From Moheibacter lacus (GTDB taxonomy: Bacteria > Bacteroidota > Bacteroidia > Flavobacteriales > Weeksellaceae): a DNA stretch of 64,000 bases. A program made the translations under genes and the position numbers. A model generated the notes under the pieces. That model searched no databases and had not been told where the DNA came from. It was given only the letters and a program-made list of their open reading frames with translations. Positions 1 through 64,000 of this stretch are shown here, in pieces. Position 1 is the stretch's first letter. The number at the start of each line of letters is the position of its first letter. The stretch covers positions 124,001 to 188,000 of the forward strand of contig NZ_JACDZE010000002.1 in assembly GCF_014042165.1 (NCBI RefSeq), given 5' to 3'.

Positions 1-176
1 CTTATCTGACCGGATTTGATTTGGGAATCGGAATCGGGATGCTATTTGGCGCCTATCTCGGCGATCATTTCGGGTTTTCAACGATGTACTTGATTACAGC
101 AGGATTCTGTCTATTTGCGCTAATTTATTATTGGTTTATATCTCGAAAAGTTTTTGAGAAAAATCGAGTACGATAA
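1..176 (+). CDS. C-terminal end of a membrane permease, probably MFS (partial)
   Basis: The window opens inside a gene; reading from base 3 gives 57 codons and a TAA stop at 174-176. The visible residues form two hydrophobic stretches separated by a short polar turn (GDHFG) and end in a basic tail (SRKVFEKNRVR). This is how the last two membrane helices of a major facilitator superfamily transporter usually look, with a positive cytoplasmic C-terminus. The substrate cannot be inferred from this fragment. The gene converges on selO with one base between the two stop codons. Confidence 0.5.
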   Translation, partial: YLTGFDLGIGIGMLFGAYLGDHFGFSTMYLITAGFCLFALIYYWFISRKVFEKNRVR

Positions 177-177
177 A

Positions 178-1632
178 TTAAGTCCCGCAAAACGTCACAA
201 ATTCAGCATCAAAAGCTTCTGGCGCATGCAAATAGTTTTTATTTTCTAGGTTGAATTCATACGGATTTTTCAAAATTTCCAAAAAAGAATTGAATTCGGT
301 TAAATCCCCATTTACAGCGGTTTCCAATGCTTTTTCTACGAAATAATTTCGAGGAATGAAAACCGGATTTGTTTTTTGCATCAAATCAAATGCTGCTTGC
401 TTTCCTCCTTCTTGATTTTGAATGCGAAGTTTCCATTTCGAAATCCAAGCCTCAAATTTCTCGTCGAGAAAGAATTGGTTTTCATCAAAAATTTCAGGCA
501 TTCGTAGAAATGTGAACGAATTGGTATAATCTTTTTGATGAATTTCCATCAGCCCTAAAAATTCATCTACTAACTTTTCATCACCTTCTTTAATTTCTAC
601 AAAACCCAATTTCGATGCATACATTCTGTACCATTTTTGGGTAAATTTTTGATCGAATTCGTTGATTTTTTCAGTAGCCATTTCAATGGCTTTTTTCTCA
701 TCTGAATCGATTAAAGGAATTAAAGTTTCCGCAAAACGCGCCAAATTCCATTTGATTATATTCGGCTGATTTCCAAATGCATATCGGCCATGTGTATCGA
801 TCGAACTAAAAACGGTTTCGGGAATGTATTTTCCTAAAAACGCACAAGGACCGTAATCAAAAGTCTCGTCTGAAATCGACGCATTGTCCGTATTCATCAC
901 ACCGTGAATAAATCCTACGCGCGTCCAATTGATGATTAAATCCATCTGCAATTCCATAACTTTTTCAAGTAAAGCCAAAGCTTGATTTTTAGCCTCTTTC
1001 AATTCTGGAAAATGACGATGCGTCGTATATTTCATCAATTCATCTACATATTCAATTCCACCAAAATACCGTGCAAATTCAAAAGTTCCGACCCGGATGT
1101 GGCTGCGCATGATTCTTGTCAAAACCGCTCCGTCCTGCAGCATTTCCCGATAAACTTTCTCTCCTGTTTTGATCACCGCCAAAGATCTGGAAGTAGGGAT
1201 TCCTAAATGATGAATCGCTTCGCTCATCAAGTATTCGCGCAACATAGATTTCAGTGTGGCTTTTCCGTCGCCACGTCGGGAAAAAGGTGTTTGACCACTT
1301 CCTTTGAGTTGGATATCCAATCGTTTTTCCGAATTTGTCAAATGCTCTCCGAGCAAAATAGCTCTTCCGTCACCCAACATCGTGAAATGTCCGAATTGAT
1401 GACCGGCATAGGCTTGGGCAATCGGTTCAGAACCTACAGCCAATTTATTTCCCGATAAAATTTGAGCCAATTCATTTTTATCAGCGTTTTCCAAATCCAA
1501 TTCTTTCAATAAATCTTGATTGAGCAATAGCAATTCGGGATTTGGGGCAGGAAAAGGATGAACCGATTCAAAAAATTTCGGGGAAAGCTTTTTATAGGAA
1601 TTGTCAAAATTGAAAATAGAATCGGATTTCAT
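178..1632 (-). CDS. selO: Protein adenylyltransferase SelO (YdiU/UPF0061 family)
   Basis: 484 residues, the usual length for the pseudokinase-fold SelO family, which transfers AMP from ATP to Ser, Thr or Tyr of target proteins and takes part in redox stress responses. Visible family motifs include GDGRA near residue 87, the LKGSGQTPFSRRGDG block near 110 (nucleotide-binding Lys), SRSLAVI, and GVMNTDN near 247 that carries the metal-binding Asn and the Asp. The ATG start is well placed and a TAnnTTTG box lies just upstream. The C-terminus reads FCGT, so a Cys sits three residues from the end, where eukaryotic SelO has selenocysteine. The gene stands alone, convergent with the permease and divergent from the Omp85 gene. 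Confidence 0.93.
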   Translation of the reverse strand: MKSDSIFNFDNSYKKLSPKFFESVHPFPAPNPELLLLNQDLLKELDLENADKNELAQILSGNKLAVGSEPIAQAYAGHQFGHFTMLGDGRAILLGEHLTNSEKRLDIQLKGSGQTPFSRRGDGKATLKSMLREYLMSEAIHHLGIPTSRSLAVIKTGEKVYREMLQDGAVLTRIMRSHIRVGTFEFARYFGGIEYVDELMKYTTHRHFPELKEAKNQALALLEKVMELQMDLIINWTRVGFIHGVMNTDNASISDETFDYGPCAFLGKYIPETVFSSIDTHGRYAFGNQPNIIKWNLARFAETLIPLIDSDEKKAIEMATEKINEFDQKFTQKWYRMYASKLGFVEIKEGDEKLVDEFLGLMEIHQKDYTNSFTFLRMPEIFDENQFFLDEKFEAWISKWKLRIQNQEGGKQAAFDLMQKTNPVFIPRNYFVEKALETAVNGDLTEFNSFLEILKNPYEFNLENKNYLHAPEAFDAEFVTFCGT

Positions 1633-1649
1633 TTGAAATAGAATTTAGA

Positions 1650-1657
1650 CAAAATTA
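1650..1657 (-). promoter_or_regulatory. Candidate -7 box of selO (TAATTTTG)
   Basis: On the minus strand the sequence TAATTTTG matches the Bacteroidota -7 consensus TAnnTTTG and lies 17 bases before the selO ATG. No convincing -33 TTTG at 17-23 bases was found. Confidence 0.45.
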
Positions 1658-1756
1658 CAAAGCAGAGATTGGAATCTCGGATTTCTGTACAACAAAGTTT
1701 TTATGCTTTCATTTCATTCAATTATAATTTGTTTCGTTAATTAGCGTTTCAGAAAA

Positions 1757-3406
1757 GTGAAGTTTCCTTTATTCATACTTGTATTGCTGTTTTTTTCTTT
1801 TGGGTTGGCACAAGAGAAAGACTCTATTTATACATTTTACGATTTCAAATCGGATAAAAACAGCTATGAAAAAGACTTCCAGAAAAGAATTGAAAACGAT
1901 TCTTTGCTGTATCAAACCTTGGATTCGCTTAAAACCATCGGGTTCTATACTTTGAAAATGGATTCCATAAAAGCACATCAAGTTTATCTGAACAAAGGAA
2001 AAATGTACAAGCGTATTTGGGTAAAAAATGATTCGGTTTTTCAGAAAAAAGAAGATTGGTTTGCGGTGAAAAATCTGGATTCTTTGATTCAAAAAGTCAA
2101 TGAAAATTATGCGGCAAAAGGTTTTCCGTTTACGGAAGTAAAAATCTTGCCGATGGGTTACAAAGACGGTGAAGCCCAAGTTGCACTCAATGTTCAATTA
2201 TTTGCTGCACGTACCATCGACGGTGTGAATGTGGAAGGTTATGAAAAATTGTCCAAAGGCTATATCAAACACGGATTGGGGCTGAAAAAAGGAAAAATTT
2301 ACAATGAAGCGGAATTGAAAAAGATTTCGGAGAGGATGAGTTATAATTTATTTGTTGAAGAAATCCGCGCGCCTCAAACGCTTTTCAATACTGATTCGAC
2401 GACGGTTTATCTCTATGTCAAAAAAGTAAAATCCAATTTATTTGATGGTGTGCTCGGATTTGGGAATGATGCCAATGGGGATTTCAGACTGAATGGAAAT
2501 GTGAAAATCGAGTTGAACAATAATTTTAACGGCATGGAAAAAATCCGATTGAATTGGATTGCGACGGCAGATAAAAGCACGACTTTGGATTTGAACGTTC
2601 GGGTTCCTTACCTTTTCCGTTCGGCTGTGGGAACACAGACCAATTTCAATATGTATCGGAAAGACAGTGTGTTTGTCAATACAAAAATCGAAGAGCGGCT
2701 ATTTTATCAAATCAGCATGAATTCCAATTTAGGTTTGAATTTAAGTTATGAAAGTTCCAATTTCGTGCTGGACGAATATCCGGAAATGGCTTTGTTGTAC
2801 GATGATTTTAACAAATCGGGAATCGGACTCAGTTATGAATTTTTTCAACCTTCCCAAAATCGATTATTAGAAGGGAAATCAGGCATCAGTATGGTCGGAA
2901 AAGCATTGCGAAGAAAAAGCCAAAAAATCGATCCCACGACAGAGGAAATCACAAAATTTGACATTCCTCAATATGAAGTCGGGCTCAATGCTTTTTATAT
3001 TTTCAAACTTTTCCCAAAACATTTATTGAAAACGCAAATCGAAGGATATGGTTTGTTTGGAGATGAAGCGTTTTATACGGAAAATGAATTGTACAGAATC
3101 GGAGGATTTGGGAGTTTTCGCGGATTTAATGAAGAGAGCATTTTTGCATCGGCTTATGGAATCGGTAGTGTGGAATATCGGTTCATGCCCAATGACGGGT
3201 TTTATGTCGCGCTATTTGGGGATTATGGATTTGTGGAAAACAAATCAAATGGTGTGAATGAGAACTTTTTGGGAATAGGTACCGGCATTTCATTTTTGAC
3301 GCAATTGGGTGTATTTAACCTGAGTTATGCAGTTGGAAAACAGTCTGATAATGCGTTTGACTTCCGGAACTCAAAAATTCATTTCGGGATTTTGACAAGA
3401 TTTTAA
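1757..3406 (+). CDS. Omp85/BamA-TamA-like outer-membrane protein
   Basis: 549 residues with a clean signal peptide (FILVLLFFSFGLAQ) that fixes the start at a GTG codon; no ATG fits. The mature N-terminal half resembles POTRA-type modules, and the C-terminal part is rich in alternating beta strands. The block GGFGSFRGFNEES near residue 450 matches the conserved RGF/RGY loop motif of Omp85 barrels (surface antigen family). It is shorter than BamA (about 800 or more residues in this phylum), so it is more likely a TamA-like or single-purpose member than the essential assembly factor. Predicted site is the outer membrane; the substrate is unknown. Confidence 0.75.
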   Translation: MKFPLFILVLLFFSFGLAQEKDSIYTFYDFKSDKNSYEKDFQKRIENDSLLYQTLDSLKTIGFYTLKMDSIKAHQVYLNKGKMYKRIWVKNDSVFQKKEDWFAVKNLDSLIQKVNENYAAKGFPFTEVKILPMGYKDGEAQVALNVQLFAARTIDGVNVEGYEKLSKGYIKHGLGLKKGKIYNEAELKKISERMSYNLFVEEIRAPQTLFNTDSTTVYLYVKKVKSNLFDGVLGFGNDANGDFRLNGNVKIELNNNFNGMEKIRLNWIATADKSTTLDLNVRVPYLFRSAVGTQTNFNMYRKDSVFVNTKIEERLFYQISMNSNLGLNLSYESSNFVLDEYPEMALLYDDFNKSGIGLSYEFFQPSQNRLLEGKSGISMVGKALRRKSQKIDPTTEEITKFDIPQYEVGLNAFYIFKLFPKHLLKTQIEGYGLFGDEAFYTENELYRIGGFGSFRGFNEESIFASAYGIGSVEYRFMPNDGFYVALFGDYGFVENKSNGVNENFLGIGTGISFLTQLGVFNLSYAVGKQSDNAFDFRNSKIHFGILTRF

Positions 3407-3415
3407 GAACAAAAA

Positions 3416-3444
3416 ACCTTGCTCCTTTATTCAAGAAACAAGGT
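3416..3444. terminator. Weak hairpin between convergent genes
   Basis: ACCTTG (3416-3421) and CAAGGT (3439-3444) can pair around a 17-base loop between the Omp85 and yceI stop codons, with an A run on the left side. The stem is short, so a bidirectional terminator is only a weak suggestion. Confidence 0.3.
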
Positions 3445-3460
3445 ATTTGTGTGTGCTTAA

Positions 3461-3982
3461 TTATTTTACGCTCTCCTTTATAAATTCCAAATTTACGGAA
3501 AATTTTACATTATCGGAAACAACCACTCCACCAGATTCCATAACGGCATCCCAATTTAATCCAAATTCCTTGCGTTTGATTTGACCTGAGAACTCAAATC
3601 CGGCGCGTTGATTCCCATAAGGATCTGTGATGACACCACCAAAATCTACTTCCAAAGTGATGGGTTGGGTTACCCCTTTTATGGTAATTGCTCCATTTAA
3701 ATTTCCCCCACTCCATTTTTCTGATGTAAATTTTAATTCAGGGAAATCGGCAGCATTGAAAAAGTCATCGCTTTTCAAATGTTCATCTCTTTGCGGATTT
3801 TTTGTGTGAATCGAATCGATTTGAGCGGTAAAACTGAAAGTTCCAGTTTCAAAACTCTCTGAAGTCGATTCTGCTGATGCGTCAAATTCTAAAAAATTGC
3901 CTGACACAGTTGAGATTACCATGTGTTTAACTTTAAAGTTAACTTCTGAATGCGCTTTATCTACGTTCCATTTAATTGACAT
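3461..3982 (-). CDS. YceI family lipid-binding protein
   Basis: 173 residues covering a complete YceI domain: the opening WNVDKAHSEVNFKVKHM, the central repeated beta pattern, and the late EFGLNWDAVMESGGVVVSD block. YceI proteins form lipocalin-like barrels that bind polyisoprenoids or other amphiphiles. Many relatives are periplasmic, but this protein starts directly at the domain and has no signal peptide, so it is probably cytoplasmic. It stands alone and is divergent from the efflux regulator. Confidence 0.9.
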   Translation of the reverse strand: MSIKWNVDKAHSEVNFKVKHMVISTVSGNFLEFDASAESTSESFETGTFSFTAQIDSIHTKNPQRDEHLKSDDFFNAADFPELKFTSEKWSGGNLNGAITIKGVTQPITLEVDFGGVITDPYGNQRAGFEFSGQIKRKEFGLNWDAVMESGGVVVSDNVKFSVNLEFIKESVK

Positions 3983-4108
3983 AATGAATAAATTTAAATT
4001 ATGGTTGCAAAGTTATTTTGTAGAAGCTAAACAGGAATTGATATAGGATAATAAATCAACCTGGGAATCATCTATAAATTAAAGAAACGTTAAATCATTT
4101 CGTTTTGT

Positions 4109-4138
4109 TTTGTTTTTTCCGAACAAACTATATTTTTG
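4109..4138 (+). promoter_or_regulatory. Promoter of the efflux regulator (-33 TTTG, -7 TATTTTTG)
   Basis: TTTG at 4109-4112 and TATTTTTG at 4131-4138 are separated by 18 bases, within the spacing known for Flavobacteriia. Transcription would begin near 4145, after the first possible TTG codon at 4110, which argues that translation starts further downstream. Confidence 0.6.
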
Positions 4139-4154
4139 CAAAAAAATTCAAGGT

Positions 4155-4643
4155 TTGGATGAAGAAATTAAATTGGAATTGATTGAAGAATTTGCCAATC
4201 ATTTTCACGAAACTAATAAATTACCACCATTAACTTCAAAGGTTTTTGCCTTTATTTTGGTGGATAAAAACGTGGAAGGCTATACTTTTGATGAATTGGT
4301 CAGCATATTTAATGTGAGTAAAAGTTCTATGTCTTCTAGTTTGAATTTATTAATCAAATATGATTTCATAGGTCAATATAACAAAATTGACGAAAGAAAA
4401 CGAAGATATAAATTGACACCACATCAATTACCCATTCGGCTAAAAAAGACAAAAAATGAATTGATTAAGGAAAAATATTTGTCTGAAAAGTTGTTCCAAT
4501 ACCGAGAAGAAATACAGTCCTCCGAAGACGCTGAAGATATCCACAAAGAAAAGGTGACGGTATATTTAGAACATTTGGACAGTGCCATTGAGTTATTGGA
4601 TGGAACAATCAAAAAATTAGAAAAATTAAATTGTAAATTATAA
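4155..4643 (+). CDS. GbsR/MarR-type winged-helix transcriptional regulator
   Basis: About 162 residues from a TTG start at 4155. The open frame extends to a TTG at 4110, but that codon lies inside the promoter and upstream of the predicted transcription start, and family members usually begin just before the KLIEEFANHF-type helix. A winged helix is visible: LVSIFNVSKSSMSSSLNLLIKYDFIG is helix-turn-helix, followed by the basic wing DERKRRYKL. The C-terminal part is a long charged helix, probably for dimer formation. It ends 22 bases before an RND efflux operon on the same strand, so a local regulator of that pump is the likely role; the ligand is unknown. Confidence 0.8.
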   Translation: MDEEIKLELIEEFANHFHETNKLPPLTSKVFAFILVDKNVEGYTFDELVSIFNVSKSSMSSSLNLLIKYDFIGQYNKIDERKRRYKLTPHQLPIRLKKTKNELIKEKYLSEKLFQYREEIQSSEDAEDIHKEKVTVYLEHLDSAIELLDGTIKKLEKLNCKL

Positions 4644-4665
4644 AATTATTATAACGAGATGAACT

Positions 4666-5871
4666 ATGAAGAATAGAACGCTTTATTTGATGCTGGGGAT
4701 TGTACTGATAGGAATGGTACAATCTTGTAAGAAAGACAATGCTGGAAGTGCGCAACAAGGAATGGCGAAACCCTATCCTGTGGTGAGTGTTCCGAAGGAT
4801 TCTATAACTGCATTTGCGGAATATCCGGCTAGTATAGAAGGAGTTGTGAACAGTGATGTGCGTGCAAAGATCACAGGCTATATTACCAAGGTTTATGTAG
4901 ATGAAGGACAATTTGTACAAAAAGGTCAAGCACTTTTTAAGCTGGAAACCAACACTTTATCTCAAGATGCGAGTGCAGCTCGAAGTGGTGTTTCAGCTTC
5001 AGAATCTTCAGTTGCTGCCGCTAAAGCTGCAGTGGATGCTGCTCAAATAGAGGTCAACAAATTGGTTCCGCTTGTTGAGAAAAAAATCATTAGTTCAGTT
5101 CAGTTGGAAACGGCAAGAGCCAATTTACTTTCGGCTCAAAGTCAACACAAACAAGCACAAGCCAGTTACCTTCAATCTCAAGCCAATTATAAATCGGCTG
5201 CCGCCAATTTAGGATATGGAACTGTTTATGCGCCGGTTTCGGGTGTGGTAGGTAGCTTGCCGCTAAGAGAAGGAAACCTCGTTGGTCCAAATGATGCTAC
5301 ACCTTTAACGGTCATTTCAGATGTCAGCGAATTGTATGCTTATTTTTCTATGAATGAAAAAGAGTATTTGGACTTTTTGGAAAACAATGAAGGAAAAACG
5401 CTTAAAGAAAAAATCAAAAATCTTCCTCCTGTCAAATTGAAATTGGCTAACGGAAGCATGTATTCTGAAGAAGGAAAAATTGAAGCAGTTACAGGGCAAA
5501 TCGACCCGCAAACTGGAACAATTCAGTTTAGAGTTCATTTTGACAATGAAAACGGACTCTTGACCAATGGAAATAGCGGTAGTATCATGATTCCTCAACT
5601 GTATCCAGATGTTTTGGTCGTGCCTGAATCTTCTACGTTTGAACAACAAGGAATAACGTATGTATACAAAGTAGAAAAAGATACTGCAGTTTCTACCATT
5701 ATTGGCATTACGGCAAGAGCCAATAACATGGCCATCATCAATAACGGTTTAAAAGAAGGGGATAAAATCGTAGCGACAGGAGTAGGAAATCTACGTACCG
5801 GAACAGCCATCCAACCTCAACCGGCCAATTTTGATTCTATTGTCCAATCCATTAAACCTGTATTTAAATAA
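4666..5871 (+). CDS. RND efflux periplasmic adaptor (membrane fusion lipoprotein)
   Basis: 401 residues with a lipoprotein signal whose lipobox VQSC places the lipidated Cys at residue 21. Next come a biotinyl-lipoyl-like half (AKITGYITKVYVDEGQFVQKGQALF), an Ala-rich alpha hairpin (about residues 95-175), the second lipoyl half (YAPVSGVVG), and beta-barrel and membrane-proximal domains. This is the AcrA/MexA plan. The stop codon overlaps the ATG of the next gene by one base (TAATG), which suggests translational coupling with the pump. Confidence 0.93.
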   Translation: MKNRTLYLMLGIVLIGMVQSCKKDNAGSAQQGMAKPYPVVSVPKDSITAFAEYPASIEGVVNSDVRAKITGYITKVYVDEGQFVQKGQALFKLETNTLSQDASAARSGVSASESSVAAAKAAVDAAQIEVNKLVPLVEKKIISSVQLETARANLLSAQSQHKQAQASYLQSQANYKSAAANLGYGTVYAPVSGVVGSLPLREGNLVGPNDATPLTVISDVSELYAYFSMNEKEYLDFLENNEGKTLKEKIKNLPPVKLKLANGSMYSEEGKIEAVTGQIDPQTGTIQFRVHFDNENGLLTNGNSGSIMIPQLYPDVLVVPESSTFEQQGITYVYKVEKDTAVSTIIGITARANNMAIINNGLKEGDKIVATGVGNLRTGTAIQPQPANFDSIVQSIKPVFK

Positions 5872-8800
5872 TGATTCAATTTATTATCAACAGACCGGTA
5901 TTTGCAGCTGTAATCTCAATTTTGATTGTGATACTCGGGATTTTAGGTTTGACCGAATTACCGGTCACACAATATCCCGACATTGCGCCGCCTACCGTAC
6001 AAATTAATGCCACTTATCCAGGAGCCAATGCCAAAACGGTTATGGAAAGTGTGGTGATTCCTATTGAAGAACAAGTGAATGGTGTGGAAGATATGGACTA
6101 TATTTCTTCTACAGCTTCCAATAATGGATCGGCCAATATTTCAGTTTTCTTTAAACCGGGAGTAGATCCAGATATTGCAGCGGTAAACGTTCAAAACCGT
6201 GTAGCCCGGGCAACTCCTATCCTGCCCTCTGAAGTAAATCAGACCGGAGTTGTTACCCAAAAACAACAAACAAGTGCTTTGATGTTTATTTCGCTTTACT
6301 CGAGCAATGAAGCTTATGACCAAACATTCATCGAAAACTATGGAAATATCAACATCACTCCTGCGTTAAAAAGAATCAACGGTGTAGGTGACGCAAATGT
6401 TTTCGGTGGTCGAACTTATGCTATGCGTGTTTGGCTCAAACCGGAACAGATGAAAGCTTATGGACTCAATCCATCTGATGTAACTGCTGCCATTCAAGAA
6501 CAAAGCCGCGAAGTTGCCGCAGGACAAATTGGTTCCAATGCCGGAAATTCATTTGAGTATGTTATCACGTATAAAGGTCGTTACAACGAAAAAGAACAAT
6601 ATGACGACATCATCATTAAATCCATAGGCAATGGTCAATTTTTAAGACTTAAAGATGTTGCAGATATCGAAATGGGTGGTCAATCTTACGCCGGAATCGG
6701 TAGAAGTAATGGAGATCCTGCTGTGAGTATTGCGATTTACCAAACGCCAGGTTCGAATGCCCAAACCATCATCAACGATATCAAAGCCTATTTCGAACAA
6801 GCAGAAGCATCCTTTCCGGAAGGAATAGGTTATCGGATTAATTTTGATACCAATGAATTTTTGGATGCATCCATCTCAAAAGTGGTACATACGATCATTG
6901 AAGCTTTTATTTTAGTATTTCTCGTCGTATTTATCTTTTTGCAGGACATTCGTTCCACTTTGATTCCGGCCATTGCAGTTCCGGTTTCATTGATAGGATC
7001 TTTTTTCTTTTTGAATTTATTTGGATTCTCCATCAACTTATTGACGCTATTTGCGATGGTCCTCGCCATCGGTATCGTAGTGGATGATGCCATCGTCGTC
7101 GTCGAGGCCGTCCATGCAAAACTGGAAAATGGCGAACATCCAAAAGAAGCCACCAAAAATGCGATGAGCGAAATCACCGGAGCCATTATTTCCATTACTT
7201 TGGTTTTGGCAGCTGTGTTTGTGCCGGTAACTTTTATTTCTGGTCCTACCGGTGTTTTTTATCAGCAATTTGGTATCACTTTGATCATTACCATTATCAT
7301 TTCTGCGATCAATGCATTGACATTGAGCCCCATGCTATGTGCTTTGTTCTTGAAACACAAAGAACCAAAAGCTTATGAAAACAAAAATATTTTCCAGCGA
7401 TTTTTCCATAAATTCAATACCGGATTTGATGCAGCGACTAAACGATACGGGAATATGTTTACTTTCCTATTTCGTCATAAATGGGTTACCGTTATTTTAT
7501 TTGTCATAGCCGGATTGGGAATTTATTTTGCCAATAGTGCGATGCCAAGTGGATTTGTGCCAAATGAAGACCGCGGAATTATTTTCATCAACGCCGAATT
7601 GCCTCCGGGAGCATCAATGGACAGAACCTATTTGGCAATGGAAAAAGTAAAACCGGTCGTGGAACAAATTCCTGGCGTACAATCCTTTACGTATATCACC
7701 GGAAGAAGTTTCTTAGGAGGTGCAGGGAGCAATCAAGCGTTGGGATTCATTAAATTAAATTCATTTGAAGAAAGAACCCATGCTGATGGACAAAGTGTAG
7801 ATGAAATCACCGGAAAATTATTTGGTGTGACAGCTGGAATTCCAGATGCCCAATATGTTTTCTTCGGACCACCTTCTATTCAAGGATATGGAATCAGCGC
7901 AGGATTTGAAATTAAATTATTGGACCGATTTGGAGGTGAAGTTGCCGATTTAGATGCTGCTACGCAGAATTTCATTCAGGAATTGATGGCCCGTCCGGAA
8001 ATCCAATATGCACAATCTTCCTTTAAGACAGGATATCCTCAATTGGATTTGGAACTAAATGTACCTCGAATCAAAGAAGCAGGACTTTCTATTTCTGATA
8101 TTTTAAGTGCATTGCAAGGGTATATCGGTGGTGTTTATGCTTCTGACTTTACGAAATATGGTAAATATTATCGTGTTTCTATCCAAGCTTTACCGGAAGA
8201 TCGGAAAGATGTTTCTTCTTTAAATGAATTCTATATTCGAACTTCAAGTGGTCAAATGGCACCTATTTCTCAGTTTGCTTCATTGGATAGAACGTATGGA
8301 CCACCGTCGTTAAATCGTTTCAATTTATTCAATGCCGTTACGGTATCTGGAGCAAATAATCCGGGTTATTCGACCGGTGATGCCATTTCAGCCGTTCAGG
8401 AGGTAGCAGAAACTTTACCGAGCAATTATTCGATTGATTATTCTGGTTTGACCCGTGAAGAAGTAAATGCAGGATCAGAGACCGTTGTGATTTTTATTTT
8501 GTGTTTGATTTTTGTGTATTTCATTTTGAGTGCATTGTATGAAAGTTTCATCGTTCCTTTTTCTGTCATCTTTTCTTTGCCATTTGGGATCATGGGCGCA
8601 TATTTAGGTCAGTGGTTATTTGGACTGGAAAATAATATTTACTTCCAAATTGCCTTGGTGATGCTCGTAGGATTATTGGCCAAAAACGCAATTTTGATTG
8701 TCGAATTTGCCCAAATCCGGCGTATGCATGGTGAAACCATCGCCAAATCTGCAATTAATGCTGCAAAAGCGCGTCTTCGCCCGATTTTGATGACATCATT

Positions 8801-9011
8801 TGCCTTTATTTGTGGTTTGTTGCCATTGGTTTTTGCATCAGGAATTGGAGCAGTTGGTAACCGTTCAGTAGCAACCGGTGCAGCAATTGGTTTGTTAATC
8901 GGTACCATTTTCGGTTTGGTTGTGATTCCGGTTTTGTATGTTATTTTTCAAGCATTACAAGAACGCATTAAGCCGATTAAATTTGATTCAGAATCTTCAA
9001 ACATCCATTAA
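5871..9011 (+). CDS. HAE1-type RND multidrug efflux pump, inner-membrane subunit
   Basis: 1046 residues, the usual length of AcrB/MexB proteins. The N-terminus (FIINRPVFAAVISILIVILG) is the first membrane helix; two large periplasmic regions lie between helices 1-2 and 7-8. The proton relay is visible: the Asp pair in GIVVDDAIVVVEAV (residues 405-406) and Lys938 in LLAKNAILIVEFA. It exports hydrophobic or amphiphilic compounds by proton antiport together with the adaptor before it and the channel after it. The genes are nearly fused (1-base overlap upstream, 2-base gap downstream), so all three should be made from one message. Confidence 0.97.
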   Translation: MIQFIINRPVFAAVISILIVILGILGLTELPVTQYPDIAPPTVQINATYPGANAKTVMESVVIPIEEQVNGVEDMDYISSTASNNGSANISVFFKPGVDPDIAAVNVQNRVARATPILPSEVNQTGVVTQKQQTSALMFISLYSSNEAYDQTFIENYGNINITPALKRINGVGDANVFGGRTYAMRVWLKPEQMKAYGLNPSDVTAAIQEQSREVAAGQIGSNAGNSFEYVITYKGRYNEKEQYDDIIIKSIGNGQFLRLKDVADIEMGGQSYAGIGRSNGDPAVSIAIYQTPGSNAQTIINDIKAYFEQAEASFPEGIGYRINFDTNEFLDASISKVVHTIIEAFILVFLVVFIFLQDIRSTLIPAIAVPVSLIGSFFFLNLFGFSINLLTLFAMVLAIGIVVDDAIVVVEAVHAKLENGEHPKEATKNAMSEITGAIISITLVLAAVFVPVTFISGPTGVFYQQFGITLIITIIISAINALTLSPMLCALFLKHKEPKAYENKNIFQRFFHKFNTGFDAATKRYGNMFTFLFRHKWVTVILFVIAGLGIYFANSAMPSGFVPNEDRGIIFINAELPPGASMDRTYLAMEKVKPVVEQIPGVQSFTYITGRSFLGGAGSNQALGFIKLNSFEERTHADGQSVDEITGKLFGVTAGIPDAQYVFFGPPSIQGYGISAGFEIKLLDRFGGEVADLDAATQNFIQELMARPEIQYAQSSFKTGYPQLDLELNVPRIKEAGLSISDILSALQGYIGGVYASDFTKYGKYYRVSIQALPEDRKDVSSLNEFYIRTSSGQMAPISQFASLDRTYGPPSLNRFNLFNAVTVSGANNPGYSTGDAISAVQEVAETLPSNYSIDYSGLTREEVNAGSETVVIFILCLIFVYFILSALYESFIVPFSVIFSLPFGIMGAYLGQWLFGLENNIYFQIALVMLVGLLAKNAILIVEFAQIRRMHGETIAKSAINAAKARLRPILMTSFAFICGLLPLVFASGIGAVGNRSVATGAAIGLLIGTIFGLVVIPVLYVIFQALQERIKPIKFDSESSNIH

Positions 9012-9013
9012 TT

Positions 9014-10423
9014 ATGAAATTGAAAATACCCATCATAGTCTTTACCACTTTTTTGTTGGTTCAATCTTGTTCTACGATTAAAAAAGAATACAGCAGAGAA
9101 ATTCTGAAAGAGGTAAATGTAGACATGTACCGTACAGAAAGAGAAGTAAATGATACAACCAATTTGGCACAAGTCAAATGGCAAGAATTATTTACTGACA
9201 AACAATTGCAAAATCATATCACGACCGCTTTGAACCAGAATCTGGATTTAATGGTTGCTTTGGAAAATATAGAAAATGCAAATGCCTATGTGCTCCAAGC
9301 TAAAGCTGGACAATTGCCTATGCTGTCCGTCGGTCCGTCTGTTACTTATTCGTCGAGTTCAGTAAATACCCAATTTGGGCAAATCATCGGTGATAGACAG
9401 TATATTACACAGTACGAATTTGGCGCAAACCTCAGTTGGGAAGCGGATATTTGGGGCAAAATTGCCAGTCAGAAAAGAGCGCAATTGGCAACTTATTTAC
9501 AAAGTGTAGCAGCTCATCAAGCCATCAAATCAGAAATTGTTTCTGCGATTGCGACTTATTATTATCAATTGTTGTCTTTTGATGCTCAAAAGGAAATCCT
9601 AAATGAAACGATTTTATCGAGAAAAAGTAGTTTGGAAACTTCAAAAGCACTTAAAGAAGCAGGGCAATTGACTGAAGCCGCTGTGAAACAATATGAGGCA
9701 CAAGTCCTCAATGCTGAAGCCCAAATTATTTCAATCGACAACAACATCAAAATCGTGGAAAACGCCATGAGTGTTTTGATGGGAAATGCACCGCAATCGA
9801 TTGCAAGAGGAAGATTGGATGCGCAGGAAATTCAAACAGAACTGGTAAAATCAGGTGTTCCGGTTCAGTTGTTGGACAATCGTCCAGATGTATTGGCTGC
9901 TGAATACTCATTGGTCAATTCATTGGAATTGAGTAATGTAGCAAGAGCTTCTATGTATCCGACGCTATCTTTGAGCGCAAATGGCGGACTTCAAAGTGTG
10001 GACATCGACAAATTGTTCAATGCGAATTCTCTTTTCTTTAATCTAATTGGTTCGTTGACCCAACCGATTTTCAACCAAAGACAATTGAAGACCCAAAAAG
10101 AAGTGGCTTTGAACAATCAGCAAATTGCGTATTTGAATTATAAATCAACCATTTTAAATGCAGGTCAAGAGGTTTCCAATGCACTTAGTGATTATGAAAC
10201 CCAAACCAAATTGGCCGATTTAAAAGAGCAAGAATACCAAGCTTATTTTGATTCTCGAAATTATTCGGATGAATTGTTGAACTATGGTTTGGCTGATTAT
10301 TTGGATGTTTTGGTAGCGGAGCAAAATGCCTTGAATGCTAAATTAAATGCAATTTCAGCAGATTACGGAAAACTAAATGCTGTGGTTCAACTTTATTTGG
10401 CTTTAGGCGGCGGATGGCGTTAA
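9014..10423 (+). CDS. NodT/OprM-type outer-membrane efflux channel lipoprotein
   Basis: 469 residues with a lipobox (VQSC, Cys19). The body contains two outer-membrane efflux protein repeats, each with a long helical hairpin and a short beta segment; markers are SWEADIWGKI and LLDNRPDVLAAEYSL, both characteristic of the NodT family. It forms the trimeric outer-membrane duct of the tripartite pump. It is the last gene of the operon and is followed by a strong terminator. Confidence 0.95.
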   Translation: MKLKIPIIVFTTFLLVQSCSTIKKEYSREILKEVNVDMYRTEREVNDTTNLAQVKWQELFTDKQLQNHITTALNQNLDLMVALENIENANAYVLQAKAGQLPMLSVGPSVTYSSSSVNTQFGQIIGDRQYITQYEFGANLSWEADIWGKIASQKRAQLATYLQSVAAHQAIKSEIVSAIATYYYQLLSFDAQKEILNETILSRKSSLETSKALKEAGQLTEAAVKQYEAQVLNAEAQIISIDNNIKIVENAMSVLMGNAPQSIARGRLDAQEIQTELVKSGVPVQLLDNRPDVLAAEYSLVNSLELSNVARASMYPTLSLSANGGLQSVDIDKLFNANSLFFNLIGSLTQPIFNQRQLKTQKEVALNNQQIAYLNYKSTILNAGQEVSNALSDYETQTKLADLKEQEYQAYFDSRNYSDELLNYGLADYLDVLVAEQNALNAKLNAISADYGKLNAVVQLYLALGGGWR

Positions 10424-10450
10424 TTGAAAGTTGAAAATTAGAAATATAAT

Positions 10451-10480
10451 AAAAAGCTACTTGATTGAGTAGCTTTTTTT
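10451..10480 (+). terminator. Rho-independent terminator of the RND operon
   Basis: AAAAGCTACT and AGTAGCTTTT form a perfect stem around a 6-base loop, ending in a run of T. It separates the pump operon from the methyltransferase gene. Confidence 0.88.
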
Positions 10481-10495
10481 AAACGGCTAATATTT

Positions 10496-10503
10496 TATCT
10501 TTG
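10496..10503 (+). promoter_or_regulatory. -7 box of the methyltransferase unit (TATCTTTG)
   Basis: TATCTTTG is a full match to TAnnTTTG and ends four bases before the ATG at 10508, so the transcript would begin at or next to the start codon (leaderless). Confidence 0.6.
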
Positions 10504-10507
10504 AAAA

Positions 10508-11137
10508 ATGAATCAAAAAGAAACCGAAATTCAATGTTGTGTGACCCAATGTGAAAATCCATTGGACCAGGATTATTGGAACCAAAGATGGGAAAAAAAT
10601 GAAACCGGATGGGACATAGGTGCAGCTGCTCCGGCTATCGTGGAATACATGAATCAATTTCCCGATAAAAAGGCCAAAATTCTGATACCGGGCTGTGGAA
10701 ACGCGCATGAAGCTGCTTATTTGGTTGAGAATGGTTTTAGAGATATTACCCTGATCGACATTGCACCCAATGCCGTAAAAAGATTACAAGAGAAATTTGC
10801 GGACGATTCAACCATCTCCATTTTATGTGAAGATTTCTTCCAACATAACGGAAATTATGACCTGATCATCGAGCAAACTTTTTTCTGTGCCATCCCTCCT
10901 TTTCGTCGAGCGGAATATGTAGAGAAATCAGCCGAATTGCTCAATGAAAATGGTAAAATAATTGGTTTGCTTTTTGATAAACAATTTGATCAAAATCATC
11001 CACCCTTTGGTGGTTGTCCTTGTGAATACAAACCTATCTTTGAGCCCTATTTCAGGATCAAAACTATGGATGAATGTTACAACAGCATTCCTCCCAGATC
11101 CAAATCTGAAGTATTTATCAATTTGGTTAAAAAATAA
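10508..11137 (+). CDS. TPMT-family SAM-dependent methyltransferase
   Basis: 209 residues. The N-terminal DYWNQRWEKNETGWDIG and the SAM-binding loop IPGCGNAHEAAYL (about residues 59-71), then the acidic strand end LIDIAP, fit the thiopurine S-methyltransferase-like family. Bacterial members methylate thiols and oxyanions of selenium or tellurium; the substrate here is not known. The extreme N-terminus carries two Cys clusters (CC and CENP). It heads a four-gene unit with a DUF6132-like membrane protein, a small secreted protein and a DoxDA fusion, suggesting a link to sulfur or related chalcogens. Confidence 0.85.
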   Translation: MNQKETEIQCCVTQCENPLDQDYWNQRWEKNETGWDIGAAAPAIVEYMNQFPDKKAKILIPGCGNAHEAAYLVENGFRDITLIDIAPNAVKRLQEKFADDSTISILCEDFFQHNGNYDLIIEQTFFCAIPPFRRAEYVEKSAELLNENGKIIGLLFDKQFDQNHPPFGGCPCEYKPIFEPYFRIKTMDECYNSIPPRSKSEVFINLVKK

Positions 11138-11142
11138 TTGGA

Positions 11143-11340
11143 ATGAAGAATTTTGTAGTAAAACATAAATTAACATTAATCGGAATTGCTTTGGGCGCCA
11201 TAGGCGGATTTTTCTATTGGCAGCAAATCGGATGTGATTCGGGAAGTTGTGCGATCACTTCAAATCCCTTGAATAGCACCGTTTACGGTTCGGTCATGGG
11301 TGGTTTATTTTTATCCATTTTTAAAAAGAATTCGAAGTAA
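11143..11340 (+). CDS. Small membrane protein, DUF6132-like
   Basis: 65 residues with a first hydrophobic helix (TLIGIALGAIGGFFYW), then a loop with GCDSGSCAITSNP and a second hydrophobic segment (YGSVMGGLFLSIF). The CxSGxC-ITSNP pattern matches what I recall of DUF6132 proteins, which occur near rhodanese and thioredoxin-like genes; I cannot confirm the family number here. The two Cys could form a redox pair or bind metal. It starts 5 bases after the methyltransferase stop, so it is in the same operon. Confidence 0.72.
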   Translation: MKNFVVKHKLTLIGIALGAIGGFFYWQQIGCDSGSCAITSNPLNSTVYGSVMGGLFLSIFKKNSK

Positions 11341-11348
11341 AATTAATA

Positions 11349-11705
11349 ATGAAAAATCAAAATCTAAATAGCGGTAAATTTATATTTCTATTTTTGATGA
11401 TGATTGCTTTCTTATTGCCTTGCGCCATTAAGAAAGAACTCAAATCCGCTGTAGATGATGCTTTGGTTTTGGTTGATCAAACCAAAAAAAACAACCCAAA
11501 CTTCACTTGCCAAACCATCTCAAAAGCTGATTCTCTTCAAGTTTCTTCAGATATTTCTTCTCCAATTTTTGGACTTTCCGGTTTAAAATCACCCATTTAT
11601 TCAATTGGTTTTTCGACCGATTCTTTTGATCTCAATCAGGAGAAAGAAGTAATTTACTCATCTTCTGTTCCCCTATTTATTCTGTACGAAGAATATTTGA
11701 TTTGA
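11349..11705 (+). CDS. Small secreted or lipid-anchored protein of unknown function
   Basis: 118 residues. A hydrophobic segment (FIFLFLMMIAFLLPCAIKKEL) could be a signal peptide, with LLPC as a loose lipobox. The rest is polar with one further Cys (FTCQTIS), and the C-terminus ends in a hydrophobic VPLFILYEEYLI. I recognise no family. It lies 8 bases after the DUF6132-like gene and about 90 bases before the DoxDA fusion, all on one strand without a terminator between, so it probably shares their role. Confidence 0.6.
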   Translation: MKNQNLNSGKFIFLFLMMIAFLLPCAIKKELKSAVDDALVLVDQTKKNNPNFTCQTISKADSLQVSSDISSPIFGLSGLKSPIYSIGFSTDSFDLNQEKEVIYSSSVPLFILYEEYLI

Positions 11706-11792
11706 TTCCATAATAATTTTAATACAACAATCAATTGAACTCATATTCAATTGGTTATATATTACTTTATTAATCAAATATTACTTTTAAAA

Positions 11793-12806
11793 ATGAACAA
11801 TCAAATATTTTCATACGCAGGTATGTTTACCACTTCCTTGCGTTTAGTTGCCGGATGGACCTATTTTTCAGCCTTTTGGCGGCGCCTTATATTGGAAAAC
11901 AAACTCAACCCTGAAGAAGCCGGCTACATCGGAGAAAAATTCAATCATTTCTTACCTCATGCCCTTGGGATCAAACCGCTCATCGAGCATTTGGTTTCCA
12001 ATCCCGAAAGCCTTTGGTGGGCAATGGCTTCTTTTACAATTATAGAAGGTGTCGTCGGGCTTTTCTTTATTTTCGGATTATTTACCCGACTGATGAGCAT
12101 CGGCGTATTTTCATTGGCTTTTGGTATTCTTTTGGGTTCTGGTTGGCTCGGGACGACTTGTTTGGATGAATGGCAAATAGGTGTACTGGGCATCGCTTCC
12201 GGTTTTACTATTTTTCTATCAGGAGGCGGTAAATTTTCTTTAGACCAATATTTAGCTTCTAAAAAAATAGGATTTACCCAAACGAAATGGTTTGGATTTT
12301 TAGGTTCTAATCTTTTACCGATAAAAGACGTCCTTTTGTCAAAAATGGTCATAATTGGTTCTATTTTTATTTTTGGAATGACCCTTTTTACCAATCAATA
12401 TTTCCACGGTGGAGTTTATGGGAAATTGCACAATCTCTCTGTAAAACCGCATATAACGATCACGAATGCAAAAATTGAAAATCAAAAATTATCTTTTACC
12501 GTTTTTCGGGATGAAGGAGCTGATGTTTATGGTTCATTTTTAATCGGAATACAATTGACCAATGAAAAAGGTGAAATCATTTTTGAACAAAATCAAAATC
12601 AATTGTCCCAACTTTCATCCGACCAAATTGAAAATGATTTTGTTGCCAAAGTAAAACCCGGGAAACATAGTTTGGTTTTACCCCTTGGCGCAAGAGCCAA
12701 TTTGATTTTTCAACATGAAGCTTTTAAAGATTTAGCAGGAGAATACCGATTGGAACTAACGGACATCAGTGGTGCGAAATGGGAAACTGTAATAACGATT
12801 CCATAA
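11793..12806 (+). CDS. doxD: DoxD-DoxA fusion, thiosulfate:quinone oxidoreductase-like
   Basis: 337 residues from the ATG at 11793 (a TTG at 11751 is also in frame but lies in AT-rich leader). Residues 1 to about 165 are a four-helix DoxD/DoxX membrane domain. After a further membrane helix (IIGSIFIFGMTLFTNQ) comes a soluble domain beginning GGVYGKLHNLSVKPHI, which resembles DoxA. In archaea these are the two subunits of thiosulfate:quinone oxidoreductase; fused forms are known in Bacteroidota. Expected reaction is oxidation of thiosulfate to tetrathionate with quinone reduction, but this activity is inferred. Confidence 0.78.
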   Translation: MNNQIFSYAGMFTTSLRLVAGWTYFSAFWRRLILENKLNPEEAGYIGEKFNHFLPHALGIKPLIEHLVSNPESLWWAMASFTIIEGVVGLFFIFGLFTRLMSIGVFSLAFGILLGSGWLGTTCLDEWQIGVLGIASGFTIFLSGGGKFSLDQYLASKKIGFTQTKWFGFLGSNLLPIKDVLLSKMVIIGSIFIFGMTLFTNQYFHGGVYGKLHNLSVKPHITITNAKIENQKLSFTVFRDEGADVYGSFLIGIQLTNEKGEIIFEQNQNQLSQLSSDQIENDFVAKVKPGKHSLVLPLGARANLIFQHEAFKDLAGEYRLELTDISGAKWETVITIP

Positions 12807-12822
12807 GGAATTGATGGTTAAG

Positions 12823-12871
12823 AAAAAAAGCGATTCATTGAAATATTTTCTAAAAGTGAATCGCTTTTTTT
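12823..12871 (+). terminator. Terminator after the DoxDA unit
   Basis: AAAAAAAGCGATTCA and TGAATCGCTTTTTTT form a perfect 15-bp stem ending in a T run, closing the unit that starts with the methyltransferase. Confidence 0.88.
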
Positions 12872-12924
12872 GTGAATCTGATTTTCATGTTGGGTTTTGA
12901 TTATTAAAACAATAGAAAATTAGT

Positions 12925-12932
12925 TAAGTTTG
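12925..12932 (+). promoter_or_regulatory. -7 box of the SRPBCC gene (TAAGTTTG)
   Basis: TAAGTTTG matches TAnnTTTG; a TTTG at 12896-12899 lies 25 bases upstream, slightly more than the usual spacing. The ATG at 12957 follows with a leader of about 18 bases. Confidence 0.5.
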
Positions 12933-12956
12933 AATTCAATAAATTATTTTAAATTC

Positions 12957-13397
12957 ATGAAGTACTCACAAGAAATTACCATCGACGCTCCTATCCAGAA
13001 AGTCATCCAACTTTTTGATGATCCTGATCAAATGGACAAATGGATGAAAGGTTTGATCAGTTTTGAACATTTAAGTGGGACGCAAGGTCAACCCGGCGCC
13101 AAATCTAAATTGAAATTTCAAATGGGAAAAAGAGAAATCGAAATGATCGAAACCATAACCGTCAGAAATCTTCCTCATGAATTTAGCGGAACTTATGATG
13201 CAAAAGGCGTACACAACATCGTGAAAAATTATTTTGAAGAAATTTCCGAAAATCAAACCCGTTATACGACCGAAAATGAATTTCAGATGAAAGGATTCAT
13301 GAAAATTATGGCTTGGTTGATGCCCGGCGCTTTTAAAAAACAATCGCTGCAATATTTAAAAGACTTTAAAGCATTTGTTGAACGTACGAATTCGTAA
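12957..13397 (+). CDS. SRPBCC (START-like) family protein
   Basis: 146 residues from the ATG at 12957; an in-frame TTG at 12930 overlaps the promoter box and is rejected. The opening YSQEITIDAPIQKVIQLFDDPDQMDKWM is the first strand and helix of the SRPBCC hydrophobic-cavity fold. The C-terminal helix (LQYLKDFKAFVERTN) is also typical. The ligand is unknown. A Crp/Fnr gene follows after 29 bases on the same strand and may be co-transcribed. Confidence 0.82.
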   Translation: MKYSQEITIDAPIQKVIQLFDDPDQMDKWMKGLISFEHLSGTQGQPGAKSKLKFQMGKREIEMIETITVRNLPHEFSGTYDAKGVHNIVKNYFEEISENQTRYTTENEFQMKGFMKIMAWLMPGAFKKQSLQYLKDFKAFVERTNS

Positions 13398-13426
13398 ATT
13401 TAGATGGTCATTTTTTAGCAACTTTC

Positions 13427-14011
13427 ATGATAAACTCGTTAGCATGCATTTACCAGCATCCCTTGCTTTCAAAAGCCAATTTGGACATTATATTTTCTGC
13501 ACACCGGCGAATTAAGGTTTCCAAAAACGAATTTCTTTTGCGTGAAGGCGAAGTTTTAAATTCTTACTATGTTTTGGAAAGCGGTTTGGTTCGGGCTTTT
13601 GTCCACGATTTTGATAACAATGAAATCACTACTGAATTCTTTGTGAAAAACGAAATTGTGATTGTTCCTTCTTCCCTTTTTCAAAGAATACCGTCCAAAG
13701 AAAATCTTCAAGCCGTTACGAATGCTGTCTTATGGAAAATTGAATTTGATGATTTCGAAAAATTATTTGATCAAATCGAAGGATTTAAAGATTGGGGAAG
13801 ATTATGGTTTACTTTCCAATTGTTTTCCAACAAACAACGATCACTCGACATGATTACGGAAACTGCTACCAACCGCTATTTAAAGTTGATGAAAGAAAAA
13901 CCTTCCATCGTCAAATCGGCTCCACTCAAACAAATTGCCTCTTATTTAGGAATTACAGATAGTTCATTAAGCCGAATTAGAAGGGAGATTTTATACAATT
14001 CAAAATCCTGA
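13427..14011 (+). CDS. Crp/Fnr family transcriptional regulator
   Basis: 194 residues. The N-terminal part is a cyclic-nucleotide-binding-like beta roll (LLREGEVLNSYYVLESGLVRAF), but the phosphate-binding RxS motif of true cAMP receptors is absent, as in most members from this phylum. The C-terminal helix-turn-helix is PLKQIASYLGITDSSLSRIRREIL. The recognition helix has SSLSR rather than the ETLSR pattern of the homologue at 58534. There is no Fe-S Cys cluster. Targets are unknown. Confidence 0.9.
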   Translation: MINSLACIYQHPLLSKANLDIIFSAHRRIKVSKNEFLLREGEVLNSYYVLESGLVRAFVHDFDNNEITTEFFVKNEIVIVPSSLFQRIPSKENLQAVTNAVLWKIEFDDFEKLFDQIEGFKDWGRLWFTFQLFSNKQRSLDMITETATNRYLKLMKEKPSIVKSAPLKQIASYLGITDSSLSRIRREILYNSKS

Positions 14012-14024
14012 ATTCAAAAATTTC

Positions 14025-14053
14025 AAATTCTTGTCATAAGGCAAGAATTTTTT
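14025..14053 (+). terminator. Terminator after the Crp/Fnr gene
   Basis: AAATTCTTG (14025-14033) and CAAGAATTT (14042-14050) form a 9-bp stem with an 8-base loop and a T run. Confidence 0.75.
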
Positions 14054-14067
14054 ATTGGGTTTCATTT

Positions 14068-14075
14068 TAACTTTG
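14068..14075 (+). promoter_or_regulatory. -7 box of the NTF2-like gene (TAACTTTG)
   Basis: A full TAnnTTTG match, 27 bases before the ATG at 14103. Confidence 0.5.
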
Positions 14076-14102
14076 GAATTAATAAATTTAAAATCTAATT
14101 TT

Positions 14103-14462
14103 ATGGATAACAAGGCAATAGTAAAACAGTTTTTAGGAAATCTTTTTATAGACAACGACAAGGCGTACGAAGTAGTTGCAGACAACGTTCGTGTAAATTG
14201 GCCTGGTTTCGGGATGGAAGATATTGTCGGAAAAGATAATCTGAGAAAGTTTTTTGAAAACGACGGACCAGATAAAGTCATTGAACAAAAAATCAACAAT
14301 TTGTTGTGCGAAAACGACACGGTAATCGGAGATGGAACCATCGTAACTGAACGAAACGGAAAAGTGGAAACTTCACATTTCGCTGATGTTTATACGATGA
14401 AAGATGGAAAAATTATACGACTAAATTCGTACATGGTTTTTGATAAAACTAACCAACCATAA
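14103..14462 (+). CDS. NTF2-like (SnoaL-type) protein
   Basis: 119 residues from the ATG at 14103; a more distant in-frame start at 14055 lies upstream of the promoter box. The order of helices and strands (KAIVKQFLGNLFIDND, VNWPGFG, FADVYTMKDGKIIRLNSYM) is that of the SnoaL-like polyketide-cyclase/NTF2 fold. Such proteins can be isomerases or stress proteins; no catalytic assignment is possible. It precedes a VOC-family gene by 27 bases. Confidence 0.75.
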   Translation: MDNKAIVKQFLGNLFIDNDKAYEVVADNVRVNWPGFGMEDIVGKDNLRKFFENDGPDKVIEQKINNLLCENDTVIGDGTIVTERNGKVETSHFADVYTMKDGKIIRLNSYMVFDKTNQP

Positions 14463-14489
14463 ACAAAACAACATTTAAATCAATAAATC

Positions 14490-14927
14490 ATGAAACTAAA
14501 TCCTTATTTAAATTTCGATGGAAACTGCGAAGAAGCATTTAACCATTACAAAATAGTGTTTAAAACCGAATTCAATCAATACGGAATGATGCGATTTGGC
14601 GATATTCCTTCCATGGATGGTTTTGAACTTGCAGACGAACATAAAAACAGAGTGATGCACGTGGGAATCAACATTGGTGGGGATATTTTGATGGGCTCTG
14701 ATACGATGCCCGGATTTGCGCAACGTCCTTTCCAAAATGGTGATAATGCTTATGTGAGCATTCATCCTGATTCGCGTGAAGAAGCTGACCGGATTTTTGC
14801 TGAACTTTCCGAAGGAGGAGAAATCGAAATGCCGATGGAAGACCAGTTTTGGGGCGATTATTTCGGGAGTTTCCGTGATAAATTCGGTATAAATTGGATG
14901 ATTAACTTTAATGCAAACGGTCAATAA
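14490..14927 (+). CDS. VOC superfamily protein, PhnB-like
   Basis: 145 residues covering two beta-alpha-beta-beta-beta modules. The opening LNPYLNFDGNCEEAFNHYK and the late FWGDYFGSFRDKFGINWMI are the typical PhnB-like or glyoxalase/bleomycin-resistance signatures. The usual metal ligands are poorly conserved in this subgroup, so its activity is unknown. It follows the NTF2-like gene in the same direction and ends at a terminator. Confidence 0.88.
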   Translation: MKLNPYLNFDGNCEEAFNHYKIVFKTEFNQYGMMRFGDIPSMDGFELADEHKNRVMHVGINIGGDILMGSDTMPGFAQRPFQNGDNAYVSIHPDSREEADRIFAELSEGGEIEMPMEDQFWGDYFGSFRDKFGINWMINFNANGQ

Positions 14928-14944
14928 CTTAATTGTAAATCATT

Positions 14945-14980
14945 AAGACCTATCAAAAATTTGGTAGGTCTTTTATTTTT
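14945..14980 (+). terminator. Terminator after the VOC gene
   Basis: AAGACCTATC and GGTAGGTCTT form a 10-bp stem (one G-U pair) followed by TTTTATTTTT. Confidence 0.8.
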
Positions 14981-15024
14981 CTAAAATTCTTGGTAAATTT
15001 AGGTTCAATTCAATCAAATTTACC

Positions 15025-15372
15025 ATGGAAAATTGTTTAGAATGTGGTGATAAAATTATAGGTCGTTCCGATAAAAAATTCTGCAATGACAGTTGTCGAA
15101 ATGCTTACAACAACAAGCAAAACAAGGATTCAACCAATTTGATGCGCAATATCCAACGCATCTTGCGTTCCAATCACCGTATTCTCTCTGAGTTGAATTT
15201 CAAGGACGGAAAATATAAAACTACCAAAGAAAAACTCAACTCATATGGTTTTGATTTTGAGTATTTTACCCATTTTAAAAAATACAAAAATGGCGCGGAA
15301 TATCGGTTTATTTTTGATATCGGTTATAAAGAGCTGGAAGATGATTGGCTGTTGATAGTTCGAAACGATTAA
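15025..15372 (+). CDS. Zinc-ribbon protein of unknown function
   Basis: 115 residues. The N-terminus has four Cys in the pattern CLECGDK-(x)n-KFCNDSCRNAYNN, a treble-clef or zinc-ribbon knuckle like that of DUF2116-type proteins. The remainder is a basic helical segment and a small beta-rich part (EYRFIFDIGYKELEDDWLLIV). It may bind nucleic acid, but this is only suggested by charge. Its stop overlaps the end of pepE on the other strand by four bases. Confidence 0.7.
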   Translation: MENCLECGDKIIGRSDKKFCNDSCRNAYNNKQNKDSTNLMRNIQRILRSNHRILSELNFKDGKYKTTKEKLNSYGFDFEYFTHFKKYKNGAEYRFIFDIGYKELEDDWLLIVRND

Positions 15373-16079
15373 AAATCCAAAATTCCATTATTTAGTTCAA
15401 CCGCTTCTTCGTTTGCACGAAACAATCTTGCAGTATGGTTTCCTTTTAATTCAATTTTTCCGTTTTCAATTTCCAACCAACTTCCCTCTCGCAGTCCCAA
15501 AACAGGTTGTGAATTAAATTTGTGAAACTCTTTGATGCGGGTTTCACGTGTTTCACCTTTGTGTGTGGAATCTGGATCAGGATCGAGATAATGTGGATTG
15601 ATGTTAAAAGGTAAAAATCCGAGTGCTTCAAAACTCGGCGGATAAACAATCGGCATGTCGTTGGTCGTTCCGACGGTCATTCCGGTTAAATTGCTTCCTG
15701 CACTACTTCCCATATAATGAATTCCATCAGCCACAACTTGTTTCAAGGTTTCCATTACATCCAATTCGTACAATGTTTTTAACAACAAAAATGTATTTCC
15801 GCCACCTACAAAAATGGCTTTGGCATTTTGAATGGCATCTTTTGGATTAGAAAATTCATGAATTCCTTTTACCGAAATATTTTTTTGACCAAAGGCTTTT
15901 CTCGGCGCTTCGGTATATTCGTCATAAGAAATTCCGGAAGGTCGTGCATAAGGAACGAACAAGATTTCATCCGTTTGTAAGAAATCAACTGCATCTTCTA
16001 TAATATAGTCCAAATAACCACTTCCAAAAACGGTACTCGTACTTGCGGCAAGGATTTTGTAATTTTGATTTAACTTCAT
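15369..16079 (-). CDS. pepE: Dipeptidase E (peptidase family S51)
   Basis: 236 residues, the normal length. The nucleophile elbow MGSSAGSN near residue 125 carries the catalytic Ser; FVGGGNTFLLL upstream and the NPHYLDPDP and GLREGSW blocks are family markers that hold the His and Glu/Asp partners. The enzyme is cytoplasmic and cleaves dipeptides with N-terminal Asp. No signal peptide is present. It stands alone and is divergent from the DUF6268-like gene. Confidence 0.92.
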   Translation of the reverse strand: MKLNQNYKILAASTSTVFGSGYLDYIIEDAVDFLQTDEILFVPYARPSGISYDEYTEAPRKAFGQKNISVKGIHEFSNPKDAIQNAKAIFVGGGNTFLLLKTLYELDVMETLKQVVADGIHYMGSSAGSNLTGMTVGTTNDMPIVYPPSFEALGFLPFNINPHYLDPDPDSTHKGETRETRIKEFHKFNSQPVLGLREGSWLEIENGKIELKGNHTARLFRANEEAVELNNGILDF

Positions 16080-16147
16080 GAGCGCAATTTAATTTGAATT
16101 TGCTAATTCTAAAAGAAATTCATTAGTTTCGAACCAAAATTTAACCG

Positions 16148-17041
16148 ATGTTAAAGTATTTTTTATTTGGCATTTTTTGTGTCCAGTCCATTTGGATTTC
16201 AGCTCAAACGGATAACGATCCCATTTATGTCAATTACAACTTTTTTCCAAGCAGAGATTTCGATAAAGTAGACGGAAGTGCGACTTATCAACAAGTCGAA
16301 GCCAATGTGATTTTGCCTGGTTTTAACTTGGGAAAAAAAACAAAAGTCTATACCAATTTGAACTACAAAGTCAATAGTTATGACTTTGAAGATACCGGAA
16401 CCGATGTTTATCCGACTACTTTAAATGATTTCAGACTGGGTTTTATCGTCCGACATCAAGTTTCAGATATTTTTGAACTCATTTTAGCTCCGCGGATCAA
16501 TGTCAGAAGTGATTTTGAAGAAAAGTTCAGCAAAAGAGATTTGTTTCCCAGTGCGCATTTGTTGGGATTGCGCACCCATAAACAGAACCCAAATTTGATC
16601 TATGGATTGGGTGTGAGTTACAACAACGAAGGAATTAAGAATTTGGTAATTCCAATTGGGATTTTACAATATAAAAATGAGGATATCCGCATCTACACTA
16701 TCATTCCGAGTTTTGCATATATTATGTTGACACCTTCGGAAAAATTCGAATACGGTTTAAGTGTCAATTTGGAAGCGGGATTATTTCACATCGACCGATT
16801 TTCATTGGATAATTCACCCAATTATCTTCGAACTTCCAACGTGACCATCGCGCCAACTTTGGGCTATAAATTTTATAAAGATTTCTGGTTCAACTTTAGA
16901 GCCGGATATGCGATGCCGGGAAATTATCAATTGCTGGATGCCGATTTTGAGGCAGTTCCCTATTGGAAAAAAAATAAATTGGCAGACAGTTTTTCGATTA
17001 TGGCCGGCGTCAGTTTGCGTGTGAAAGAAAAACAGGATTAA
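16148..17041 (+). CDS. Outer-membrane beta-barrel protein, DUF6268-like
   Basis: 297 residues with a signal peptide (FLFGIFCVQSIWISAQ). The mature part is made of short amphipathic strands with turns rich in Asn, Asp and Gly, as in an outer-membrane barrel of about 10-12 strands. The overall pattern resembles DUF6268 proteins of Bacteroidota, which I cannot confirm without a search. The stop overlaps by four bases with the stop of the FAD monooxygenase on the other strand. Confidence 0.65.
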   Translation: MLKYFLFGIFCVQSIWISAQTDNDPIYVNYNFFPSRDFDKVDGSATYQQVEANVILPGFNLGKKTKVYTNLNYKVNSYDFEDTGTDVYPTTLNDFRLGFIVRHQVSDIFELILAPRINVRSDFEEKFSKRDLFPSAHLLGLRTHKQNPNLIYGLGVSYNNEGIKNLVIPIGILQYKNEDIRIYTIIPSFAYIMLTPSEKFEYGLSVNLEAGLFHIDRFSLDNSPNYLRTSNVTIAPTLGYKFYKDFWFNFRAGYAMPGNYQLLDADFEAVPYWKKNKLADSFSIMAGVSLRVKEKQD

Positions 17042-18186
17042 ATTTTCATGAAATTTTCCTTCATCAAACGATTTAATTGAATTTGCGCAATGGAATCCGG
17101 CGCATATTTTAAAAAATTATTTCGCAAGTAAATTGCAAGAGAATTTTCAGATTGCGCCATTTTTCCTGCTATCCAGGAAGTATCCGTAATGTATTTCGTA
17201 CGATCTAATCGTCGATTTTCAAAATTCCGAAATGCGGTTGGAAAATCATTTTTCATCAATTCATCTTGTAAAACGGCCACATCTTCAATCGCCATACAAG
17301 CGCCTTGTCCCATATTGGGCGTGGTGGCGTGCGCCGCGTCACCGATCAACAGAACTTTATCAGAAAAATTGAAACGAGAAATTGGTTTTATATCCACAAT
17401 CGGCGTACTGATTACATCTTTTTCATCCGTCAAATCCAATAACATCGGAATATCCCGATGGTAATTTTGAAACAATTTTTTTAATTCTTCAAGTCCAAAT
17501 TTATCCACACCGTCATTCATATCAGAATTCACACAAGCATACCAATACACGCGCTTTCCGCTCAACGGCGAAATTCCAAAACGTCCGTTTCGTCCCCAAG
17601 TTTCCGAATTTTTATGAATGGATTTCCAATTCTCCAAATGCACAACGCCTCTCCAACACCAATATCCGGCGTATCTCGGCTTTGATTTCGGCAAAAAAAA
17701 TTGTCTGACTTTTGAATTCACACCATCGGCTCCGATCACATAATCAAATTCTACTATTGAATTATCCTTAAATTTTAGTCGAACTTTAGAATCGACCTGA
17801 ATGTCAATAAATTCCTTTGAAGTTTCAATTTGATTGGCATCCAATTGACTTAGTAAAAACTGGTGCAAATCGGCACGGTGAACAGCATAATTGGCTTTGT
17901 TGTACTTTTTTGAAATCCTGGAGGTGTCGGCCTGAACCAGAATTTCTCCTTTTTCATTGCAAATATCAAATTGATCAATTGGATTACTGATCTGGACAAT
18001 CCCTTCTTCCAAATCCAAATATTCAAAAGCCTTGATCGCATTACTCGCCAGACCTATCCCCGCTCCTATTCCACGAACGGTTTCCGAAGCTTCAAAAACG
18101 GTAGAATCCAATTCCAAATCATTCAACATTTTGGCAAGAGTTAAACCTCCGATCCCGGCACCGATTATCCCAATTTTTGGTTTCAT
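17038..18186 (-). CDS. FAD-dependent monooxygenase (aromatic hydroxylase/TetX-like class)
   Basis: 382 residues. The dinucleotide-binding loop IIGAGIGGLTLAKML is at residues 7-21, the DG motif FDYVIGADGVNSKVR near 155, and the FAD-ribityl motif GDAAHATTPNMGQGACMAIED near 285. This class hydroxylates aromatic or polyketide compounds with NAD(P)H and oxygen; some relatives inactivate antibiotics. No neighbouring gene identifies the substrate. The gene is single and cytoplasmic. Confidence 0.88.
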   Translation of the reverse strand: MKPKIGIIGAGIGGLTLAKMLNDLELDSTVFEASETVRGIGAGIGLASNAIKAFEYLDLEEGIVQISNPIDQFDICNEKGEILVQADTSRISKKYNKANYAVHRADLHQFLLSQLDANQIETSKEFIDIQVDSKVRLKFKDNSIVEFDYVIGADGVNSKVRQFFLPKSKPRYAGYWCWRGVVHLENWKSIHKNSETWGRNGRFGISPLSGKRVYWYACVNSDMNDGVDKFGLEELKKLFQNYHRDIPMLLDLTDEKDVISTPIVDIKPISRFNFSDKVLLIGDAAHATTPNMGQGACMAIEDVAVLQDELMKNDFPTAFRNFENRRLDRTKYITDTSWIAGKMAQSENSLAIYLRNNFLKYAPDSIAQIQLNRLMKENFMKI

Positions 18187-18281
18187 AGTTGAAATTTAAA
18201 TCAATATTCTGAAATGCAAAATGAGGATTATCAGCGATTCTAAATTTCTCATTATTCTGTTAATTTCATACATTCGCTAAC

Positions 18282-19055
18282 ATGAAAATAATTAGCTACA
18301 ACGTCAACGGAATTCGCGCTGCGATGCGCAAAGGATTATTGGATTGGGTAAAAGTCGCACAGCCCGATGTCCTTTGTCTACAAGAAACCAAAGCGAACGA
18401 AGAACAAATCCTGGAAGAAATCAAATTATTCAGCGAAATCGGGTATTTCTCGTATTGGCATTCCGCTCAGAAAAAGGGATACAGCGGCGTTGCCATTCTT
18501 ACCAAACATACACCGGAAAAGGTAGAATATGGAACCGGAATCGAATACATCGATTTTGAAGGTCGTGTCTTACGCGTGGATTATGAAGGTGTTTCCATCA
18601 TCAGTGTATATGTTCCGAGCGGAACCAATATGGATCGGCTGGATTTCAAAATGCAGTTCTGTCGAGACTTTCAAAACTATATCAAAGAATTACGAAATGA
18701 AATTCCCAACTTGGTGATTTGTGGGGATTATAACATTTGTCACGAAGCGATTGACATTTGGGATCCGATTCGAAACGCAAAAGTTTCCGGTTTTTTACCA
18801 ATGGAACGCGAATGGTTAAGCGGATATTTAGAAGACTGCGATTTGATTGATTCTTTTCGCTATTTTGTAAAAGAACCGCATCACTATAGTTGGTGGAGTC
18901 AGCGTTTCCCCACGGTTCGCGAGCAAAACAAAGGTTGGCGGATTGATTACAATATGGTCAGTCGACCATTGGAAAAAAATATGGTGAGAGCAGCTATTTT
19001 ACCGGAAGCCAAACATTCAGATCACTGTCCTGTCCTCGTAGAATTGGATATTTGA
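18282..19055 (+). CDS. xth: Exodeoxyribonuclease III
   Basis: 257 residues, complete. The endonuclease/exonuclease/phosphatase fold shows YNVNGIRAA at the start, the metal-binding Glu in LQETKANEEQ, the catalytic VICGDYNICHEAIDIW with Asp and Asn, and the terminal HSDHCPV motif. It is an AP endonuclease and 3'-to-5' exonuclease of base excision repair. It is not in an operon with ung, which is also in this window at 62812. Confidence 0.95.
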   Translation: MKIISYNVNGIRAAMRKGLLDWVKVAQPDVLCLQETKANEEQILEEIKLFSEIGYFSYWHSAQKKGYSGVAILTKHTPEKVEYGTGIEYIDFEGRVLRVDYEGVSIISVYVPSGTNMDRLDFKMQFCRDFQNYIKELRNEIPNLVICGDYNICHEAIDIWDPIRNAKVSGFLPMEREWLSGYLEDCDLIDSFRYFVKEPHHYSWWSQRFPTVREQNKGWRIDYNMVSRPLEKNMVRAAILPEAKHSDHCPVLVELDI

Positions 19056-19144
19056 TTATTTTTTGTTTCAATTCAAATCCAATTTTAACAATTCTTAATT
19101 TTTAATTGGAATAATGTTTGGAAATAGATTGCAAAATTTAAATT

Positions 19145-19927
19145 ATGAAAAAAATATTTTTTGCAAGTATTCTCTCCATTGGATTATTTGCTATTGGTTG
19201 TAGTGATGATGAATCTTCCGGAAATTCAGGCGACACTGCGACACTTGAACTTAGATTGACAGACGGTCCTGCGGATTACGAAGAAATCAATTTGGATGTT
19301 CAAGCGGTTGAAATAATCGTAGAAGGTGAGAATATCAATTTCCCCATTCCTAACCCCGGTGTTTATAACATTTTGGAGTTAAACAATGGAATTGATGTTT
19401 TGCTGGGCAATGCGCCTATCCCTGTTGGAGATGTTTCCCAAATCCGTTTGATTTTAGGTGATGATAACACGATTCGAGTAAACGGTGAATTGCATCCTTT
19501 GGACACTCCTTCTGCACAACAAAGTGGGTTGAAAGTAAATGTTCATTATAATTTTGAGCCGGGAATGGTTTACCATGTCTGGTTGGATTTTGATGCCGGA
19601 AAATCAATTGTGGAAAGAGGGAACGGAACCTACGGTTTGAAACCCGTTGTGAGAGCCTATACTGATTTGACAAATGGTATGATCGAAGGACATGTGCTTC
19701 CTATAGAAGCTTTGACAACAGTTTATGCCATTCAAAATGTTCAGGATACGATTGCCGTTGCTATTCCGGAACCAACCGGTTATTTCCGATTCAGCGGTAT
19801 GGAAGAAGGAACGTACAATTTAAAATTCGATGCTGGAAATGAGGCATTTCAAGATCAAGAATTGGAAAATGTAAATGTAACATTTGGAAATATCACAAAT
19901 CTTGGAGAAGTGATTATGGTTCCATAG
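19145..19927 (+). CDS. DUF4382 domain lipoprotein
   Basis: 260 residues. A lipoprotein signal ends in IGCSD, with Cys at residue 19. The first mature domain (LELRLTDGPADYEEINLDVQAVEI) is the DUF4382 pattern; the last 70 residues look like a carboxypeptidase-regulatory or Cna-B type beta sandwich (IEGHVLPIEALTTVYA, GTYNLKFDAG). It is probably anchored in the outer or inner membrane facing the periplasm or outside. Function is unknown. Confidence 0.85.
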   Translation: MKKIFFASILSIGLFAIGCSDDESSGNSGDTATLELRLTDGPADYEEINLDVQAVEIIVEGENINFPIPNPGVYNILELNNGIDVLLGNAPIPVGDVSQIRLILGDDNTIRVNGELHPLDTPSAQQSGLKVNVHYNFEPGMVYHVWLDFDAGKSIVERGNGTYGLKPVVRAYTDLTNGMIEGHVLPIEALTTVYAIQNVQDTIAVAIPEPTGYFRFSGMEEGTYNLKFDAGNEAFQDQELENVNVTFGNITNLGEVIMVP

Positions 19928-19951
19928 AACTAAAATTTCATTTGATAAATC

Positions 19952-19987
19952 AACAGACAATCTTCAAATAAGGTTGTCTGTTTTTTG
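19952..19987 (+). terminator. Terminator after the DUF4382 gene
   Basis: AACAGACAATCTT pairs with AGGTTGTCTGTT (one G-U pair), followed by TTTTTT. Confidence 0.8.
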
Positions 19988-20010
19988 TTTCAAATCCTTA
20001 CATTTAACCT

Positions 20011-20634
20011 ATGAAAATCTCCATCCCGCAACCTTGTCACGAAAACTGGAACGAAATGCTTGCAGATGAGAAAGGGCGTTTTTGTCAATCTTGCCAGAAA
20101 TGCGTGATTGATTTTACGAAACTTTCGGATAAGGAAATCTTAAATTATTCAGAAAGGAATATTTGTGTTAAAATATCTAATAATCAGATAGATAGAATTA
20201 ATTCACGAAAAATATTTCAAATACCAAATTGGTTACGATATTCATCATTATTGATTGCTATGGGTTTAAATTCTGTAATTTTTGCTCAAAATAATAACTC
20301 TAAAATAAAATACACCACTTCCCAAATTGAAGAATTACAAAAACAGGATTCAACAATAGTTATTAAACTACAAGTCATTGATGGTTTTGATGAAACTCCA
20401 ATTTCTGATGCTAAAGTTTACTTAAACAAAAGAAAAAGAAAGTATTCAACAAAAACAGACAAGAATGGGTATTTTGAACTTGAAATTCCAACAAAATATT
20501 TGTACGATGATTTAACAATTGAAAAAGATTATTTAAAAGATAGATTTCAAATTGGTTATCTTCTGAATCAGGATAGAATAGGTTTGGTCTTGAAAATCCT
20601 TATTGGCCGAATAGATTTTAATAAAGCAAAATAA
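20011..20634 (+). CDS. Cys-rich N-terminal domain + membrane helix + regulatory-like beta domain, copy 1
   Basis: 207 residues of a three-part protein. Residues 1-55 hold Cys9, Cys25, Cys28 and Cys31 (PCHENWNEM, FCQSCQKCV) and a later ICVK, plus DFTKLSDKEI; this looks like a small metal-binding cytoplasmic domain found at the start of other Bacteroidota membrane proteins. A single hydrophobic helix (about residues 74-92, ending VIFAQ) follows. The rest is a carboxypeptidase-regulatory-like domain (ISDAKVYLNKRKRKYSTKT). The C-terminus differs from copy 2. No function is established. The genes lie 16 bases apart. Confidence 0.72.
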   Translation: MKISIPQPCHENWNEMLADEKGRFCQSCQKCVIDFTKLSDKEILNYSERNICVKISNNQIDRINSRKIFQIPNWLRYSSLLIAMGLNSVIFAQNNNSKIKYTTSQIEELQKQDSTIVIKLQVIDGFDETPISDAKVYLNKRKRKYSTKTDKNGYFELEIPTKYLYDDLTIEKDYLKDRFQIGYLLNQDRIGLVLKILIGRIDFNKAK

Positions 20635-20650
20635 ATTGATGAGTTAAAAA

Positions 20651-21316
20651 ATGAAAATCTCCATCCCACAACCTTGTCACGAAAACTGGAACGAAATGCT
20701 TCCGGAAGAAAAAGGACGATTTTGTCTTTCTTGTCAGAAATGTGTTTTGGATTTTACCAAAATGTCTGATTCAGAAATTTTAAATTATTCAAAACAAAAA
20801 GATATTTGTGTAAAAGTAAACAGAAATCAAATCTATAGAATCAATAGAATCAATCAAAACTATAATTCAATATATCCAAAATGGTTTCGATTTTCTTCGT
20901 TATTAGTTGCTTTTGGTTTGAGTTCTATTGGATTTGGACAAAACAATTCTGAATTGAAATACACAACTTCCGATATTGAAAAATTAATTAAAAAAGATAC
21001 TGTTGTTATTTTGAAACTTCAAGTTGTTGATGATTTTGAAGGAAGTCCAATTTCAGGTGCAAAAGTTTATTTAAACAAAAAGAAAAGAAAAATCTCTACG
21101 ATAACTGATGAAAATGGATATTTTGAATTGGAAATCCCAACTAAATATTTGAATGATTATATCATTGTTGAAAGTGAATATTTAAACCGTGATTATCAAA
21201 TCAAATACATTTTAAACCAAGATAAAATTGGAAATGAAATTTATTTAGGACAAGTTTATTTTGAAAAGTCTAAACCAAATTCTTTTATTGATTCCATTTT
21301 TAAATTCTTTGCCTAA
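20651..21316 (+). CDS. Cys-rich N-terminal domain + membrane helix + regulatory-like beta domain, copy 2
   Basis: 221 residues, a tandem paralogue of the preceding gene with the same domain order. The first 51 bases of the two genes differ at one position only, and the beta domain is also similar (ISGAKVYLNKKKRKISTIT), whereas the linker between the Cys domain and the helix has diverged. The spaced CxxCxxC pattern with the upstream PC is fully kept. It is followed after 15 bases by a DUF2461 gene on the same strand. The role is unknown; signal transfer or a periplasmic scaffold are possible. Confidence 0.72.
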   Translation: MKISIPQPCHENWNEMLPEEKGRFCLSCQKCVLDFTKMSDSEILNYSKQKDICVKVNRNQIYRINRINQNYNSIYPKWFRFSSLLVAFGLSSIGFGQNNSELKYTTSDIEKLIKKDTVVILKLQVVDDFEGSPISGAKVYLNKKKRKISTITDENGYFELEIPTKYLNDYIIVESEYLNRDYQIKYILNQDKIGNEIYLGQVYFEKSKPNSFIDSIFKFFA

Positions 21317-21331
21317 TAATTTCAAAAAATT

Positions 21332-22000
21332 ATGTCTCACTTTACCCCCGAATTCCTACAATTCCTACGAGAATTACCCGCTAATAACAACCGCGATTGG
21401 TTTCATGAAAATAAAAAACATTATGAACAATTCGTAAAATTCCCATTTGAGAAATTCGTAACAGATTTGATTGAAGCATTTTCAAAAGAAGGTTTGGCTG
21501 TAGGCGAATTAACTGCAAAAGAATGTATTTTCAGAATTTATCGCGATGTAAGATTTGGTCTCGACAAATCACCGTATAAAATTCATGTTTCAGCATTGAT
21601 TGCTCCGGGCGGACGAAAAAGCATGAATAGTTTTGGTGCGTATGTTGAACTTTCGGGTGAACATGTCCGTTTATACAGCGGTGCCTATCAGCCATCGCCT
21701 GAACTTTTGGTGCAAATCCGACAAAAGATTTATGACGAACCGGAACGTTTACAAGAATTAATTTCCGACAAGAAATTCAAACAAAACTTCGGAGAAATCC
21801 GAGGCGAGAAAAACAAACGCATCAACAAACCTTTTTCTGAAATCATCGAAAATCAACCTTTGATTCTCAATAAATCATTCTATTATTTCAAAAATTACGA
21901 ATCCGAAAATGTATTGAAAAAAGATTTCATCCAGCGATTAGTCAAAGATTATAAAATCATTCAGCCGTTGAATCAGTATCTTGAAGAAGCAATTAAATGA
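21332..22000 (+). CDS. DUF2461 family protein
   Basis: 222 residues, the usual length. Markers are FTPEFLQFLRELPANNNRDWFHENK at the start, IYRDVRFGLDKSPYKIH in the middle, and LYSGAYQPSPELL. No catalytic role is known for DUF2461 (TIGR02453-like) proteins. The gene ends exactly where an inverted repeat of the toxin-antitoxin promoter region begins. Confidence 0.92.
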   Translation: MSHFTPEFLQFLRELPANNNRDWFHENKKHYEQFVKFPFEKFVTDLIEAFSKEGLAVGELTAKECIFRIYRDVRFGLDKSPYKIHVSALIAPGGRKSMNSFGAYVELSGEHVRLYSGAYQPSPELLVQIRQKIYDEPERLQELISDKKFKQNFGEIRGEKNKRINKPFSEIIENQPLILNKSFYYFKNYESENVLKKDFIQRLVKDYKIIQPLNQYLEEAIK

Positions 22001-22019
22001 TGTACTTATATATGTACAT
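22000..22019 (+). promoter_or_regulatory. Inverted repeat, candidate antitoxin operator
   Basis: ATGTAC (22000-22005) and GTACAT (22014-22019) form a dyad with an 8-base AT spacer. It lies just upstream of the -7 box of the toxin-antitoxin genes, in the position expected for autorepression by a Phd/YefM antitoxin. Confidence 0.5.
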
Positions 22020-22028
22020 GATAATTAC

Positions 22029-22036
22029 TATCTTTG
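22029..22036 (+). promoter_or_regulatory. -7 box of the toxin-antitoxin genes (TATCTTTG)
   Basis: TATCTTTG fully matches TAnnTTTG and lies 10 bases after the inverted repeat and 20 before the antitoxin ATG at 22056. Confidence 0.6.
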
Positions 22037-22055
22037 TAATTAAATGAACTATAAG

Positions 22056-22310
22056 ATGAAAACCATCACTGTTTCTGAATTCAGAAAAAACATAAAAAAA
22101 TACGCAGATTTGGCGAGAACTGAAAAAGTAATTGTCAATCGTGGTGAAGGAAAAGCTTTTGCAATCGTTCCTTTGGAAGAAGTCGAAGATCCGGGTTACA
22201 ATCCTGAGTTTGTAAAGAAAATTGAGAAATCTTTACAAGAGGCAGAAGAAGGAAAAACTGTAACAATTAAAACTGAAAAAGAACTTAGAGAATTTCTTGA
22301 TTCATTATGA
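22056..22310 (+). CDS. Type II antitoxin, Phd/YefM family
   Basis: 84 residues from the ATG at 22056; an in-frame ATG at 22044 would add four residues, but the family begins at MKTITVSEFRKNIKKY. The N-terminal half is the DNA-binding Phd fold (VIVNRGEGKAFAIVPLEE), and the acidic C-terminal tail (EEVEDPGYNPE to the end) should wrap around the toxin. The stop overlaps the toxin start by four bases (ATGA), which links their translation. The antitoxin likely represses its own promoter through the dyad upstream. Confidence 0.9.
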   Translation: MKTITVSEFRKNIKKYADLARTEKVIVNRGEGKAFAIVPLEEVEDPGYNPEFVKKIEKSLQEAEEGKTVTIKTEKELREFLDSL

Positions 22311-22582
22311 ATTATATTCTGAAATTTACTGAAATTGCAGAAAAAGATATTTCATCGTTGAAAAAGTCCGATAAAAGAGCATTTGAAAAATTAAGTCAGT
22401 TGTTGGATGAACTAAAAGAACATCCTTATTCAGGAACCGGGAAACCAAAAACCCTTAAACATTCACTCAAAGGGTTATGGTCAAGAAGAATTTCTAAAAA
22501 ACATCGACTTATTTATGCGGTTTACGAGAATGAAATTACAGTTCTCATTGTTTCCGCAAAAGGACATTATTCTGATAAATAA
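22307..22582 (+). CDS. Type II toxin, YoeB/Txe family mRNA interferase
   Basis: 91 residues, a RelE-fold ribonuclease. Typical YoeB features are the GTGKPKTLKHSLKGLWSRRISKKHRL block with WSRRI and HRL, and the C-terminal KGHY with the catalytic His and Tyr. YoeB toxins cut mRNA in the ribosome A site and are blocked by YefM-type antitoxins, which precede it here. The gene appears intact. Confidence 0.92.
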   Translation: MNYILKFTEIAEKDISSLKKSDKRAFEKLSQLLDELKEHPYSGTGKPKTLKHSLKGLWSRRISKKHRLIYAVYENEITVLIVSAKGHYSDK

Positions 22583-22628
22583 ACATCTATCACCTAACTT
22601 CCCACTTCTATCATCCAACCAAATTTAT

Positions 22629-22636
22629 TACCTTTG
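22629..22636 (+). promoter_or_regulatory. -7 box of ffh (TACCTTTG)
   Basis: TACCTTTG fully matches TAnnTTTG, 23 bases before the ffh ATG. Confidence 0.6.
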
Positions 22637-22659
22637 CAATCCAAAAATAATCGAAGAAG

Positions 22660-23997
22660 ATGTTTCAGAGTTTACAGGATAAATTAGACAAAGCTTTACA
22701 TACGCTCAAAGGAAAAGGGCAAATCACCGAAATCAACGTTGCAGAAACCATCAAAGAAGTGCGTCGTGCGCTTGTTGATGCCGACGTGAGTTACAAAGTG
22801 GCCAAAGATTTTACGGACAAAGTAAAAGAAAAAGCTTTAGGTCAAAATGTTATTACCGCTTTGAATCCTAACCAATTGATGGTCAAAATCGTCCACGATG
22901 AATTGGCGGATTTGATGGGTGGCGATACTGCAGAATTGAACATTTCTGAAAATCCGACAATTATTTTGATTGCCGGTCTTCAAGGTTCCGGTAAAACGAC
23001 TTTCTCCGGAAAATTGGCGAATTATCTGAAAAAGAAAAAGGGAAAAAATCCGCTTTTGGTTGCTGGAGACGTTTATCGTCCGGCGGCAATTGATCAATTG
23101 AAAGTATTGGGCGAACAAATAGGCGTGCCGGTTTATGCCGAAGAAGAAAATAAAAATCCGGTTCAGATTGCACAAAATGCTTTGGCAAAAGCCAAAGAAG
23201 GAAAACACAATGTCATCATTCTCGATACCGCAGGTCGTTTGGCGATCGATGAAGCGATGATGAACGAAATCCGACAAGTCCATCAAACTGTAAAACCGAC
23301 CGAAACTTTATTTGTGGTCGATTCGATGACCGGACAAGATGCTGTAAACACTGCAAAAGCATTTAATGACGTTTTGGATTATAACGGAGTTGTTTTAACC
23401 AAATTGGATGGTGATACCCGTGGTGGTGCGGCTTTGACGATTCGTACAGTTGTTGACAAACCGATTAAATTTATCTCAACCGGCGAGAAAATGGAAGCTT
23501 TGGATATTTTTTATCCGTCGCGTATGGCCGACCGAATTCTCGGAATGGGTGACGTGGTTTCCTTGGTGGAACGGGCGCAAGAGCAATTTGATGAAGAAGA
23601 AGCCAAACGTTTACAAAAGAAAATTGCCAAAAATAAATTTGATTTTGAGGATTTCTTAAAACAAATCCAACAAATCAAACGAATGGGAAATATGAAGGAT
23701 TTGATGGGGATGATTCCGGGCGCCGGAAAAGCATTAAAAGACGTCGAAATCGACGATGATGCATTTAAAGGCGTGGAAGCTATCATCCGATCGATGACGC
23801 TAAAAGAACGACAAAACCCACATATCATCGACGCAAGTCGTAAAAAAAGAATCGCTTCAGGTTCAGGAACTTCGGTTCAAGAAGTAAACCAATTGTTGAA
23901 ACAGTTTTCCGAAATGGGAAAAATGATGAAATTCATGCAATCTCCGGGCGGAAGACAGATGATGCAGGCAATGGGAAAAAATATGCCGGGACAATAA
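22660..23997 (+). CDS. ffh: Signal recognition particle protein Ffh
   Basis: 445 residues. An N domain is followed by the SRP GTPase (GLQGSGKTTFSGKL as G1 near residue 107, DTAGRLAID as G3, TKLDGDTRGG as G4) and the Met-rich M domain (FLKQIQQIKRMGNMKDLMGMIPG onward) that binds signal sequences and SRP RNA. It targets inner-membrane and secreted proteins to the Sec translocon with FtsY. The C-terminus (MKFMQSPGGRQMMQAMGKNM) is normal. Confidence 0.97.
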   Translation: MFQSLQDKLDKALHTLKGKGQITEINVAETIKEVRRALVDADVSYKVAKDFTDKVKEKALGQNVITALNPNQLMVKIVHDELADLMGGDTAELNISENPTIILIAGLQGSGKTTFSGKLANYLKKKKGKNPLLVAGDVYRPAAIDQLKVLGEQIGVPVYAEEENKNPVQIAQNALAKAKEGKHNVIILDTAGRLAIDEAMMNEIRQVHQTVKPTETLFVVDSMTGQDAVNTAKAFNDVLDYNGVVLTKLDGDTRGGAALTIRTVVDKPIKFISTGEKMEALDIFYPSRMADRILGMGDVVSLVERAQEQFDEEEAKRLQKKIAKNKFDFEDFLKQIQQIKRMGNMKDLMGMIPGAGKALKDVEIDDDAFKGVEAIIRSMTLKERQNPHIIDASRKKRIASGSGTSVQEVNQLLKQFSEMGKMMKFMQSPGGRQMMQAMGKNMPGQ

Positions 23998-23998
23998 A

Positions 23999-24033
23999 AA
24001 TTCAGCAAGTCAACTTAATGGTTTTGCTGAATT
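23999..24033 (+). terminator. Hairpin after ffh
   Basis: AATTCAGCAA (23999-24008) pairs with TTGCTGAATT (24024-24033) around a 15-base loop. The T run after it is weak. Confidence 0.5.
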
Positions 24034-24056
24034 ACTAATTTAATTCTTGCTTTTAG

Positions 24057-24144
24057 TTGTGAACTTTGTGTTTTCCCATTGTGTTCTTAGTGGTAAAATT
24101 TCAACCACAATGGACTCAAAGAATTTCACAAAAGCTCACAAAGT
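24057..24144. repeat. Imperfect long inverted repeat (ACTTTGTG/CACAAAGT type)
   Basis: ACTTTGTG and nearby GTGTTCTTAGTGG on the left are mirrored by CCACAATGGACTCAAAG and CACAAAGT on the right. This resembles a palindromic intergenic repeat seen in many Bacteroidota genomes. An open frame of 61 codons crosses it but has no gene-like features. Confidence 0.5.
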
Positions 24145-24206
24145 AGTCGCTAAATTCTGTCGTTTTTATGCGAAACAAAGCCCAGTACTCTTTCAAGCTA
24201 AAGTAT

Positions 24207-25919
24207 TTAGTATTTTAGAAATTTCCCTTTAAAAATTACTTGATGATTTTCTAGAATTTTGTAGAAATAAATCCCGTTTGGATAATCAGAAACATTTTGA
24301 TTCAATTCAGATTCAAACGAATAAACATCAATCCATTTCCCTTCAGAATTATAGATTTTAACAAGATATTTTCCTAACCTTTCGGCTTTAAAATTTAAGT
24401 TGGATTTTACGGGATTTGGATAAATTTGAAAATTGAAATTTTGATTTTCAGTCAGATGCATCGTTCCACTTCCTTCCACGAATTCGTAGGTTTGATTGAT
24501 TTCTTCTATGGTAAAAATTTCGATTAAACCAGAAGGCCAACTTACTTTAACTTCTTGAATTTCAGTTGAATCACTTAATCCGAAATGTGTCGTCAAACTA
24601 TTTTGACTGGCATAACCGGAGGCTGCTTCCACTTTTCGCATTTGTGTTATCGAAATTCCATTGATTGTTGCAGTAACTTTTACAACAGCTCCGATTGCAG
24701 AACGATTGGACACCTCTCCTACCAATTTGATTTTCAACCAATTATTTCCAGTTCCTGTATTTTTATAAACCGAATTTTCTTGTCCTTCATTTTGATTGTT
24801 GGCATAAATGACATCCAGCCAACCATCGTTGTTGTAATCCCCAAAGGCTGCGCTATACGTCCAACCTTCAAATTCGGAAAGCGCACCAGAATTAACTTTG
24901 GTGAAATTCCCTTCGCCGTCATTTAAAAATATAGAATTATGAAAATGTGCATCGTTGTAAGAATTGGCAATGATCAAATCCAAATCCCCATCATTATCAA
25001 AATCTCCAAAACTTGACCCGAAAGAGTTGATTCCAATTTCGGCAATTTCAGAAACTGTAATTTCAGTAAACACACCATTTTCATTGATAAACAATTGATT
25101 GGCATCTTCCCAATTGGTCACCATCAAATCAAAATCACCATCATTGTCTACATCTGCCCATGAACTTCCCATCGAATTTCTTTCTTGATTTACAATGACC
25201 AAATCCGTGATTTTGGTAAAAATATTTGGACCATCATTTCTGTATAAAGTGTTGAAATGGTTGCCTTCATTGGTAATAAATAAATCGGAATCACCATCGG
25301 AATCATAATCCACCCAATCAATTGATCTTGAAGGCTTAACTTCATCTGTAATCGCCAAATCAGTTCGTTGTAAAAAACTTCCATCTGCATGGTTTTCAAA
25401 ATAGAGATTTCGTAAAGATTGAGCACTGTTGGTGATGTACAAATCCAAAAGTTGATCTCCATTTACGTCAATCCAATTTGCTGTTTCTGAATAAGTTAAA
25501 TTGGGAGCTACGTCTTCTTCAAAGGTAAATGAAGCATCGCCATTGTTTCGGTAAAAATAATTGCGTTTGGGTTGACCGCCAGCACCCCAAGTTACCACAT
25601 AACCATCCAAATCTCCATCATTGTCAACATCAGCAAAACTCGCGCCTACCGCTCTGATGCTTTGCTCGACGATGTCATCATTTGTTATAGTCGTAAAACT
25701 TCCATCACCATTATTGAGATACAGCATATTAGTTTCACCGGATGAAAGTCCATTGGTAAAAAAGATGTCGTCCCAACCATCGTTGTTAACATCTACAAAA
25801 TTGGCACTTCTGGAAGAAGAAACCGTTGTGGTAATATCGGGAAATTCCATTGCCTCAAAAGATTGTCCATTTGAAACAAATAAACCAAGGCTTAAAAAAG
25901 AAAATATTGTTGTTTTCAT
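24207..25919 (-). CDS. Secreted FG-GAP/VCBS repeat protein with ASPIC/UnbV domain and T9SS type A sorting domain
   Basis: 570 residues. A signal peptide (FLSLGLFVSNGQ) is followed by about seven FG-GAP/VCBS beta-propeller repeats, each with a DVNNDGWDD or DVDNDGDLD calcium loop (about residues 40-370). Next is an ASPIC/UnbV domain (SAIGAVVKVTATINGI, GYASQNSLTTHFGLG-like), as in CRTAC1. The end (FQIYPNPVKSNLNF to the terminal KGKFLKY) is a type A C-terminal domain for export by the type IX secretion system. The protein should be on the cell surface or outside; binding of carbohydrate or protein is likely but the ligand is unknown. Confidence 0.9.
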   Translation of the reverse strand: MKTTIFSFLSLGLFVSNGQSFEAMEFPDITTTVSSSRSANFVDVNNDGWDDIFFTNGLSSGETNMLYLNNGDGSFTTITNDDIVEQSIRAVGASFADVDNDGDLDGYVVTWGAGGQPKRNYFYRNNGDASFTFEEDVAPNLTYSETANWIDVNGDQLLDLYITNSAQSLRNLYFENHADGSFLQRTDLAITDEVKPSRSIDWVDYDSDGDSDLFITNEGNHFNTLYRNDGPNIFTKITDLVIVNQERNSMGSSWADVDNDGDFDLMVTNWEDANQLFINENGVFTEITVSEIAEIGINSFGSSFGDFDNDGDLDLIIANSYNDAHFHNSIFLNDGEGNFTKVNSGALSEFEGWTYSAAFGDYNNDGWLDVIYANNQNEGQENSVYKNTGTGNNWLKIKLVGEVSNRSAIGAVVKVTATINGISITQMRKVEAASGYASQNSLTTHFGLSDSTEIQEVKVSWPSGLIEIFTIEEINQTYEFVEGSGTMHLTENQNFNFQIYPNPVKSNLNFKAERLGKYLVKIYNSEGKWIDVYSFESELNQNVSDYPNGIYFYKILENHQVIFKGKFLKY

Positions 25920-26111
25920 CTTGAATTGATTTTGAATTCAAGCCTAAATTTCCATTCATTTTCAGAGGAGAAATTAAATTTGATATGAAAAATCTGATTT
26001 TGATTTGAAATCCGATTATTTGATACCAAAGCTTAAAATTCAAAATAAAAATCAGACCCAATTTTCAAATCAATCAAAATTTATTAATTTCCTTTGTACA
26101 AATTCTGTTCT

Positions 26112-27128
26112 ATGAATCGTATCAAATGGATTTTAATTTTGTGGGTAATTTTAGCTATATCCACTCTTTTCCAAATGGTTACGTACCAATATTTCCAAAA
26201 ATACGATTACGAAATTTTGGATTATTTCGTCACGCCACTCGCTAGTTTAATTACCGGAATACTATTGTTTTTCGTTGTGGTTTTACCCGTTTTTGATCAA
26301 ACCAAACACTTAAAAAATCTGAAGCGAATTCTGATTTTAAGCGGTTTGGGGATTCTGTATTCGTTTCTTTTTATTTTCATTTTGCATCTTTTTCCGATTT
26401 TATTTTATGAGTCCGATTCTGATTATTTCAGAAGCATATTTGGATTTTTTGTAGCTGATTTTCATAATGTTATCAAGAATTATTTGTTCCAAATTGCCAT
26501 TTTATTTGCATTTGAATACATCGGAAAAGAAAGAGAAATACTGACCAAACAAAAGGATTTGGAATTGGAATTGAACCAAACCAAATTGCAACTTTTAAAA
26601 AGTCAATTGCAACCCCATTTTTTGTTCAATTCATTGAATAGTGTCGTGGCAGAAATCGATCATTCCCCAAAAAAAGCACAAAATATGGTGTTGAATTTAA
26701 GTGATTTACTTCGTGAAACACTCGATGGTGATTTTGAGCAACCCATTTCTATCAAAGAAGAATTGATACTTGCTGAAAAATATTTGTCCATTGAAAAAAT
26801 TCGTTACGAAGATCAATTGAACTACGAAATCAAACTTTCGGAAGATAATGAAAACCTCCAAATTCCCAAGCTCATTTTACAACCTATACTTGAAAACGCG
26901 ATCAAACACGGCTTTAAAGGACATAATCGACCGATTTTGATTCAAATTAAATCAGAGGGAAATTCGATTTATGTACAAAATAACGGTTCAATTTTGCAAA
27001 AAAATCCTGAATTTGGGACAGGATTGCGCAATGTTCAAGAACGAATGAAAATTTTCACCGGAATGGAAAATGCTTTCGAAATTTACCAAGACGTAAATTG
27101 GGTCGTAACAAAATTGAATTTCAAATGA
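26112..27128 (+). CDS. LytS/YehU-type sensor histidine kinase
   Basis: 338 residues from the ATG at 26112; a TTG at 26094 is in frame but overlaps a promoter-like TTCCTTTG. Four hydrophobic helices fill residues 1-140. The histidine-kinase domain begins with LQPHFLFNSLNS (phosphorylated His near residue 168), then the ATPase N box LQPILENAIKHGFKG, and FGTGLRNVQERM as the glycine box. It lacks a periplasmic sensor, as usual for this family. The stop overlaps the response regulator ATG by four bases. Confidence 0.93.
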   Translation: MNRIKWILILWVILAISTLFQMVTYQYFQKYDYEILDYFVTPLASLITGILLFFVVVLPVFDQTKHLKNLKRILILSGLGILYSFLFIFILHLFPILFYESDSDYFRSIFGFFVADFHNVIKNYLFQIAILFAFEYIGKEREILTKQKDLELELNQTKLQLLKSQLQPHFLFNSLNSVVAEIDHSPKKAQNMVLNLSDLLRETLDGDFEQPISIKEELILAEKYLSIEKIRYEDQLNYEIKLSEDNENLQIPKLILQPILENAIKHGFKGHNRPILIQIKSEGNSIYVQNNGSILQKNPEFGTGLRNVQERMKIFTGMENAFEIYQDVNWVVTKLNFK

Positions 27129-27859
27129 AAAAGATCAAAACCCTTGCTGTAGACGATGAAGCGCCGGCTTTGCGGCGTTTGGTAAAAATGATTGAAAATC
27201 ATCCAAAATTGGAATTAATTGAAACGGCTAGAAATTCGATTGAAGCCAAAGAAAAAATCTTGAAATTCAATCCTGATCTGGTTTTGCTTGACATTCAACT
27301 CAAAGATGCTACGGCTTTTGAATTGCTTTTGGAAATTCAAAATTCTTGTAAAGATAAAATCATTTTTTGTACAGCTTATGATCAATATGCCATAAAAGCA
27401 TTTGATTTTCAAGCGATTGACTATTTATTAAAACCTTATTCGGAAGAACGATTTCAAATAGCCATTGATCGAATTCTCAAACAAAATGAAAAAACGGATT
27501 TGACAAAAATGCTTCAAGTTTTGGCCGAAAAATCAAAATCCTCCGAAATGCTAAAAATTCCGGAAGGAAATAAATGCCATTTTATTCATACTGAATTTTT
27601 GTATTACGTTCAAGCAGAAGGATATTATGCCCAATTTGTATTGAAAAATGAGAAAAAACTCATCCGGATTTCTTTAAAAAATCTGGAGGAAATTTTGCCT
27701 GAATCTTTTATTCGAATCAATAAATCGATCATCGTAAATAAAACTTTTATTTCGGAAATGGTGTCCAATAAATCTTCTACAAAAATTACAATGCCCGATA
27801 AAATGGAATTTGATGTTTCCGAAAAATATTTAAAGTACTTTCAATCTAAAATTCTATAA
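27125..27859 (+). CDS. LytTR-type response regulator
   Basis: 244 residues from the ATG at 27125. The receiver domain shows AVDDEAPALRRL (acidic pocket), the phosphorylated Asp in LVLLDIQLKDA, and the Lys in YLLKPYSE. The C-terminal half is a LytTR DNA-binding domain (LYYVQAEGYYAQF, FIRINKSIIVN). It pairs with the kinase before it in one operon by a four-base ATGA overlap. Targets are not evident from the neighbouring genes. Confidence 0.94.
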   Translation: MKKIKTLAVDDEAPALRRLVKMIENHPKLELIETARNSIEAKEKILKFNPDLVLLDIQLKDATAFELLLEIQNSCKDKIIFCTAYDQYAIKAFDFQAIDYLLKPYSEERFQIAIDRILKQNEKTDLTKMLQVLAEKSKSSEMLKIPEGNKCHFIHTEFLYYVQAEGYYAQFVLKNEKKLIRISLKNLEEILPESFIRINKSIIVNKTFISEMVSNKSSTKITMPDKMEFDVSEKYLKYFQSKIL

Positions 27860-27887
27860 ATCAATTCATTGACATTTCAACCAACTT

Positions 27888-28403
27888 CTAGGTCGTATTT
27901 AAATTCCGAGCAGTTGCCGAAACTTTAAGTTTGGATTCGATGAGATTGGTGGTGAGTTTGGACTTTCCGGCTCCATTTGGATAATGTATGAAAAGCACTT
28001 TATCTCCCAATTCTATCAATTCGCCATTTAAATTAAAATTCTTCAAAATTTTCCAATTTTCTTTCGTCGGTTTTTCATGGAGAAATGCAAAATAATTTTG
28101 TTTGATGTCCAAACTTTCATCTTTTAAAAAGGGGTTTTGCTTCAAAGCAGAACTTAAAGCTTCCGGTTGTAAAACTTGAATTTGAACATCAAATCCAAAT
28201 TTTTTTAGAATTTCAGTTTTAATGATTTCTTCTAATTTATCGGTCGAATTTAAATTGGATTGAAAAACCAGATTTCCGCTTTGGATATAGGATTTCACGT
28301 TTTCAAAATTTAAACTTTCCATCATTTTCCGGAGTAATTCCATTTTGATGATTTTCTTTCCGCTGACGTTGATTCCGCGTAAAAGCGCAATATAGGTTTG
28401 CAT
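27888..28403 (-). CDS. DUF1697 family protein
   Basis: 171 residues. The family opening is TYIALLRGINVSGKKIIKMELL, followed by VKSYIQSGNLVF; the end is SKLKVSATARNLNT, also conserved. The biochemical role is unknown. The start follows the stop of the YciI-like gene by one base, so the two genes probably form an operon. Confidence 0.93.
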   Translation of the reverse strand: MQTYIALLRGINVSGKKIIKMELLRKMMESLNFENVKSYIQSGNLVFQSNLNSTDKLEEIIKTEILKKFGFDVQIQVLQPEALSSALKQNPFLKDESLDIKQNYFAFLHEKPTKENWKILKNFNLNGELIELGDKVLFIHYPNGAGKSKLTTNLIESKLKVSATARNLNTT

Positions 28404-28404
28404 T

Positions 28405-28863
28405 TTAATGGTTTTCTTTTGTTATTTTTTTTGCCGTTTCGAGGTACACCGGTAAAGCTGCAGAACCATACCAATTGTAAAAATCAACAGCCAACATTCC
28501 GGAACTTATTGCCGGATCTGTTTTTACCAATTCTTTGGCTTCGTCGATCGTTTTGACATCGAGAATGAAAATTCCTCTATAATTCTTTTCATTTTCAACC
28601 ATCGGTCCGGCAACGATTAATTTATTTTTTTCAACTAATTTGTTGATATTATCCATGTGTCCTCTGAACAATACGTTTACCTTTTCCTTATCATCAATTT
28701 TGGTTTCTCCTGTTTTTAAAATCGCCAAAACATAGATTTTCATTCCGTATTGATCAGCTTCTAGGGAATCTGCCAATGCTTTATCATATTCATTGTCTGT
28801 GCTTTGGGCATACCCAAATTGGGAAATAAAGCAAATGCCGCATAAAAGAAAAAATGATTTCAT
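28405..28863 (-). CDS. Secreted YciI-like protein
   Basis: 152 residues with a signal peptide (FFLLCGICFISQFGYAQ). The mature part has the YCII-related ferredoxin-like fold: MKIYVLAILKTGE, HMDNINKLVEKNKLIVAGPM, GIFILDVKTIDEAKELVKTDPAISSG. YciI proteins often have a His-Asp pair at the cavity (HMDN here), but no reaction is proven. Extracytoplasmic YciI domains are uncommon but seen in Bacteroidota. It is the first gene of a two-gene unit with DUF1697. Confidence 0.82.
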   Translation of the reverse strand: MKSFFLLCGICFISQFGYAQSTDNEYDKALADSLEADQYGMKIYVLAILKTGETKIDDKEKVNVLFRGHMDNINKLVEKNKLIVAGPMVENEKNYRGIFILDVKTIDEAKELVKTDPAISSGMLAVDFYNWYGSAALPVYLETAKKITKENH

Positions 28864-28880
28864 GAATGATCGTATTTTTT

Positions 28881-28888
28881 CAAATTTA
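28881..28888 (-). promoter_or_regulatory. -7 box of the YciI-DUF1697 unit (TAAATTTG)
   Basis: On the minus strand TAAATTTG fully matches TAnnTTTG, 17 bases before the ATG at 28863. Confidence 0.5.
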
Positions 28889-28928
28889 AATCATTTTTAA
28901 ATGGTGTTAAATTTAATTTAAGACTTAG

Positions 28929-28936
28929 TATATTTG
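28929..28936 (+). promoter_or_regulatory. -7 box of accA (TATATTTG)
   Basis: TATATTTG fully matches TAnnTTTG and lies 26 bases before the accA ATG. No good -33 box was found. Confidence 0.55.
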
Positions 28937-28962
28937 TTTTTCCAAAAGAGACAAAAGAATAT

Positions 28963-29916
28963 ATGGAATATTTAGAATTTGAACAACCGATTAAAGAACT
29001 TCAGGAGCAATTGGAGAGTTGTAAATTGGTTGGAGAAGAAAACGGAGTTGATGTAAAGCAGGCTTGTAAACAGATCGAAGTAGCGATAGAAGAGTCAAAA
29101 AAGCGAATTTATTCGAAACTTACGGCTTGGCAGAAAGTACAACTTTCCCGTCATCCTTCAAGACCTTATTCGCTTGATTATATTTACCATATTACCGAAA
29201 ATTCATTTATCGAACTCCATGGAGACCGTAATTTTGGTGACGACAAAGCCATGGTGGGCGGAATGGGCAAAATCAAAGGAATCCCATTTATGATCATCGG
29301 TCAGCAAAAAGGGAAAAATACAAAGGAAAGACAATACAGAAGGTTTGGGATGCCCAACCCTGAAGGATATAGAAAAGCGCTTCGTTTGATGAAATTGGCA
29401 GAAAAATTCAATATGCCGATCATTACTTTAATGGATACGCCGGGTGCTTATCCAGGACTGGAAGCTGAGGAACGCGGACAAGGAGAAGCTATTGCAAAAA
29501 ACATTTATGAAATGATGAATTTGACCGTTCCGGTCATCAGCATCGTGATAGGCGAAGGAGCCAGTGGCGGAGCTTTAGGAATAGGTGTTGGAAATCAGGT
29601 TTTTATGATGGAAAATACTTGGTACTCTGTTATTTCACCTGAAAATTGTTCTGCTATTTTATGGCGATCTTGGGACTATAAAGAACAGGTTGCCAGTCAG
29701 ATGAAAATGACGCCAAATGATATGTTAGAATTGAAAATCATAGACGGTGTGATCAAAGAACCACTTGGAGGTGCACATTATGATCCTTCTGAAGCTGCAG
29801 AAAATTTAAAATCCCAAATTTTAAAATCCTATCAAGAACTTTCAAAACTCTCCGGAGAAGACTTGAAAAAACAAAGACAAGATAAATTCATTGCCATGGG
29901 AGAATTCTCGGGTTGA
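28963..29916 (+). CDS. accA: Acetyl-CoA carboxylase carboxyltransferase subunit alpha
   Basis: 317 residues, normal for AccA. The N-terminal helix ([17 protein letters not shown]) is typical; the crotonase-like core shows [61 protein letters not shown] and [12 protein letters not shown], the last forming the oxyanion and CoA site. With AccD it transfers CO2 from carboxybiotin to acetyl-CoA for fatty acid synthesis. accD is not in this window. A terminator follows. Confidence 0.98.
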
Positions 29917-29933
29917 TATGAAATAAAAAACTT

Positions 29934-29973
29934 AAAAAAAGGTGGCTTGGATTTAACCAAAGTCACCTTTTTT
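29934..29973. terminator. Bidirectional terminator between accA and msrA
   Basis: AAAAAAAGGTGGCTTGG and CCAAAGTCACCTTTTTT pair with one bulge; A and T runs on both sides make it usable for both convergent genes. Confidence 0.75.
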
Positions 29974-29990
29974 ATTGGAACTAACAAAGA

Positions 29991-30644
29991 TCAATCCTTG
30001 TATTCCGGTTTTAATTTATTGTAGAATTTTTTATAGAATTTTTCAATTTTTGGTGCAATTACGATGCTGCAATAAGGATTTTCTCCTCCATCGTTTTCAT
30101 AATAATTCTGGTGATAATCTTCTGCAGCGTAGAATTTTTCAAGCGGCACCAATTGCGTTGTAAAACTCCCATCGTACATTTCAGAAGCTTCAAATTCCTT
30201 AATTGAGTTTTGGGCAATGGATTTTTGATTCTCGTTTTCAAATAAAATGATGGATCTATATTGTGTCCCTACATCATTTCCTTGTCGATTCAATTGTGTC
30301 GGATCATGAACCGTCCAAAAAACTTCTAATAAATCTTGATAGGAAATAACATTGGGATCAAATTCAATTTGAACTACTTCCGCATGTCCTGTCTCACCGG
30401 AGCAAACTTCTTTATAAGTCGGATTTACGGTATGACCTCCGGAATAGCCGGAAACCACTTTTTTCACACCCAAAAGCTGGTCAAAAACCGCTTCCACACA
30501 CCAAAAACATCCACCTCCAAAAGTGGCTTTTTCTAAATTTCCAGTTGAATTCATTGTTGATTGAATTGATTTTTCGGACGTATCTGTTTGACCTTTACAA
30601 GCCAAAAAAAATATACATAAAGAAAATATACAGATAAGTCGCAT
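29991..30644 (-). CDS. msrA: Peptide-methionine (S)-S-oxide reductase MsrA, lipoprotein
   Basis: 217 residues. The signal ends in a lipobox (FLACKGQ), so the enzyme is lipid-anchored outside the cytoplasm. The catalytic motif GGGCFWCVEAVFD has the active Cys in GCFWC; YSGGHTVNPTYKEVCSGETGHAE and the late AAEDYHQNYYE, SIVIAPKIEKF are the other conserved blocks. It repairs oxidised Met in envelope proteins. No MsrB is fused. Confidence 0.96.
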   Translation of the reverse strand: MRLICIFSLCIFFLACKGQTDTSEKSIQSTMNSTGNLEKATFGGGCFWCVEAVFDQLLGVKKVVSGYSGGHTVNPTYKEVCSGETGHAEVVQIEFDPNVISYQDLLEVFWTVHDPTQLNRQGNDVGTQYRSIILFENENQKSIAQNSIKEFEASEMYDGSFTTQLVPLEKFYAAEDYHQNYYENDGGENPYCSIVIAPKIEKFYKKFYNKLKPEYKD

Positions 30645-30743
30645 TTGAATTATTAATGATTAGATTTCGCTAAAAAGAGTATAAAAGTTCTTAATTCGAA
30701 AACAATTTGAAAAATTCTATCAAAAATTATACCTAGGCAATTT

Positions 30744-30770
30744 TATCTTTGTTAAATATGACTATTTTTG
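30744..30770 (+). promoter_or_regulatory. Two tandem -7 boxes before asnS (TATCTTTG, TATTTTTG)
   Basis: TATCTTTG (30744-30751) and TATTTTTG (30763-30770) both match TAnnTTTG fully and lie 19 bases apart, with the asnS ATG at 30789. They may be two promoters. Confidence 0.55.
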
Positions 30771-30788
30771 TAAGTATATAAAGTTAAA

Positions 30789-32240
30789 ATGAAAAATTTC
30801 ACGGTCAAGGAATTACTTGAAAAAGGAAAAGAATTAAACTTACAGGAAGTAACGGTACAAGGATGGGTTAGGTCATTTCGAAGCAATCGTTTTATTGCCA
30901 TAAATGATGGATCAACCATAAAAAACATCCAAATTGTAGTTGATTTTGAAAAATTGGATGCAAAGATTTTAAAGAAAATTTCTACTGCCGCTTCTCTAAA
31001 AGTAAAAGGTGAAGTTGTGGAAAGCCAAGGAGCCGGACAAGAAATAGAAATCATTGCAAAAGAAATAGAAATACTGGGTGAAGCCAATCCTGATGAACTT
31101 CAGTCTACTATTTTACAACCCAAACAACATAGTTTGGAGAAATTGCGAGAGCAAGCGCATTTAAGGTTCAGAACCAATACTTTTTCGGCCATCATGCGTG
31201 TGCGAAACAGTTTGATGTTTGGAATTCATAAATATTTCAACGAAAATGGATTTGTTTATATCAATACGCCAATCATTACGGGTTCAGATGCAGAAGGTGC
31301 AGGTGAAATGTTCAGCGTTACCAATTTTGATTTGGAAAAAGAACTTCCAAGAACCGAAGAAGGAAAAGTTGATTTTTCACAAGATTTCTTTGGAAAGCAA
31401 ACCAATTTAACGGTTTCCGGACAGTTAGAAGGAGAAGTTGCTGCTATGGGATTGGGGAAAATTTACACCTTCGGTCCTACTTTTCGTGCAGAAAATTCAA
31501 ATACAGCTAGACATTTAGCTGAGTTTTGGATGATCGAGCCTGAAATGGCTTTTTATAATTTGGATATGAACATGGATTTGGCGGAAGACATGTTAAAATA
31601 TGTGATCCGATATGCCTTGGATAATTGTGCTGATGATATGCAGTTTTTAGCTGAAAGATTTGATAAGGAACAAACACAAAAACCTCAAAATGAGCGTTCT
31701 GAATTGAGTTTAATGGAGCGTTTGGACTATGTATTGAACAATAAATTCGTCAGACTAAGTTATACTGAAGCGATCGAAATCCTTCAAAAATCCAAACAGA
31801 ATCAAAAGAAAAAATTCCAATACCCAATCGAAGGTTGGGGAACGGATTTACAGTCTGAACATGAACGCTATTTGGTAGAAAAACATTTTAAAACACCAGT
31901 GATTTTATTTGACTATCCTGCTGAGATCAAGGCTTTTTATATGCGGATGAATGAGGATGGGAAAACAGTAAGAGCGATGGATATTTTATTCCCAGGAATC
32001 GGTGAAATCATAGGTGGTTCCCAACGAGAAGAACGACTGGATGTTTTGGATGAAAAAATCGAAAAATTTGGGATAGAAAAAGAAGAACTTTGGTGGTACC
32101 GAGACACTCGAAAATTTGGTACCGTTCCACATAGTGGATTTGGATTAGGATTGGAAAGGCTTGTTCTTTTCGTTACCGGAATGGGAAATATACGCGATGT
32201 CATCCCTTTCCCAAGAACACCAAAAAATGCAGAATTTTAA
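30789..32240 (+). CDS. asnS: Asparaginyl-tRNA synthetase
   Basis: 483 residues. An OB-fold anticodon-binding domain ([22 protein letters not shown]) leads to the class II core: [16 protein letters not shown], motif 2 [25 protein letters not shown], and motif 3 [16 protein letters not shown]. It attaches Asn to its tRNA. The gene is the first of a two-gene operon with rpoN, 12 bases apart. Confidence 0.98.
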
Positions 32241-32252
32241 TTAAATTAGACT

Positions 32253-33722
32253 ATGCTAAAGCAGGAACTCAGTTTAAAACTCCAACAAAAACTTTCGCCC
32301 CAGCAAATCCAGTTGATGAAATTGGTTCAGTTGCCTACTATTGCGTTTGAACAACGAATCAAACAAGAATTAGAGGAAAATCCGGCTTTGGAAGAAGGAA
32401 ATGACTATGGCGATGAAGAATTTTCAAGTGAATCTGACGAATGGAACAATGAAGAATATAATGAGGAATCTTCCATCGATACAAGTGACATCAACATCGA
32501 CGAATACTTAAGTGATGATGAAATTCCAAATTATAAAACTTATACCAATAACTATAGCGATGATGATGAAGAGCGTGCGATTCCTTATGCGCAAGGCATC
32601 AGCTTTTTAGATTATTTGGAAAATCAATTGTCCATGTACAGATTGGATGAAGAAGAATTTTCTATCGCCGAATTTATCATCGGAAATATAGATGATGATG
32701 GATACATCCGACGAGATTTACAAGCCATCGTGGATGATTTGGCCTTTACCCAAAATATTTACACTGATAAAACCGAGGTTGAAAATTTATTGGTCAATTA
32801 TATACAAAAATTAGACCCAATAGGTGTGGGAGCTAGGAACTTACAAGAATGTCTTAAAGTACAACTTGAAAACAAAACTCCTCAAACCGAAACCACAGAA
32901 TTGGCATTAAATTTAATCAATAAGTCATTTGAAGCTTTTACAAAAAAGCATTATAAAAGGTTGATGCTGAAACATGATGTTACGGAAGACCAACTCAAAG
33001 ATGCCATTTCGGAAATTGAAAAATTGAACCCAAAACCTGGAAAAGCTTTTTCCGGAAATACCAAAGAACTGGAACAAATCACTCCTGATTTTACCATAAG
33101 AATCGTGGATGGAGAATTGGAGTTGACCATTAATGGCCGGAATGTGCCGGAACTAAGGGTTTCAAATGCTTATGCTGAGATGTTGGATACTTATAAGCAT
33201 ACGGAAAAGAAGTCAACGGAACAAAAAGAAGCCGTATTGTTTGTCAAACAAAAACTGGATGCTGCAAAATGGTTTATCGAAGCCGTTACTCAGCGCCGAA
33301 ATACACTTTTGTACACGATGACTGCCATCATGGAATTTCAGGAAGAATATTTCTTAACCGGTGATGAAACCAAAATTAAACCGATGATTCTTAAGGACAT
33401 AGCAGATAGAATCGGCATGGATATTTCAACGGTTTCTCGTGTTGCAAACAGTAAATATGTCAATACACCGTATGGAACTTTTCTGATAAAAGACTTATTT
33501 TCAGAGAGTTTGACCAATGAAGAAGGTGAAGAAGTTTCTACGCGTGAAATCAAAAGAATTCTTCAAGATGTGATCGTGGATGAAGACAAAAGAAAACCGT
33601 TGACAGATGAAAAATTGACGGAAATTCTGAAAGAAAAAGGATATCCTATCGCACGTAGAACCATCGCCAAATACCGTGAACAACTGAACATTCCTGTAGC
33701 AAGACTCAGAAAAGAGATATAA
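32253..33722 (+). CDS. rpoN: RNA polymerase sigma-54 factor RpoN
   Basis: 489 residues. Region I (LKQELSLKLQQKLSPQQIQLMKLVQLP) is Gln-rich; region II is very acidic (about residues 48-110); the core-binding part includes LDPIGVGARNLQECL; the helix-turn-helix DISTVSRVANSKYV is followed by the RpoN box ARRTIAKYREQL near residue 470, which reads the -24 element. Sigma-54 directs promoters that need an AAA+ activator; none lies in this window. It is the second gene after asnS, as often seen in this phylum. Confidence 0.98.
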   Translation: MLKQELSLKLQQKLSPQQIQLMKLVQLPTIAFEQRIKQELEENPALEEGNDYGDEEFSSESDEWNNEEYNEESSIDTSDINIDEYLSDDEIPNYKTYTNNYSDDDEERAIPYAQGISFLDYLENQLSMYRLDEEEFSIAEFIIGNIDDDGYIRRDLQAIVDDLAFTQNIYTDKTEVENLLVNYIQKLDPIGVGARNLQECLKVQLENKTPQTETTELALNLINKSFEAFTKKHYKRLMLKHDVTEDQLKDAISEIEKLNPKPGKAFSGNTKELEQITPDFTIRIVDGELELTINGRNVPELRVSNAYAEMLDTYKHTEKKSTEQKEAVLFVKQKLDAAKWFIEAVTQRRNTLLYTMTAIMEFQEEYFLTGDETKIKPMILKDIADRIGMDISTVSRVANSKYVNTPYGTFLIKDLFSESLTNEEGEEVSTREIKRILQDVIVDEDKRKPLTDEKLTEILKEKGYPIARRTIAKYREQLNIPVARLRKEI

Positions 33723-33749
33723 ACTTAAGAGATCAATCTATAAATTCCT

Positions 33750-33824
33750 CGACGCACTGCGTCGGAGTTTCCTTTTCACCTCTCCTTTGGAGAGGTCGAA
33801 ACTGCTAAGCAGTTTCTGGAGAGG
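33750..33824. repeat. Cluster of three perfect short hairpins
   Basis: CGACGC/GCGTCG (33750-33764), CCTCTCC/GGAGAGG (33779-33795) and GAAACTGC/GCAGTTTC (33798-33816) follow each other. A second GGAGAGG at 33818-33824 could replace the first as partner of CCTCTCC. This resembles flavobacterial intergenic repeats; it lies after rpoN and may serve as its terminator or as a repeat element. Confidence 0.6.
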
Positions 33825-33910
33825 CATAATAGAATTTCAATTTTTAACCATTAAGTCATAATGAAGCAAATTAAATACTTTCATGGCAATGCCTTGGAGT
33901 TGGTTCGTTT

Positions 33911-34087
33911 CTAGAAATTCTTTATTTCCCATTTTCTTCCCAATTTAATTCTAATGTAGCAAAGAATTTCCCAACCCATAAAATTTCAAGAATAGAGAAA
34001 GACAATTCCAAATTCGAAGTTAAATTGTCCAATGATTTGGATTTGATTTTTGATAGCAATGGCGACTTTGTGAGAGTTGATAATTAA
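33911..34087 (+). pseudogene. Remnant of a PepSY-like (DUF2874-type) protein
   Basis: One frame reads to a TAA at 34085-34087 and contains FNSNVAKNFPTHKISRIEKD followed by a strand FEVKLSN and DLIFDSNGDFVRVDN, the typical end of a beta-lactamase-inhibitor-like PepSY domain. There is no ATG; upstream codons meet a stop, and the usual signal peptide and first domain are missing. So it is best seen as the decayed C-terminal part of a secreted PepSY-like protein. A search with this peptide would settle it. Confidence 0.5.
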
Positions 34088-34109
34088 CTGAATATTAATT
34101 GGTTAAAAT

Positions 34110-34141
34110 AAAAAAGGTTTCACTTGCGTGAAACCTTTTTT
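34110..34141. terminator. Strong bidirectional terminator
   Basis: AAAAAAGGTTTCAC and GTGAAACCTTTTTT pair perfectly around a 4-base loop. It faces the cold-shock gene on one side and the PepSY remnant on the other. Confidence 0.88.
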
Positions 34142-34168
34142 CATTTGTAAATCTTATCAACCTAATGC

Positions 34169-34360
34169 TTAAGCTCTTCTAACATTTACAGCATTTGTTC
34201 CTCTTCTTCCTTCTTCCAAGTCAAAAGAAACCTCATCGTTTTCTTTTACTTTATCAACCAATCCGGTTACGTGAACGAAATACTCTTTTCCTGAATCTTC
34301 ATCTTTGATAAAACCGTAACCTTTGGTTTCATTGAAGAATTTTACAGTACCTTTATTCAT
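34169..34360 (-). CDS. cspA: Cold-shock protein (CspA family)
   Basis: 63 residues, a complete OB fold. RNP1 is KGYGFIKDED and RNP2 is YFVHVTGL, where the usual FFVHxS/T motif has Tyr for the first Phe. It is a nucleic-acid chaperone that melts mRNA structure. It lies 166 bases downstream of the DEAD-box helicase on the same strand but has a terminator in between, so it probably has its own promoter (a TATCTTTC box is at about 34380). Confidence 0.93.
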   Translation of the reverse strand: MNKGTVKFFNETKGYGFIKDEDSGKEYFVHVTGLVDKVKENDEVSFDLEEGRRGTNAVNVRRA

Positions 34361-34479
34361 AATTTTATTAATTTGGGCGAAAGATAGGACGATAAAACCA
34401 ACTACACACTATAATTTATATTTTTTTATTGCTAATTTTTAGAAATCCTTAACAATTCTTTTTAGACAAATGCTTCATA

Positions 34480-34508
34480 ATAAAAATGCCCGTGAAATCA
34501 CGAGCATT
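34480..34508 (-). terminator. Terminator after the DEAD-box helicase gene
   Basis: On the minus strand ATGCTCGTG and CACGGGCAT form a 9-bp stem with a G-U pair, followed by TTTTATTAT. Confidence 0.7.
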
Positions 34509-34526
34509 ATAAATGGTTTGTTTCAA

Positions 34527-36350
34527 TTATCTCTTTCGTCCGCTTCCGCTTCTACCGCCGGAACGTCCTCCTTTTCTTCCACCACCGAAATCAGATTTTC
34601 CACTTCCGGATTTAGAGTAACCGCCTCCGCTTCTTTTTCCGCCACTTAATTTCCCTGAATATCCTCCTCCAGATTTTCCGGAATATCCACCACCGCTGGA
34701 ACGTTTGCGATCTCCTTTTCTTCTGTCATTTCTATCATCACCTCGTCTTTCTTTCTTTTCCGGATTTGAAATTTGAACATCAACATCCTCTCCAGCAAAT
34801 GAATCTAAAATCAACTTTTCAAATTCAGAATCAGCCTCAAAAAAGGAGAAATTTCGAAGAATTTCGATTTTACCGATTTCGATGTCTCGTTTTTTCGTAA
34901 CCTCATTGATCAAACCAATCAAATTAGGAACTTTCAATTTTTGTTTTTGACCGATTCCTATGTAAAATCTGGTGAATCCTTGTACATTGCTATTTCGGCT
35001 GTTGCGCTCTTCCCTACCCGATTCGCTGACGTTTAGATCTTTTGCATTTTTATAATAATCCAAAAAGATATTGAACTCCATCGACACAAATCTTTTTAAC
35101 AATTCGTCGCGATCCATCCATTCCAATTTTTTGGAAATCGTTTCCATATAAGGTTCGATCTGATGTTCATCAACTTCGATTTGTTCAATTTTATCAATGG
35201 TTGCAAACAATCGTCTTTCCACGATTTCTTGTCCGTTTGGCACTTGTTTGCGTTCAATTTTTTTATGGATCAATTTTTCCAATTCCTTAATGCGACGACC
35301 TTCTCTTGAATGAGCAATGACGATTGAAATTCCTTTGTTTCCTGCACGTCCAGTTCGACCACTTCGGTGTACATAAACCTCAGGATCATCCGGTAAATTA
35401 TAATTGATCACATGGGTCAATTCCGTTACATCGATTCCACGGGCAGCAACATCCGTCGCAACCAATAATTGCAATTGTTTACGACGAAATTTATCCATGA
35501 CCATATCTCGCTGTGCTTGAGACAAATCGCCATGCAAGGCATCAGCGTTGTATCCGTCTTGGATCAAAGCATCTGCTACTTCTTTACATTCTCTTCTCGT
35601 TCTACAAAAAACGATTCCATAAACGTCAGGATTGATGTCTGCCAATCTTTTTAAAGCCAAATATCGATCGTTTGCACGCACCATATAATAATGGTGTTCA
35701 ACGTCATTAGAAGCTTCATTGGTTTTTCCGATGGAGATTTCCACAGGTTTGTGCATGTATTCAGAAGCAATTCTTCTTACTTCTTTTGGCATGGTTGCAG
35801 AAAAAAGCAAAGTTTGTTTTTCTTCCGGTGTTCCTTCCAAAATCGCATCGATGTCATCACGGAATCCCATGTTCAGCATTTCGTCCGCTTCATCTAGAAC
35901 CACCCAATTAACATGGTTGATTTTTAAAGCGCCTCTGTTCATCAAATCCATCGTTCTACCCGGAGTACCGACTACGATTTGTGGATTTTTTTTCAATCCA
36001 TTGATTTGTTTTTGCGCATCTGCTCCACCATAAACAGGTTGGATCATCACTTTCCCCAAATGTTTGGAAAAAGTTTCCAAATCTTTGGTGATCTGCAAAC
36101 AAAGTTCGCGCGTCGGACATAAAATGATGGCTTGAACCGTTCTGCTTTCTACACTCAATTGCTCTAAAACCGGTAAACCAAAAGCAGCAGTTTTTCCCGT
36201 TCCTGTTTGTGCCAAAGCGATTAAATCTTGTTCAGAACTTAAGATTTGTGGAATGGCTTGTTCTTGAATGGGTGTCGGATTGACAAATCCCAATTCGTCA
36301 ATTGCCTGAACGATAGATTCGTTCAAGCCTAATTCGTGAAATGTAATCAT
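34527..36350 (-). CDS. DEAD-box RNA helicase with DbpA-type domain and RGG-like tail (DeaD/CsdA-like)
   Basis: 607 residues. The helicase core has the Q motif (NPTPIQEQAIP), motif I AQTGTGKTAAF, VVLDEADEML, LFSATMP, and HRSGRTGRAG. Residues about 460-540 form a DbpA RNA-binding domain (RFYIGIGQKQKLKVPNLIGLIN). The last 60 residues are Gly, Ser, Lys and Arg repeats (SGGGYSGKSGG), an RNA-binding disordered tail. It remodels rRNA and structured mRNA, especially in the cold. A leader of about 140 bases and the following csp gene fit a cold-shock role. Confidence 0.94.
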   Translation of the reverse strand: MITFHELGLNESIVQAIDELGFVNPTPIQEQAIPQILSSEQDLIALAQTGTGKTAAFGLPVLEQLSVESRTVQAIILCPTRELCLQITKDLETFSKHLGKVMIQPVYGGADAQKQINGLKKNPQIVVGTPGRTMDLMNRGALKINHVNWVVLDEADEMLNMGFRDDIDAILEGTPEEKQTLLFSATMPKEVRRIASEYMHKPVEISIGKTNEASNDVEHHYYMVRANDRYLALKRLADINPDVYGIVFCRTRRECKEVADALIQDGYNADALHGDLSQAQRDMVMDKFRRKQLQLLVATDVAARGIDVTELTHVINYNLPDDPEVYVHRSGRTGRAGNKGISIVIAHSREGRRIKELEKLIHKKIERKQVPNGQEIVERRLFATIDKIEQIEVDEHQIEPYMETISKKLEWMDRDELLKRFVSMEFNIFLDYYKNAKDLNVSESGREERNSRNSNVQGFTRFYIGIGQKQKLKVPNLIGLINEVTKKRDIEIGKIEILRNFSFFEADSEFEKLILDSFAGEDVDVQISNPEKKERRGDDRNDRRKGDRKRSSGGGYSGKSGGGYSGKLSGGKRSGGGYSKSGSGKSDFGGGRKGGRSGGRSGSGRKR

Positions 36351-36492
36351 TTAAATTTTTTAAGCCGGTAATCGGTCATTTACCCTCGCACCGGAGATTT
36401 GTTAAAAATCGAATGCGAAAGATGAAATTCAACGGCTACGCAGCCTAAAAACCCAAAATGCTCTTTTACATTCGTGTTTTCCACCCGGAAAA
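36351..36492 (-). promoter_or_regulatory. Long structured 5' leader of the helicase mRNA
   Basis: Between the predicted transcription start near 36492 and the ATG lie about 140 bases with several possible hairpins, for example CCCG/CGGG around GAAAA at 36484-36496, GGCT/AGCC near 36432-36446, and CCGG pairs near 36365-36395. No ORF is present. Long leaders are typical of cold-shock messages, where temperature changes RNA folding. Confidence 0.45.
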
Positions 36493-36498
36493 CGGGCG

Positions 36499-36528
36499 CA
36501 AATGTACGATAAATATTTGAAATTCAAA
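36499..36528 (-). promoter_or_regulatory. Promoter of the DEAD-box helicase (-33 TTTG, -7 TACATTTG)
   Basis: On the minus strand TTTG (36528-36525) and TACATTTG (36506-36499) are 18 bases apart, both perfect matches to the Flavobacteriia promoter pattern. Confidence 0.7.
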
Positions 36529-36578
36529 CAAATCCAACCCAAAGAATTTCGGAGTTCTCATTTCACTAAGACATTGAT

Positions 36579-37349
36579 TTAGGCTTTGTTATTAAAATCG
36601 ATGAAACCGTTTTCGATGGATTTAATCTTTCGGGTCAATTCAAAAACTCCTATTCCTTCACGAGTTCCATTGTCATTGGAGTTTCCTTCTATGGTATGGA
36701 TGTATCCGCCTTTTACAGCAGTAATGATCCCGGTATGCCCCATTCCTCTTCCATAGTTTCGGATGAATACATATCCGGGTTTGATCAACGAAGGATTGTT
36801 TACGACATCTTTGGTTTTAAATTTTCTACAATCCGTTTGGTTCCATTGTTTCAAAACGCCTGCGGTTTTCACCATAGGATTGGATCGACCTAAATTTTTA
36901 CAGGCTTCTTCAAAAACCCAATACACAAACGCCATGCACCAAGCATAATTCCCTCTATGCGCATCTAGTCCTGCTGCTTTTAGATAAGCATCTACTTCTT
37001 TTCCACGGTTGCTGTTGCGCGGATTTTCTCTTACATGCAATTGGGAATTGGCGATTTTCAAAACTTCTTTAAACAGTGCATTCGTCGGTTCTTCTGCAAC
37101 GGGAACACTATCGTCCAAAAACAAAACTTCCCAAGTAATGGCACCCACTACACCGTCTACGACAAGCGGAATTCCGTTGATGTCCGTATTTCTGGATTGA
37201 AAAAGTTTAACTGCTTTAAAAGTCTGGTTGCCAAAATCACCGTCTACCTCAATCGGCCCACAGTGCAATTTGTTGAGTTGTTTTTGGATGGCTTCGACGA
37301 CCTTTTGATCGCGCTCACCTTTTTTGATCAATCGTTTTGGATATTTCAT
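36579..37349 (-). CDS. Peptidoglycan-binding + CHAP amidase/peptidase
   Basis: 256 residues from the ATG at 37349 (a TTG at 37373 is also in frame). Residues about 10-75 are a PG_binding_1 domain (QKQLNKLHCGPIEVDGDFGNQTFKAVKLFQ, VDGVVGAITW). A CHAP domain follows, with catalytic Cys in NYAWCMAFVYW, His in GRGMGHTGII and the polar residue in IEGNSNDN. CHAP enzymes cut peptidoglycan amide bonds. There is no signal peptide, as in phage endolysins or type VI effectors, but no phage or secretion genes are nearby. Confidence 0.86.
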   Translation of the reverse strand: MKYPKRLIKKGERDQKVVEAIQKQLNKLHCGPIEVDGDFGNQTFKAVKLFQSRNTDINGIPLVVDGVVGAITWEVLFLDDSVPVAEEPTNALFKEVLKIANSQLHVRENPRNSNRGKEVDAYLKAAGLDAHRGNYAWCMAFVYWVFEEACKNLGRSNPMVKTAGVLKQWNQTDCRKFKTKDVVNNPSLIKPGYVFIRNYGRGMGHTGIITAVKGGYIHTIEGNSNDNGTREGIGVFELTRKIKSIENGFIDFNNKA

Positions 37350-37404
37350 GGTTTTAGTTTTTGAGTTATCCAATTTACGAATTAAATTAACTTATAATTT
37401 ATTA

Positions 37405-37610
37405 ATATTTAAGTATTTAACCTGAATTTAATTAAGGAATTATCCTTTTATTATTAATTGTATATTTATAACAAGTTTAGGCACGGATTTCAAATCCGCG
37501 CCATCGGATATTTAAGTATTTAACCTGAGTTTAATTTAGGAATTATCCTTTTAAATTTAATTGTATATTTAAAACAAGTTTAGGCACGGATTTCAAATCC
37601 GCGCCGTCGG
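37405..37610. repeat. Tandem direct repeat, 2 x 103 bp, each ending in a palindrome
   Basis: Copy 1 is 37405-37507 and copy 2 is 37508-37610. Base-by-base comparison gives equal lengths and 7 differences. Each copy ends with GGCACGGATTTCAAATCCGCGCC, written here as two arms GGCACGGATTT and AAATCCGCGCC around a central C, able to form a hairpin with one mismatch. The region has no gene; it fills the gap between the CHAP gene and the Gre-like gene. Confidence 0.85.
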
Positions 37611-37621
37611 GATTTTGTACC

Positions 37622-38068
37622 TTAAATAACTTCTATTATTCTATACTTCTGTCCGTTAAATTCAACCGCATCTCCGGCTTTTTTACCTACAATTGCTGAA
37701 TAAATAGGGGCTTCTGTGTTCAATCCTATAAACTTCTTCCCATCATGGTCAAATGGTTTTACAGAAATGCCGATGAAGAAATTCAAAGTTTCAGTCAAAA
37801 CCAATGCGCCAGGTTCTACAACAGATTTCGGGCTGAAATCAAGGTTGATAAAACTATCCAATTCCATTTTGGCTCGATTGATCCGAACCTCTAAATTTCT
37901 GGCAGAATCACGGCTTTGATCTTGTTGAGAAAAATCCTCTGGGTCATGCGTGGCTTCCTCATCGATGTCGGCAGCTTCAGCATAAGTTTGGAACATTTCT
38001 TTTAATCCATTGATTCCTTCTTTTTCTATTTCTATGATTTTGTTTTTGATTTCTTCTTTTAGTGACAT
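37622..38068 (-). CDS. GreA/GreB-family transcription elongation factor-like protein
   Basis: 148 residues. The N-terminal 75 residues form a helical hairpin with acidic residues (ADIDEEATHDPEDFSQQDQSRD), shorter than in GreA; the C-terminal half resembles the FKBP-like Gre C domain (FIGLNTEAPIYSAIVGKKAGDAV). It may bind in the RNA polymerase secondary channel. Close relatives in Flavobacteria are sometimes misnamed 3-oxoacyl-ACP synthase, which this sequence does not resemble. Confidence 0.78.
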   Translation of the reverse strand: MSLKEEIKNKIIEIEKEGINGLKEMFQTYAEAADIDEEATHDPEDFSQQDQSRDSARNLEVRINRAKMELDSFINLDFSPKSVVEPGALVLTETLNFFIGISVKPFDHDGKKFIGLNTEAPIYSAIVGKKAGDAVEFNGQKYRIIEVI

Positions 38069-38139
38069 ACTGCTAATTTTGATTAAAAATAGAGAATATT
38101 CCCTTATTTTTATCAGTAAATCACCTAAAAACCATTACC

Positions 38140-38685
38140 ATGAAAAAAATCATCTTTCTTTTAGCCATTTGTTTTACGTCCACCGTATTTTCCCAACAAG
38201 AAGAATTGGCTGATGACATGCCTTCTAAATGGCGTTTCGGAGGTGGATTAGGTTTGGGATTTGGGAGTAATGGCTATTTTGGATTTGCCATTTCCCCTTT
38301 TGTCGGTTATGAAATCATCCCTCAACTGGAGGGCGGACTTACGGTTGGTTATCAATATTCCAAATGGAGCGATTCCAATCAAAATCTATTTAACGCCGGA
38401 CCTTATGTAAATTATTATCCCATTCCCTCTTTATTTGCCCGTGTACATTATGAATATTATAACGGAACCAATGAAATCGAATACGATTACAGCGCAGATA
38501 ATTTCAAATACAACTTTAACGAATCAGCTCTTTGGTTGGGTGGTGGTTACAGGACCACCGGAAAAGTTCAGTTATACGCCGGTTTGATGTACAATGTTTT
38601 GTACGATAGCAGTTCCAGCTTATTCTCCACCGGACTGCGACCCATTTTGGGCGTAAGTGTTGGATTTTTAAATAAAATTTTTTAA
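38140..38685 (+). CDS. Outer-membrane beta-barrel protein
   Basis: 181 residues with a signal peptide (IIFLLAICFTSTVFSQ). The mature part is a small eight-stranded-type barrel: GGGLGLGFGSNGYFGFAISP, GGLTVGYQYSK, YVNYYPIPSLFARVHYEYY, ending in an aromatic residue (GVSVGFLNKIF), as needed for BAM-dependent assembly. Function is unknown. It lies upstream of the SAM riboswitch on the same strand but is separated from the next gene by about 400 bases. Confidence 0.75.
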   Translation: MKKIIFLLAICFTSTVFSQQEELADDMPSKWRFGGGLGLGFGSNGYFGFAISPFVGYEIIPQLEGGLTVGYQYSKWSDSNQNLFNAGPYVNYYPIPSLFARVHYEYYNGTNEIEYDYSADNFKYNFNESALWLGGGYRTTGKVQLYAGLMYNVLYDSSSSLFSTGLRPILGVSVGFLNKIF

Positions 38686-38868
38686 GATTTAGAAGTGAAA
38701 AAATCATTTAAAACATAATTTCTAATGGAATTAATTCATTTTTAAATAGTTGTATTTAATTGATAATCAAATAATTAAAGCTTTAATTCAAATTTTAACA
38801 AAAATATATTTGGAAAATAAATTATTTCGAATTTAAATTTGCAACCGAGAAGTTCATACAAAAATTGT

Positions 38869-38967
38869 CTTATCAAGAAAAGTTGAGGGAAATGGCCCGT
38901 TGAAGCTTTAGCAACCTGTTTTATCGACAAGGTGCTACATCCATCCGCCGTCTGGCAGAAAGATAAG
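38869..38967 (+). ncRNA. SAM-I (S-box) riboswitch aptamer
   Basis: The core is clear: P1 strands CTTATC (38869-38874) and GATAAG (38962-38967); the GAGGGA and GGCCC-TGAA-GC elements of P2; the GCAACC loop before P3; and the ...GGTGCTACATCC block of P3/P4. It binds S-adenosylmethionine and controls the genes downstream by transcription attenuation. The terminator starts 38 bases after the aptamer. 38686-38868 holds no gene. Confidence 0.93.
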
Positions 38968-39004
38968 TGAAGTAAAGTTTAGCAAATAATTACACAATAT
39001 ACTG

Positions 39005-39038
39005 GACTCTTCTGACTTATCAGAAGAGTCTTTTTTTT
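39005..39038 (+). terminator. Riboswitch-controlled terminator
   Basis: GACTCTTCTGA and TCAGAAGAGTC form an 11-bp stem with a 4-base loop, followed by eight T. The loop region contains CTTATC (39016-39021), a second copy of the 5' strand of P1, which could pair with GATAAG when SAM is absent (antiterminator). Confidence 0.88.
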
Positions 39039-39097
39039 GGGCTTTTCTGAAGCTGCTCTTGGTAAGATTTTATCTAGTAACTAATAAAAATACCATC

Positions 39098-40267
39098 ATG
39101 AGCAGAATCACAGACATCATCCACTCCGTACCCGTTGACGAATTGACAGGTTCTATTTCCGTACCAGTTTACCAAACTTCCACATTTGTTCAGGAAGCGC
39201 CAGGCATCAACAAAGGTTATGATTATGCAAGAAGCAATAACCCAACCCGAAAAGCACTGGAAGACATCGTAGCAAAATTAGAAGGTGGTGATGCTGCTTT
39301 TGCATTTGCAACAGGATTGGCTGCAATAGATGCTGTTGCCAAATTGCTCAAAACTGGAGATGAAATCATCGCTGTTGATGATATTTACGGAGGCGCATAC
39401 CGATTGTTTACACAGATTTATGAGAAATTTGGCATCAAAGTTCATTATGTTGATACAACTGATGCTGAAAACATTTTGGAATTCATCAACGATAAAACCA
39501 AATTAATTTGGATCGAATCGCCTACCAATCCAACTTTGAAAATCACAGACATTCAAAAGATAGCTGAAATCGCAAAACCTTTTGGAGCTCTGGTTGTAGT
39601 GGACAATACTTTTGCAAGTCCGGTCGCTCAACTTCCATTTGAGCTCGGCGCAGATATCGTCATCCATAGCGCAACGAAATACATCGGCGGCCATTCTGAT
39701 TTAGTTGCCGGATTGGTGGTAACCAAAACAAAAGAATTATCAGAAAAAATAAAATTTATACAAAACGCCACAGGAGGAATACTCGGCCCGTGGGATTGTT
39801 TTTTAGCCATTCGTGGAATTGAAACACTTGAGTTAAGGGTCAGACAACAAAGCGAAAACGCAATCAAAATTGCAGAATTTCTGACAACGAGGCATGAGGT
39901 GGATAAGGTTTATTATCCGGGATTATTAACACACAAAAATCACGAAATCGCTAAAAAACAACAAAACGGGCTGTATGGCGGCGTTGTTTCATTCAGTTTA
40001 AAAAATGATACTGTAGAGGCTGCCAATCAATTGGTTACGTCCACAAAATTTTTCAAACTCGCAGAGAGTCTGGGTGGTGTTAAGAGTTTGATTGCTCATC
40101 CGGCTCAAATGACGCACGCATCTATACCAAGAGAAAAACGTTTGGAGTCCGGCATTCAGGACTCATTGATTCGGATTTCATGCGGAATTGAGGATGTTGA
40201 AGATTTGATTCAAGATTTGGAAAAGGCGTTAACAATAAAAGAAAATTTGGTTCTTAAGGAAAACTAA
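39098..40267 (+). CDS. metB: Cys/Met-metabolism PLP enzyme (cystathionine gamma-synthase/lyase-like)
   Basis: 389 residues from the ATG at 39098 (the frame extends upstream to 39059). The fold-type I PLP core shows TGSISVPVYQTSTF, YDYARSNNPTRKALE, the PLP Lys in SATKYIGGHSD near residue 197, and SLGGVKSLIAHPAQMTHASIP. Members form or cleave cystathionine, or use H2S on acyl-homoserine. Control by a SAM-I riboswitch points to methionine synthesis rather than degradation. Whether the substrate is O-succinyl- or O-acetylhomoserine cannot be told. Confidence 0.85.
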   Translation: MSRITDIIHSVPVDELTGSISVPVYQTSTFVQEAPGINKGYDYARSNNPTRKALEDIVAKLEGGDAAFAFATGLAAIDAVAKLLKTGDEIIAVDDIYGGAYRLFTQIYEKFGIKVHYVDTTDAENILEFINDKTKLIWIESPTNPTLKITDIQKIAEIAKPFGALVVVDNTFASPVAQLPFELGADIVIHSATKYIGGHSDLVAGLVVTKTKELSEKIKFIQNATGGILGPWDCFLAIRGIETLELRVRQQSENAIKIAEFLTTRHEVDKVYYPGLLTHKNHEIAKKQQNGLYGGVVSFSLKNDTVEAANQLVTSTKFFKLAESLGGVKSLIAHPAQMTHASIPREKRLESGIQDSLIRISCGIEDVEDLIQDLEKALTIKENLVLKEN

Positions 40268-40361
40268 AATGTTTTTTGGTTGGCTAATTCATACTGATAA
40301 TAGAAAATCCTCAGGTTAATTTATGAAATAGTCGGCCAATTTTTAAAATTAGAAAGAGAAA

Positions 40362-41534
40362 ATGAAAAAATTAAATATAGGATTATTTGGGTTTGGCGTG
40401 GTCGGTGAAGGGATTTACCAAGTTCTTTCAGAGAAATCTCAACTTCAAACACACATCAAAAAAATCGTCATTAAAGATCCGGAGAAAAAAAGAAATGCAC
40501 CTGCCGAATTGTTCTCCATCGATCCAAATGAAATTTTAAATGATGAAACGATCGATGTTGTGGTAGAATTGATCGATGATGCTGATGCAGCATTTGAAAT
40601 CGTAAAAACTGCATTAAACAAAGGGAAATCGGTCGTAAGTGCCAATAAAAAAATGATTGCGGAAAATCATTTGGAATTGATAGAATTACAAAGAAAAAAT
40701 AAAGTTTCGTTTTTATATGAAGCAGCTGTTTGTGGAAGTATTCCCATTTTACGAAATCTGGAAGAATATTATAACAACGATTTGTTGAATTACGTCAATG
40801 GAATCGTGAATGGTTCCACCAATTACATCTTGACCAAAATGCGTTCTGAAAATCAGTCTTATGAAAACGCACTAAAAGCTGCACAAGAAAATGGTTTTGC
40901 AGAGCGTAACCCTACGTTGGATGTAGAAGGCGTTGACGCAGTTAATAAACTCTCTATCATCATTTTACATGCATTTGGTCGGTTAATTTCTCCAGATGAT
41001 ATTTTGAAAAAAGGCATTACGGCTTTGAAAAATGAAGATTTTAAATATGCAGCAGAAAAAGGTTTGATCATCAAACTGATAGCCGGTTGTGCTGTTGATA
41101 AATCTGAAAATATCACGCCTATCGTAGTGCCAACTTTTATTGAAAAATCCAAAACTTTGGGATTGGTAAACAACGAATACAATGGGGTTTTGATCGGCAG
41201 TGATTTGGCAGATGAACAATTTCTTTATGGAAAAGGAGCTGGCCGCTACCCTACTTCCTCGGCGGTTTTGAGTGATATTTCTGCGCTTCGATACAATTAC
41301 AAATACGAATTGAGAAAAGGTATCAAAAACGGATTTCATGGCGAATATTTCGCTGAAAAGAAATTTTATGTTGGTTTCAAACCAGGACTTGATCTCGATA
41401 AATCTACTTTTCAAAACATCGAAGAATCTTACCAAAGCAAAGATTATGAATATGTTACAGGAACCATTTCACTAAACGAATTAAAAAATTCGGGATGGTT
41501 GGAAAATCCTGAAATTTCCGTAATTTCTTTTTAA
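40362..41534 (+). CDS. hom: Homoserine dehydrogenase
   Basis: 390 residues. The NAD(P)-binding start is IGLFGFGVVGEGIYQVL; the catalytic part includes SANKKMIAENH, YEAAVCGSIPILR, NGIVNGSTNYILTKM, and DVEGVDAVNKLSI, all family marks including the catalytic Lys and Glu region. It reduces aspartate semialdehyde to homoserine, feeding methionine and threonine synthesis. There is no C-terminal ACT domain, so classic Thr feedback is not expected. It follows metB by 94 bases without a terminator and so probably lies under the same riboswitch. Confidence 0.94.
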   Translation: MKKLNIGLFGFGVVGEGIYQVLSEKSQLQTHIKKIVIKDPEKKRNAPAELFSIDPNEILNDETIDVVVELIDDADAAFEIVKTALNKGKSVVSANKKMIAENHLELIELQRKNKVSFLYEAAVCGSIPILRNLEEYYNNDLLNYVNGIVNGSTNYILTKMRSENQSYENALKAAQENGFAERNPTLDVEGVDAVNKLSIIILHAFGRLISPDDILKKGITALKNEDFKYAAEKGLIIKLIAGCAVDKSENITPIVVPTFIEKSKTLGLVNNEYNGVLIGSDLADEQFLYGKGAGRYPTSSAVLSDISALRYNYKYELRKGIKNGFHGEYFAEKKFYVGFKPGLDLDKSTFQNIEESYQSKDYEYVTGTISLNELKNSGWLENPEISVISF

Positions 41535-41560
41535 AACTTAACCCTTTAAAACTTAACACT

Positions 41561-41857
41561 ATGATAGAATATGATTTTAATTTCCTGTTGGAAATGAGTG
41601 ACTTGGAATTGGTAAACCAATACAACCTATTGGTAACGCATAAACCAAATGATGATCCCGATGACAAATTAAACGATGTCATTTACAGAGCCATGCTTAC
41701 AAGGTATTTAGGTAAGACTTTTAAGTCGAGGAATTATAACTTGGAATATATAAGTTCTCCACTAAAAGATGGTTTTAAGGTCATGCATTTTAAAAAACCT
41801 GTTTATTTAGAAGTGATTTTAGGAATCAAAACGCTTAAACCGATTGACTTTAATTAA
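41561..41857 (+). CDS. Hypothetical protein
   Basis: 98 residues, soluble, with no signal peptide. It starts EYDFNFLLEMSDLELVNQYNLLV and ends with a beta-type segment (YISSPLKDGFKVMHFKKPVYLEVILG). I recognise no family. It follows hom by 26 bases on the same strand and could be co-transcribed, but nothing links it to methionine synthesis. Confidence 0.55.
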   Translation: MIEYDFNFLLEMSDLELVNQYNLLVTHKPNDDPDDKLNDVIYRAMLTRYLGKTFKSRNYNLEYISSPLKDGFKVMHFKKPVYLEVILGIKTLKPIDFN

Positions 41858-41908
41858 TTCATTTTAAAAATTTGTTCATGTTTTTCATTGGAAATTTTGC
41901 ATAGAATT

Positions 41909-42304
41909 CTATTCCAGAACCAATTGAATAGCTGAATGCGCTGAAATGATTTCAATCAATATTTCAAAATAGGTTTTTCCGATTCCTGACTTCAAATCAG
42001 CGATTTTAAGCTGAACAAAATCCTGATTGAACAGATCAGGATTTTTTAATTTTTCTTCGTAAAAATTCAAAGTTGCTTCCAAACCCAGATCCAAACTGCT
42101 TTTTGCTGAATTTTTCCAGACGATTTCCAATTGATCAAAACCCTTTAAACTTCCATATCCACCATACAACAAATCATCAAAAGCATCCAAACTCACACCC
42201 AATTTCCAATCTTCATCTTGCATCAACAATCGGTTCAACTCCTCATAAAATCCTTCGATCGTTTGAAAATCATCACCGTTGATTTCCAATTTGAATTTTT
42301 CCAT
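41909..42304 (-). CDS. Barstar-like ribonuclease inhibitor
   Basis: 131 residues from the ATG at 42304. The pattern LEINGDDFQTIEGFYEELNRLLMQDEDWKLGVSLDAFDDLLYGGYG resembles the barstar fold in segments (INGDDFQTIEGFYEEL is strand one and helix one; SLDAFDDLL is the region that enters the RNase active site). The Bacteroidota form adds about 40 residues (KLKNPDLFNQDFVQLKIADL). Barstars block secreted RNases of the barnase type; no such toxin is nearby, so it is an orphan immunity-like gene. Confidence 0.75.
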   Translation of the reverse strand: MEKFKLEINGDDFQTIEGFYEELNRLLMQDEDWKLGVSLDAFDDLLYGGYGSLKGFDQLEIVWKNSAKSSLDLGLEATLNFYEEKLKNPDLFNQDFVQLKIADLKSGIGKTYFEILIEIISAHSAIQLVLE

Positions 42305-42371
42305 ACACAAAGAAATGAATTTCCTTTCTTACCATTTGAATCATAATTAGCATCTTTACCAAAAATAAAAA

Positions 42372-42572
42372 ATGAATAAGAAATTAGGTTGGATCATTTT
42401 CTATATACTCATCGTTGGACTAAGTATTTTCATCACCTACAAAAGATTTTTACTTTTGAGTGAACCCGAAGGGGAAACCATCATGAATTACGCATTATTT
42501 GTGTTATTTATCGTATTCACTTTCATAAATATACGCCTTTTACTTAAACATATAAGAGAATATAAAAAATGA
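42372..42572 (+). CDS. Small two-helix membrane protein
   Basis: 66 residues. Two hydrophobic helices (LGWIIFYILIVGLSIFITY and YALFVLFIVFTFINIRLLL) are joined by a short acidic loop. The ends are basic. I recognise no family. Its stop overlaps the prmC start by four bases (ATGA), so the two are translated from one message. Confidence 0.6.
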   Translation: MNKKLGWIIFYILIVGLSIFITYKRFLLLSEPEGETIMNYALFVLFIVFTFINIRLLLKHIREYKK

Positions 42573-43420
42573 AACTTTCCGAACTGAAAAATATATACCA
42601 AAACGAACTTCAATCGATTTATTCGAATGCTGAAATCGAAAGAATTTTCTATTGGACTGCTGAAAAAATTTTGAACAAACCCGAACATATTTTGCGATTG
42701 GCTTTGGATGAAGAATGGCGGGAATTTGAAGAATTAAAAAATCAATTTTTATTCAAATTAGTGCTGTTAAAAGAACATAAACCCATTCAATACATTTTGG
42801 GCGAAACCGAATTTTACGGAATGAAATTTTTCGTCAATGAAAATGTATTGATTCCACGACCTGAAACGGAAGAATTGGTAGAATGGATACTTTCTGATTT
42901 CCCCAATCATGAAAATCTAAAAGCCCTAGACATCGGCACCGGAAGCGGATGTATTCCGATTACACTGAAAAAAAATCGACCTGATTGGAAAATTGCTGCT
43001 TTGGATTTTTCAGAAAAGGCAATTGAAACAGCTAAAAATAATGCCAAATTCCACCAAACCGAAATTGAGTTCATTCAAAATGATTTTTTAAAGATGAATT
43101 TCAATTCGCTCGAAAAATTGGATCTGATCATCAGCAATCCGCCGTACATCGGTGAAACCGAAAAGAACGAAATGGATGAAAATGTGGTGAAATTTGAACC
43201 ACATTCTGCCCTATTTGTACCCGATGAAAATCCCTTGATTTTTTATGAAAAAATCGTTGAATTCGCGAAGCAAAAATTAAAACCCAACGGAAAAATTTTT
43301 GTGGAAATCAATCAGAATTTAGCCCGTGAAACAAAAGAATTATTTCAAAATAATTTCGAAAACACGGAACTAAAAAAAGATATTTCGGAAAATTTCCGGA
43401 TGATTAAAGCTTTTAATTAA
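42569..43420 (+). CDS. prmC: Peptide chain release factor N5-glutamine methyltransferase
   Basis: 283 residues. After a helical N-terminal domain with the LLKEHKPIQYILGETEFYG block come FFVNENVLIPRPETEELVEWI, the SAM-binding ALDIGTGSGCIPI, and the catalytic NPPYI in DLIISNPPYIGE. It methylates the Gln of the GGQ motif in RF1 and RF2. It overlaps a small membrane protein gene by four bases and is followed by a secreted NTF2-like gene after 8 bases. Confidence 0.95.
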   Translation: MKLSELKNIYQNELQSIYSNAEIERIFYWTAEKILNKPEHILRLALDEEWREFEELKNQFLFKLVLLKEHKPIQYILGETEFYGMKFFVNENVLIPRPETEELVEWILSDFPNHENLKALDIGTGSGCIPITLKKNRPDWKIAALDFSEKAIETAKNNAKFHQTEIEFIQNDFLKMNFNSLEKLDLIISNPPYIGETEKNEMDENVVKFEPHSALFVPDENPLIFYEKIVEFAKQKLKPNGKIFVEINQNLARETKELFQNNFENTELKKDISENFRMIKAFN

Positions 43421-43428
43421 AACTTGAT

Positions 43429-43893
43429 ATGAATAAACTTAAATCATTGATAATTATTTTATTAACCAATTCATTAGTTTTAGCACAAGAGATTCATCAA
43501 ACCAATCCCAATGCGGCTCCTTCCATAGTTTGGGCGATGAGCAGTGAGCTGGACGATGCCTTGCTGGAAAAGGACACGGCAAGTCTTCGAAAATTACTTC
43601 ATAAAGATTTAATTTTGGGACATTCCAATGGTTGGTGGGAAACAAAGGTTTCTTTGCTCAAAAATCTTCCCACCCAGAAAATTCGTTATCAGGAATTTCG
43701 AACAGTCGGTGAGCCTGAAATTCACCATGCTTCTGAAAATTTAAAAACCATTACACGAAAACTAACGGCAATTGGAGAATTGGATGATTATGATTTTGAG
43801 GTGGATTTAAAAATCATAGAAATTTGGATTTACGAAAACGAAAGATGGCAACTTCTCGCCCGTCAAAGTGTAGAAGTCGAATTTGATGAATAA
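43429..43893 (+). CDS. Secreted NTF2-like (DUF4440) protein
   Basis: 154 residues with a signal peptide (LIIILLTNSLVLAQ). The mature sequence reads MSSELDDALLEKDTASLRKLLHKDLILGHSNG, then IRYQEF and IWIYENERWQLLARQS, the usual DUF4440 order of helices and strands. The activity is unknown. It follows prmC after 8 bases and precedes a lipocalin-like secreted gene. Confidence 0.82.
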   Translation: MNKLKSLIIILLTNSLVLAQEIHQTNPNAAPSIVWAMSSELDDALLEKDTASLRKLLHKDLILGHSNGWWETKVSLLKNLPTQKIRYQEFRTVGEPEIHHASENLKTITRKLTAIGELDDYDFEVDLKIIEIWIYENERWQLLARQSVEVEFDE

Positions 43894-43910
43894 TTGATTA
43901 CATTTGGTTT

Positions 43911-44630
43911 ATGGTAAAACTTTTCATTTTCTTATTCCCCATATTCACACTGGCACAAACGACAAGTGTGGAGGATTTTCTGACCGCTGACACTTGGAAC
44001 ATCGCGTACAATATTTCTCCGGAAGGTGAAAGAGTAGATGAAGAAAGTCAGGAGAAAATCCGTTCCAATTGGGTAAAATTCCTAAAAGACGGTACTTATG
44101 AAACACCCTCCGGAATCAGCGGAAAAACGATAGGGAAATGGACTTTTAATCCGGGAACCCAAGCGATTCATTTTAACGAAAACGGTTCAAAATACCGCGC
44201 AATCGTAGATGAAATTAGCGATATCAGTTTGGTACTTCATTATGTGGACAATGGCGGATTTAAATTGGGCTTGATCCATTATGTCCACATTCCCAAAACC
44301 AAATCCAACGAAGAAACGACGCTTTTATTGACTTCCGGAAAATGGAATGTAATTTTGAAAAGATATGATGCGATGGAAGACAGAACGCCTGAGGAAAATG
44401 TAGAAAATACTTGGTATGAATTCAATCCTGAAGGAACCTATCAAAAATCGGAAGTAATAGGAGAAGAAATCGTTACATCAGAAGGAACTTGGTTCATGGA
44501 TGAGAAATTCCAATTGAATTTAGATGCTGGAGAGAATACGATTTATTCAGTTGTTGGAGATAAATCCAAATTGATTTTGACTACGATTTCCGGCGGATAC
44601 AACACCATCGAAATGCGAAAAGCAAAATGA
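43911..44630 (+). CDS. Secreted protein with two lipocalin-like repeats
   Basis: 239 residues with a signal peptide (FIFLFPIFTLAQ). The mature part consists of two related halves: DTWNIAYNISPEGERVDEESQ...NWVKFLKDGTYETPS...GKWTFN and SGKWNVILKRYDAMEDRTPEE...TWYEFNPEGTYQKSE...GTWFMD, each like a lipocalin-like or DUF4923-type beta domain. The function is unknown. Its stop lies directly beside the stop of the ZIP gene on the other strand. Confidence 0.72.
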   Translation: MVKLFIFLFPIFTLAQTTSVEDFLTADTWNIAYNISPEGERVDEESQEKIRSNWVKFLKDGTYETPSGISGKTIGKWTFNPGTQAIHFNENGSKYRAIVDEISDISLVLHYVDNGGFKLGLIHYVHIPKTKSNEETTLLLTSGKWNVILKRYDAMEDRTPEENVENTWYEFNPEGTYQKSEVIGEEIVTSEGTWFMDEKFQLNLDAGENTIYSVVGDKSKLILTTISGGYNTIEMRKAK

Positions 44631-45314
44631 TCAATGCTGATGTCCGGAAATAGTCAGATAAGCTACCACAAAACCTAAAAGTACTGTCAAAACTTTTTGC
44701 GTTTTGAATTTATGGCTATCCGTACTCTCAAATAAAATCACGGTTGCGATGTGAATGAAAATTCCCGCTACAAAAGCAGAGGCTTCCACATGATAATCTG
44801 CCAAAACCGTTTCGCCAAAAACCACTCCCAAAGGCCCTGCTAATGCAAAGACAAACATAAACAATAACTGATAGATTTTTTTGATTTTCATTTGAGAGAC
44901 CGCACCGTAAAGCACCATGGCTACAGGGATGTTATGAATGAATATGGCCCAAAGCAAATTATGACTATGCTGGTGCATGATGGGCATTCCTTCAAAAAAA
45001 GAATGTAAAAACAACCCGATGAAAATACTGATAGGAAAAGTTTTATTATGGTTCAAATGAACATGTCCGTGCTCTGCTCCTTTACTCAAAGACTCTACGA
45101 TCATCTGGAAAAACAAGCCGCCTAATACATACAAACCAATGCTATGATCATGTACTTCATAAACCGTTGGGAAAATTTCCAAAACCGCCGTTGCAAGAAA
45201 AAAAGCGCCACTGAAAATCAATAAGAACTTACTGAGACTTTTATTTTTAACAAACAATTGCCCCAATAAACTTCCCAATCCTACGGATAGAAATAAAATT
45301 AAAATTTCAAACAT
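44631..45314 (-). CDS. ZIP family metal transporter
   Basis: 227 residues with about eight membrane helices. The metal path residues are visible in helices 4 and 5: LHSFFEGMPIMHQH and FIHNIPVAMVLYG, close to the ZIP consensus HN and HxxxE. A His-rich loop (EHGHVHLNHNK) lies between helices 3 and 4. ZIP proteins carry zinc, iron or manganese into the cytoplasm. The metal is not known. A TACTTTTG promoter box ends five bases before the ATG. Confidence 0.88.
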   Translation of the reverse strand: MFEILILFLSVGLGSLLGQLFVKNKSLSKFLLIFSGAFFLATAVLEIFPTVYEVHDHSIGLYVLGGLFFQMIVESLSKGAEHGHVHLNHNKTFPISIFIGLFLHSFFEGMPIMHQHSHNLLWAIFIHNIPVAMVLYGAVSQMKIKKIYQLLFMFVFALAGPLGVVFGETVLADYHVEASAFVAGIFIHIATVILFESTDSHKFKTQKVLTVLLGFVVAYLTISGHQH

Positions 45315-45319
45315 CGGTG

Positions 45320-45327
45320 CAAAAGTA
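45320..45327 (-). promoter_or_regulatory. -7 box of the ZIP gene (TACTTTTG)
   Basis: On the minus strand TACTTTTG matches TAnnTTTG; the ATG (45314) follows after five bases, so the message would be leaderless. Confidence 0.6.
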
Positions 45328-45397
45328 AATCAATTCGTTAAAAAATTTATCAAAGTAAATATTATTATTATTTTCGTAGCATTAACATACATAAAAC

Positions 45398-48300
45398 ATG
45401 AGAATAAGTTTATTTTTATTACTAACTAGTTTCTCCTATTTTCTATTTTCTCAATCCATCGATGTTAACCCCACAGCTGCTCCTGAAAGTAATCTCACAG
45501 CAGAGGAATTGACTTTTCAAGTATTGATCGACGGTGGAGATTGTGCGGAAATTGATAATTTTCAATTGACTGATAATTTCGATGACGAACCATATCCTAG
45601 CCCCGATAGAAGTTGGGGATATTTTGAAAGAGGAAGTTCTGATTTTCCATTTGAGTCAGGAATAGTATTGACTTCTGGTTTTGCTCGAAGAACGGAGGGG
45701 CCAGATAATGGCATTCAATCAGACGGTGAAACTGATTGGGATGGTGATGATGATGCAGATGAACTTGCCAATACTTCAACTTTTAATGCCACTATTTTTG
45801 AGTTTGATTTTGTACCTTTTGGAAATGAGATTTCCTTCAATTATATTTTTGCTTCTGAAGAATACCCAGGATATACATGTTCTCAATATAATGATGTATT
45901 TGGGTTCATCATTAGTGGTCCCGGAATCGTAAATGATCCTGGGTTAAGTGGAAAAAACATTGCGCTTTTACCAAACGATGATTTTGTTACTATAAACAAT
46001 GTTAATAGAACTGACATAATACCAAACCCGATTTATGGAACATGTGGGAGTTCTGAATACTTTGTCGATGGTCCATTTCCTTATATTGAGCACGGTGGAA
46101 GAACAGTCCCATTAACAGCTTATTCTGAAGTTCAACCAGGTGAAACATACCATATTAGATTATTGGTTGCAGATGCTTATGACTATTCCTATGATTCCGC
46201 CGTATTCCTCGAAGCGGGTTCATTTAATTTAGGGGGAACTTTAGTCGATCCTTCCGGTGCTACGATTGGTGAAAGCCAGATTTTATGTGATATTGAAGAA
46301 TATCCGATGACTGTAAATTTAGATGTTCCATCTGCAACTTATCAATGGAAATTGAACGGTATAGATATACCGGGAGAGACTTCAAATACCTATACTGCAA
46401 CAGAATCAGGCATCTATTCTGTACTTATATTTGCTGGAGATTGCGAATCCGAACCTTTCGTAGATTTGACGTTCAGCACCACGCCTACGCTATTGGTTTC
46501 TCCTCTTGAAAAATTTATCTGTACAGAAGATGGTGTCCATGAATTTAATCTATCCGATTACGACATAGAAATCGCTGATTTGATTAATGATTTCACCTAT
46601 TATGCTAGTTTTACGGGAGCTGATACTGAGGAAGAACTTCCTATTCCAGATTTAATTGAAGTAGAAACTACAGATGGCATCGTAACGGTTTATGTTCGTG
46701 TTGAAAATCCGGATGGGTGTTATAGTATTGCTGAAATCAAACTGGAAGTAGGACAAGAACCTGAAACCACACCTTTTGAATATCCTGAATGTGATGAGGA
46801 TGGAGATGGTTTTGCAGTGTTTGACCTCAATGCAGAGGTTGAAAATTTAATCGTTTCAGATCCTGCTGGTTTGAACTACGAATTTTTTACAGATGCAGCA
46901 ATGACGGAATTGATCGCAGATCCAGCCAATTTCACCAATACCATCGTGAATACCCAAATTATTTATGTAAGGATTTTCAATCCAACTTTGGGAGCAAAAG
47001 ATTGTCCAACTTCTGAAGAAATGACATTGATCGTGGAAGAATTTCCATTGATCCAAGCAGACGAATGGTCGCTTTGTGACAACTTAAACGACAATTCGGA
47101 ATTTGTGGATTTAACCCAAAATGAAATCGTACAAACTGAAGGCCTCGTTGTAACTTATGCCTATTCAGAACAAGACGGAACCATGATTACAGATCCGGAA
47201 AATTATGAAATGACTACATCTCCAACCATCATCAATGTCATGGTTACCAATGAAACCGAAACTTGTCAAGCTTCAGAAACCATTACCCTTACTTTTGATT
47301 TGGCACCTGAATTGGTCACGGCCAATTTGGAACGATGCAGCAGTGATAATTTTGCTGAATTCTTCTTGCCTGAAGCCAACGAATTGGTCATCGAAGACAC
47401 AACCGATTTAATTTTTACGTATTATCTAACAGAAGCTGAAGCCATCCTTGGAGATGACGCCAATGCTCTTCCAGAAAATTTCACCAACACTATTCCTGAC
47501 CAATCTGTATTTGTCCGGGTTGTAAATTTAAATGGTTGTTTCAATGTTGTCGAAGTAATTTTGGATGTCAATAACGGTCCTGCAACCGCCCCACTGAACT
47601 ATCCGATTTGTGATGACAACGGAGATGGAATTGCCGAATTCAATTTGGAAACCGAAGCACCCAATCTTTTGACCGGTGCGCTTGGAACTATCGAAATCAA
47701 TTATTTCCTCGATGAAGCCATGACCACACCGATTCCAAATCCGGCAACATTTGAAAATACTTCCAACCCACAGATTGTTTATATTTCCTTTTTTGACCCA
47801 ACACTTGGCGCGGAAGCTTGTACAACCGTGGAAGAATTGACCCTTGTCGTAGAAGAATTTCCAGCTTTACAACCGAACGTTTGGACAGTTTGTGACAATG
47901 AAAATGACGGTTCAGAAATTATCGATTTGACAACAAACAATATCGTTCTCACGGAAGGATTGGTTGTTTCTTATGAATATTCAGAACAAGATGGAACGGC
48001 AATTGCAGATCCAATGAACTATGAAGTTACGGCTTCACCAGCCATCATCAATGTTTTGGTTCGAAATCAAGCTGAAACCTGTGAAGCAACCGAGACCATC
48101 ACTATCCAATTCCTTGAAGCACCAACAGCTGTTGACGATATTTTACCATTGGTTTATTGTAGTCTAAATGAATATGCCGAATATAATTTAACAGACTTGA
48201 ACGAATTTTTAGTTACAACCGGAACAGCAGGTTTGACATTTAGTTATCATTTAACTTTGGGAGATGCCCGAAATGATGTGGGTGCATTACCTGAAAATTA

Positions 48301-49408
48301 CACCAATACTTCCCCCGATCAAATCATTTTTGTACGAATTGAAAATGCAAACGGATGTTTTGATATTGGACAAATTTTATTGGAAACCGAATTGGTGCAT
48401 AATCAATTAACTGACAGCTTGATGGTTTGTGATGATCCTTATGAAATCAGTGATGGGATTGCCACATTTGATTTGACGGTTCGTCATGAAGATGTGGAAA
48501 ATTCATTGGGAGGTGACAATTACACTGTCCGATATTATTTATCCTTGACAGATGCATTGTCGGACCTAAACATGATTCCAGATCCAACGCAATTCCAAAA
48601 CACAACTTCTCCTCAAACCATTTTTGCAGTGGCAAGTGATGGAATGAATGGTTGTGCAGGCGTAGTTGATTTCCCTATCGAAGTCCTCTCCGTTCCAGAA
48701 TTTGAATTGCCGGAATACCTCGCTTTCTGTAATTATGATGAGAAATCTTACGAATTCCTACCTTCTTTCACTTCCTATACTTGGTTGGATGCAGAAGGAA
48801 ACGTCATCAGCAACCAAAATACAGTGGATTTTGACCAAGAAGGAATGTATACCCTTGAAGTTACCGGAACCGAAAATGATTGTCCAGCACGTCGCGACAT
48901 CGAAATCATATTTGACAATCAACCGACGATTTTGGATGTAGAAGTAGACGGCGAAACCGTAACCATTTCGGCAACAGGTGGACTCCCTCCTTACCAATAC
49001 AGCATCAACAACGGACTGACTTGGTCTGACCATTACATCATGCACAACGTTCCGGGCGGAATTTATGATTTGATCGTGAAAAGCAAGTATGGTTGCATTT
49101 CCACGGCCAAAACCTTTGGTGTTTTGGGAGTTCCAAATCTGATCACACCGAACGGAGACGGGAAAAACGACTATTGGGAAATCAGAGGTTTGGAAGCTTA
49201 TCCAGATGCGCATATCAAGATTTTTGACCGATACGGTAAAATTTTCGTAGACCGAACGCTTACTGTAGATTTCAGATGGGATGGGAAATACAAAGGCGAG
49301 CCGATTCCATCAGGTGATTATTGGTACATCATCACTATAGAAGAAGGAACTCGATCAGTTACAGGGCATGTCTCGGTTCGGAATCGATTTTTGAAGGATA
49401 ATTATTAA
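45398..49408 (+). CDS. Giant secreted protein: choice-of-anchor L domain, repeats, T9SS type B (gliding) sorting domain
   Basis: 1336 residues. A signal peptide (LFLLLTSFSYFLFSQ) is followed by a choice-of-anchor L domain (LTAEELTFQVLIDGGDCAEI, VFGFIISGPG; about 25-280), an immunoglobulin-like segment (ATYQWKLNGIDIPG), and at least eight beta modules of 85-95 residues with one or two Cys each. A three-module block that begins CDEDGDGFAVFDLN near residue 463 recurs as CDDNGDGIAEFNLE near 736. The C-terminus (TPNGDGKNDYWEIRGLEAYP ... GDYWYIITIEEG) is the gliding-motility-associated domain used for T9SS export. It is probably a surface adhesin. Confidence 0.92.
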   Translation: MRISLFLLLTSFSYFLFSQSIDVNPTAAPESNLTAEELTFQVLIDGGDCAEIDNFQLTDNFDDEPYPSPDRSWGYFERGSSDFPFESGIVLTSGFARRTEGPDNGIQSDGETDWDGDDDADELANTSTFNATIFEFDFVPFGNEISFNYIFASEEYPGYTCSQYNDVFGFIISGPGIVNDPGLSGKNIALLPNDDFVTINNVNRTDIIPNPIYGTCGSSEYFVDGPFPYIEHGGRTVPLTAYSEVQPGETYHIRLLVADAYDYSYDSAVFLEAGSFNLGGTLVDPSGATIGESQILCDIEEYPMTVNLDVPSATYQWKLNGIDIPGETSNTYTATESGIYSVLIFAGDCESEPFVDLTFSTTPTLLVSPLEKFICTEDGVHEFNLSDYDIEIADLINDFTYYASFTGADTEEELPIPDLIEVETTDGIVTVYVRVENPDGCYSIAEIKLEVGQEPETTPFEYPECDEDGDGFAVFDLNAEVENLIVSDPAGLNYEFFTDAAMTELIADPANFTNTIVNTQIIYVRIFNPTLGAKDCPTSEEMTLIVEEFPLIQADEWSLCDNLNDNSEFVDLTQNEIVQTEGLVVTYAYSEQDGTMITDPENYEMTTSPTIINVMVTNETETCQASETITLTFDLAPELVTANLERCSSDNFAEFFLPEANELVIEDTTDLIFTYYLTEAEAILGDDANALPENFTNTIPDQSVFVRVVNLNGCFNVVEVILDVNNGPATAPLNYPICDDNGDGIAEFNLETEAPNLLTGALGTIEINYFLDEAMTTPIPNPATFENTSNPQIVYISFFDPTLGAEACTTVEELTLVVEEFPALQPNVWTVCDNENDGSEIIDLTTNNIVLTEGLVVSYEYSEQDGTAIADPMNYEVTASPAIINVLVRNQAETCEATETITIQFLEAPTAVDDILPLVYCSLNEYAEYNLTDLNEFLVTTGTAGLTFSYHLTLGDARNDVGALPENYTNTSPDQIIFVRIENANGCFDIGQILLETELVHNQLTDSLMVCDDPYEISDGIATFDLTVRHEDVENSLGGDNYTVRYYLSLTDALSDLNMIPDPTQFQNTTSPQTIFAVASDGMNGCAGVVDFPIEVLSVPEFELPEYLAFCNYDEKSYEFLPSFTSYTWLDAEGNVISNQNTVDFDQEGMYTLEVTGTENDCPARRDIEIIFDNQPTILDVEVDGETVTISATGGLPPYQYSINNGLTWSDHYIMHNVPGGIYDLIVKSKYGCISTAKTFGVLGVPNLITPNGDGKNDYWEIRGLEAYPDAHIKIFDRYGKIFVDRTLTVDFRWDGKYKGEPIPSGDYWYIITIEEGTRSVTGHVSVRNRFLKDNY

Positions 49409-49459
49409 GGAAACCTCAGGATATTTTCAGATATGACTTTTCTAATTTAAATTAGCAAA

Positions 49460-51565
49460 ATGGCTGGAAATATCCTGAAAACTCCGATTGATTACCTAAA
49501 TGGCGTTGGCCCTGAACGTGCAAAAATCCTGCAGTCAGAATTGGGGATTTACCGATTTGAAGATCTATTGAATCATTTCCCATTTCGGTACATAGACAGA
49601 TCTAAATATTTTAAAATCAACGAAATACTACCGACTTCCGCTGAAATCCAAATTATTGGAAAAATCAAATCCCGTCAAGAAATTGGCCAACAACGTGGAA
49701 AAAGATTGGTCGCCATTTTTCAAGATGAAACCGGCGAAATAGAATTGGTTTGGTTTCGCTTTACCAAATGGCTGAAAGAAACCATACAAAATGCAGTTGG
49801 AAAACCAGTTGTGATTTATGGAAAACCCAATGAATTTAACCGTAAATATTCCATCGTCCATCCCGAATTAGAAACACTGGAGAACCATAAATCCTCTCCT
49901 CTAAGCTTATTTCCTGTTTATTCGAGCACAGAAAAGCTTCAAAAAAAAGGAATTACTAACCGGGTGATGCAAAAACTGCAACTTCAACTATTTCAGGAAG
50001 TTCAAAGGTTAGAAGAAAATTTATCAGATGAAATCATTCAAAAGTTCAGATTCCCTAAACGATTGGATGCCTATCGGCAAATTCATTTTCCGAAAAATTT
50101 AGAAGAATTAAAACAAGCAGAAAACCGCTTGAAATTTGAAGAATTCTTTTTTCTTCAATTGGGATTATTGGTCAAAAAATTGAACCATCAACAGAAGTTT
50201 AAAAGTTTTGAATTTGATTCTATTGGAGATCATTTTAATGAATTCTATTCCAATTACTTACCTTTTGAATTGACCAATGCGCAAAAAAGAGTCGTCAAAG
50301 AAATTCGGGCTGATTTGGCGCGTCCCGTTCAGATGAATCGACTGTTACAAGGAGATGTGGGAAGCGGAAAAACCATGGTAGCGCTACTTTCGGCGTTAAT
50401 CGCCATAGACAATGGTTATCAAGTTGCCTTTATGGCGCCGACTGAAATTCTCGCCCAGCAACATTATCAAGCTTTGGAAAATTATTTGGGGAAGATGGAT
50501 TTGAAAATCGGGATTTTATCCGGCTCGACCAAAACCAAAGAAAGAAGGGAAATTTTAGAAGATTTGGCCACAGGGAAATTGGAAATATTGGTCGGAACCC
50601 ATGCTTTACTGGAAGAAAAAGTCGTGTTTCAAAATTTGGGATTGACCCTCATCGACGAGCAACATAAATTTGGCGTAGCCCAGCGCGCTCAATTTCTGAA
50701 AAAAAATAAATTGCCTCCCCATGTTTTGGTGATGACCGCCACTCCTATTCCGCGTACTTTGGCGATGAGTTTGTACGGCGATTTGGATATTTCGGTTTTG
50801 GACGAATTGCCTCCGGGTAGAAAATCCATCCAAACGGTTCATAAAAAAGACAAAGACCGATTGGCATTGTTCAAATTTATGAAAGACGAAATCCAAAAAG
50901 GTCGACAGGTTTATGTCGTCTATCCTTTGATCGAAGAATCGGAAAAATTGGATTATAAAGATTTAATGGATGGCTTCGAGAGTATTTCTCGAGCTTTCCC
51001 TCTCCCCGACTTTGCTGTGAGTATTGTGCATGGAAAAATGAAACCGGCTGACAAAGACTTTGAAATGCAGCGATTTGTCAAAGGACAAACCCAAATTTTA
51101 GTCGCCACAACAGTAATTGAAGTGGGCGTCAATGTCCCAAATGCAAGTGTAATGGTAATCGAAAGTGCAGAAAAATTTGGATTATCACAACTGCATCAAT
51201 TGCGTGGAAGAGTTGGTCGTGGAGCGGAACAAAGTTATTGCATACTCATGACCAAAGATCAATTGAATGAAGATGCTTACCAACGCATTTCTACGATGGT
51301 GAGAACCAACGACGGATTTGAAGTAGCAGAAGTCGACATGCAATTACGTGGACCCGGAAATCTCATGGGAACCCAGCAAAGTGGTGTGCTCAATTTTAAA
51401 TTGGCCAATTTGACTAAAGACCAAAAAATGATGCATACGGCAAGGTTTACAGCTGAAGAATTGTTAAAAAATGATCCTCAACTTGAGAAAATTGAAAACC
51501 AAGCCATCAAAAATCATTTTCAGAAAAATTACAAAGAAACTTTGATTTGGAGTCGGATTGGATAA
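49460..51565 (+). CDS. recG: ATP-dependent DNA helicase RecG
   Basis: 701 residues. The N-terminal wedge domain with OB fold (IQIIGKIKSRQEIGQQRGKRL) binds branched DNA. The helicase core shows Walker A LLQGDVGSGKTMVALL, the DEQH box LIDEQHKFGV, MTATPIPRTLA, and motif VI QLHQLRGRVGRGAEQSYC. RecG reverses stalled forks and moves Holliday junctions. It starts 51 bases after the giant surface protein. Confidence 0.97.
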   Translation: MAGNILKTPIDYLNGVGPERAKILQSELGIYRFEDLLNHFPFRYIDRSKYFKINEILPTSAEIQIIGKIKSRQEIGQQRGKRLVAIFQDETGEIELVWFRFTKWLKETIQNAVGKPVVIYGKPNEFNRKYSIVHPELETLENHKSSPLSLFPVYSSTEKLQKKGITNRVMQKLQLQLFQEVQRLEENLSDEIIQKFRFPKRLDAYRQIHFPKNLEELKQAENRLKFEEFFFLQLGLLVKKLNHQQKFKSFEFDSIGDHFNEFYSNYLPFELTNAQKRVVKEIRADLARPVQMNRLLQGDVGSGKTMVALLSALIAIDNGYQVAFMAPTEILAQQHYQALENYLGKMDLKIGILSGSTKTKERREILEDLATGKLEILVGTHALLEEKVVFQNLGLTLIDEQHKFGVAQRAQFLKKNKLPPHVLVMTATPIPRTLAMSLYGDLDISVLDELPPGRKSIQTVHKKDKDRLALFKFMKDEIQKGRQVYVVYPLIEESEKLDYKDLMDGFESISRAFPLPDFAVSIVHGKMKPADKDFEMQRFVKGQTQILVATTVIEVGVNVPNASVMVIESAEKFGLSQLHQLRGRVGRGAEQSYCILMTKDQLNEDAYQRISTMVRTNDGFEVAEVDMQLRGPGNLMGTQQSGVLNFKLANLTKDQKMMHTARFTAEELLKNDPQLEKIENQAIKNHFQKNYKETLIWSRIG

Positions 51566-51597
51566 AAAAAATGCGTCAAAAATAAATCTTGACGCAT
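51563..51597 (-). terminator. Terminator of the small membrane protein gene; also near the recG end
   Basis: On the minus strand ATGCGTCAA and TTGACGCAT form a perfect 9-bp stem, followed by eight T. It serves the small gene at 51619-51789 and may stop recG transcripts from the other side. Confidence 0.75.
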
Positions 51598-51618
51598 CCT
51601 AGTTGGAAAACCAACTCA

Positions 51619-51804
<186 letters not shown>

Positions 51805-51945
51805 TTAATACTATCCTAAAGATACAACAATCATTCCACATGATAAAAGTCATGATTCAATTTATGGGAACTTATTTTTCTATTTCCTTATAAAATCCGG
51901 TTTTCATACATGTTTTTTTGAATCTGGATTGATTTTTAAATTGCT

Positions 51946-52398
51946 CTATTTTTGAAAATCGGGATGTCCTGTTTGCCATAAAATAAAAGCTGTTTTTCTG
52001 GCTTCTTCATGGAAATAGTCATCCAACTTGTTGGGCCCAAAGTGTCTGGAAGAGTAATCAACTGCCAAAAATATGGGATTATCAGAGCCAATGAAAGCCT
52101 GCATTTTTGCTGCATATTTTGCGGGTATATAGCTCGCAACACGAAGGTCGTTAAATCCTGTGGTAATGATTTGAGCAAGATATTTCACACCTTTTTTTGT
52201 TTTTTGGTAGGCGTCCATTTCCAAAAGCGCTTTGAATTCTTCTTCAATATCTTCTAACCAACGGTAAGGATCTTCAATGGTTACACCCCAAAGAGTTTCT
52301 TTATCATCTACAGTTATAGTTGTAGGATAAGCAAACTGAGCAATTCATAGATTACTCCAAAGGATCGAAATGATAAAAGTGAATTGGAATGTTTTCAT
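51946..52398 (-). pseudogene. Prolyl oligopeptidase (S9A) pseudogene with large internal deletion
   Basis: From an ATG at 52398 the frame reads a signal-peptide-like start (FQFTFIISILWSNL), a TGA stop at codon 18, then YPTTITVDDKETLWGVTIEDPYRWLED, the N-terminal S9A signature. It jumps in frame to YLAQIITTGFNDLRVASYIPAKYAAKMQAF and HFGPNKLDDYFHEEARKTAF, the end of the catalytic domain. The propeller and the Ser nucleophile region (about 550 residues) are missing. No active peptidase can be made. Confidence 0.8.
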
Positions 52399-52500
52399 GG
52401 CTTTTCGTTTTAGAGTTCATAATTTTTAATTTTAATTTTTAGTAGAGTAAAAAGTAAGGCTAATATTATTCAATATTCTGATATAAAACCACTTAGGCTC

Positions 52501-52535
52501 TGTATAAATATTCATCCTAATGGATAATTTATACA
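52501..52535. repeat. Imperfect palindrome (TGTATAAAT...ATTTATACA)
   Basis: The 35 bases read as TGTATAAAT-ATTCATCC and GGATA-ATTTATACA around a short TAAT centre. No gene lies here; it may be a protein-binding site or a remnant repeat. The region 52399-52574 holds nothing else clear. Confidence 0.4.
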
Positions 52536-52574
52536 AATTCTAACTTGGAATTACCCTATGCTTTTCGTTTTAAA

Positions 52575-52607
52575 TCAAAAAAACATCCCGGAAAGTTTTC
52601 CAGGATG
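52575..52607 (-). terminator. Terminator of the export operon
   Basis: On the minus strand CATCCTGGAAA and TTTCCGGGATG form a stem with G-U pairing, followed by seven T. It ends the TolC-HlyD-permease operon. Confidence 0.8.
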
Positions 52608-52654
52608 CCTCACAAACAAACTGTAGAAAAAATCTACAATTAAAAAATTCGGTA

Positions 52655-53827
52655 TTACTTATTTTTATATTTCAAATTCACGACAAATGCCAGTAAAAAA
52701 TAGAACAAAGCAGTGAACCAAAGATATTTCCACCAAATTCCTACTTCTTGAAATGATGCTCCAAATTGGCTCATCGCGACAAATCCTTTTGCTCCAAAAG
52801 TACTGGGGAAACTCGTTGAAAGAATTTTCACCCAAGTTGGAAAAGCAAATTCAGGCCATGAAATTCCCGTAAGAAAAAGTGCCGGAATTGAAGTGAATGT
52901 GATGGATAATGCGGCATCTTCTCTCCTTTTAAAAATTCCGCGAAGCGAAAATCCCATAAAAATCACCGCCAGAAAAAACGGAATTAAATAGATGATGACA
53001 TCAAAGAAATTCGCTAAAAATGGAAGGTCAAAAATAGACATGCATCCGCCTGCAATAATCGAAAACAGAAGAATACAAATCATCAAATACGCCATTGAAC
53101 GCCCCAATAAAATCGGCAAAATATTAAAATTGCTTTTGTAAATAGAATGATAATTGTCGTACTCACGCATTGTTCCTTCCAAGACACCAATTCCGGTCAA
53201 TAAAAGCGTTTGAATGATGATTAAGTACACCACAGGCAACAAAAACGTCGCATAACCTCCGGTTGGATTGAAAAGTGCGTTACTAACTGGTGTTACGGCT
53301 CTTCTCGTATTCACCGAATTGATGTAAGTCATACCACGACGCATGGTTGCGCTGACTTCAATCTGGGCATTGAACGTAGCCAAAGATTTGGAAACCGCAG
53401 TACTTATGCCTTTATTGATCATCATGTTCGAAGCATCGCTGTACAATGAAATCGATGAACCACGACCATAGGTAATATCTTTTTCAAAATTCTCAGGAAT
53501 TAAAACAATTCCTGATATTTCTCCATGTTCAAATTGCGTTTGAGCATCTTCTAAATTGGAACCAATTCCGACGATTTTTATATTTTGCCCGGCTCCCACC
53601 ATCGATGTGAAATTTCGGCTTAAAGAAGACTGGCTCATGTCCACAACACTCACCGGGATTTTTTCAGGAATTTCGTTTTGATAAACGGCAGAATAAACAA
53701 ATGCCACCAAAATTCCCGTCACCACAACAGATGAAAACAAGGCTTTATCTTTAAAAAAGTGAACCAACTCCACCCGAAAAGATCGGAAAAACGCCGAAAA
53801 AAAGTGGGAAAAATTAATCTTTTTCAT
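52655..53827 (-). CDS. ABC-2 type permease, second subunit
   Basis: 390 residues from the ATG at 53827. One N-terminal membrane helix (LFSSVVVTGILVAFVYSAVY) is followed by a periplasmic domain of about 160 residues (IPVSVVDMSQSSLSRNF, GEISGIVLIPENFEKDI) and five helices in the C-terminal half (ABC2_membrane_3/YhhJ-like). Its start overlaps the end of the first permease by 14 bases, so the two are likely a heterodimer. No ATP-binding subunit is encoded next to it. Confidence 0.88.
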   Translation of the reverse strand: MKKINFSHFFSAFFRSFRVELVHFFKDKALFSSVVVTGILVAFVYSAVYQNEIPEKIPVSVVDMSQSSLSRNFTSMVGAGQNIKIVGIGSNLEDAQTQFEHGEISGIVLIPENFEKDITYGRGSSISLYSDASNMMINKGISTAVSKSLATFNAQIEVSATMRRGMTYINSVNTRRAVTPVSNALFNPTGGYATFLLPVVYLIIIQTLLLTGIGVLEGTMREYDNYHSIYKSNFNILPILLGRSMAYLMICILLFSIIAGGCMSIFDLPFLANFFDVIIYLIPFFLAVIFMGFSLRGIFKRREDAALSITFTSIPALFLTGISWPEFAFPTWVKILSTSFPSTFGAKGFVAMSQFGASFQEVGIWWKYLWFTALFYFLLAFVVNLKYKNK

Positions 53828-54977
53828 AATGTCCTTTTTGAAGTTTAACTCCGAATTTTGGGAGAGAAAATATTCCAATCAAAGCAAAAATGCTAAAGCC
53901 AATTAAATAATTAACGTTGGTAAATAACGGCATTCCTTTAATTGAAAGATCCGTAAACATCCTCGCATAGGAAGAAAATGGAAAAACCATATCCAAAATT
54001 TGAATTCCAACCGGCATTCCCATTGCCGGAAAAGTGTAACCGCTAAATGAAAACGCTAAGGCTGCATAACCACCACCAATGGTACAAAGTGTTCTAAAAT
54101 CTGAAGCGATGGAAACGAAAAACAATCCCATCAATTGAGTAACGATAATGAATAAAAAGGTAATGATGTACACATAACTAATGGGACAATTAAGCGGAAT
54201 TTGTAGATAACCAAAAAGATACGTAATCATCACAGTAGCCAGCAAAAAATATAGCAAAGTATAAGGGAGAACTTTTCCCCAATACACATTCCAAGCATTT
54301 CCGCCACGTTCATAGGTTTGTTTTCCTTGATTGTATTTCAAAATACTTCCGAGTGTAAAAATCGTTACCACCATTACGCACATTTGTAAAGCCATCGGAA
54401 ATAAGGATAAACTGAGGTAATGCGAATAATTTAAAGATGGATTAAACAAAGTATGCTGATCCAAAGTCACCGGATTGGCGGATAATTTCGCCTGATCCAA
54501 AGATTGTCCTTTTTTCATCAAAACATTCACTTTTGCTGAAGCCGAAAAAGTTCCCAAGGTTTGGTTAAATGCTTTGTACAATAAACCTCCGGGTGTTAAA
54601 TAATTTCCGTTATAATTCAACACAACATCCACATTTTGCCCACGTTGAATATCACGCTCAAAATTTTCCGGAATGGTGATCCACGCAAAAACTTCTCCGG
54701 TTCGGATTTGATGCATTGCGTTTTTTTCGTTGTTCACATCTGAGGTAAAATTGATCGTTGAATTGGCATCCAGTTGACGGATTAATTCTCTCGACAATCC
54801 CGATTTATCCTGATCTTGTATCGCCACCGGAATTTCGTGCAGCGCGCCGTCTCCAAAAATCGAAGCATACAAATAGAACAGAAACAAAGGCAGCCCAACG
54901 TAAGCCAAGAGGCGTTTTGGAGAATTGATCAGATTTTTTATTTCGTCTGTAAAGACATTCCAAAAACCGCTCATCAC
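53814..54977 (-). CDS. ABC-2 type permease, first subunit
   Basis: 387 residues, homologous in plan to the following gene: an N-terminal helix (LLAYVGLPLFLFYLYASIFG), a periplasmic domain (IPVAIQDQDKSGLSRELIRQL, GEVFAWITIPENFERDI) and five to six C-terminal helices. The family moves drugs, lipids or polymers out of the cytoplasm. The stop of this gene overlaps the start of the second permease; the HlyD stop is one base upstream of its start. Confidence 0.9.
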   Translation of the reverse strand: MMSGFWNVFTDEIKNLINSPKRLLAYVGLPLFLFYLYASIFGDGALHEIPVAIQDQDKSGLSRELIRQLDANSTINFTSDVNNEKNAMHQIRTGEVFAWITIPENFERDIQRGQNVDVVLNYNGNYLTPGGLLYKAFNQTLGTFSASAKVNVLMKKGQSLDQAKLSANPVTLDQHTLFNPSLNYSHYLSLSLFPMALQMCVMVVTIFTLGSILKYNQGKQTYERGGNAWNVYWGKVLPYTLLYFLLATVMITYLFGYLQIPLNCPISYVYIITFLFIIVTQLMGLFFVSIASDFRTLCTIGGGYAALAFSFSGYTFPAMGMPVGIQILDMVFPFSSYARMFTDLSIKGMPLFTNVNYLIGFSIFALIGIFSLPKFGVKLQKGHYEKD

Positions 54978-54978
54978 T

Positions 54979-55998
54979 TTATTTTTTCAGTTCTGAAGAT
55001 GGAATTAAAACGCTCATTCCCGGACGGAAACCTTCAATTTTTTGTGTTGGATAGGCTTTAATTTTAAAGGTTTTCAAATCGAAATCGCCTTTGGTTTTTG
55101 TAGCCGTCCAAGTTGCAAAATCGCCCAATGGCGAAATATATTTTACCTGAAGTTGAACTTTTTTATTTCCCAAAGCCGGAATTTCTGCATTGAATTTGGC
55201 ATTCATTTTAAACTGTTCCATCAAATCTTCTTTGATATTGAAAACCACCCAAATATCATTCAAATCAACAATGGTTGCCACCGGATAACCTGCGTTCACC
55301 AATTCACCAACGTTTGGAAAAATTTGTTCAATTTCGCCATCTGCAGAAGCCGTTACATTCACTTCTTTTCTATAGGTATTCACCTCAGAAACTGCACCAT
55401 TGGCTTGATTTACCAATGCTTCTGCCGCCAATTTATCTTCAGTTCTAGCTCCGTTCACCGCCATTTGATAATTATTGTAGGCTGCTTGTTGTTGTTGGTA
55501 AGTCGCATTTTTATTGGCAAATGCTTCATCTCTTTTTTGCGCCGGAATTACTTTGTCCCGATACAAATTTTCCATTCTTTGGTAAGTAGAATTCGCCAGA
55601 TCCGCTGCTGCTTTTGCTTGTTGCCAAAGATTGTAAGCAGCCTGAACTTGTTCGCTTCTCGTTCCGTTATTTGCTTTTTGATATTGTGCAGTAGCTGCGT
55701 CTTTTGCAGACTGAGCTTGCTGTAATTTTGCATCTAGCTCCGGACTGGAAAGCACAGCAATTAACTGACCTTTTATTACTTGATCGCCTTCTTTTACCAA
55801 TTGTTGCTCCAATCTTCCGACGATTTTAGAAGCGACATGAACTTCGGTTGCTTCAGCCTGACCCTGCAGAAAATCTTCGCTCGGTTTGCTGATGAAATGA
55901 ATGGAAACCGCAGCCAATCCGCCCATTATAAGCAATGCAATGAGAATATTGCTGAATTTAACCGCTTTATTTTTAGATGTATTTTTATTTGTTGACAT
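54979..55998 (-). CDS. HlyD-family periplasmic adaptor
   Basis: 339 residues. A single membrane anchor (ILIALLIMGGLAAVSIHFI) is followed by the half-lipoyl motif (HVASKIVGRLEQQLVKEGDQVIKGQLI), a long coiled coil with many Gln and Ala (residues 90-205), and the second half-motif (VNVTASADGEIEQIFPNVGELVNAGYPV). It links the inner-membrane permeases to the TolC-like channel. It is joined to its neighbours by gaps of 1 and 30 bases. Confidence 0.92.
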   Translation of the reverse strand: MSTNKNTSKNKAVKFSNILIALLIMGGLAAVSIHFISKPSEDFLQGQAEATEVHVASKIVGRLEQQLVKEGDQVIKGQLIAVLSSPELDAKLQQAQSAKDAATAQYQKANNGTRSEQVQAAYNLWQQAKAAADLANSTYQRMENLYRDKVIPAQKRDEAFANKNATYQQQQAAYNNYQMAVNGARTEDKLAAEALVNQANGAVSEVNTYRKEVNVTASADGEIEQIFPNVGELVNAGYPVATIVDLNDIWVVFNIKEDLMEQFKMNAKFNAEIPALGNKKVQLQVKYISPLGDFATWTATKTKGDFDLKTFKIKAYPTQKIEGFRPGMSVLIPSSELKK

Positions 55999-56028
55999 GA
56001 TTTTGATGGTGTTTGTTTGTGTGAATTT

Positions 56029-57390
56029 TTAAAACGTTTCAGAAGTATATTGATCACTGATGCCGCAGATTTCATAAAGTTTGGCAAGCGTAATATCGTA
56101 ATCGCTATAAGCTTTCAAGGTTTGAAGGTGAATCGATGCTTGGTTCATCTGTGCATCGACAACATCGACCGAATTGGCAATTCCTTCAGAAAAAGCACGT
56201 TCACGTACACGCACCAATTCACCTGCCAAATCCTTAGAGACTTCCAGAGAAGTGATCTGTTCCTCCTGTTTTTCAAGTTCTTTGTAGTATTTGCTCACCA
56301 AAGTTCGGATATCCAATTCCGCTTTTTTTCTGGCTAATTCTAAAGTAGATTTTTCAGATTCAGCTGCGCGAACATTATTTTTAGTAGCGAAACCATCAAA
56401 CAAATCATACTTCACTCCCACTCCTAAAAATAATGGATTGTCCAAAGGCAAGTTATTTGAAGCCAAAATTTTCTGGCCAAAAACAGCGACTGTTGGCAAA
56501 TGATTTGCTTTTTCGGCTTTAATTTTTTGTTCTGAAAGTTGCTCCAGCAATTTCAACTTTTCGATTTGAGGGAAATTATTGGATGCCAAATCCTGATAAT
56601 AATTAAGCGGCAATAAGTTTGATGAAACAAAAAACGGAGAAGAAAGTTTTTCATTTACATCCTCTACTTCCATCGTACTAGCCAAAGCTTCTTTTGCTAA
56701 ATCCAAATCTTTTTTACTCGCCAACAATTCTCTTTCCGAATTGGCGACAGCCACTTTTGCCTGAAGTGTTTCTGCACCGGCGATGATACCGTTTTCTTCT
56801 AATTTTTGGGCATTATACAAGTGTTTTTGCATCCCGTCAAAAACCAATTGACGCACTTCAACTGCTTCTTGAGCCAATTTGGCTTTGTAGTAATATTCCG
56901 CCAATTCCGAAACCAATTTTTGGGTTTCAGTACGGTTTTCATTTTTGGCGATTTCGGTTTTGATTTTGGAAACATTTTGTGCTGCTTTGATTTTTCCACC
57001 CGTATAAATCGGCCATGTAACACCTAGTCCAACCATTTGGACATCGTTTTCTTGCAGCGTAAAATTCCAATTTCCTAAAATACTGGGATTTGGAATTTGC
57101 AAAAGTCCGGCTACTTGCGCACGTTTGTCGTTTAGATCTAATGCAATGTCTTTGTCCATCCATGTTGCGGCTGCAAATGCATTGAATTTAGGATAACTTA
57201 AAGCTTTTGAAGCTTTTTCATTGAATTGGCTGGTTTCCAGTTTCTTTTGGTTGATTTGGAACTGTTTGTTGTTTCCCTTCATCAAATCTTGCGCTTGGGA
57301 AAAGGACAAACCCGATTCCTGCGCAAAAACATTGGACTGAAAACCCAAAACCGCCAATAAACCAAAGAATATGGTTTTTGTAGATTTCAT
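56029..57390 (-). CDS. TolC-family outer-membrane channel
   Basis: 453 residues with a signal peptide (FFGLLAVLGFQSNVFAQ) and no lipobox, unlike the NodT channel at 9014. Two OEP repeats with long helical hairpins are visible (GVTWPIYTGGKIKAAQN, GVGVKYDLFDGFATKNN). It is the first gene of the four-gene export operon. Upstream, after the terminator of the hydrolase gene, lies a perfect TTTGAC-N4-GTCAAA dyad, 54 bases before the ATG. Confidence 0.92.
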   Translation of the reverse strand: MKSTKTIFFGLLAVLGFQSNVFAQESGLSFSQAQDLMKGNNKQFQINQKKLETSQFNEKASKALSYPKFNAFAAATWMDKDIALDLNDKRAQVAGLLQIPNPSILGNWNFTLQENDVQMVGLGVTWPIYTGGKIKAAQNVSKIKTEIAKNENRTETQKLVSELAEYYYKAKLAQEAVEVRQLVFDGMQKHLYNAQKLEENGIIAGAETLQAKVAVANSERELLASKKDLDLAKEALASTMEVEDVNEKLSSPFFVSSNLLPLNYYQDLASNNFPQIEKLKLLEQLSEQKIKAEKANHLPTVAVFGQKILASNNLPLDNPLFLGVGVKYDLFDGFATKNNVRAAESEKSTLELARKKAELDIRTLVSKYYKELEKQEEQITSLEVSKDLAGELVRVRERAFSEGIANSVDVVDAQMNQASIHLQTLKAYSDYDITLAKLYEICGISDQYTSETF

Positions 57391-57443
57391 TTTCTAATTA
57401 TTTGTTTGTGAGTACAAATTTCCAACGATAGAAAACGAAATCC

Positions 57444-57459
57444 TTTGACATTTGTCAAA
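57444..57459. promoter_or_regulatory. FNR-like dyad upstream of the TolC-HlyD-permease operon
   Basis: TTTGAC-ATTT-GTCAAA has perfect symmetry with a 4-base centre, the geometry of Crp/Fnr half-sites (FNR consensus TTGAT-N4-ATCAA). The regulator at 58534 lies two genes upstream. Confidence 0.6.
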
Positions 57460-57464
57460 AAGTG

Positions 57465-57490
57465 AAAACCGCCACGGTTGCGACGGTTTT
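57465..57490 (-). terminator. Terminator of the hydrolase gene
   Basis: On the minus strand AAAACCG and CGGTTTT form a 7-bp stem with a 12-base loop, then CACTTTTT. It separates the hydrolase from the export operon, which therefore has its own promoter. Confidence 0.5.
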
Positions 57491-57503
57491 GTTTAGATTT
57501 AAA

Positions 57504-58469
57504 TTAGAATTGATTTTGTAGTATCCAATCAAACAATTTTTGATAAACTTTTTTTCTCACTTCCTTTCTCGACAACACCAAATCGTGGATGCCATCTTTG
57601 AAAGGAAGAATCATTACATTTCCTTGAATTTTCTGAGCATATTTTCGGATGTCTTTTTCGCTCAAAATGATATCGGAACCGAAAACTTCATCACTCATTT
57701 TTTTAGGATTTGAAGACTTTTCAGCATGCATTACCAAAACCGGAAAATTGATGCTTACTCCTTTTTTGATTTCCCTTTGGGCTTGATGAATCGCACGAAT
57801 GAATCCGAAATTTACTTTTTCCGCAACATTGGGTTTCCAATCCAAATTATAATTCCATTTTCCGAAAAAATTCTGATGCAAACTTTGTCCGTACAATGGA
57901 GAAAAACCTCCATTTATTTTTTTATCGGGATAATTTTTCCCTAATCTACTGATGACGGGAATTCCGAAGGTTTCTGAAAAAAAAACCAAATTGAAATCAT
58001 AAAACGGTGAATTGCACCACAATCCTTTCACCATAGGATTATCAGTTCGCGAAGCAAAGTAAGTCAAAGTCAATCCTCCTGTGGAATGTCCCGCTAAAAG
58101 TACTTTCGAATGATTTTCTTGCTCAATGATTTTCAATGCTTGGTTGATTTCGGCATCGTATTCTTTCAAATCACGAACGTTGTTCATCTTTTGACTCGGA
58201 AGCCAGGAACGACCATATTTTCTTAGATCCAAGGCATAAAAGTTAAAACCATTTTGGTTGAACTTTTCTGCCATTTCCACCTGGAAAAAATAATCATTGA
58301 ATCCATGAACATACAAAACTGCCTTTTCAGATGGGTTTTCAGATAATTTACGAACTAATGTCGCCGTTACTTTTCCTTCATAATCATCAGGAAAATTTAG
58401 CGTCATTTGTTCAAAATCATTTCCTAAAATATTGGGTTGGTAGTTTTCTGAATTGATAGATTTGGTCAT
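57504..58469 (-). CDS. Alpha/beta hydrolase (monoacylglycerol-lipase-like, serine aminopeptidase S33)
   Basis: 321 residues. The nucleophile elbow is VLLAGHSTGGLTL near residue 130; LYVHGFNDYFFQVEMAEKF and FYALDLRKYGRSW precede it; the acid and His are likely in VMHAEKSSNP and DGIHDLVLS. No signal peptide, so it is cytoplasmic. It may hydrolyse lipids or other esters. It lies between the Crp/Fnr regulator and the export operon; a near-dyad (58514-58529) precedes it. Confidence 0.88.
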   Translation of the reverse strand: MTKSINSENYQPNILGNDFEQMTLNFPDDYEGKVTATLVRKLSENPSEKAVLYVHGFNDYFFQVEMAEKFNQNGFNFYALDLRKYGRSWLPSQKMNNVRDLKEYDAEINQALKIIEQENHSKVLLAGHSTGGLTLTYFASRTDNPMVKGLWCNSPFYDFNLVFFSETFGIPVISRLGKNYPDKKINGGFSPLYGQSLHQNFFGKWNYNLDWKPNVAEKVNFGFIRAIHQAQREIKKGVSINFPVLVMHAEKSSNPKKMSDEVFGSDIILSEKDIRKYAQKIQGNVMILPFKDGIHDLVLSRKEVRKKVYQKLFDWILQNQF

Positions 58470-58513
58470 AAATAAAATAATTTTTAAAAATCAGAAACTT
58501 TCAAATTTTTTCC

Positions 58514-58529
58514 TTTGATATTTATTAAA
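58514..58529. promoter_or_regulatory. Degenerate FNR-like dyad upstream of the hydrolase
   Basis: TTTGAT-ATTT-ATTAAA resembles the site at 57444-57459: the innermost pair changes from C-G to T-A together, and the flanking CC and AA are also shared. One arm position is unpaired. It lies 45 bases before the hydrolase ATG. Confidence 0.45.
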
Positions 58530-58533
58530 AAAT

Positions 58534-59094
58534 CTAAATTGAACTGCGGATACGACTAAGCGTTTCCTGCGAAATTCCGAGGTAAGAAGCAATCATTCCA
58601 AGTGGCGCACGCAATAAAATATCAGGATGTTCTGTGAGCAATTCCTGATATTTTTCTTTTGCGGTCATATGCTGTAAAGAGTGTACTCTTTTTTCCATAT
58701 TAGCGAGAAGAACGCCCAAAACTCTTCGCGAAAAATTGGCAAGAGCCAAAGAGTTTTCGCACAACTCTTCCAGTTTGGAATAATTGAAATAAGTCACCAA
58801 AGAAGGTTCAATTGCATCAATATTATTATCATCAGATTGATTAAGAAAAATGGTATTTTTATTGGCAATGAGGTTTCCTTCTTTGTAAAAATTGGCCGTT
58901 AAATCTTTTCCATTTTCAAAATAAAAGGAGCGCAAAAGTCCTTTTTCTAAAAAATAAAGATTGTGATCCACAGAATTATGGGAACTTAACACTTCTCCTT
59001 TCGACAAGTGTTTTTCTGATCCAAATTGATTAATAAACTGACGAATTTCATCATCAATTTTTACATACTGAGAAATGGATTCTAGGATTTTCAT
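58534..59094 (-). CDS. Crp/Fnr family regulator (intact copy)
   Basis: 186 residues from the ATG at 59094 (a TTG at 59106 is in frame). The cNMP-like beta roll (LSKGEVLSSHNSVDHNLYFLEKGLLRSFYF) lacks the cAMP phosphate motif and Fe-S Cys. The helix-turn-helix MIASYLGISQETLSRIRSS has ETLSR in the recognition helix, the ExxSR pattern by which E. coli FNR reads TTGAT half-sites. It is divergent from poxB and upstream of the hydrolase and export genes. A broken paralogue lies at 60985-61510. Confidence 0.92.
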   Translation of the reverse strand: MKILESISQYVKIDDEIRQFINQFGSEKHLSKGEVLSSHNSVDHNLYFLEKGLLRSFYFENGKDLTANFYKEGNLIANKNTIFLNQSDDNNIDAIEPSLVTYFNYSKLEELCENSLALANFSRRVLGVLLANMEKRVHSLQHMTAKEKYQELLTEHPDILLRAPLGMIASYLGISQETLSRIRSSI

Positions 59095-59236
59095 CGAGGA
59101 ATACAAAGCTACAATATTATTTAAAAATTTATGAAAGATTTAATATTTACAGAATAGTTTAGGTAAAATATTTGTTAAATTTAATGGTTTTAAAGAACGA
59201 AACATAGATATTATCTAAATCACTAAAAAAAATATT

Positions 59237-60976
59237 ATGTCCAAGAATGTATCAGATGTCTTAGTAGAAATGCTTGTAGAGGCAGGTGTGAAAAGAATTT
59301 ACGCAGTCACAGGCGACAGCTTGAATCCTGTAAATGACGCAGTTCGAAGAGACGGACGTTTACAATGGGTGCATGTTCGGCATGAAGAAGCAGGTGCTTA
59401 TGCAGCATCTATGGATGCTGAACTTAATGGAATTGGTTGCTGTATGGGAAGTAGCGGTCCAGGTCACGTACATCTAGTAAATGGTTTATATGATGCCAAC
59501 CGGTCGGAAAACCCTGTTATCGCCATTGCTTCAACTGCGAATACGGACAAATTAGGGATTGAATATTTTCAGGAAACCAATGTTACCAAACTTTTTGATG
59601 ACTGTAGCAAGTATTGCTTTATGGCCAATACGCCAGTTCAGGCTTTACATGGTTTTCAATCAGCAATACAAACTGCTATTAGCCAAAAAGGAGTTGCTGT
59701 TGTTGGTTTGCCGGGAGATGTTGCGGCTGCGAAAGTTGAAAATATTGATTCGTCCGTAAAAAATTATTATACGACAGGTAAAGCGATCCCATCTAAGCAA
59801 GAGTTAGATGAACTAGTGAAAGTTCTGAACGAAAATAAAAAGATCATGCTGTATTGCGGTTACGGTTGCCGTAATGCAGAGGCTGAAGTTCTAAAATTAG
59901 CAGAGAAACTTAATGCACCAATCGGATTTAGTTTCAGAGGAAAAATTTTCTTCGATAAAGAAACTAATCCTTATGCAGTTGGGCTTAACGGACTTTTAGG
60001 CAACAAATCGGGCTTTGAAGCAATGAATGAAACCGACATATTATTAATGTTGGGAAGCGATTTTCCGTATAGTAATTTTTTACCTGAAGATAACACGATA
60101 ATTCAAATTGATAATAAACCGGAGCGAATCGGGCGACGTGCAAAAGTTGATTACGGTTATTGTGGTGATATCGGCGAAACAATTAAATCATTACTACCAT
60201 TACTTCAGAAAAATGAAGATGAAGAATTTTTTAAAAAAATGAGGAAATTGCACGAAAAAGTGGAAAACGATTACCGATCATACGCCAAAGGACGTTCAGC
60301 TGAAGCAAAGATACATCCAGAATATGTAGCCAGTGTCATCGATGATTTAGCTACTGATGATGCCATTTTTACAGTTGATACAGGGATGTCAGCAGTTTGG
60401 GCTGCAAGATATCTGAAAGGTAAAAAGAACCGTTATCTCACCGGATCTTTTAATCACGGTTCAATGGCGAATGCAATGCCGATGGCAATAGGTGCAGGAT
60501 TATCGCATCCAGACCGACAAGTGATCGCCCTTTGTGGAGATGGGGGAATTAGTATGCTTTTGGGTGACCTAATGACCATTAGCCAATATAAAATTCCTGC
60601 AAAAATCATTGTTTTTAATAACCGATCATTAGGGATGGTAAAGTTAGAAATGCAAGTTGCAGGACTCCCAGATTGGCAAACAGATCTCGAAAATCCAGAT
60701 TTTGCAAAAGTAGCGGAAGCGATGAATATAAAAGCTTGGAATGTAAAAGAATGTGCAGAAGTAGAATCAGTGATTAAGTTAGCTCTTGAACATGACGGAC
60801 CAGCACTAGTTAGTATATTTACAGATCCCAATGCTTTGGCAATGCCGCCTCATATAAGTTTTGAACAAGTGAAAGGCTATGCACAAACGCTTTCCAAAAT
60901 GATGCTTAATGGGAAAAGTGGTGATGTTCTGGATATTATGGATTCGGGAAAGAAATATCTGCGAGAACTTTTTTAA
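59237..60976 (+). CDS. poxB: Pyruvate oxidase / pyruvate:quinone oxidoreductase (TPP-dependent)
   Basis: 579 residues, the normal length. The TPP N-domain has the catalytic Glu in VRHEEAGAYAASM near residue 51 and SSGPGHVHLVNGLYDA; the central FAD domain lies at about 190-330; the C-domain has the TPP motif ALCGDGGISMLLGDL and later NNRSLGMVKLEM. It oxidises pyruvate to acetate and CO2 with quinone (PoxB) or oxygen. It is divergent from a Crp/Fnr gene and followed by a broken copy of the same gene. Confidence 0.9.
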   Translation: MSKNVSDVLVEMLVEAGVKRIYAVTGDSLNPVNDAVRRDGRLQWVHVRHEEAGAYAASMDAELNGIGCCMGSSGPGHVHLVNGLYDANRSENPVIAIASTANTDKLGIEYFQETNVTKLFDDCSKYCFMANTPVQALHGFQSAIQTAISQKGVAVVGLPGDVAAAKVENIDSSVKNYYTTGKAIPSKQELDELVKVLNENKKIMLYCGYGCRNAEAEVLKLAEKLNAPIGFSFRGKIFFDKETNPYAVGLNGLLGNKSGFEAMNETDILLMLGSDFPYSNFLPEDNTIIQIDNKPERIGRRAKVDYGYCGDIGETIKSLLPLLQKNEDEEFFKKMRKLHEKVENDYRSYAKGRSAEAKIHPEYVASVIDDLATDDAIFTVDTGMSAVWAARYLKGKKNRYLTGSFNHGSMANAMPMAIGAGLSHPDRQVIALCGDGGISMLLGDLMTISQYKIPAKIIVFNNRSLGMVKLEMQVAGLPDWQTDLENPDFAKVAEAMNIKAWNVKECAEVESVIKLALEHDGPALVSIFTDPNALAMPPHISFEQVKGYAQTLSKMMLNGKSGDVLDIMDSGKKYLRELF

Positions 60977-60984
60977 TTAAAAAA

Positions 60985-61510
60985 CTGCGAACACTCCCAC
61001 GATAAGAAGAAATTCCAAGTGGCGCACGCAATAAAATATCAGGATGTTCTGTGAGTAATTCCTGATATTTTTCTTTTGCAGTCATGTGTTGTAAAGAGTG
61101 TACTCTTTTTTCCATATTAGCGAGAAGAACGCCCAAAACTCTTCGCGAAAAATTGGCAAGCGCCAAAGAGTTTTCGCACAACTCTTCCAGTTTTGAATAA
61201 TTGAAATAAGTCACCAAAGAAGACTCGATCGCTTCAATATTGTTATTTCCCGATTCTTTTAGAAAAATGATATCTTTATTGGCAATGAGATTTCCTTCTT
61301 TGTAAAAATTGGCCGTTAAATCTTTTCCATTTTCAAAATAAAAGGACCGTAAAAATCCTTTTTCAAATAATAAAGATTTCGATCAACTGTATTTTGAGAG
61401 CTCAGAACTTCTCCTTTCGCCAATTGTTTTTCTTGACCAAATTCGTCAATAAACCGAAGAATTTCATCATCAACTCTTATGTATTGGGAAAGCGTTTCGA
61501 GAATTTTCAA
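60985..61510 (-). pseudogene. Crp/Fnr regulator pseudogene (paralogue of 58534-59094)
   Basis: The DNA is closely similar to the intact regulator over about 500 bases, with long identical runs (for example 61080-61160). It carries three defects: the ATG has become TTG (61510), a one-base deletion near 61365 shifts the frame after NLYYLKKD, and the end of the gene is rearranged so that the helix-turn-helix is lost after RAPLG. Two overlapping open fragments remain. It lies just after poxB, on the opposite strand. Confidence 0.88.
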
Positions 61511-61518
61511 AATTAGGA

Positions 61519-62766
61519 TTATGCTTTTGCAGGTAGAATTTTCCCTGAAACTTCACCGAAACCAACTCTTTTCCCGTCTTTTTCACACCATCCGCGCATG
61601 ATAACAGTATCGTGGTCTTCTATGAATTTTCTTTCAGACCCATCTTTTAATTTCAATGGTTTCGTTCCGCTCCAAGTCAACTCCAACATGGATCCAAACG
61701 AGTCTTCCGTTTTTCCACTGATTGTTCCACTGGCATACATGTCTCCTACTTCCAGGTTACAACCATTTACGGTATGATGCGCCAATTGCTGCGCCATGTT
61801 CCAATACATGTATTTGAAATTTGAAGTACAAATTAAATTTTCTCCGGCAGCATCATTGGCGATGAAAGTCTGAAGGTTGATATCAAAGTTTTTCTTTCCT
61901 TCGAATTTCAAATAATCCAAAACTTCCGGCTCTTGCTTTGGTCCTTCCATTCTAAATGGATCCAAAGCTTCCAGTGTCACAACCCAAGGCGAAACTGATG
62001 ATCCAAAATTTTTAGCCAAAAATGGCCCCAAAGGAACATATTCCCATTTTTGCATATCACGAGCACTCCAATCGTTAAACAAAACCAATCCAAATATATG
62101 TTCTTCTGCTTCCGCTGTAGAAACCGACTCTCCTAAATCTGTATAGGAGTTGGTGATAAATGCCACTTCCAATTCGAAGTCCAATCTTTTGGTAGGACCG
62201 AAAACCGGAGCGCTCGCATCTGGAGGTAAAGTTTGTCCTTTTGGTCTGTGAATCGGCGTTCCGGAAACGACTATCGAAGAAGCACGTCCATGATAACCTA
62301 CCGGAAGATGTTTCCAGTTGGGCAACAAAGCGTTTTCCGGATCACGGAACATTTTCCCTACATTGGTCGCATGTTCTATGCTGCTGTAAAAATCGGTATA
62401 GTTGGGAACATGAACCGGTAATTGCATGGAAACGTTGTGTATCAAATGAAAAGCTTCTTTTTGCGTTGCTTCATCTTTTGATAATTCAGATCCTTCCAAT
62501 AATAATTCCTGAATTCTTTCGCGAATGGGAACAGTAACGGATTTTCCAAGTGATATGAATTCATTTAAAGTAAAAGCTTCAAAAATATTTTCACCCAAAT
62601 CAAATGCCTCAAAATATCCGTTATCATACAAAACAGCTAAATTGATGACGGTACTTCCAATTCTTGTTACACAACCAATTTCATCATCAGCAAAAATGGC
62701 AACACCAAATGGAATGTTATGGATAGAAAAGTCAGAATGATCCTCGTACGGAATAAATGATTTCAT
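61519..62766 (-). CDS. fahA: Fumarylacetoacetase
   Basis: 415 residues from the ATG at 62766. The N-terminal SH3-like domain (SFIPYEDHSDFSIHNIPFG) and the catalytic domain are visible: LPVGYHGRASSIVVSGTPIHRPKGQ, RLDFELEVAFITN with the metal-binding acidic residues, LFNDWSARDMQKWEYVPLGPFLAKNF. It splits fumarylacetoacetate into fumarate and acetoacetate, the last step of tyrosine breakdown. Other genes of that path are not in the window. The gene appears single. Confidence 0.95.
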   Translation of the reverse strand: MKSFIPYEDHSDFSIHNIPFGVAIFADDEIGCVTRIGSTVINLAVLYDNGYFEAFDLGENIFEAFTLNEFISLGKSVTVPIRERIQELLLEGSELSKDEATQKEAFHLIHNVSMQLPVHVPNYTDFYSSIEHATNVGKMFRDPENALLPNWKHLPVGYHGRASSIVVSGTPIHRPKGQTLPPDASAPVFGPTKRLDFELEVAFITNSYTDLGESVSTAEAEEHIFGLVLFNDWSARDMQKWEYVPLGPFLAKNFGSSVSPWVVTLEALDPFRMEGPKQEPEVLDYLKFEGKKNFDINLQTFIANDAAGENLICTSNFKYMYWNMAQQLAHHTVNGCNLEVGDMYASGTISGKTEDSFGSMLELTWSGTKPLKLKDGSERKFIEDHDTVIMRGWCEKDGKRVGFGEVSGKILPAKA

Positions 62767-62811
62767 ATTTGTTTGTTTTTTTATGGATTCCAAAATTACA
62801 AATTATTATTG

Positions 62812-63474
62812 TCACCAATCAATTTCTGGTTGTCCTATTGATCGTAAAAATTGATTGGTTTGGGAAAAAGGCTTACTGCCAAAAAAACCATTGTATGCAG
62901 ACAATGGAGATGGATGAGCCGACTTTAATACAAAATGTTTATCAGCATCGATGATGCTTCCTTTTTTCTGGGCATAAGCCCCCCAAAGAATGAAAACTAA
63001 ATTTTCTTTTTCATCTGACAACTTTTTGATCACTGCATCTGTAAAAGCTTCCCAACCTTTTTTTTGGTGAGAACCGGCTTGAGAAGCCCGAACCGTTAAC
63101 ATTGCATTGAGAAGAAAAACACCTTGATCTGCCCATCTTTCTAAATTTCCGGAAGAAGAAGGAATTTTCCCTAGGTCAGAGGCTATTTCTTTAAAAATAT
63201 TTCGCAAACTCGGTGGCAATCGGACTTCATCAGCTACAGAAAAACACAATCCATTGGCTTGGTTAGGTCCATGATAGGGATCTTGTCCTAAAATCACCAC
63301 TTTTACTTGTTCAAAAGGTGTATGATCAAAAGCCGAAAAAATTTTATTACCAGGTGGAAATACAGATTGCGTTCTGTATTCATTTTTGACAAATTCTACC
63401 AATTCTTTAAAATAGATTTTATCAAATTCTTCTTTTAATACTGCTTTCCAACTCGATTCTAAATTCACTTCCAT
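62812..63474 (-). CDS. ung: Uracil-DNA glycosylase
   Basis: 220 residues from the ATG at 63474 (an in-frame TTG at 63495 lies inside the promoter box). The water-activating motif is VVILGQDPYHGPNQANGLCFSV with the catalytic Asp; the DNA-binding motif is SAHPSPLSAYNGFFG. It removes uracil from DNA. It is divergent from mutS2, with overlapping promoters in only 42 bases. Confidence 0.97.
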   Translation of the reverse strand: MEVNLESSWKAVLKEEFDKIYFKELVEFVKNEYRTQSVFPPGNKIFSAFDHTPFEQVKVVILGQDPYHGPNQANGLCFSVADEVRLPPSLRNIFKEIASDLGKIPSSSGNLERWADQGVFLLNAMLTVRASQAGSHQKKGWEAFTDAVIKKLSDEKENLVFILWGAYAQKKGSIIDADKHFVLKSAHPSPLSAYNGFFGSKPFSQTNQFLRSIGQPEIDW

Positions 63475-63492
63475 TTTTTCAAACTCGGTTTC

Positions 63493-63511
63493 CAAATATA
63501 AAGTATTTTTG
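63493..63511. promoter_or_regulatory. Back-to-back -7 boxes for ung and mutS2
   Basis: CAAATATA at 63493-63500 is TATATTTG on the minus strand (ung); TATTTTTG at 63504-63511 is on the plus strand (mutS2). The two boxes are three bases apart and both match TAnnTTTG. The mutS2 ATG follows after five bases. Confidence 0.6.
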
Positions 63512-63516
63512 TACCA

Positions 63517-64000
63517 ATGCAGGTATCAGAACAGACTTTAAAAGACTTAGAATTTCCAAAAATATTGGAAAAAATTGCCGAACTGGCTTATAATGAAAGA
63601 ACAGCTCAGATTTTAACCGAATTAAAACCTTATGAAAATCAAGATCATTTGGTTCAGGATTTAAACGCAACAAACGAATTTCTTTCCAGTTTTCAATCTG
63701 GAAACAGAATTCCTTTTTCGGAGTTTTTTTACATGAGTGATTTTTTACCGAGATTGGAAATTGAAAATTATTATTTGAATGCGGAACAGTTTTTCCAAAT
63801 CAAATCCAATGCACTTCAAATCAAAGAAATAATAAAGTTTTTTGCAAATTTTGAAGAATATTTCCCGACTTTAAATGGATTGGTTACTGAGGTGATTTAC
63901 GAAAAACAAATCGTCAAAGAAATCGATGGTGTTTTTAATCGACATGGCGAAATAAAAGACGATGCCAGTCCGGAATTGTATGAAATCAGAAAACAAATCA
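63517..64000 (+). CDS. mutS2: Endonuclease MutS2, N-terminal part (partial)
   Basis: The first 161 codons, cut by the window end. The sequence VSEQTLKDLEFPKILEKIAEL, then AQILTELKPYENQDHLVQDLNATNEF and the GEIKDDASPELYEIRKQ block match the start of MutS2, which lacks the mismatch-recognition domain of MutS. MutS2 suppresses recombination or splits collided ribosomes, depending on species. The ATPase and Smr domains lie beyond the window. Confidence 0.9.
   Translation, partial: MQVSEQTLKDLEFPKILEKIAELAYNERTAQILTELKPYENQDHLVQDLNATNEFLSSFQSGNRIPFSEFFYMSDFLPRLEIENYYLNAEQFFQIKSNALQIKEIIKFFANFEEYFPTLNGLVTEVIYEKQIVKEIDGVFNRHGEIKDDASPELYEIRKQI

Follow-up and report, generated by a model that had tools for sequence, protein, structure and literature searches.

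A Crp/Fnr-type regulator, its candidate binding dyad and a fixed promoter distance at an efflux locus of Moheibacter lacus

The locus and its regulator

In a 64,000-nt stretch of the Moheibacter lacus genome (hereinafter referred to as the window), a gene for a Crp/Fnr-type regulator heads a row of minus-strand genes in the order regulator, hydrolase, TolC, HlyD, permease 1 and permease 2 (Table 1). The question raised by this locus is whether the regulator controls the genes behind it through FNR-like dyads, and by what mechanism. A preliminary description had proposed such an efflux regulon; its gene order from hydrolase to second permease was correct, and both of its 16-mers were recovered at their positions, one in each gap. 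The pump cluster (52655-55998) contained two ABC-2 permeases, and no ATPase gene was found among the proteins scanned with Pfam.

Table 1. Features of the locus, with window positions.
Feature	Position	Strand	Evidence or remark
Crp/Fnr-type regulator, 186 aa, recognition helix SQETLSRIR	58534..59094	-	PF00027 cNMP_binding, E 3.4e-9
Alpha/beta hydrolase	57504..58469	-	PF12146, E 9.7e-18
TolC-type outer membrane efflux protein	56029..57390	-	PF02321, E 1.9e-50
HlyD-type periplasmic adaptor	54979..55998	-	PF16576, E 3.6e-17
ABC-2 type permease 1	53814..54977	-	PF12698, E 4.9e-45
ABC-2 type permease 2	52655..53827	-	PF12698, E 4.1e-43
Candidate -7 box TAGCTTTG of the regulator's own promoter	59104..59111	-	matches TAnnTTTG (PMC9723704, in excerpt)
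Site 1, perfect dyad TTTGACAAATGTCAAA (coding strand)	57444..57459	-	between hydrolase and TolC
-7 box GAAATTTG of the pump promoter	57415..57422	-	21 bp past site 1
Site 2, imperfect dyad TTTAATAAATATCAAA	58514..58529	-	4 nt past the regulator stop codon, before the hydrolase
Degenerate -7 box GATTTTTA	58485..58492	-	21 bp past site 2; 0.1 bits
Broken second regulator copy	60985-61509	-	frameshifted
Further Crp/Fnr-type gene	13517-13987	+	helix ITDSSLSRIRR

The N-terminal part of the regulator matched the cyclic-nucleotide-type domain (37.0 bits against a cut-off of 27.5), which places the protein in the Crp/Fnr superfamily. Its C-terminal end, ...GMIASYLGISQETLSRIRSSI, contains ETLSR in the recognition helix, as had been read earlier, and this segment aligns with VETISR of an Aliivibrio fischeri FNR chain (ETISR in FNR). 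The L-S-R and R of the helix were invariant in an alignment of 38 relatives. Pfam reported no helix-turn-helix domain at E 0.001; the FNR alignment, the relatives, the AlphaFold2 model (mean pLDDT 92.2) and its matches to FNR and CRP together identify a C-terminal helix-turn-helix with a recognition helix of the E181/R185 type. The top PDB match to the model was A. fischeri FNR (8qto; TMq 0.81, 22% identity). In FNR proper, four cysteines hold an oxygen-labile [4Fe-4S] cluster. The regulator has a single cysteine, at residue 112, so that it cannot carry this cluster and is not an FNR proper; it is FNR-like in its predicted DNA reading, with TTGAY-N4-RTCAA boxes near its genes.

Two other Crp/Fnr-type sequences were present in the window. 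The broken second copy has lost the recognition helix and is 94-100% identical to the intact gene in patches and about 76-80% identical elsewhere, a pattern expected from gene conversion. The further gene is 28% identical to the regulator.

Of the two dyads described before, only site 1 is perfect. On the coding strand site 2 reads TTTAAT-AAAT-ATCAAA; its upstream half, with A where G is expected, is degenerate, and the flanks are not fully common to both sites as had been stated. Site 2 is probably weak, with matrix scores of 16.6 bits for the dyad and 0.1 bits for the -7 box. The change of the innermost pair from C-G to T-A had been taken as covariation, but no association was found over 37 dyad-plus-box sites of relatives (T-G 15, C-G 12, T-A 7, C-A 3; Fisher p 0.48). 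Inner-pair covariation was accordingly discarded as evidence of binding; the inner pair is a loose Y...R.

A fixed distance between dyad and promoter box

At 80 loci around relatives of the regulator (1.41 Mb), the spacer from the dyad to an nAnnTTTG box was 21 bp in 25 of 33 pairs, and the remaining 8 were spread over six values. A first, hand-made list of sites gave 21 bp in 19 of 21 cases, the exceptions being window site 2 and the oleate-hydratase site of L159, whose box is off consensus; a second list of seven comprised four sites with 21 bp, two with 22 bp (L161, L164) and one with an off-consensus box at 21 bp, some sites recurring across the lists where the same species is represented twice (L005, L162).

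This fixed promoter distance, which the preliminary description had not noticed, points to the mechanism. Bacteroidota promoters served by the housekeeping sigma factor are reported to be without the usual -35 box (PMC7366714, in excerpt), and the sigma-A box of Flavobacterium psychrophilum is placed at -12 to -5 (PMC9723704, in excerpt). With the box at that position, a spacer of 21 bp puts the dyad at -49 to -34 from a predicted start, with its centre at about -41.5. A centre at -41.5 is the position of a class II activator, and the dyad occupies it when counted from the predicted start.

The pump transcription start is predicted at about 57410 by analogy with the box placement in F. psychrophilum (PMC9723704, in excerpt), and the TolC promoter reads AAAGGAT around -33, where TTTG is absent. 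In the 2.77-Mb genome, exact TTTGAYN4RTCAAA occurred at 7 places, and the dyad followed by a -7 box (spacer 20-22) at one place, which is site 1 before TolC with a spacer of 21. The leader TTTGTACTCACAAACAAA behind the pump -7 box was found once in the genome (pattern TTTGTANNNNCAAACAAA) and is present identically in L010, which suggests that the pump promoter came with the regulator.

Given the observed sites, spacing and conservation, and the co-occurrence with the regulator documented below, we assign a probability of roughly 0.75 to the reading that an efflux and detoxification regulon is switched on by the regulator acting as an effector-gated class II activator, which would bind TTTGAY-N4-RTCAAA at a fixed promoter distance. 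A regulator dimer would recognize the dyad via its E181/R185-type helix (QETLSR). At the pump promoter, which has a -7 box and no TTTG at -33, the dimer at -49 to -34 would replace the missing upstream element and contact RNA polymerase in the class II manner, thereby switching on TolC-HlyD-permease-permease. The cNMP-type domain may respond to an effector, and the list of targets prompts the guess of a toxic lipophilic compound. Site 2 would repeat, in weaker form, the regulator-dyad-target layout found beside relatives, and the hydrolase may mostly be transcribed by read-through from the regulator's promoter. Such an arrangement would be a probable architecture for activation at Bacteroidota housekeeping sigma promoters without the usual -35 box, and the promoter rule behind it (TTTGAY-N4-RTCAAA, 21 bp, nAnnTTTG) can be scanned in any genome.

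The same regulator and sites might instead work in repression, with the dimer upstream of the -7 box blocking polymerase until a ligand releases it. This would agree with the end of the dyad at -34, where polymerase binds, and with the TetR-type genes carried by the pump orthologues of five genomes, TetR-type proteins being usually repressors. Repression needs no fixed distance, yet 25 of the 33 spacings were exactly 21 bp, and the absence of TTTG at -33 of the pump promoter also speaks against it; we regard this alternative as unlikely.

The regulator and its site co-occur across relatives

The closest relatives of the regulator (51-60% identical) were placed after TolC-HlyD-permease, after a hydrolase, or after both (L157, L158, L160). 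The adjoining hydrolases were 63-65% identical to that of the window, and the TolC proteins beside the closest relatives 20-25% identical to the window TolC where BLAST found them. By this placement the two-site layout, with one site ahead of TolC and one ahead of the hydrolase, is seen again in a different gene order; the hydrolase site of L160 has one mismatch. An extra dyad precedes a gene of the oleate hydratase family (PF06100) in G031 (L159) and likewise in L001, L002 and L003, where the L003 gene is short as called. The L159 gene had been taken by eye for a catalase, and Pfam assigned it to the MCRA/oleate hydratase family. Beside distant relatives (29-38% identical) the dyad came next, followed by BAAT-type hydrolases or DoxX-like genes, and beside other paralogues it preceded an SMR multidrug pump (L167, L169) or an amidase (L164). 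A common site thus stands before non-homologous targets, namely TolC (pumps 20-25% alike), hydrolase, PF06100, SMR, amidase, DoxX-like and BAAT-type genes. In L167 (4250-4666) and L169 (1758-2160), the paralogue is 34% identical and is followed by the dyad and the SMR gene, the latter assigned by Pfam in L167 only.

Sorted by recognition helix, the 80 loci carried dyad plus box in 23 of 27 cases for QETLSR, 0 of 47 for PESLSR (2 with the dyad alone), 0 of 2 for QSTLSR, 0 of 3 for PETLSR and 0 of 1 for the other type. In the tree, most QETLSR rows grouped in a single clade, which had 31 rows and contained 3 exceptions, so that the contrast with PESLSR is largely one evolutionary event and p-values overstate independence; helix class was therefore dropped as an independent predictor of the site. 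E181 and R185 are also present at the 47 PESLSR loci, which have no such site, so that an adjacent site cannot be predicted from the residues of the helix alone.

In the wider clade, 29 of 30 loci had at least 9 of the 10 core letters of TTGAYN4RTCAA, followed after exactly 21 bp by a TTTG box; the sole exception, L009, keeps QETLSR and lacks a good site. Two sister loci, L023 and L036, have E181 changed to S, and their sites have A6 changed in one half, while the other 27 good-site loci keep A6. A link of E181 with A6, and of position 180 with base 3, has been described (PMC1274295, in excerpt). L029, a single case, has the helix PETLSR and a site whose outermost pair is C/G and whose TTGAT/GTCAA core and spacer of 21 are unchanged. 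Altered recognition helices beside correspondingly altered sites make L023, L036 and L029 natural specificity variants, and a natural check of the E181-A6 rule is now possible in a new phylum.

In 296 family genomes, the close clade (E 1e-40 or better) was present in 47, and dyad plus box was found in all 47 of these against 66 of the 249 without the clade (Fisher p 1.4e-23, with genomes treated as independent despite their kinship). Among the matches listed, 42 of 45 comparable regulator genes (52 in all) had a same-strand site 0-7 kb upstream. Of the three without such a site, those of G194 and G159 were second copies, and the third was the gene of G082, which lies on a different contig from its site. 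Similarly, TTTGAYAAATRTCAAA was found at 17 places in 12 of 59 relatives' genomes, against 2 in the reversed control, and the 9 close-clade genomes (identity at least 46%) were all among these 12. By the preliminary description, a lack of the motif in relatives that keep the regulator would refute the idea; the motif was there, in 47 of 47 genomes and at 29 of 30 wider-clade loci. Its idea of a candidate regulon also came through the matrix ranking, the spacing and the site-to-helix comparison.

A reverse test started from the site. The exact-spacer pattern occurred at 33 places in 25 of 395 phylum genomes and at none in the reversed control. With the own genome left out, 27 phylum loci were used, three of them from family genomes already searched. 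A Crp/Fnr-type helix lay within 1.5 kb of the site at 15 of the 27, in every case ETLSR (10 QETLSR, 5 LETLSR), and 12 had none. The same helix pattern had no match in 1.22 Mb of background. Of 30 loci drawn from the family, 6 had a Crp/Fnr-type helix nearby, always ETLSR, and 24 had none, so that many Chryseobacterium-like sites must serve distant or other regulators. Together with the 66 genomes that have dyad plus box but not the clade, these loci indicate that the box is also used by other regulators.

These 24 loci are also in line with the idea that the dyads are real Crp/Fnr sites read by another Crp/Fnr protein of the same genome, or by several, as are the several Crp/Fnr-type genes of the present genome (G000), where 7 stretches matched, one being the regulator itself and two falling in the broken copy. 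Genome by genome, however, the sites go with this clade (47 of 47) and adjoin it, and the second helix detected in the window has a different sequence, which makes another reader improbable.

A matrix built from 25 dyad-box promoters, all from other genomes, ranked site 1 first and site 2 second among 127,910 window positions. Loose matches mean little: with up to 2 mismatches allowed, the window contained 60 copies of the pattern and shuffled sequence 43.6 (sd 6.4), and counting them as evidence was abandoned as uninformative. That AT-rich dyads fall into intergenic gaps by accident of promoter composition would suit this mild excess, and site 2 by itself would not stand out, but with 0 perfect dyads in reversed sequence against 32 at the 80 loci, the reversed controls of 2 against 17 and 0 against 33 places given above, and 11 matches (counted from the table) in the reversed 296 family genomes against 113 genomes with real ones, chance is very improbable overall and already refuted for site 1.

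Known systems, pump orthologues and possible effectors

FNR acts from the class II position. With the FNR of Escherichia coli and A. fischeri, the regulator shares the fold, the helix type and the box type TTGATN4ATCAA (PMC1274295, in excerpt); it differs in having one cysteine, no iron-sulphur oxygen sensor, and efflux and hydrolase genes as its targets. The core motif also equals that of HcpR from delta-proteobacteria and cyanobacteria (wyTTGACnnnnGTCAArw / TTGACnnnnGTCAA), whose regulon comprises hcp, frdX and NO metabolism in excerpts of PMC1274295, whereas the window targets are hydrolase and efflux genes and no named window gene is of the HcpR kind. For HcpR2 of most Bacteroides, the same source gives GTAACN4GTTAC. 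CprK of Desulfitobacterium, an activator of the Crp/Fnr type whose binding site is TTAAT-N4-ATTAA and whose signal is a small toxic aromatic (PMC3638464, in excerpt), may serve as a model for compound sensing; it controls reductive dehalogenases and was compared by description only. The Crp homologue of Porphyromonas gingivalis is a Bacteroidota member of the family that binds DNA without cyclic nucleotides, but its box is reported to resemble that of E. coli Crp and its targets are mfa and its own gene (PMC12040651, in excerpt). Crp/Fnr proteins and the core motif are therefore already known (HcpR, PMC1274295); a text search, weak on the spelling 'Crp/Fnr', returned no literature naming targets of this Crp/Fnr group, or its clade or geometry. 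Crp/Fnr-type regulators are numerous in Bacteroidota.

Pump operons of the same family provided a further comparison. A search of the other 99 family genomes (E 1e-30) gave orthologues of the window TolC (38-47% identical; HlyD 51-62%) in 11. None of these 11 genomes had the close clade or a dyad-box site anywhere, and the best match upstream of the pump reached 8-10 of 12 letters. A TetR_N gene adjoined TolC in place of the Crp/Fnr gene in 5 of the 11 (TetR-TolC-HlyD-permease-permease operons), and neither gene type did so in 6. As pump orthologues without the clade lack the dyad, the dyad follows the regulator and not the pump. The five other genomes of the same genus had neither the close clade nor a TolC orthologue. 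The locus is a concrete test case for how efflux operons change regulators in evolution.

As a tentative extension of the class II activator reading, the ETLSR-helix Bacteroidota clade might consist of one- or few-target detoxification switches, each sensing a lipophilic compound, in Weeksellaceae perhaps antimicrobial fatty acids, and activating promoters with only a -7 box from exactly -41.5; here the module of promoter and regulator would have taken over a pump left to TetR in relatives. No full oleate hydratase was found in the own genome, so the fatty-acid reading is without direct support here; a candidate regulon member was rejected as a partial match covering positions 2-73 of 495 (23.8 bits against a cut-off of 23). 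The fatty-acid guess comes from the same dyad preceding an oleate-hydratase-family gene with a 3-hydroxyacyl-CoA dehydrogenase gene behind it, a lipase-like hydrolase and a TolC pump. In F. psychrophilum in fish mucus, oleate hydratases and efflux pumps were reported to be induced together (PMC9723704, in excerpt).

Another FNR-box regulon was noticed in a Chryseobacterium-like genus (g20), where the promoter TTTGAYCTARRTCAAAGTTT...GACMTTTG, with a spacer of 21 and no Crp/Fnr helix within 1.5 kb, was present at L174, L179, L180, L186, L188, L191-L193 and L195-L200.
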